Virus record (IMG/VR): IMGVR_UViG_3300032213_002090
Span: 1 to 22,736 of that record
DNA: 22,736 bases
Direction: 5' to 3' (one strand)
From: a virus
Part shown: piece after piece, positions 1 through 22,736 of the stretch
Position numbering within the stretch: position 1 is the first letter of the stretch
How the letters are laid out: each line of letters opens with the position of its first letter
The notes under the pieces: generated by a model
Told to the model about the DNA's origin: nothing
Database searches by the model: none
Seen by the model: the letters and a program-made list of their open reading frames with translations, nothing else
Program-made: the position numbers and the translations under genes

Positions 1-93
1 ATTTCCACCCAAAAAAGAAAGTAGGGTAGACTTATCTTCAATTAGATTAATCATACCCTACTAATATACTAAAAATATTTTGATTTACAAAAT
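1..93 (-). terminator. Probable intrinsic terminator after the PhyH gene
   Basis: A 9-bp perfect inverted repeat (20-28 and 54-62, core GTAGGGTA / TACCCTAC) lies just past the stop of the oxygenase gene. Read on the minus strand, the second arm is followed by TTCTTTTTT, so it has the polarity of a terminator for the minus-strand operon. The loop is about 25 nt, long for a classical hairpin, which lowers certainty. No gene is visible in these first 93 bases. Confidence 0.5.
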
Positions 94-870
94 TTATTCT
101 CCCCAATGCTTTTCACGTAATTCGTAAATATCAATTGGTTCTCTTTTCATTTGATTACCTGGATTGAAATATGCACCTTTCTTTAAATAACCACCTAAGA
201 AGTTTCTTCTCATTCTTGTTGTATCTTTATTAGGGTCAGAACCATGTACAACATGTGAATGTAAAAGTGCAACTTGTCCTTTTTTCAAATAACCTTCTAC
301 TTTGCGGAAATCATGTCCTTCTGGCATTACACAACTAATTCCTCTCTCACTTCTCCAATTTGGAGTATTTGTTGCCTTTCTTTCTTCGTTATCTTCCATT
401 GGTAAAACAGGTAATCTATGTGAACCTTCATAATTCCAAACAGAACCATTTTCAGGGTCATGATTATCTAATGCTAATGCTGTGTTTACAATTTCGTTGT
501 GGCCACATCCTGTATAAAATGCATTTTGATGTTGGTCTCTTCCTAATTCACCCTTTGGTTTGAAATATGCCCATGTTTGCATTCCAACCACATCTCCTTC
601 CATTAGAAATTCCATTGCTTCAATCATTTTAGGATGTGCAAATAATTTTTCTAATTTTGGTGATAATTTGTGTGGATACATGAATGGTTCATATTCTTGC
701 CATTTTTCGGGCTCAGATGTATTACGTTCCAAACGTAATCTATTCAATTCTTCGTTGATTTCATCAACTTCCGTTTCGGTAAGTAATTCCAATACCGTCC
801 AACCTTTATATCTCCAATCAAATGTCATTTGTTGGATTTCCTCGTTGGTAAGATGTTTAAATTTTGACAT
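94..870 (-). CDS. PhyH-family Fe(II)/2-oxoglutarate dioxygenase-like protein with a variant iron motif
   Basis: 258 aa, typical length for the phytanoyl-CoA dioxygenase (PhyH) family, which hydroxylates small molecules or protein side chains using Fe(II), O2 and 2-oxoglutarate. Visible landmarks are the double-stranded beta-helix region with HQNAFYTG at 114-121, ALALDNHDPENGSV at 131-144, a GSHR turn at 149-152, the distal HVVHGS motif with His209, and RMRRNF at 219-224 supplying the 2-oxoglutarate-binding Arg. In the family the first motif is normally HxD; here it is H114-Q-N116 (codon AAT at 523-525), so one iron ligand is altered. PhyH-like genes are known in T4-like cyanophages, where the substrate is usually unknown. 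It is the last gene of the block, 69 nt after the 125-aa gene, and its ATG has an A/T-rich leader without Shine-Dalgarno. Family assignment is confident; activity and substrate are not. Confidence 0.85.
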   Translation of the reverse strand: MSKFKHLTNEEIQQMTFDWRYKGWTVLELLTETEVDEINEELNRLRLERNTSEPEKWQEYEPFMYPHKLSPKLEKLFAHPKMIEAMEFLMEGDVVGMQTWAYFKPKGELGRDQHQNAFYTGCGHNEIVNTALALDNHDPENGSVWNYEGSHRLPVLPMEDNEERKATNTPNWRSERGISCVMPEGHDFRKVEGYLKKGQVALLHSHVVHGSDPNKDTTRMRRNFLGGYLKKGAYFNPGNQMKREPIDIYELREKHWGE

Positions 871-880
871 AACTTTATTT

Positions 881-888
881 TATTTATA
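881..888 (-). promoter_or_regulatory. T4-late-promoter-like TATAAATA before the PhyH gene
   Basis: On the coding strand the gap 871-939 contains TATAAATA, the T4 late -10 consensus, ending 10 nt before the ATG. That is close for a promoter and would give an almost leaderless mRNA. The gap is nearly all A/T, so a chance match is possible. Confidence 0.25.
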
Positions 889-939
889 ATTAAATATACG
901 ATTTTATTTTTATTTTACCAAATTAAAATATGATTGTTA

Positions 940-1317
940 TCAATTTTTATGAAATTGTAATAAATTTGGTAAATACAATCCAACGTTTTTTAGAAAAAAT
1001 GATGCTCTGTTTATAGCTGCTTGATTTGAGTTTTTAACACCCTTATCATCTATTTCACCATCATTCTTATATGTAGTATTTAATGGGCCTTTGATTCTCC
1101 ATTTTACCTCTATAACTTTCCAATGTGGATTTTCTTTATACAATTCATATGTTTTTAAATCTATTTCAAAAACATGAGCATTTGAGTCATTTGCTTTTTG
1201 AATAAAATATCTCATTATAAACCCCAAACTATAATCATCATTGGTTGGTGATGGAACTATTGTATTTGGAAATTTAATATCAAATAAATTTAAATTATTT
1301 ACAACATCTTTATACAT
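940..1317 (-). CDS. Conserved phage structural or baseplate-associated protein, unknown function
   Basis: 125 aa, soluble, no signal or membrane segment. The core (SLGFIMRYFIQKANDSN at about 30-46, then FEIDLKTYELYK, then VKWRIKGP) resembles small hypothetical structural proteins I associate with tail clusters of T4-like marine phages, in which an RYF..K segment is followed by a conserved WxIxGP strand. I cannot name a function. It starts 5 nt after the stop of the 749-aa hub-like gene, so the two are probably translationally coupled and belong to the same baseplate module. The ATG has no Shine-Dalgarno sequence; it is chosen because it gives the full conserved N-terminus with almost no intergenic gap. 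Confidence 0.8.
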   Translation of the reverse strand: MYKDVVNNLNLFDIKFPNTIVPSPTNDDYSLGFIMRYFIQKANDSNAHVFEIDLKTYELYKENPHWKVIEVKWRIKGPLNTTYKNDGEIDDKGVKNSNQAAINRASFFLKNVGLYLPNLLQFHKN

Positions 1318-1322
1318 AAAAT

Positions 1323-3572
1323 TTAAGATTTATATTTGTAAACCCAATCGGCTTCAATTGTTGTTAACCAACCATTTTGATTATCCATAGTATGTTGTAT
1401 GTTATTTATTCTAAACTCACCAATTTTATTTCGCATTTCTGGAACACCATCAGTTGTAAATGTTTCACCAATATTAAATCCGGATAATCCATCTAATTTA
1501 AAAGTTATACTAATATTTGTTAAAACTTGTGTATCCGTATTAAAATAACTCTTATCATTTATTAACTTTGTATACAAATAATTTGTATTTGTAACAACCA
1601 ATGTTTGAATACTTTTTTTATCGTTTGGATTTAATTTGAAATTAATTAAATTATCACTTTCAGAAGTTGTATAATCTACATCATATGGTGTAGAATTATC
1701 ATCATTTGATTCATATTTTGAAAATGAACCAGTTGGTGGTAATAATTTATCATATTGAATTTGATTAATACTATATAGTCCATCGACTGTTGTGTGGTTT
1801 GAATATGAACTTAAACCATATATTCTATCTCTAAATTCAATTGATGATGGTGCAACTGAATCGGTTCCAAATCTATTTTGTGCAACAAATGCGTTTGCAT
1901 TTTGTATAGCAATTGCAGCTGCATTAGAATCCATATTAAAAGTAAAATCAAAATCTCTTACAATTGAATTTATACTTAATGGATTAAATCTATAATCCAA
2001 TCTAGCAGGGTCTTTTTCCGTTGGGGTTTTGTTTAATTCTGAAAATAATTTAAAATCAATAATAGTTGCCGAACTATTTTCGTATAGATTACCATATCCC
2101 AATTTAAATATACCAAAACTTCTATCATTAATTAATTCTAAAATTTGTTCTAAAAAATCTATTCTACTATACGATTGATACCAAGCAGTAATTACTCTAT
2201 TATAATCTATAAAAATATTTAATGCGTTTCCAATAACATATGGGTCTTTTAAATTTATTTTTTCATTACCAGATGGATGTTGGAATTCAACTTCTTCATT
2301 TACTATTATAGATTTACCATTTATGGATGCATCCACTAAATTTTTTGTATCAGTAGTTAAAATTCCTTTTTCTGTAACACCATATTTTGGAAAACTTTTA
2401 TTTGGAAACAATACGGCACCATCTTGTGCGGTAATAAATTTATGGATTTTTATAGGTACTATTTCGTCATATTTACCACCACCAATTTTAAAAATTTTAG
2501 TATTTCCTGAATTTGGTAGATTTAATTTAAAATCTGGATTCGTAGAACCCTTAGTAAGTAAATTATTTAATATTTGTGTTAATATAAATTTTAATGAAAT
2601 ATATGGTGTTGACGAAACAACTACATCTTCCGTTGAATTATTTATTTTAGTAAAATTAAAAAATTCATTTTTCCAGTCATTTTCATTTAATTTTAATAAA
2701 GCCTCCAAATCCATACCAGGCATATCATTTGCTATATTATACATTATTTCTTGAAACAATGTTGGTTCTTTTTCTTTTTGAATTCTCAAAACACCAAATC
2801 CTGTGTTAATAGTTAATGGCATTTGATAATTTATTTCGTTACCTTGAATATATGTTGCCATTACAGAAAATGTTCCGTCTATATTTATTTTATAATTGTA
2901 ATCAAATAATATTCCTGCAAATCTATCATAACTACCTTTTGATTTTCTACAATCATTTAAATATTCTGCAAATTCTGTACCGGTTGGTATTTGATATTTT
3001 AAAAAATCTTTTCTAAATTTATCATAATCCGATTTTGTAGCTAATAAATTATTATTTGTTATTTCATTTATATAAGAATTATCACCAAATTCTATAAGAA
3101 CATGCATTCCCATTTGTAGGAAAAATTGTTCTACTAATTCTAATTGATGTAAAGAAAAACATCTGATGTTTACCATAGCCATTTTTCTGGTCATTGCAGT
3201 TCCATCAGCTTTTATATCCAAGCTTTCTATTATTACAGGAGATATTTTTCTACCAGATTCACTTTCACATTCTATTATATTCCCATCAAAATCATAACCA
3301 ACTATTGTCTTTCCAATATTATAATTTATTTTAGGGTCAGTATGATTTGTAATAATACATCCTTTATATTTTGGTTTTGAATCAGGTTTGGTTAAAATTT
3401 CACCAACTTGTTTCATTATCTCCTCTTTGGACATACCAGGTTTTGATTGAACAATTTTTGCAGCGGAGGACATAATAATAAAAGGCATTTTTAAATTACT
3501 TTTATTTATATTTGCTTGCCTTTCTTTTAAAACATCAATTATCCAAGTTTTTAAAGGAAATCTATAATTCAT
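1323..3572 (-). CDS. Large baseplate hub-like protein
   Basis: 749 aa. Segments look like a beta-rich hub or tail-tip protein: an N-terminal helical part (1-60), a region with MVNIRCFSLHQLELVEQFF followed by MGMHVLIEFGD (about 133-162), long beta-rich stretches, and a C-terminus (IGETFTTDGVPEM, then IGEFRINNIQHTMDN and GWLTTIEADW) that looks like the OB or beta-barrel ending of tail hub proteins. It sits directly after a LysM baseplate protein (5-nt gap), downstream of the tape measure and a tube-junction-like protein, where T4-type phages keep gp27/gp5-type hub genes. No lysozyme or other peptidoglycan hydrolase domain is recognisable. A VgrG-like spike cannot be excluded. Hub is an inference from position and texture, not a motif match. 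Confidence 0.65.
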   Translation of the reverse strand: MNYRFPLKTWIIDVLKERQANINKSNLKMPFIIMSSAAKIVQSKPGMSKEEIMKQVGEILTKPDSKPKYKGCIITNHTDPKINYNIGKTIVGYDFDGNIIECESESGRKISPVIIESLDIKADGTAMTRKMAMVNIRCFSLHQLELVEQFFLQMGMHVLIEFGDNSYINEITNNNLLATKSDYDKFRKDFLKYQIPTGTEFAEYLNDCRKSKGSYDRFAGILFDYNYKINIDGTFSVMATYIQGNEINYQMPLTINTGFGVLRIQKEKEPTLFQEIMYNIANDMPGMDLEALLKLNENDWKNEFFNFTKINNSTEDVVVSSTPYISLKFILTQILNNLLTKGSTNPDFKLNLPNSGNTKIFKIGGGKYDEIVPIKIHKFITAQDGAVLFPNKSFPKYGVTEKGILTTDTKNLVDASINGKSIIVNEEVEFQHPSGNEKINLKDPYVIGNALNIFIDYNRVITAWYQSYSRIDFLEQILELINDRSFGIFKLGYGNLYENSSATIIDFKLFSELNKTPTEKDPARLDYRFNPLSINSIVRDFDFTFNMDSNAAAIAIQNANAFVAQNRFGTDSVAPSSIEFRDRIYGLSSYSNHTTVDGLYSINQIQYDKLLPPTGSFSKYESNDDNSTPYDVDYTTSESDNLINFKLNPNDKKSIQTLVVTNTNYLYTKLINDKSYFNTDTQVLTNISITFKLDGLSGFNIGETFTTDGVPEMRNKIGEFRINNIQHTMDNQNGWLTTIEADWVYKYKS

Positions 3573-3577
3573 ATAAC

Positions 3578-3880
3578 TTATTTGTTTATTTTTTCCAAAT
3601 CAGATACTATCTTTGATATATTTCCAGGTATTCTTAATTGTGTTCCAGGTTCTATGTGAAGTGATGCATCATTTAAATTATTTGCAACAGAAATTGCCCA
3701 CCACAAATTTTTATCACCATAATATTTGTTTGCCAATATATCCAATCTATCTCCGGATGTACTGATTATGTATATATCATTATCCGTTGCTTTTATTTTT
3801 GGGTATATTGTACTTTCCAAATATTTTCTTTTGGTTTCGTTTGTCGTTAATGTTTTACTATATGAATATCTACTTGCCAT
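3578..3880 (-). CDS. LysM-domain baseplate protein (gp53 / tail protein X-like)
   Basis: 100 aa with one LysM domain at about residues 37-86: YIISTSGDRLDILANKYYGD, then LWWAISVANNL and a PGTQLRIP ending. This is the form seen in tail protein X of P2-like phages and in the LysM part of T4 baseplate wedge gp53, where the domain serves virion assembly or docking and not lysis. The start codon overlaps the stop of the upstream 489-aa gene by one base (TAATG), a strong sign of coupled translation. A 5-nt gap separates it from the hub-like gene. Domain call is firm; the exact baseplate position is inferred from gene order. Confidence 0.85.
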   Translation of the reverse strand: MASRYSYSKTLTTNETKRKYLESTIYPKIKATDNDIYIISTSGDRLDILANKYYGDKNLWWAISVANNLNDASLHIEPGTQLRIPGNISKIVSDLEKINK

Positions 3881-5349
3881 TATTTTTGTTCCATATTTTT
3901 AAGAGAGCGTGCGTCTGTCCATTTTTCAATATCAGTTCTTTTATCTTCTTTTTCATTACCATTTGGTTCCGTCATATCATCTAATCTATATGTAATAGTT
4001 TTACCATCTTTTGCAATATCAGATGTTTCAATTATTTTCATATCCACACTAACATTAACTACTGTTGGATAAACTATGCTTTTATCATCTTTAAAATCAG
4101 GATTGGTACTTGCCCAAGAAATACTTTGTGGTACACCAATACTTACATTTGATATCAATACATTTAAATTTTTATAGTAATCACCTAAACTAAATTGTAG
4201 TATATTTGGTGAAAAAACTAATGGACTATTTTTTTCATTACCCAATTGAACAGATGCTAACTTTTTATCAGGAAATCCAAATCCTCTTAATATATTTAAT
4301 TTATTTTTTATTACAGATTGTTGTGTTGTGTTTAACCAATATACATTAAATGAAATTTTTAAATCTCTACTTACACCCAAATATCTATAATTTTTAAATG
4401 GAGAACCAACATATTTAAATTCATTCCAATCAGAATTTATTGTTTCGGATATTTCTCCTGTAAACGATGCCGGTAAAATTAATCTATTATTATCTTCTGA
4501 TTTAAATGATATATAAGTTACTCCTGTTTTTGCATGTTTACTTATAAGTGTATTATATTCATCATTACTAAAAATTTGTTTTTCTAATACATCATTTCTC
4601 ATATTATCAAAAGAAGTTAATCCCATTTCACTTCTTTTTTTCATTTTATCCGTGTAATATGAAAATTCCATTCCCATAAGGCCTTCGGTTACTAATTCTA
4701 TTTGTTTCATATATTCCGATGAAACTAATTTATTATCATATTGAAGTGCAATAACTTCCGTTGGTGGTTTTCGTTTTTTTCTGTTACCAGTTAAGAGTCT
4801 ATTTACACCTTTTCTTAATGCATCACTTGCAAGTTGTTGTGTTTTACCAATTGCATTATTAGCTAAATCTTTTGCATTAGGAGGGCCTTTTAATAATCCT
4901 GTTAGGAAGTTATCCTTCATTGGAGCTTTGGAAATAAAATAATCGGTATCTTCTTCCACTGCATATTTTAATGATGTGTGGTCACCATTTACGGGTTGAG
5001 TTCCTTTTGAAACAGGTGATGCAGTTTTACTTTCAAAAATTGTATCGGATGGTCTGTTTGCCGAACCTCCTAAAAGATTACCCAAATTTAATCCAAATCC
5101 TCCCTTTTTATTTTCATCATTATACCTTGCACCTCTAACTGCCGCCGTTCTAGCTATATCAATAGTACCGGCACTTTCTATTCTTAATAAATCTGTCCCA
5201 TATACTCTTGGAAGATTTCTTGTAAGTTGTAATAAAGGTCTATTTCTATTTAATTCCGAATTAAGAATATTTTCCTGCTTTGCAGGTTTTTCTACAAAAG
5301 GAACTTGATAATCTTTATCTAAAAATAAATCTTTAAGAGATTTTGCCAT
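3880..5349 (-). CDS. Probable tail tube-baseplate junction protein (gp48/gp54-like)
   Basis: 489 aa. The first 200 residues are low in recognisable features, with a Gly/Leu patch (83-95) and a basic stretch GNRKKRKPP (188-196). The part from about 275 to 440 looks like a tube-fold beta barrel: LPASFTGEISETINSDW (292-308), YVGSPFKNYRYLGVSRDLKI (313-332), LNVLISNVSIGVP (395-407) and a closing beta strand with YPTVVNVSVDMKI. The alternation around a W..F.Y.GR-like turn recalls T4 gp48/gp54, which cap the baseplate and nucleate the tube. It lies right after the tape measure gene, the T4 order being 29-48-54. No similarity is strong enough to be certain; an unrelated structural protein is the alternative. 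Confidence 0.6.
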   Translation of the reverse strand: MAKSLKDLFLDKDYQVPFVEKPAKQENILNSELNRNRPLLQLTRNLPRVYGTDLLRIESAGTIDIARTAAVRGARYNDENKKGGFGLNLGNLLGGSANRPSDTIFESKTASPVSKGTQPVNGDHTSLKYAVEEDTDYFISKAPMKDNFLTGLLKGPPNAKDLANNAIGKTQQLASDALRKGVNRLLTGNRKKRKPPTEVIALQYDNKLVSSEYMKQIELVTEGLMGMEFSYYTDKMKKRSEMGLTSFDNMRNDVLEKQIFSNDEYNTLISKHAKTGVTYISFKSEDNNRLILPASFTGEISETINSDWNEFKYVGSPFKNYRYLGVSRDLKISFNVYWLNTTQQSVIKNKLNILRGFGFPDKKLASVQLGNEKNSPLVFSPNILQFSLGDYYKNLNVLISNVSIGVPQSISWASTNPDFKDDKSIVYPTVVNVSVDMKIIETSDIAKDGKTITYRLDDMTEPNGNEKEDKRTDIEKWTDARSLKNMEQK

Positions 5350-5367
5350 TTATATTTACTATTTTAG

Positions 5368-5378
5368 TATAAATATTT
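5368..5378 (-). promoter_or_regulatory. Recurrent ATATTTATA element before the 489-aa gene
   Basis: The coding strand reads AAATATTTATA, 18 nt before the ATG, in the 40-nt gap after the tape measure gene. It is one of a set of near-identical elements in front of genes throughout the window. Possibly a phage late -10 promoter element; function is inferred. Confidence 0.4.
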
Positions 5379-5389
5379 AATTTAATTAT

Positions 5390-8296
5390 TTACCTATACC
5401 AACCCAAACTTTGTTTTAAAGTTGTTTCTTTCTTTTGGCCTCTACTGTTTAATTGATGTTTTACTAAAGAGTTAGATATATCTTTTCCATCCATAATCAT
5501 TTGAACTACTGCAGGTGTTGCTTGATATCCAGCCATCTCCGCTACCAATAATTCAATATTTTTCATCACAGTCAACATTTGAGTACCTTCATCTAATGCG
5601 GTTTGTACTTGCTGTTGTTGTTTTACTTGTTCTACTTTTTTAGCTGGTTGGCCAACTCCTGTCATTGCATCTGCCGCTTTACCACCCAAAAAATATCCCA
5701 GTCCACCACCTATTAAAGCACCTGCAGGTACAGTTGCCCAAGCAAATGGGCCACCCGCTGCACCCAATTGTGCACCATAAGCTGCACCTGCCCATCCAGC
5801 TGCTGCGGACGTACCTACCCCAGCTGCTATTTGTGTTGTAGATTGTCCTTCGTTATATCTACCATATGCATCTAATCCAGCACCTAATACTCCTAATCCT
5901 TTTCCTGCAACATTTGCAAATTTGGAATATTTTGCAAGTTTGGATGCATCTTTAAATGCTTTTGCTTCTGCTGCTGATACAATTTGTCCTTTTGCATTTC
6001 TAACTAATTGATTTGCTCCCGTGCCCGTAACTTTATATCCTGCAAAATTACCTCCAATTCCAGCTCCAGTTCCTGCAGTAGCCGATTTTGCTCCTCCTGC
6101 AGCTGTAGCGGTTACTGCTTTTCCGGCCATTTTATTAAGTAATAAACCACCTGCAGCTGCTCCAAGACCTGTTACAATTGCTTCCATTATACTTTGTAAC
6201 CTACTAGATGCAACCGATAATGCATCTAAACTTGTAACCGCATTTCTATATGCAGGGTTTTCATTTAAACCAACGGCCAAAGCCTTTGCAAATTCAGCAT
6301 CAACAACTGCTTTTGTAACAGTTATTTTTGCTTCTGCAATCATACTTGCCTTTTCTGCACCCGATACTCTCTTTAAAAAGGCTTTATTTTCAGCATCCAT
6401 TGTTCCAGCAAGTCCCATAGATTTTCCACCTTCTGCACGAGCTTGGAATTCATCTATTCCCATTCCAAATATTTGTTGGAATTGTGCAGCTGCTAATGGG
6501 CCTGCCTTTCTTACGGATTCTAATACACCAGATTGTTTTATATTTGCAAATGCCTCACCATATTTTCCTTGGTATGCAAGTGATTGTGCAACTGAAAAAT
6601 CCACAGGTCTATTAAGCATATTACTTAATGATATTTGTGCCTGTAAACTTTGTTTATAATTTAAAATACTTCCTGTAATACCTTCTGCAAATTTAGGAAG
6701 ATTACCTCCCATTTGTCTAAGTGCAATTGCTTGTTGTTGAAATGATTTTGCATTTTGTATATTATAACTTAACATCTTTCCAGATGCTTCGGCCATATCT
6801 TGTAAAATAACTGCTGGGTTTAATTTTGCAATATCTGCCATTTTAGCAGATGTATAGACCATATTTAAAGCGGTTTTTCCGGAAGAACCATCTATTCTTC
6901 TAAATGCTGCCATTATATCTCCAATAGATTGAGTACTTATTCCCATCTGTTTTGAAAATACTGCCGCTTGTGAACCCAATGTTGTTCCAAAAAAGTTCAC
7001 ATTTGCTCCGGATGCAATGTCTGTTATTGCACTTGCAACAGATTCGGCACCCACACCTGCTAATTGCATTTGTGATGCATTATATCCTACACTACCAATT
7101 CCTCTACCAAAAAATGCAGTTTTTGCAGCTTTGCTAAATTCAACATTTAAAGATTGCATTTTAAAGTCAAATTCTTTAGCAGCTTCTGCTGCATAATACA
7201 TTCCTTTACCATACTTTTTAGATAAAGGGCCACCGAATAATTTTGCATCTCTGTTAAATTTAGCCTGTGCTATATTAACATCTTCTTGTCTTGCCGCTAA
7301 TTGTGGTGCATATTTATTTGCTAATGTATAATATGCTTTAGAGAGACCAGGTATATATTCTCTCATTGCCAGAGCAAAACTAGTAACACCGGCTCCGATT
7401 GCTGCACCTGCTAGAGTACGTGACAATTTGGCACCAGATTTATTACCTGTTTGTTCTTTAACCCTTGCCTCTAAAAGTTGATTAAGTCCTTCTCCTCCAG
7501 GAAGGCCACTTAATGCCGCACCCGTTACTACACTATTTGCTTTTTGATTTTCTTCAAATTTTAATAATTGTTCGTATCTTTGAGATGCTTCACCACTTAG
7601 ACCTTGAGCTTTTCCCATTTCTCTCAAAGCTTTCTTCATTCCACCTAATCCCTTTCCACTATCATTAATTTTATCTAAGATTTCTTCCCAATTATCACTT
7701 AATTCGGCAACATACTGATTATATTTCTTTTGATTTATTGTTCCTCTACTAACTTGTTTATTTAATTTATCAAAAGAAGATGGCATATTTTTAAGATAGT
7801 CCGATGCTTCTATTAATGCATCTCGTTGGTCTTCTTCTAAGTTTACATTTTTCTTTAAGAATTTACCAACTCCACCAGTAGCTGCTTTGATTGCATCTAC
7901 GTTTTTATTTATTCGTTTGGTTTCATCGGATTGTTCACCATATTGTCTTGTAATACTTCTTTGAAATGCGTTTAAGTCTGAGAAATTATCTGATAAATCA
8001 TCTACTGCTTTTGCCTGTGTTTCTAATGCTTTTGCAGCTTTTTCGGTTTCTTTTGTTAAACTCTTTAATTCCTTTTCAGCTTGTTTTATAGAAGCTATTA
8101 TTTCCTTATGAGTATCGTATTGTTCTCTTAGAGTTTTTAGTTGTTTTAATACTACTTGTTGTGCTTTGCCAGGTACATCTGCAAGTTCTTTTGCTTGCCT
8201 ATTTAAACTTTGATATTGGGCATCAATTTGTTTAAGACTATTTATATAATCTTGTAATTCTTGTTTATTTCCGAAATTCGGTGTTTCGTTTGCCAT
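5390..8296 (-). CDS. Tail tape measure protein
   Basis: 968 aa. The N-terminal third is strongly helical and charged with coiled-coil heptads (about 15-110) and many Lys/Glu/Gln. It is followed by Ala/Gly-rich hydrophobic segments at about 295-310, 700-725 and 822-872, the last with runs such as GAAYGAQLGAAGG. This mix of long helices and small-residue hydrophobic patches, plus size and placement after the tube and chaperone genes, is diagnostic of tape measure proteins, which set tail length and can be ejected into the host envelope. At about 0.15 nm per helical residue it would allow a tail of up to roughly 145 nm (inference). The C-terminus (NSRGQKKETTLKQSLGWYR region) should bind the baseplate side. 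No muralytic domain is recognised. The ATG overlaps the previous stop by one base (TAATG), giving coupled translation. Confidence 0.9.
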   Translation of the reverse strand: MANETPNFGNKQELQDYINSLKQIDAQYQSLNRQAKELADVPGKAQQVVLKQLKTLREQYDTHKEIIASIKQAEKELKSLTKETEKAAKALETQAKAVDDLSDNFSDLNAFQRSITRQYGEQSDETKRINKNVDAIKAATGGVGKFLKKNVNLEEDQRDALIEASDYLKNMPSSFDKLNKQVSRGTINQKKYNQYVAELSDNWEEILDKINDSGKGLGGMKKALREMGKAQGLSGEASQRYEQLLKFEENQKANSVVTGAALSGLPGGEGLNQLLEARVKEQTGNKSGAKLSRTLAGAAIGAGVTSFALAMREYIPGLSKAYYTLANKYAPQLAARQEDVNIAQAKFNRDAKLFGGPLSKKYGKGMYYAAEAAKEFDFKMQSLNVEFSKAAKTAFFGRGIGSVGYNASQMQLAGVGAESVASAITDIASGANVNFFGTTLGSQAAVFSKQMGISTQSIGDIMAAFRRIDGSSGKTALNMVYTSAKMADIAKLNPAVILQDMAEASGKMLSYNIQNAKSFQQQAIALRQMGGNLPKFAEGITGSILNYKQSLQAQISLSNMLNRPVDFSVAQSLAYQGKYGEAFANIKQSGVLESVRKAGPLAAAQFQQIFGMGIDEFQARAEGGKSMGLAGTMDAENKAFLKRVSGAEKASMIAEAKITVTKAVVDAEFAKALAVGLNENPAYRNAVTSLDALSVASSRLQSIMEAIVTGLGAAAGGLLLNKMAGKAVTATAAGGAKSATAGTGAGIGGNFAGYKVTGTGANQLVRNAKGQIVSAAEAKAFKDASKLAKYSKFANVAGKGLGVLGAGLDAYGRYNEGQSTTQIAAGVGTSAAAGWAGAAYGAQLGAAGGPFAWATVPAGALIGGGLGYFLGGKAADAMTGVGQPAKKVEQVKQQQQVQTALDEGTQMLTVMKNIELLVAEMAGYQATPAVVQMIMDGKDISNSLVKHQLNSRGQKKETTLKQSLGWYR

Positions 8297-8544
8297 TAGT
8301 ATTTCTTCTTAAGCACTTTTTGGATATCTTTTGTATCAATACCTTGTTTGCCCAATGTGTGTTTCATTTGACGTAAAGAAGTGTTTATCGAATTATCCCA
8401 CTTTTGATACATTGCACCTAATTGTGGGTCTCTTTTTTTCATATTTTTAATAAAGTCTTGTTGTGTATTTCTATCCTTTGCTTTTAAATACAAATCAAAA
8501 ACTTTATCAAACATCGATAATTCTACTAATCTTTTTTTGGGCAT
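8296..8544 (-). CDS. Small basic protein before the tape measure, possible tail assembly chaperone or hub factor
   Basis: 82 aa, highly charged and Lys-rich, predicted all-helical (FDKVFDLYLKAKDRNTQQDF, later DIQKVLKKKY at the C-terminus), without membrane or signal segment. I do not recognise the family. Its stop overlaps the tape measure start by one base, and it follows the gp26-like pair, so its product is probably needed in step with the tape measure. In T4 the comparable slot between genes 51 and 29 holds hub gene 28. An ATATTTATA-like element lies 14 nt before the ATG. A tape measure chaperone is a reasonable guess from position only. Confidence 0.7.
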   Translation of the reverse strand: MPKKRLVELSMFDKVFDLYLKAKDRNTQQDFIKNMKKRDPQLGAMYQKWDNSINTSLRQMKHTLGKQGIDTKDIQKVLKKKY

Positions 8545-8558
8545 AATAATACTTTATG

Positions 8559-8568
8559 TATAAATATT
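8559..8568 (-). promoter_or_regulatory. Recurrent ATATTTATA element before the 82-aa gene
   Basis: The coding strand reads AATATTTATA, overlapping the stop codon (TAA, 8567-8569) of the preceding small gene and ending 14 nt before the next ATG. It matches the elements before other genes here. Possible late promoter; inferred. Confidence 0.4.
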
Positions 8569-8839
8569 ACTTTCTAATAGTTTTTGCCGGTGTAGATTTA
8601 CCTTTTGATGCTTTATTTACTTTTTCGTAACTTTCTTTTTCAATATCTTTTGCTTTAAGTAATTGTGTAAAATAAAATTCTCTCAATTTTGTAGGCATAA
8701 AATATGCATCATTCCAACTGAATCCACCATTAGAATGATAAATCATTTGAAATATTTTTTCATGTAATACTACTGAATAATTAATCGGCAGGGTAAAAAA
8801 AGTCAACCCCGAATGGGATACTAAGTGCCTCCGTCTCAC
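8567..8839 (-). CDS. Small overlapping frame downstream of the gp26-like gene, possibly expressed by ribosomal frameshift
   Basis: The frame is open from a GTG at 8839 (90 codons), overlapping the last 59 nt of the gp26-like gene in the +1 frame. There is no ATG before residue 32, while the protein-like part begins earlier (LPINYSVVLHEKIFQMIYHS, then GGFSWNDAYFMPTKLREFYF). This makes independent initiation at GTG or at TTG (8806) look weak. A T7 run in the overlap offers a route for fusion to the upstream protein. The C-terminus is Lys-rich. Position before the tape measure matches tail assembly chaperone pairs of the G/GT type, and in T4 gene 51 (a hub assembly factor) follows gene 26. I cannot show homology to gp51. 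The frame is very probably coding; its start is uncertain. Confidence 0.6.
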   Translation of the reverse strand: MRRRHLVSHSGLTFFTLPINYSVVLHEKIFQMIYHSNGGFSWNDAYFMPTKLREFYFTQLLKAKDIEKESYEKVNKASKGKSTPAKTIRK

Positions 8840-9596
8840 CGGTTGATGGGTATGTGTAGTTAAATGTAAAATTTAAATCAGGAGTAAGTTCATTCATATA
8901 TTTTCTCAAAGCCTTAGAATCTCTTGCTAATAATTTATTAGTAACGAAATCTGCAATTACCGATAAATCTCTACTACCATTAACTTCGGTAATGATTTTT
9001 CTATATCTTGCCGTAATTTCCGCACTATATTGCGAAACCTTACTTATTGCTTCTATATCTTTATTAATTGCCAATTCATCACCATGTGTAAGTAATTTAA
9101 ACTTAATGGGTGTATTTGATTGTGGCAAAACAAACTCATATTCGTTATTTCTATTCAATTTTGATTCATCTAGTTCTTTGATTTCTATTTTAGATAAATC
9201 AACATTTACTTCCACTTCTTCTCCGGTATATTTATCAGTAACGGTAATTGGATAATCTGCACCAAATGCCAAAACTCTGGATGCTACTAATATTGCACTC
9301 TTATCACCTACCAATATATCATCAATTTTAACTCCGGGTTCAACTACAACGGATTCCAATAATTTATCAATATGAATTCCTTTTCTAATTAAATTTGAAG
9401 AAGTTAAAATATCTTCTTCTTTTGCAGTCATTAATTTGATTGTAAGTTCACCTTTTGATAATGGATGTCCTTCTGGATAACACAATCCTTTGGATGGTAA
9501 ACTAATTACTTCCGTAGGAAATGGATATGATTTTTGTGATTGTTGTGGTTGAGGCCCTAAACCTCTTGAAAATTGTGGGTCTAAATTTTGCTCCAT
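8781..9596 (-). CDS. T4 gp26-type baseplate hub assembly protein (PF12322 family)
   Basis: 271 aa. After a Gln/Pro-rich N-terminus (1-22) comes the hallmark of this family: FPTEVISLPSKGLCYPEGHP (26-45), then LTIKLMTAKEEDILTS (51-66) and a conserved IRKGIHIDKLLES segment (70-82). The same layout (LPSKG..YP....L..G....K.MTAKEEDIL) occurs in T4-like and cyanophage proteins annotated as base plate hub gp26 (PF12322). It is the first gene of its unit, after the tube gene terminator, and lies upstream of the tape measure as in T4 (26-51-27-28-29). Its end overlaps the next frame by 59 nt, with a T7 run 11 nt before the stop. Given the position, a role as tape measure or hub chaperone is plausible. 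Family confident, mechanism inferred. Confidence 0.8.
   Translation of the reverse strand: MEQNLDPQFSRGLGPQPQQSQKSYPFPTEVISLPSKGLCYPEGHPLSKGELTIKLMTAKEEDILTSSNLIRKGIHIDKLLESVVVEPGVKIDDILVGDKSAILVASRVLAFGADYPITVTDKYTGEEVEVNVDLSKIEIKELDESKLNRNNEYEFVLPQSNTPIKFKLLTHGDELAINKDIEAISKVSQYSAEITARYRKIITEVNGSRDLSVIADFVTNKLLARDSKALRKYMNELTPDLNFTFNYTYPSTGETEALSIPFGVDFFYPAD
8795..8801 (-). other. Candidate slippery heptamer for programmed frameshift
   Basis: On the coding strand the gp26-like gene reads GAC TTT TTT TAC CCT GCC GAT TAA. The T7 run lets a ribosome move +1 (or -2) into the overlapping frame that continues ACC CTG CCG ATT. The fusion would be about 342-343 aa. The site is 11 nt upstream of the zero-frame stop. 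Sequence is direct evidence; use as a shift site is inference. Confidence 0.4.
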
Positions 9597-9627
9597 AGTA
9601 TAACTTTGTTGTTTATTATATATATCT

Positions 9628-9635
9628 TATTTATA
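9628..9635 (-). promoter_or_regulatory. TATAAATA late-promoter-like element before the gp26-like gene
   Basis: The coding strand has TATAAATA, identical to the T4 late -10 consensus, 31 nt before the ATG and directly after the T-tract of the preceding terminator. This spacing would suit a promoter restarting transcription. The A/T-rich context means chance cannot be excluded. Confidence 0.35.
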
Positions 9636-9672
9636 AAAAAATAAAAAAGGGGAAACATTTCTGCTTCCCCTT
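9636..9672 (-). terminator. Intrinsic terminator after the tail tube gene
   Basis: The inverted repeat AAGGGGAA (9647-9654) and TTCCCCTT (9665-9672) forms an 8-bp stem with a 10-nt loop. On the minus strand it is followed by a T-rich tract (TTTTTTATTTTTTTA, partly including stem-end bases). It starts 22 nt past the tube stop, so it would end the sheath-tube transcript and separate these high-copy proteins from the low-copy chaperone and baseplate genes. Confidence 0.85.
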
Positions 9673-9694
9673 CTTTTTATATCTTTTATTTCGA

Positions 9695-10192
9695 TTAGTA
9701 TTCTAAAATAGCTTGGTCGAATGTTAAAGTTAATTCAATTGAAACAGGGTCAGTTGCGTTACTCCAATCCATTTCACCAAAGTTAGCTTGAGAGATAAAT
9801 GCTCCCTCCAAAGTCCATTGTTCTACTTTATCACCAACTGGTCCTAAAGCGTAGAAAGTAATGTTCTTTTTGTAAAATGCTGCATATCCATCTCTACCTG
9901 TAATAGACTCATGTGATAATCTAATCCAATCCATTACCGCTTGTGCACCTGATGGTACAATTGGGTCATATAATGTTACTGTGATATCATCCCAGTTTGA
10001 TTTACCTTTAATCTTTCTTTTCACATTGATATGGTCTAATTCTACGATTTCAGATGTGAATGTAGGTCTAGCTGCTGTTTTTACCATATACGCTGGGATA
10101 TTAGTTCCAGTAAATTCCATGTAGAATCTATTGGCTAATTTCGGTTCCCATTGTTTGTAAAAAATTTCGTTGTATGTTAAAACGTTTGGCAT
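9695..10192 (-). CDS. Tail tube protein (T4 gp19-like)
   Basis: 165 aa, the usual size of contractile-tail tube subunits. The sequence follows the gp19 family (PF06841): NRFYMEFTGTNIPAYMVKTA near the N-terminus, a central DHINVKRKIKGKSNWDDITV beta hairpin, LYDPIVPSGAQAVMDWI, and the C-terminal SIELTLTFDQAILEY strand. Stacked hexamers of this protein form the inner DNA-conducting tube on which the sheath assembles. It follows the sheath gene by 48 nt, the standard 18-19 order, and is followed by a strong terminator. The leader AAATAGAATAAAATG shows no Shine-Dalgarno. Identification is secure. Confidence 0.95.
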   Translation of the reverse strand: MPNVLTYNEIFYKQWEPKLANRFYMEFTGTNIPAYMVKTAARPTFTSEIVELDHINVKRKIKGKSNWDDITVTLYDPIVPSGAQAVMDWIRLSHESITGRDGYAAFYKKNITFYALGPVGDKVEQWTLEGAFISQANFGEMDWSNATDPVSIELTLTFDQAILEY

Positions 10193-10218
10193 TTTATTCT
10201 ATTTGTTTATTTATTTTA

Positions 10219-10229
10219 TATAAATATTT
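10219..10229 (-). promoter_or_regulatory. Recurrent ATATTTATA element before the tail tube gene
   Basis: The coding strand reads AAATATTTATA in the 48-nt sheath-tube gap, 26 nt before the ATG. Same element as before neighbouring genes. It could give the tube gene its own late transcript; inferred. Confidence 0.4.
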
Positions 10230-10240
10230 GTTTTTTAAAT

Positions 10241-12541
10241 TTATCCTTCAAAAGCTGCACCAGTTGGTAAAATGTTGAAATCAATTTGAATGAATTCAGC
10301 AGTTTTAGTTGGTTGTAAGTAAATAGCTCCTTTCATAATGTTTCTATCAACTACATCTGGTGTATTATTACTTTCATCCATTACAACTCTAAAAGCGTAT
10401 AAACCTTGGTTTTGTTGAATACCTGTTAAGTAAGGATTAACAATGTTTAAAAATGCTTGTCTTGTAGTAGATGTATTTTGTTCAAATACTAAGTATCTTG
10501 AAGTAGATGCGATGTATTTTCTAACAGATAATAACAATCTTCTTACATTGATTCTATCTAATGCAGATGGTTTATCTTGTAAAGTTTTTTGTCCGAATAC
10601 TACTGGATTTGCAACACCTGGGAATATTACAATTGGATTTACTTTATTTTCGTATAAATCATCTTTTTCAGACTGAGTTAATCTATTCAATACACTAACT
10701 GCTCCAATCAATCCACCTCTATTTAAACCTGCTGGTGCGAACCATTCTGCTGCTACTCTATCGTTTGCTGCGAATACACCTGGAAGTAATACTGATGGTG
10801 GAACTGTAATCAATTTGTTTGTATTAACATCAACTGTCTTAATCCATGGATAGTAAACAGCGACCATATTTGAATCTACTGCTTGAGCTTGTGATATTGT
10901 TAAGTCTAAAGATGTTCCGGCATTACCGGCATCTCCAATAAAGAATGCGTCGTTTCTTTGTTCAACCATATCCAAAATTGAAGTCCAAACTGAAATGTGG
11001 TCGTATCTATTAACATGTGGTGCAACTACCATATTGATATCATATTCGTCAGCGTTTGATAATGCTGCAATATGTTTTCCGTATGCTAATTTACCTGCTG
11101 CTGTAGATGGTTCAATATCTGCTGCGTTTGTATTTGGTGCGTATCCGTCAAATCCTTCTTGGAATGCTACTACAAATTGTCTTTTTGCAACATCTGCCGA
11201 TGTTTGAGTTAATGCGTTTAATGTTAATCCACAAATAGTATCTAATGAGAATATAGCGTTTGCTCCGTTTCCTGCACTTACAGGAATTGGTTTCATATAA
11301 ATTTTGTTATCTGCATTATTGTCTAAATCGATACCACTATATTTTGTAGAATCTACTACTGAACCAGTTGTAAATGATACTCTTGGAATATGAGATGCGT
11401 ATGCTCCTGCGTTTACAAATAATTTGTATGCAGCGTGTCCAAAAGGAACTGCTTGAACCGGTGATTGTGAGTTTAAGTATGAAATTCTAATATATTTTGA
11501 ATTATTAACCCAATCACCTGCTTCAGTTATTTTACCCAAAGAATTAATACTTCTTTTTCTATCACCAATTACTCTACTAATAAAGTTTGGAGAATTAGGG
11601 TCTAAGTTTACGTTTGAATAAGTTTCTAATACTATCTTTTTCTTATCGGTATCATTGAAATCTCTAACTACAACAGTAAATGTACCATAATCAGTTCCGT
11701 TTGTAGTACCGGCTGCTTTAACATTTGTAATACCAACTTTTATTTTAGTATTTGATGTGTTACCTGCAGTCAATGTTTCAATTTGAAATAAAGGATATCT
11801 GTCACCAGAAATTAATTGAGATTGAATAATTGGTGTCAATGCCTCACATGCTTCACCTGTACCATACGAACCACTAAATGATTGATTTCCTAATACTACA
11901 ACACTTGCACTTATATTTCCTGCATATGCTGTGGTAGTCCCTGCTCCACTCAAAATACCATCTTCGGATGAAATTGTGTAAGAGCCCGTATTGAAAATAA
12001 ATCCGTTTCCTTTAAAGAAAGCGTATGAATATGCTGCTTTGGTGCCATATGGGGATGTACCAAATGTAGATTCAATATTATTAGTATCTACTAATTCAAG
12101 TGATGCACTATATCCTAAACCGGTACCAGTAAGTGAAAAATCACCACCACCATTTAAATCGGATAAAGCTGCATTTGAAAATCCTAATGCACTACCAGAT
12201 GTATTAAATAATACTCCTAATGCACCTGATTGTGAACCCGATGCTGCTATTAATAATAAAGGTACTTTTTCAGTATATCCTGTTGCGCCCGCTACTCTAC
12301 AAATAGTTGCAGTTCCTGCTTCTCTTAAATAATTTTGTACTGCTAAAGGAGTATAATATGTGTCATCTACTACTCCAAATAAATTTTCAAACTCAGCTTG
12401 TGAATTTACAATTGTTGGAACTAATGGGCCTTCTTTGAAAGGGCCAATGAATGCTGCACCTATATCAGCTACACCTTGTTGTAAAAATGAAAGGTCGTTT
12501 TCTCTAGTAAATACGCCTGGTGATACAATTTTTTCTGCCAT
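10241..12541 (-). CDS. Contractile tail sheath protein (T4 gp18-like)
   Basis: 766 aa. The N-terminus (SPGVFTRENDLSF at 7-19, then GAAFIGPFKEGP and YYTPLAVQNYLREAG) is classic for tail sheath proteins. The C-terminus (FLNIVNPYLTGIQQNQGLYA, VVMDESNN, ending with IQIDFNILPTGAAFEG) matches the conserved sheath C-terminal domain that links subunits into the contractile lattice. Between about 110 and 450 are Gly/Ser/Thr-rich protruding domains, as in T4 gp18, which differ widely between phages. The length is close to that of T4 gp18. It stands immediately upstream of the tube gene. It proves a contractile tail and so myovirus morphology. No oddities in the frame. Confidence 0.95.
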   Translation of the reverse strand: MAEKIVSPGVFTRENDLSFLQQGVADIGAAFIGPFKEGPLVPTIVNSQAEFENLFGVVDDTYYTPLAVQNYLREAGTATICRVAGATGYTEKVPLLLIAASGSQSGALGVLFNTSGSALGFSNAALSDLNGGGDFSLTGTGLGYSASLELVDTNNIESTFGTSPYGTKAAYSYAFFKGNGFIFNTGSYTISSEDGILSGAGTTTAYAGNISASVVVLGNQSFSGSYGTGEACEALTPIIQSQLISGDRYPLFQIETLTAGNTSNTKIKVGITNVKAAGTTNGTDYGTFTVVVRDFNDTDKKKIVLETYSNVNLDPNSPNFISRVIGDRKRSINSLGKITEAGDWVNNSKYIRISYLNSQSPVQAVPFGHAAYKLFVNAGAYASHIPRVSFTTGSVVDSTKYSGIDLDNNADNKIYMKPIPVSAGNGANAIFSLDTICGLTLNALTQTSADVAKRQFVVAFQEGFDGYAPNTNAADIEPSTAAGKLAYGKHIAALSNADEYDINMVVAPHVNRYDHISVWTSILDMVEQRNDAFFIGDAGNAGTSLDLTISQAQAVDSNMVAVYYPWIKTVDVNTNKLITVPPSVLLPGVFAANDRVAAEWFAPAGLNRGGLIGAVSVLNRLTQSEKDDLYENKVNPIVIFPGVANPVVFGQKTLQDKPSALDRINVRRLLLSVRKYIASTSRYLVFEQNTSTTRQAFLNIVNPYLTGIQQNQGLYAFRVVMDESNNTPDVVDRNIMKGAIYLQPTKTAEFIQIDFNILPTGAAFEG

Positions 12542-12576
12542 GTTATCTTTAATTTATTAAGTTAGTTTTAATCTAA

Positions 12577-12585
12577 TATAAATAT
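12577..12585 (-). promoter_or_regulatory. Recurrent ATATTTATA element before the sheath gene
   Basis: The coding strand reads ATATTTATA 35 nt before the sheath ATG, in the 70-nt gap after the Hint-LamG gene. Preceded and followed by A/T-rich sequence. Candidate late promoter for the highly expressed sheath-tube unit. Confidence 0.45.
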
Positions 12586-12611
12586 AATCTTTTATCTCAA
12601 AACAACAATTC

Positions 12612-14324
12612 TTATTTGTATGTTGGTGAGAAATAATCATATACTTGTCCTACTGATGTTGCGTTTTGTAATGTGTTGTAGAATAATACTGGTCCAATTT
12701 GTCCGTTCCAAAATGTTGTTCTTGCACTATTACTACCGATTGTTAAAAAGTTTGTTGACGATGGTGCGGTAAACGCTGCTGCGGTAAATGTTCCTACCGA
12801 TGTTTTATCTACATAAACTGTTACAGTTCCTGATGGTTGGAATGTTGCCGAAATCATATACCAAACATTTGCTGATAATGAAGTCGTTAATTGTGCACTA
12901 TTACCCAATGTACTTCCATAGAATTTAACTCTATCTAATGTAGAACTATTTGATGACTCAATTGCTAAACCATAAAATCCTGCGTAGTCAAAAATATGTC
13001 TTGATGCAACACCTAATGTTGTTGTAGGTCTTACCCACATATGAATCGTACCGGTATTAGTATTGAATTGTGAAATACCACCATTGATATTTGTAGTAGT
13101 ATCTTTATACCAGAATTGATTTGTACCATTTCCTGCCCAATATTTTTCTTTTCTAGTCACACCATTATTATAAGATGGATTACCACCTGTAATACCTGCT
13201 GCATTTGTAACACCAGCTGGTCTAACACCCGTCCCATATCCACTCAAATCTAACCAATCTGTTGTTGCTGTACCATTTGTTGATGATGCCTTTGATGGGT
13301 CAGTATATAATCTTAATCCACTTGCAGGGATTGATGGTTGAGTTGTTGTACCTTTATTGTGTGAAATTAAACCATTTGAAATATATACATCGGCATTTTC
13401 CACATTTACAGTTACAATTTCAACATCTGCTTTTACAATTTCAATATTAGTAACTTCCACTTCAGTTTCATCTTGCATTACCAATCTATCTCCAGGTAAT
13501 ATATCACCTACATTCTTAAATTTATATTTTGAAATCTCATTATCCCAAACATATAGAGGGTGAGTTTCAGTTGATTTTATTAAACCATCATTTAAAGAAA
13601 AATATCCTTCTGCAAAGTTAAAAGTTAAATCACTAACTGTTACGTTTTGTGCTGAACCTGATAAAGTTTCTGAATGATAAAATCTCCATTCAACTTGGTC
13701 ACTCTCTGGGTCTTGTGATTCATCGGGTAAACCTGCTGGTACCCAAGATTTAATTTCGTCACCAACATTCAAATCTTCAACATTTACCATTGTACCATTT
13801 GCCAATTCTATTTGTGTACCAAATAATAAACAAAAATCTGGTTGGTTAATTGTATTATAAACATCTACTGCGTATAAAATTTTGGTACTTGCAACACCAT
13901 AGTTACTTGCAGCTAAATTAAAACCATCTGCATATCCCATTGTCAATGTAGATTGTGCTTCGGAATAGTTAGATGCATTAATTGCTGCAGGAGTAATTGG
14001 AAAAGTTGGATATGTTCCCAAAGTTGCTGAACCAACTGTAAAGTTTGCATTATTAAAAGAACAAGTAAAGTTATTTGCTTGTGTTGCCACCTTAGTAGCT
14101 ACAAATGAACCTGATGTTCCAAATGAAAAGAATGCGTTTTCACTTGTACTTTCTACGATATATGTAAAAGTTGGTGGAGTTACTGTTACGGAATCAAATG
14201 AAAATCCCTGCATATTTGTGTTGGATGTACCTCCATTTAATCCACCTAAAGAGACAGCACCGGTTCTCACCGAACCACTAACTGCTCTAAATAAATTTCC
14301 TAATGATAAATTGGTTCTTGGCAT
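12612..14324 (-). CDS. Virion surface protein with intein-like Hint domain and C-terminal LamG-like lectin domain
   Basis: 570 aa in three parts. Residues 1-164 are a Ser/Thr/Gly-rich beta region that I do not recognise. Residues 165-323 are a Hint domain: block A CLLFGTQIELANG beginning at Cys165, VEDLNVGDEI, block B TETHPLYV with His255, and the terminal ADVYISNGLISHN ending His322-Asn323. Residues about 336-570 look like a concanavalin A/LamG fold (LRLYTDPSKAS, TIHMWVRP, YGLAIESSN, WYMISATF, VTVYVDKTSVGTF, LTIGSN), suited to glycan binding. The residue after Asn323 is Lys, not Cys/Ser/Thr, so canonical protein splicing is unlikely; self-cleavage or an A-type bacterial intein-like reaction is more likely. 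There is no homing endonuclease. It lies between the fibre/glycosyltransferase genes and the sheath, so a tail adsorption or decoration role is inferred. Confidence 0.85.
   Translation of the reverse strand: MPRTNLSLGNLFRAVSGSVRTGAVSLGGLNGGTSNTNMQGFSFDSVTVTPPTFTYIVESTSENAFFSFGTSGSFVATKVATQANNFTCSFNNANFTVGSATLGTYPTFPITPAAINASNYSEAQSTLTMGYADGFNLAASNYGVASTKILYAVDVYNTINQPDFCLLFGTQIELANGTMVNVEDLNVGDEIKSWVPAGLPDESQDPESDQVEWRFYHSETLSGSAQNVTVSDLTFNFAEGYFSLNDGLIKSTETHPLYVWDNEISKYKFKNVGDILPGDRLVMQDETEVEVTNIEIVKADVEIVTVNVENADVYISNGLISHNKGTTTQPSIPASGLRLYTDPSKASSTNGTATTDWLDLSGYGTGVRPAGVTNAAGITGGNPSYNNGVTRKEKYWAGNGTNQFWYKDTTTNINGGISQFNTNTGTIHMWVRPTTTLGVASRHIFDYAGFYGLAIESSNSSTLDRVKFYGSTLGNSAQLTTSLSANVWYMISATFQPSGTVTVYVDKTSVGTFTAAAFTAPSSTNFLTIGSNSARTTFWNGQIGPVLFYNTLQNATSVGQVYDYFSPTYK
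13356..13832 (-). other. Hint (intein-like, BIL-type) domain coding segment
   Basis: Codons 165-323 of the 570-aa gene. The nucleophile Cys165 (TGT, 13830-13832), the TxxH motif with His255, and the terminal His322-Asn323 pair (AAT, 13356-13358) are all present. At 159 residues it is mini-intein size, with no room for an endonuclease. The +1 codon is AAA (Lys). Confidence 0.8.
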
Positions 14325-14334
14325 AATATTGTTG

Positions 14335-15330
14335 TTATATGTTATAAATATTTAAAAGTTTTTGTTTCCACATTTCTTTGTTAGAAAAATTGGTTATCAT
14401 CCAATTTTTTAATTTATTGAATTCCGTTTTACGGGTTTCATAATCATCTTTACAAATTGTTTCGTATGTTTGTTTAAATGATTCGGCACTATCTGCTTTA
14501 TATTTGTAATCAAGAGGAACGTGCCATTTTTCATGTAATATTGGTAATTTACCCCAATCCACTGCTTCAAATATTCCATATCCAAATGGTTCATATTCAA
14601 AGCAAGAATGAGATATTCCCCAATCAAGTCCATAAAATCTATTTTTGAATTTAAAATCAAATTTATATATTTTCGATTTTTCAAATTTATATCCGTATTT
14701 TTGTTTATAATATTTGTTAAATGTTTCTGAATTCGTAGAAATAAAACTCGGTAAACCATCCATATATTCTGGATTTTTTCTACCTTCTGCTCTTGCTGCA
14801 AATCCTATATTAAATGAATCTACTAATTCTTTATTTTCTGTAAATTCATAATAATTTGGAATGTGGTATAAATTTTCCGTTTCATATGGAAAATGATACA
14901 AACCTACCCAAATTTTATTTTTTATTTTATTAATTAATTCATTTTCATATTCCCAATTACCATACCAATGCAAGTATTCACTCTTTTCCATTTGTGCCAT
15001 TAAAGACACTTTTGTTAAATTGTGAAAAACAATCGAATCAATTCTTTCTAAATTATTATGAATAGCGGTCGTAGGTGTGTAGTGACCATGAAGTATATGT
15101 ATTTTTCTAGCACCCTTTAAGATTCTATCAATTTCTGCTTCATTGGTTTCCCAAATATGTTCAATATCAATTGGAAATTCTTCGTAATTAACAGGTTTCT
15201 TTCTATGGAAAAGAAGAAGTGGCTTCACCTCTAAGTGTGGTGCCACTTCTTTTATCCATTCAGTTACCCATATATCAGCACCGCTGTTAAACCAAGGTCC
15301 TCCAGCGGTGGTGTAGTAAACATCATACAT
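14335..15330 (-). CDS. GT-B fold glycosyltransferase (GT4-like)
   Basis: 331 aa, soluble. The N-terminus (TTAGGPWFNSGADIW, 7-21) fits the Gly-rich first loop of GT-B enzymes. FNIGFAARAEGRKNPEYM (173-190) matches the start of the second Rossmann domain, where retaining enzymes have an F.GR...KG-like motif. EPFGYGIFE (Glu247 to Glu255) is an EX7E motif, the nucleotide-sugar binding signature of GT4-type enzymes. The short N-terminal domain makes it smaller than typical bacterial GT4 proteins. It starts 4 nt after the stop of the 515-aa fibre gene and ends 10 nt before the Hint-LamG gene, so it is embedded in the fibre operon. It probably glycosylates a virion protein, perhaps a Ser/Thr-rich fibre, though modification of DNA or host surface glycans is possible. 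Confidence 0.8.
   Translation of the reverse strand: MYDVYYTTAGGPWFNSGADIWVTEWIKEVAPHLEVKPLLLFHRKKPVNYEEFPIDIEHIWETNEAEIDRILKGARKIHILHGHYTPTTAIHNNLERIDSIVFHNLTKVSLMAQMEKSEYLHWYGNWEYENELINKIKNKIWVGLYHFPYETENLYHIPNYYEFTENKELVDSFNIGFAARAEGRKNPEYMDGLPSFISTNSETFNKYYKQKYGYKFEKSKIYKFDFKFKNRFYGLDWGISHSCFEYEPFGYGIFEAVDWGKLPILHEKWHVPLDYKYKADSAESFKQTYETICKDDYETRKTEFNKLKNWMITNFSNKEMWKQKLLNIYNI
14343..14353 (-). promoter_or_regulatory. Recurrent ATATTTATA element before the Hint-LamG gene
   Basis: The coding strand reads AAATATTTATA, located within the last codons of the glycosyltransferase gene (encoding N-I-Y-N) and 18 nt before the next ATG. Same element as elsewhere, here inside coding sequence; function inferred. 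Confidence 0.35.
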
Positions 15331-15334
15331 TAAA

Positions 15335-16882
15335 TTATAAACCTTTTGCTTTCTTTAACTCTTCTACCTGAATTGTTAAATTATCTATATTTTGTTGTTG
15401 CTCTTTAATACCTTCGATTAATAATGCAACTAATTTGTCATATTTTACTGCTTTGTAACCCGTTTCTCTTGTTGTTACTAATTGTGGTAATACTGCTTCA
15501 ATTTCTTGTGCAATTACACCGACATCATTTCCTTCAAAACCATGGAACTCTTTCATATCTGATTTCCAATCATAAGTGTTACCACTAATCATTCTGATTT
15601 TTTCAATTGCGTTTTCGATTGGAGTAATGTTCTCTTTAAAGTTTTTATCTGATGTAGAAAATGCTACAACATCACCACTTGCGTCAATTCTACCTGCAGT
15701 TCCACTTGCTGCCATACCGATTCCTAATGAAGCGTGTTGAACATTTGAAGTAGTTAATAAGTTTTGGTTGATAACTGTACCATATCCAGTTGTTGAACTT
15801 AAAGTTACTTGTGATGAACCCGATATTACTGTGTTTGCATCCAATCTTGTTTTAATACCTGTTGACCAGTTTGTAGTTGCAGTTGCATCTACTTGTGATG
15901 AACCACTTACTATTCCAGATGGGATAGAAGAAATACTTGCGTATGTAATTTGAGATGAACCACTTACTACTGTTTCTGCATTTAATCTTGTCTTAATTGT
16001 TGTATTAATAGAAGATGTAAATGTTTCTAAATTACTAGTTTCAACTTCTAATGCAGTTAATCTTGTAATTGCACTACCACTTGCAGTTGATAATTGGTCT
16101 AATCTACTTGTTTGTGTAGTATTAGTTGTATCATTTGAACCAGTATATGTGTTTAATGAACTCAATATACCAATTACTTGTGAAGAACCAGAAACTACTG
16201 TATTCGCATCTAATCTATTTTTAATTGTAGTATTAATCGAAGATGTGAAACTTTCTAAATTAGATGTTTCAACTTCTAATGCTGATAATCTAGTTAATGC
16301 AGAAGAACTAAATGATTCTAAATTAGCCGTTTCAATCAATAAACTTGCAGTTGTTGTGTTTAAATTAGAAACCGAAGTATTTAAACTTGCAGTTGTTGTA
16401 TTTAAATTTGTTATTGATACATTTGACGAACCTGTTGCAGCTTCTAATGAAGTTAATGTTGCTAAACTAAGTTCTTTTACAACTGTAGTTCCTGCTACAA
16501 ACTTAATAGAACCTGTTGAGATATATAAATCTTTCCAAATTTTAGTTGCAGAACCTAAATCAAATGCGTTTGTTGTTTGAGGAATAAGTGAAGAACTTAA
16601 AGATGCTACAACATTTACAGTGTCCGATGTTTGGTCACCGATTTGTAGTTGTCCACCTACTGTTAAATTACCACCGATGTTTGCATTTCCGGTAATATCT
16701 AATCCGGAACCTGAAATAGCTCCAAAGTTTCCGGTACTTCCTGTACCTGCTGATGATAATACGATGTCACCAGTAGCACCACCGACTACTAATGTTCCCA
16801 ATGTGGTATTCACATATGGTTCTCCGAATGCTAATGACCCGGATTGTTGGGCGGTACTACCGCGTCTAAATTTAAGTCCCAT
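15335..16882 (-). CDS. Tail fibre protein with C-terminal S74 intramolecular chaperone
   Basis: 515 aa. The N-terminal module (LKFRRGSTAQQSGSLAFGEP, 3-22, then VNTTLGTLVVGG) is the usual phage fibre start with RRG and GE..VNT motifs. A beta-structured part follows (to about 140), then a stalk of repeated SLNTTTASLN-like units (about 150-300) suggesting a trimeric fibrous shaft. The C-terminus from Ser411-Asp412 (SDKNFKENITPIENA) through NTYDWK, DVGVIAQEIEAVLPQLV and YKAVKYDKLVALLIEGIKEQ is a peptidase S74 (endosialidase-type) chaperone domain, which guides trimerisation and then cuts itself off at the Ser-Asp bond. A near-duplicate 36-residue unit occurs twice, 76 residues apart. It is a paralogue of the 1410-aa gene upstream and shares a transcription unit with the glycosyltransferase. 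Confidence 0.9.
   Translation of the reverse strand: MGLKFRRGSTAQQSGSLAFGEPYVNTTLGTLVVGGATGDIVLSSAGTGSTGNFGAISGSGLDITGNANIGGNLTVGGQLQIGDQTSDTVNVVASLSSSLIPQTTNAFDLGSATKIWKDLYISTGSIKFVAGTTVVKELSLATLTSLEAATGSSNVSITNLNTTTASLNTSVSNLNTTTASLLIETANLESFSSSALTRLSALEVETSNLESFTSSINTTIKNRLDANTVVSGSSQVIGILSSLNTYTGSNDTTNTTQTSRLDQLSTASGSAITRLTALEVETSNLETFTSSINTTIKTRLNAETVVSGSSQITYASISSIPSGIVSGSSQVDATATTNWSTGIKTRLDANTVISGSSQVTLSSTTGYGTVINQNLLTTSNVQHASLGIGMAASGTAGRIDASGDVVAFSTSDKNFKENITPIENAIEKIRMISGNTYDWKSDMKEFHGFEGNDVGVIAQEIEAVLPQLVTTRETGYKAVKYDKLVALLIEGIKEQQQNIDNLTIQVEELKKAKGL
15947..16054 (-). repeat. Second copy of 36-codon fibre repeat
   Basis: Codons 277-312 of the 515-aa fibre gene (ALEVETSNLETFTSS to GSSQI). 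By translation, 31 of 36 residues are identical to the copy at 16175-16282, exactly 76 codons earlier. Confidence 0.75.
16175..16282 (-). repeat. First copy of 36-codon fibre repeat
   Basis: Codons 201-236 of the 515-aa fibre gene (ALEVETSNLESFTSS to GSSQV). A related unit also occurs in the 1410-aa fibre at about 17359-17439 (ESFTSSINTTIKTKL to GSSQILG). Confidence 0.75.
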
Positions 16883-16932
16883 TTTAGTTTACTCTTTTTT
16901 TTAGTTAAAGTATAATAAATTCATTATACCAT

Positions 16933-16941
16933 TATAAATAT
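16933..16941 (-). promoter_or_regulatory. Recurrent ATATTTATA element before the 515-aa fibre gene
   Basis: The coding strand reads ATATTTATA directly after the TAG stop of the 1410-aa gene (16942-16944) and 50 nt before the next ATG. A second A/T block (TATAATGAATTTATTATA) lies between. Candidate late promoter. Confidence 0.4.
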
Positions 16942-19900
16942 CTATTTGTTTTCCAATTCCTTTACTTTTGCAGATAATTCTTTTATAGCTTCAATTAAAA
17001 GTGGAACAATTTTTTCATAATTAACTGCTTTATATCCAGTTTCTCTTTCCGTAACTACTTCAGGTAATATTTTTTCTAATTCTTGTGCTATCACACCTAC
17101 ATCTCTACCTTTATTAGAATGTATTGTTTCAAATCCTCTTTTCCAATCGTATGTATTACCACTTATTGCTTCAACTTTTGTTAATGCATTTTCAATTGGT
17201 TGAATATTTTCTTTTAATCGTCCATCAGATGAATAAAATGCTACAATATCCCCTGACGCTCTGATTTCTCCTGCAACTATTGAGGCCTCAGTACCCACAC
17301 CTATTGAATTGAATTGATAATTACCAATTGAACCACTATGAATTGTAGAATTACCCAAAATTTGAGATGAACCACTTACTACACCATCCGAATTTAATTT
17401 AGTTTTAATCGTTGTATTAATAGAAGATGTAAATGATTCAATATTATTTAATCTAACATTTGCAGATTGAGTAAATGAATTTAATGATGTTATTGTAGTG
17501 TTTACACTTCCTGTATATGAAGCTAAATTTGTAAATCTATTTTCTACCGATTGGGTATATAATTCTAAATTAGATGTTTCAGTTTCTAATGCAGTCAATC
17601 TAGTTGAAGCATTGGAAGCCGAATTTATCAAAGAACCGGTTATAATACCAATTGCAGTAAATCTTGTTTCAACTGAACCCGTATAAGTTCCTAAAGTTGA
17701 ATTTTGTGTTAATTGAGAAGAAGTAAATGAATTTAAACTTCCAGTTATAATACCAATTGCAGTAAATCTACTATCTGCTGATGCAGTATGTGCATTTAAT
17801 CCTAATAATACATTATCTAAATTACCTGGGTCTAAAATTGATATTCTATAATCAAAACTTGCACTATCTATATAATAAGAACTTGAGAAAATATTTAAAT
17901 TTCTAATACTTTGAGAAACAGATGCACTAAATGAATTTAAACTAGATGTCGTTTGGTTAACACTTCCTGTATAAGTACCCAATGTTGCAAATCTAGTATC
18001 TACCGATGTTGTATAAGTTTGTAAATTATCAAATCTTGTATTAATATTTCCACTAAATGAATTTAAACTTGCAGTGGTTTGATTTAATGAAGATGTTGTT
18101 TGATAAATAGAAATTAATGAAGATATTACACTTGCACTAAATTGATTTAATGAAGATGTTGTTTGATTCACACTTGCAGTATAACTTCCTAATGTTATAA
18201 ATTTAGTATCAATACTTCCACTCCATATATTTGCAGATGCAGTATATAAGTTTAATGATGTATTTTCATTACTTGAAGTAAATGTATTTAAAGTTGATAT
18301 AGAAATATCTACACTTGCCGATTTAGATTGTAAATTTGATAATCTACTATCTACTGATGTTGAATATGTTGTTACACTTGCACCATTTAAACCAATAATT
18401 GTAGAAGAACTTATTGAACCCAAAGCTGCTATATTTGTATTAAAATATAATCTTTGATTAGAATCTTCCCAACTCATTGATACATTTGCTCCTGCAATAT
18501 TAAATCCTGCACCATCTGCAATTCCAGATGAAGTAGACCCACTTGCCAATGTAATTGATTTATCTTCAATGAAAGTTTCGGTTGTGTTTAATGATGTTTG
18601 AGTACCATCTACAATTAAGTTTCCTAAAATTCTAGTATTGCCACCAGTTACATCGATTGCCGTTTTTAGTGAAGCAGTATATGTGTTTAATGAAGATGTT
18701 GCAATATTTAAACTTGCAGATGTTGTTTCTAAATTATTTAATCTACCATCTCTAATGTCAATGTATCCTTTTACTGCAAATTGTGTTGGAACTGTATCTT
18801 CACCCGTAATTCCTTGTGCGTTTAATAAAGTTGTATTATTACTAACTTCATTTAATACAACACCCACACCTACTCCGTTTCTTTTGAATGGGCCTATTGC
18901 ACTTAATCCTGATAAATTAAATTGGTTTGCATCAATTGTAACTTCTCCAGTCAATTGATTTACTGCAAAGAAATCACCAATCTTTAAATTACCTATATTG
19001 TCAACTGTTGAATAAAATACTCTACCTGGAGCGTATTCAATAATTTCTCTATTTCTATTTGGAACTCCACCGAACTTTGGAAGTGCGTTATATGTTACAC
19101 CACTACCAACATATTCCATTACCAATCCACCTGTTGAGATGTTTGATAACTGATGAAAATAAACATTGTTTCCGGTTGTAATTGAAGGTGGTGCAGGGTA
19201 AACCGTTACATATCTTTGATTTGATGAACTGCCAGTTGCAACATTCGTTACTAAATAATCGGTTCCGTTTAAAATCATATTTGAAGAAACGTCAACACCT
19301 CTACTTCCACTTTCTAATTGAAACAATATTGCAGCAATTCCACTAATTTGTGCCTTTCCACCAACCGTTGTAGCTTGAATTGCACCTGGGCCAGTTGGTG
19401 CTGCAATTGTAAGAGTTGGTTGTGATGTATATCCACTACCAGGAGTTAAAATTACAATTTGGTCAATTGAACCATTTGCACTAACATTTGCTTCTGCAGT
19501 TGCTTGAACACTTGCTCCACCACCACTAATAGTCACACTTGCAACCGAACCCGTATAACCTGCTCCATCTTGTAGAATAACTGCACCAACTACTGTTGAT
19601 GTCAATGTTTGTAAAGAAGAACCGGTATTATATGTTTGAGGAAAATATGTTTTAGATACTAAACCTTTTGCACCAAAGTCAATTACCGAATTTGAAATAT
19701 TTGCAAAACCACCATTTGCAGTTTTGAAACCATAGGTGCAAAATGTAGTAAAACAAGATACGAATTGTGCATATCCTTTGTTGATTACCAAGTGACCAGG
19801 TCCACCCTGATTAACTTGAGTAAATGCATCTGCTACAAATGATTCTAATGGTGATGAACCACTTACTAAGTTACCATCGATTCTAATACCACCACCTGCA

Positions 19901-21174
19901 CCTTGTTCATCGATTATACCTGAACCAATTACGGCATTAGATGCATTTCGTACATCATTTATATTATATGGAAGTGGTGCGTAATTTGGACTAACTGGAT
20001 TTAAAGATAAAGCAGTACCATCTGTTGTTATAGGACCTGTGATTGATGAACAATTTTGAATATATGGTGATGTTCCAATTACTGGTCTTTTTGATGATGG
20101 TGCTTGAATTGATATGTGTGGTTTTTCACCTGCAACATACCCACTACCATTACTTACCATATTAATTGAAAGAGTACCTCCACTTACAGTTGCCGTTGCA
20201 GTTGCAGCACTTCCACTTGCATCAGGTCCTTCTATAATTACATTAACACTCTCACCATTAACATATCCACTTTCGGTATGTATCATTGTTAATCCACTTA
20301 CACCACCACCACTTATTGTACCAGTTGCAGTAGAACATGGGAATGAAAATGCGAATGCAGGGTGTTTTAAATCTAAAAATCTTAAACCATAAAAGTAGTT
20401 TGAATCGTGACAATGGAAATAATCTTTTGTAGGATTCGATGCAGTTAATCTAACCGTTCTCAATGTATCACCAACAATTGCAACTCCTGGTGGAACTGCT
20501 ATTGGATTGTTTTCAGTATAGTTACCACTACCTATAAAAATTGTAGTTCTTTGTATATTTGATGCAATTGCTGAACCCAAAGATGCAACTGCTGCTTTAA
20601 TTGTTCTAAATGGAGTAGATGGGTCTTTACCATCATAACTATCACTACCACTTGGAGAAACGTATAATCTATTTGAACCAGACATTGCATTATCATACAA
20701 AGATGATGATGCCTCTACTCTATCTAATCTTAAATCAACTGATGTACTAAATGATGTCGGGTCACCCATTCCAAAAAGAGAACCAGTAAATGCTGAGGCT
20801 GATATACTATTTGCAAATACTCTTCCCCATCTTTTTGAATCACTACCTAAATTATAAGTGTCCGTTGGGTTTGGTATTAAATTAGATGTAAATTCACCTG
20901 TTGCAGTAATTGTATCGGAACCACTATTTCCTAAAATTAAATTTCCAGATATATGCAAATTACCACTAATAAACATATTTGAGGCTGATATATCTCCTGT
21001 TAAGTTGATGTTTCCGAATGAAGCCGTATTTAATGATAACATTTTAATTGGAACTCCTGCCGTAGAAGTACCTACTTGTAATGCTCTTTCATTGGTATTT
21101 AAATATAACTCACCATTTACCAATGATGATGTATTTGAACTATCTCCTCTTCTTATTTGAAATATTGCTGCCAT
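16942..21174 (-). CDS. Large tail fibre with beta-helix domain and C-terminal S74 chaperone
   Basis: 1410 aa. The N-terminal module (FQIRRGDSSNTSSLVNGELY, 5-24, and LNTNERALQVG) is shared with the other fibre genes. GSLFGMGDPTSFS near 131-143 is also found in the 187-aa protein. At 170 begins LYVSPSGSDSYDGKDPSTPF followed by RTIKAAV, the usual opening of pectate-lyase-like right-handed beta-helix proteins, and beta-helix texture continues to about 700 with four GxGY repeats (301-314, 343-356, 537-549, 579-590). Residues about 810-1250 form a low-complexity stalk of SSLNSFSASV/TYTGSVDTRF-like units. Ser1316-Asp1317 (SSDGRLKENI) opens an S74 domain (NTYDWK, DVGVIAQELEKILPEVV, YKAVNYEKIVPLLIEAIKEL) that should trimerise and autocleave. 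Likely the main receptor-binding or depolymerase fibre; catalytic residues were not identified. Confidence 0.9.
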   Translation of the reverse strand: MAAIFQIRRGDSSNTSSLVNGELYLNTNERALQVGTSTAGVPIKMLSLNTASFGNINLTGDISASNMFISGNLHISGNLILGNSGSDTITATGEFTSNLIPNPTDTYNLGSDSKRWGRVFANSISASAFTGSLFGMGDPTSFSTSVDLRLDRVEASSSLYDNAMSGSNRLYVSPSGSDSYDGKDPSTPFRTIKAAVASLGSAIASNIQRTTIFIGSGNYTENNPIAVPPGVAIVGDTLRTVRLTASNPTKDYFHCHDSNYFYGLRFLDLKHPAFAFSFPCSTATGTISGGGVSGLTMIHTESGYVNGESVNVIIEGPDASGSAATATATVSGGTLSINMVSNGSGYVAGEKPHISIQAPSSKRPVIGTSPYIQNCSSITGPITTDGTALSLNPVSPNYAPLPYNINDVRNASNAVIGSGIIDEQGAGGGIRIDGNLVSGSSPLESFVADAFTQVNQGGPGHLVINKGYAQFVSCFTTFCTYGFKTANGGFANISNSVIDFGAKGLVSKTYFPQTYNTGSSLQTLTSTVVGAVILQDGAGYTGSVASVTISGGGASVQATAEANVSANGSIDQIVILTPGSGYTSQPTLTIAAPTGPGAIQATTVGGKAQISGIAAILFQLESGSRGVDVSSNMILNGTDYLVTNVATGSSSNQRYVTVYPAPPSITTGNNVYFHQLSNISTGGLVMEYVGSGVTYNALPKFGGVPNRNREIIEYAPGRVFYSTVDNIGNLKIGDFFAVNQLTGEVTIDANQFNLSGLSAIGPFKRNGVGVGVVLNEVSNNTTLLNAQGITGEDTVPTQFAVKGYIDIRDGRLNNLETTSASLNIATSSLNTYTASLKTAIDVTGGNTRILGNLIVDGTQTSLNTTETFIEDKSITLASGSTSSGIADGAGFNIAGANVSMSWEDSNQRLYFNTNIAALGSISSSTIIGLNGASVTTYSTSVDSRLSNLQSKSASVDISISTLNTFTSSNENTSLNLYTASANIWSGSIDTKFITLGSYTASVNQTTSSLNQFSASVISSLISIYQTTSSLNQTTASLNSFSGNINTRFDNLQTYTTSVDTRFATLGTYTGSVNQTTSSLNSFSASVSQSIRNLNIFSSSYYIDSASFDYRISILDPGNLDNVLLGLNAHTASADSRFTAIGIITGSLNSFTSSQLTQNSTLGTYTGSVETRFTAIGIITGSLINSASNASTRLTALETETSNLELYTQSVENRFTNLASYTGSVNTTITSLNSFTQSANVRLNNIESFTSSINTTIKTKLNSDGVVSGSSQILGNSTIHSGSIGNYQFNSIGVGTEASIVAGEIRASGDIVAFYSSDGRLKENIQPIENALTKVEAISGNTYDWKRGFETIHSNKGRDVGVIAQELEKILPEVVTERETGYKAVNYEKIVPLLIEAIKELSAKVKELENK
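17425..18387 (-). repeat. Degenerate SLN..T.S repeat stalk in the 1410-aa fibre
   Basis: Codons about 930-1250 encode many imperfect copies of a unit like TTSSLNSFSASV, TYTGSVNQ and RFTAIGIITGSLNS. The DNA is correspondingly repetitive (recurrent variants of TGATGTTGTTTG and ATTTAATGAAGATG on the + strand). The pattern suggests a trimeric shaft expanded by duplication. Confidence 0.75.
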
Positions 21175-21193
21175 TTAATTCTTTTATGTTTCT

Positions 21194-21203
21194 TATAAAT
21201 ATA
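21194..21203 (-). promoter_or_regulatory. Recurrent ATATTTATA element before the 1410-aa fibre gene
   Basis: The coding strand reads TATATTTATA 19 nt before the ATG, in the 49-nt gap after the 202-aa gene. TATATTTA also resembles the Bacteroidota -7 box TAnnTTTG except for the last base. Candidate promoter. Confidence 0.45.
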
Positions 21204-21223
21204 GTAATATCTTTTTTCTTTAA

Positions 21224-21832
21224 TTATAGTCCAAAATCCAAATCTACAATTTCTGCAACTGCACATGCTAAATACAATTCAGCAAATGAACGGGCCGGTA
21301 TATTATTTCCATCCACATCATTTAATTGTGCAGTACCTAAATCCACCACTAAATCCGTTAAACCACTACCATTTCCTACAAAAGATGTTGCAGTTACACT
21401 TCCTGTTACTTGTACCGAACCTGTGAATGAGTGTATATCATCGGATGTATTACCAAATTTAGAACTACCACTTTCAAAAAGGACAGATGAAGATATAATT
21501 GAAATATTGAATTGTCTTGCATTGATTTGACCTAATACCGTTAAATCAGATGTAATTCCTAATGAACCACTTATTACACTAATACCATGATTGACGGTAA
21601 GTGTGTCGTTTACTTGCAAGGAACCAAAAGAAGCAGTTCCTTCTAACCTAATAGAACCAGTTATTACCGAATTTGTTGTTACTACACTTTCAACCGATTC
21701 AATTGAACCCGATTTTTTAAAGTAAATCTTACCATCGTAAGTGTTTACCGCTAACTCTCCTAAATTAAGTGAACCCGTACCAGGTACCTTTCCCGATAAC
21801 GCAGAGCGTTTCAGTTGAACAATTGATGCCAT
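21224..21832 (-). CDS. Small tail fibre or fibre-adaptor protein
   Basis: 202 aa. The N-terminus (IVQLKRSALSGKVPGTGSLN at 4-23, then LGELAVNTYDGKIYFKKSG) is nearly the same module as in the 187-aa protein and related to the two large fibres. The middle is a run of short beta strands rich in SG/TGS turns (VITGSIRLEGTASFGSLQVN). A FVGNGSGLTDL motif near residue 153 is common in phage fibre shafts. The C-terminus (SFAELYLACAVAEIVDLDFGL) is unlike the S74 proteins and may be a docking or trimerisation end. It has no enzymatic features. Its own leader holds a palindrome and an ATATTTATG element after the preceding terminator, so it probably opens a new transcript. Structural role is confident; exact place is unknown. 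Confidence 0.75.
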   Translation of the reverse strand: MASIVQLKRSALSGKVPGTGSLNLGELAVNTYDGKIYFKKSGSIESVESVVTTNSVITGSIRLEGTASFGSLQVNDTLTVNHGISVISGSLGITSDLTVLGQINARQFNISIISSSVLFESGSSKFGNTSDDIHSFTGSVQVTGSVTATSFVGNGSGLTDLVVDLGTAQLNDVDGNNIPARSFAELYLACAVAEIVDLDFGL

Positions 21833-21866
21833 ATGGCTAAGTCTTTTAAGTTATTTAACAACAAAT

Positions 21867-21880
21867 GTAGTATATACTAC
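21867..21880. promoter_or_regulatory. 14-bp perfect palindrome GTAGTATATACTAC
   Basis: A perfect dyad in the 117-nt gap between the 187-aa and 202-aa genes, between the promoter-like element and the start codon. It could bind a dimeric regulator, or form a short 5'-UTR hairpin. The role is not known. Confidence 0.4.
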
Positions 21881-21883
21881 GAA

Positions 21884-21892
21884 CATAAATAT
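21884..21892 (-). promoter_or_regulatory. Variant ATATTTATG element before the 202-aa gene
   Basis: The coding strand reads ATATTTATG within TAATATATTTATG, 51 nt before the ATG and shortly after a terminator. It belongs to the recurrent set with a G at the last base. Candidate promoter. Confidence 0.4.
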
Positions 21893-21897
21893 ATTAT

Positions 21898-21927
21898 AAA
21901 ATAAAAAACCCCTACTATGAGGGGTTT
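21898..21927 (-). terminator. Intrinsic terminator after the 187-aa gene
   Basis: An 8-bp stem AAACCCCT (21906-21913) / AGGGGTTT (21920-21927) with a 6-nt loop. On the minus strand it is followed by TTTTTTATTTT (including stem-end T's). It lies about 22 nt past the 187-aa stop, so this is a clear rho-independent terminator for the minus-strand transcript. Confidence 0.9.
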
Positions 21928-21949
21928 CTATTATAATTTTATTTAATCT

Positions 21950-22513
21950 TTAAAATTGACCTGCATCTGGACCGAATGAAGCTGAAAATTCTAATGCGTA
22001 TAATCTATTTGCTACTGAACCACTAAATGCTAATACATCACCAACTCCGAATAATGAACCACTAAATCCGTTTGCAGTTGTGATAGTTGCGATTGTTACA
22101 TCGTTATATCTGAAATCGATTTGGTTTTGAGTAGTTGCAACTTTATAAAGAGAACCGCTTGCTTGTATGTATCCAATTGTTCCTGCGAACGGGTCGGAAT
22201 TAAAATCGAAATCATCTGGTCTCATTGATGCGGTAACACCGGTCAATTGAGCACCACTACCTATAAATGTAGATGCGGATACTACTGATGCACTAACTGC
22301 TCCAGTAAGACTAATTGAACCGGTTACCGTTGCTCCGGCAACTACGATTTCTACTACCTCATCAGTTGAACCTGATTTGTGTAAAAATGCTTTACCATCA
22401 TAGGTATTTAATGCTATTTCACCTACTTTTAACGATGTGGTTGTAGGTACTGAACCTGCGACACCTGAACGTTTTAATAAAATCGATGAAGTTGGTTGAT
22501 TTGGTAATGACAT
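21950..22513 (-). CDS. Small tail fibre or fibre-adaptor protein
   Basis: 187 aa. The N-terminal module (SILLKRSGVAGSVPTTTSLK at 10-29, then VGEIALNTYDGKAFLHKSG) is shared with the 202-aa protein. The shaft motif STFIGSGAQLTGV is near 81-93. The C-terminal part contains GFSGSLFGVGDVLAFSGSV (149-167), also found near residues 130-145 of the 1410-aa fibre, which points to domain exchange between these genes. The DDFDFNSDPFAGTIGYIQAS region (100-119) is more globular. No catalytic motifs. It starts 29 nt after the stop of the upstream partial fibre gene and is followed by a strong terminator. A short fibre, collar or adaptor protein is the likely role. Confidence 0.75.
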   Translation of the reverse strand: MSLPNQPTSSILLKRSGVAGSVPTTTSLKVGEIALNTYDGKAFLHKSGSTDEVVEIVVAGATVTGSISLTGAVSASVVSASTFIGSGAQLTGVTASMRPDDFDFNSDPFAGTIGYIQASGSLYKVATTQNQIDFRYNDVTIATITTANGFSGSLFGVGDVLAFSGSVANRLYALEFSASFGPDAGQF

Positions 22514-22542
22514 ATATTTTTATTTATTCTTTCTTTTTGTTA

Positions 22543-22736
22543 TTAATATGTTCCTCCGTCTATTAATGAAATTCTTGTTTCAATTGATGAACTAAATGTA
22601 CTAAATCCGGTAGTTGCTGTTATGTCAACTTGAACTGAACCACTTACAATTCCACCTGGTTTTCCAACTAAGTTATCCCAAGTTGCTCCTGCTACTGATG
22701 CACTTATTGATGTTGCAATGGAACTACTAAATGTTG
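22543..22736 (-). CDS. C-terminal end of a tail fibre gene (partial, runs off the window)
   Basis: An open frame enters from the right edge and ends at TAA (22543-22545), giving 63 residues. It contains FSSSIATSISASVAGATWDN, VGKPGGIVSGSVQVDITAT and a C-terminal FSTFSSSIETRISLIDGGTY. The VSGS(S/V)QV and FSSSIETRI patterns match the stalk units of the 515-aa and 1410-aa fibres, so this is another fibre paralogue. Unlike those two it ends without an S74 domain. The rest lies outside the window. Confidence 0.75.
   Translation of the reverse strand, partial: TFSSSIATSISASVAGATWDNLVGKPGGIVSGSVQVDITATTGFSTFSSSIETRISLIDGGTY

Follow-up and report, generated by a model that had tools for sequence, protein, structure and literature searches.

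A PF12322 gene on the minus strand of this virus DNA stops shortly after a run of seven T (T7), and a second reading frame in the +1 register is open across that run. Does the locus make two separate proteins, or a short and a long form of one tail assembly chaperone that part at the run? We analysed the 22.7 kb virus record over positions 1–22,736, the whole stretch being called the window here, in which genes lie mostly on the minus strand. The conserved slip site, selection on the +1-frame domain, absent start codons, variant slip sites and links to T4 proteins together lead us to consider that the locus very probably codes for two forms of a tail assembly chaperone, as in the lambda G/GT pair, with the long form arising by a +1 slip at TTT TTT T.

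The tail locus and its predicted products

Genes in the window follow the order tail fibres, sheath, tube, PF12322 gene, +1 frame, 82 aa ORF, probable tape measure and baseplate-type genes (Table 1). The PF12322 gene is thus placed between the tail tube and tape measure genes, the position expected of a G/GT-type tail assembly chaperone. The 82 aa ORF is lineage-specific and lies outside the chaperone: it is present in 19 of the 83 related loci searched, in 18 of these right behind the T domain.

Table 1 Features of the tail locus (window coordinates)
Feature	Position	Strand	Evidence
Probable tape measure gene, 968 aa	5390–8296	−	phrog_167 at E 0.014 only; position and size match the annotated tape measure gene of Flavobacterium phage immuto
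82 aa ORF between T domain and tape measure gene	8296–8544	−	
Listed ORF of 90 aa with a GTG start, residue 32 being its first Met	8567–8839	−	+1 register relative to the PF12322 gene
+1-frame C-terminal domain (putative T part of GT / TAC-NC)	8570–8794, stop codon 8569–8567	−	conserved; dN/dS; homology to the −1-frame domain of cyanophages
PF12322 (T4_baseplate) gene, putative short form G / TAC-N, 271 aa	8781–9596	−	PF12322 39.7 bits (gathering cut-off 24.5); phrog_150 E 9e-15
T7, candidate slip site, frame 0 GAC TTT TTT TAC, core TTT T	8795–8801	−	T7 in 109/114 loci, TTC TTT T in the other 5
Small hairpin ATCCC ATTC GGGGT, ends 4 nt 5′ of the T run	8806–8819	−	pairing excess in the TAC group
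GGAGG, Shine-Dalgarno-like, inside the G gene, 26 nt 5′ of T7	8828–8832	−	strong synonymous constraint
Tail tube protein gene	9695–10192	−	
Tail sheath gene, 766 aa	10241–12541	−	

Structure prediction for the short form gave a pLDDT of 87.7. With a second-look aligner, this model has as its best PDB hit 2OB9, the tail assembly chaperone of HK97 (gp13 fold), at a modest Z of 4.6 with 96 of 104 residues aligned, and baseplate hub proteins of SP-15 and of T4-type phages are among its viral matches; a sequence search of the PDB found no relative. Modelled apart from the short form, the +1 domain is predicted to form three helices (pLDDT 79, pTM 0.53).

Several neighbouring genes have features of their own. 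Pfam sheath domains match the sheath protein from residue 488 onward only, and its N-terminal part therefore appears to be enlarged. The tail-region protein at 12612–14324 (−) contains a stretch that by eye resembles a Hint/intein-type domain (CLLFGTQIELANG...GLISHNKG), followed by a Laminin_G_3 domain. Two fibre proteins (15335–16882 and 16942–21174, both −) each carry a terminal S74 chaperone domain (endosialidase-type), and a PhyH-type dioxygenase gene lies close to the tail genes at 94–870 (−; PF05721, E 2e-15).

Conservation of the slip site and of the +1-frame domain

The PF12322 gene ends ...GTT GAC TTT TTT TAC CCT GCC GAT TAA, with the stop codon 11 nt past T7, and T7 occurs only twice in coding orientation in the whole window. 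A search of viral contigs, in which the slip site was not among the search patterns, yielded 80 related loci that are 46–87% identical. Aligning homologous loci had been proposed as a check in an earlier sequence-only reading of this DNA; T7 is kept at the same codon in 79 of the 80 relatives and in the window (80/81), down to 46% protein identity, the larger set in Table 1 agrees, and the +1 frame relation is retained. Among 60 loci less than 90% alike, TTT makes up 119 of the 120 Phe codons at the slip site, against a background of 79%. A conserved codon able to re-pair in +1, as expected for programmed +1 frameshifting, is present as TTT T or TTT C, in immuto as TTT CTT T.

Every full-length related locus retains the +1 domain, whose consensus is NYSxxLHxxIFxMxYxxNGGFxWxDVYxMPxxLRxFYxxxL. 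The domain is under purifying selection: read in +1 it has a dN/dS of 0.178, whereas the other two frames give 1.2 and 1.5. Biased codon use on the 3′ side of the T run was also considered as a signal and rejected, since double coding accounts for it.

The first 15 codons of the ORF as listed overlap the G gene. They are probably not the true N-terminus, because in many relatives (e.g., L003, L006, L007) the +1 frame is shut by stops immediately 5′ of the T run. Ahead of the domain, 25 of 81 loci have no ATG, GTG or TTG at all and 67 of 81 have no ATG; an ATG in the +1 frame is found in the remaining 14, and GTG or TTG in many relatives. The sequence-only reading had described the PF12322 gene as reading GAC TTT TTT TAC before its stop, the second frame as open across T7 with GTG/TTG codons but no ATG before residue 32, and a fusion of about 342–343 aa; the window sequence bears out each of these (8839–8567 for the second frame; 342 aa by +1, 343 aa by −2). 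Its proposal that the two frames form a frameshift pair gains support from the conservation of the T run, the frame relation and the domain, and from the absent starts. Existing annotation is corrected as well: immuto has no annotation for the domain, and that of SP-15 truncates it.

We propose that most ribosomes would read the PF12322 gene through to its stop and produce the 271 aa short form, and that a minority would slip +1 at TTT TTT T. The peptidyl-tRNA-Phe on the second UUU would step one base forward onto UUU, with ACC as the next codon, to give a 342 aa long form carrying the C-terminal domain. If their roles follow those of the lambda pair, the tape measure protein would be coated by the short form, and tail tube subunits would be recruited by the long one. 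We infer the occurrence and rate of slipping, the roles of both products and any help given by the hairpin and the GGAGG.

Direction of the shift and alternative routes to the domain

Variant slip sites bear on the direction. TTC TTT T is found in L042 and in a subclade of 14 loci (L218–L228, L230–L232), with the domain still in +1, and further sites with the domain in +1 are TTC TTT CGT in GXN1, TTT CTA in LR756508, TTT TTT CAC in SP-15 and TTT CTT TGG in immuto. At these sites tRNA-Phe could step +1 from UUU to UUU or UUC, and +1 is therefore favoured over −2. The sequence-only reading had left +1 and −2 side by side; the former is preferred, and the latter is disfavoured by the TTC TTT T, TTC TTT C and TTT C variants. 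A −2 shift at T7, adding one extra Phe, would be permitted by the T7 of the window and is the type used by phage Mu (PMC5009743), yet TTC TTT Y sites and LR756508 are incompatible with −2 re-pairing of tRNA-Phe, and relatives with TTC TTT T or TTC TTT C keep the domain in +1 all the same, which makes this route very improbable. Slippage of the polymerase on the homopolymer of seven, leading to a mixed mRNA population, we hold to be slightly less probable still: the arrangement is kept with a run of four T, with TTTC or with TTTCTTT, whereas transcriptional slippage would need a longer run. Homopolymers are also prone to sequencing error, and an assembly fault splitting one true ORF had been raised as a further explanation; it is refuted by the identical frame break in more than 100 independent contigs and in the isolates immuto, Mel-JY01, SP-15 and RM378, and has the lowest probability of all the explanations considered.

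The rival with most in its favour, although in our judgement an unlikely one, is that the C-terminal domain is a small protein of its own, started in the +1 frame at GTG 8839, at a TTG or at an ATG within the domain, with no frameshift involved. The window does carry GTG and TTG codons in this frame and a GGAGG upstream, start codons of one kind or another are found in many single loci (see above) and make a separate start possible there, the records of SP-15 and Mel-JY01 annotate a separate ORF, and L229, L233 and the majority of the −1 clade have an ATG close to where the domain begins. Against it, such a start is lacking altogether in the 25 loci mentioned, and T7 would need no conserving. 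A separate ATG-started gene in relatives had been named beforehand as a finding that would speak against a frameshift. It occurs in L229 and L233, but the slip site is absent there too; in the +1 clade the ATG-started form is thus found where the slip site is lost, and these two loci, having lost the site along with gaining the gene, therefore serve as a natural control. A +1 slip at TTT TTT T accordingly remains our preferred reading.

Upstream elements and relation to the −1 and T4 systems

The GGAGG is present in 75 of 93 loci, where 3.2 are expected under synonymous resampling. It lies ~30 nt ahead of the second TTT in 55/59 loci of the TAC group and 15/34 of the TGG group, and in the TAC group the codon preceding GAG has G as its third base regardless of the amino acid. 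The element suggests that something beyond simple slipping acts here, which counts against our reading in its plainest form. As a start signal for the domain the GGAGG was considered and rejected, no conserved +1-frame start codon being seen at proper spacing.

Between the GGAGG and the T run lies the small hairpin, whose full 5-bp pairing is kept in 37 of 59 TAC-group loci (expected 18.7, maximum 30 across 1000 resamplings), with some covariation by pair counts. Its fold energy is not significant in the window alone (P 0.39–0.49), nor in immuto, GXN1 or RM378; it is significant in LR756508, and in Mel-JY01 and SP-15 for some of the tested lengths. We regard the hairpin as no more than probable, because Pro/Gly codons force two of the five pairs, the loci share ancestry and the window by itself gives no significant result; as a +1 stimulator it is possible. 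A hairpin next to the E-site on 70S ribosomes stimulates +1 frameshifting and dampens −1 (PMC6321510). Downstream RNA structure gave no clear signal as a stimulator (mean z −0.7 to −0.85, against −0.6 in a control window).

A set of −1 phages (KVP40, the cyanophages P-SSM2 and S-PM2, HTVC008M, phiM12 and phiW-14) carries a T run at the end of the gene, in most cases T TTT TTC, and has the domain in the −1 frame; in HTVC008M no ATG, GTG or TTG was seen ahead of the domain. TTTTTTC is kept in 80/80 cyanophage loci. There a GAGGG precedes the slip run by 9–10 nt in 77 of 80 loci, within the 8–11 nt given for known −1 stimulators (PMC6321510), in contrast to the GGAGG 26 nt before the run and the hairpin of the present locus.

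Profile comparison with hhalign matched the +1 domain to the −1 domain (95.9%, score 46; shuffled columns ≤17) and the −1 domain to the gp51 C-terminus (97.0%, score 63; shuffled columns ≤16), and reversed and shuffled controls of both comparisons fail to match; set directly against gp51, the +1 domain found no support (0.3%). These comparisons support homology of the +1 domain with the domain that T4-type cyanophages have in the −1 frame and, through the −1 family, with the gp51 C-terminus. In a tree of the N-terminal proteins the +1 types split from the −1/T4 types with support 100/100, some long branches being unsure, and one change of frameshift direction would be enough on this tree. Tentatively, and with nearly as much to be said for as against, we suggest that, in one homologous gene, the shift at a shared T run switched direction (−1 versus +1) and that upstream control was rebuilt with it, the SD-like element standing 26 nt instead of 9–10 nt off and an E-site-side hairpin inserted between as a natural +1 stimulator. 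A change of recoding direction thereby becomes testable in a small natural system.

T4 and the other T4-type Straboviridae searched have two PF12322 genes per genome (gp26 and gp51), and KVP40, P-SSM2, S-PM2, HTVC008M, phiM12, phiW-14, the +1-clade phages and large contigs have at most one; a diverged copy could escape this count, and immuto and Mel-JY01 lie beneath the reach of the profile. With the profile links via the −1 family, these counts support the suggestion made from the sequence that gp26 and gp51 of T4 do the G/GT job, which is already published: tail assembly chaperones of T4-like phages were described by Vladimirov, Gautam and Davidson (Virology 566:9, 2022), as cited in PMC10885494 and PMC12846349, according to which some T4-like phages carry a short and a fused chaperone gene and poly-T sites serve −1 shifts. 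An earlier review had described G–T frameshifting as widely conserved with T4 excepted (PMC5009743), and a T4 review lists gp51 as essential and of unknown function (PMC3004832). Compared with that work as the citing papers describe it, the PF12322 N-terminal protein, the homologous C-terminal domain and the position of the T run are the same; the shift is +1 here and −1 there, and T4 itself uses two genes and no shift. Set against the same descriptions, what is new here is the assignment of +1 to a large clade, the proposed direction change within one homologous gene, and the conserved upstream GGAGG with the probable small hairpin.

Lambda gpG/gpGT and other frameshifted chaperones (PMC5009743) come in a short and a long form encoded by overlapping frames immediately ahead of the tape measure gene, as we predict for the present locus; lambda uses −1, and a sequence relation to it is not shown. 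A +1 frameshift is reported to be very likely in another myovirus, HSTV-2 (PMC5009743). The prfB site (CUU UGA with an upstream SD; PMC6321510) would share +1 re-pairing of the P-site tRNA on a U-rich quartet and an upstream element; it differs in that our locus has no A-site stop codon and its SD-like element lies 26 nt from the T run, whereas that of prfB adjoins the slip codon. On our reading, the recently recognised T4-type tail assembly chaperones would reach into a large phage clade with few cultivated members, and one gene family would have found several solutions: a +1 shift, a −1 shift, two genes as in T4, or a separate domain gene.

Two further arrangements were seen among the relatives. 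LR756511, a 595 kb phage (L088, ~4769), has the domain in the −1 frame and an ATG that overlaps the stop (TAATG), although the tree groups its N-terminal protein with those of the +1 clade. In the T4-type loci L135/L136 (the record behind L098, G011), the gp51 gene is split by a frame break.
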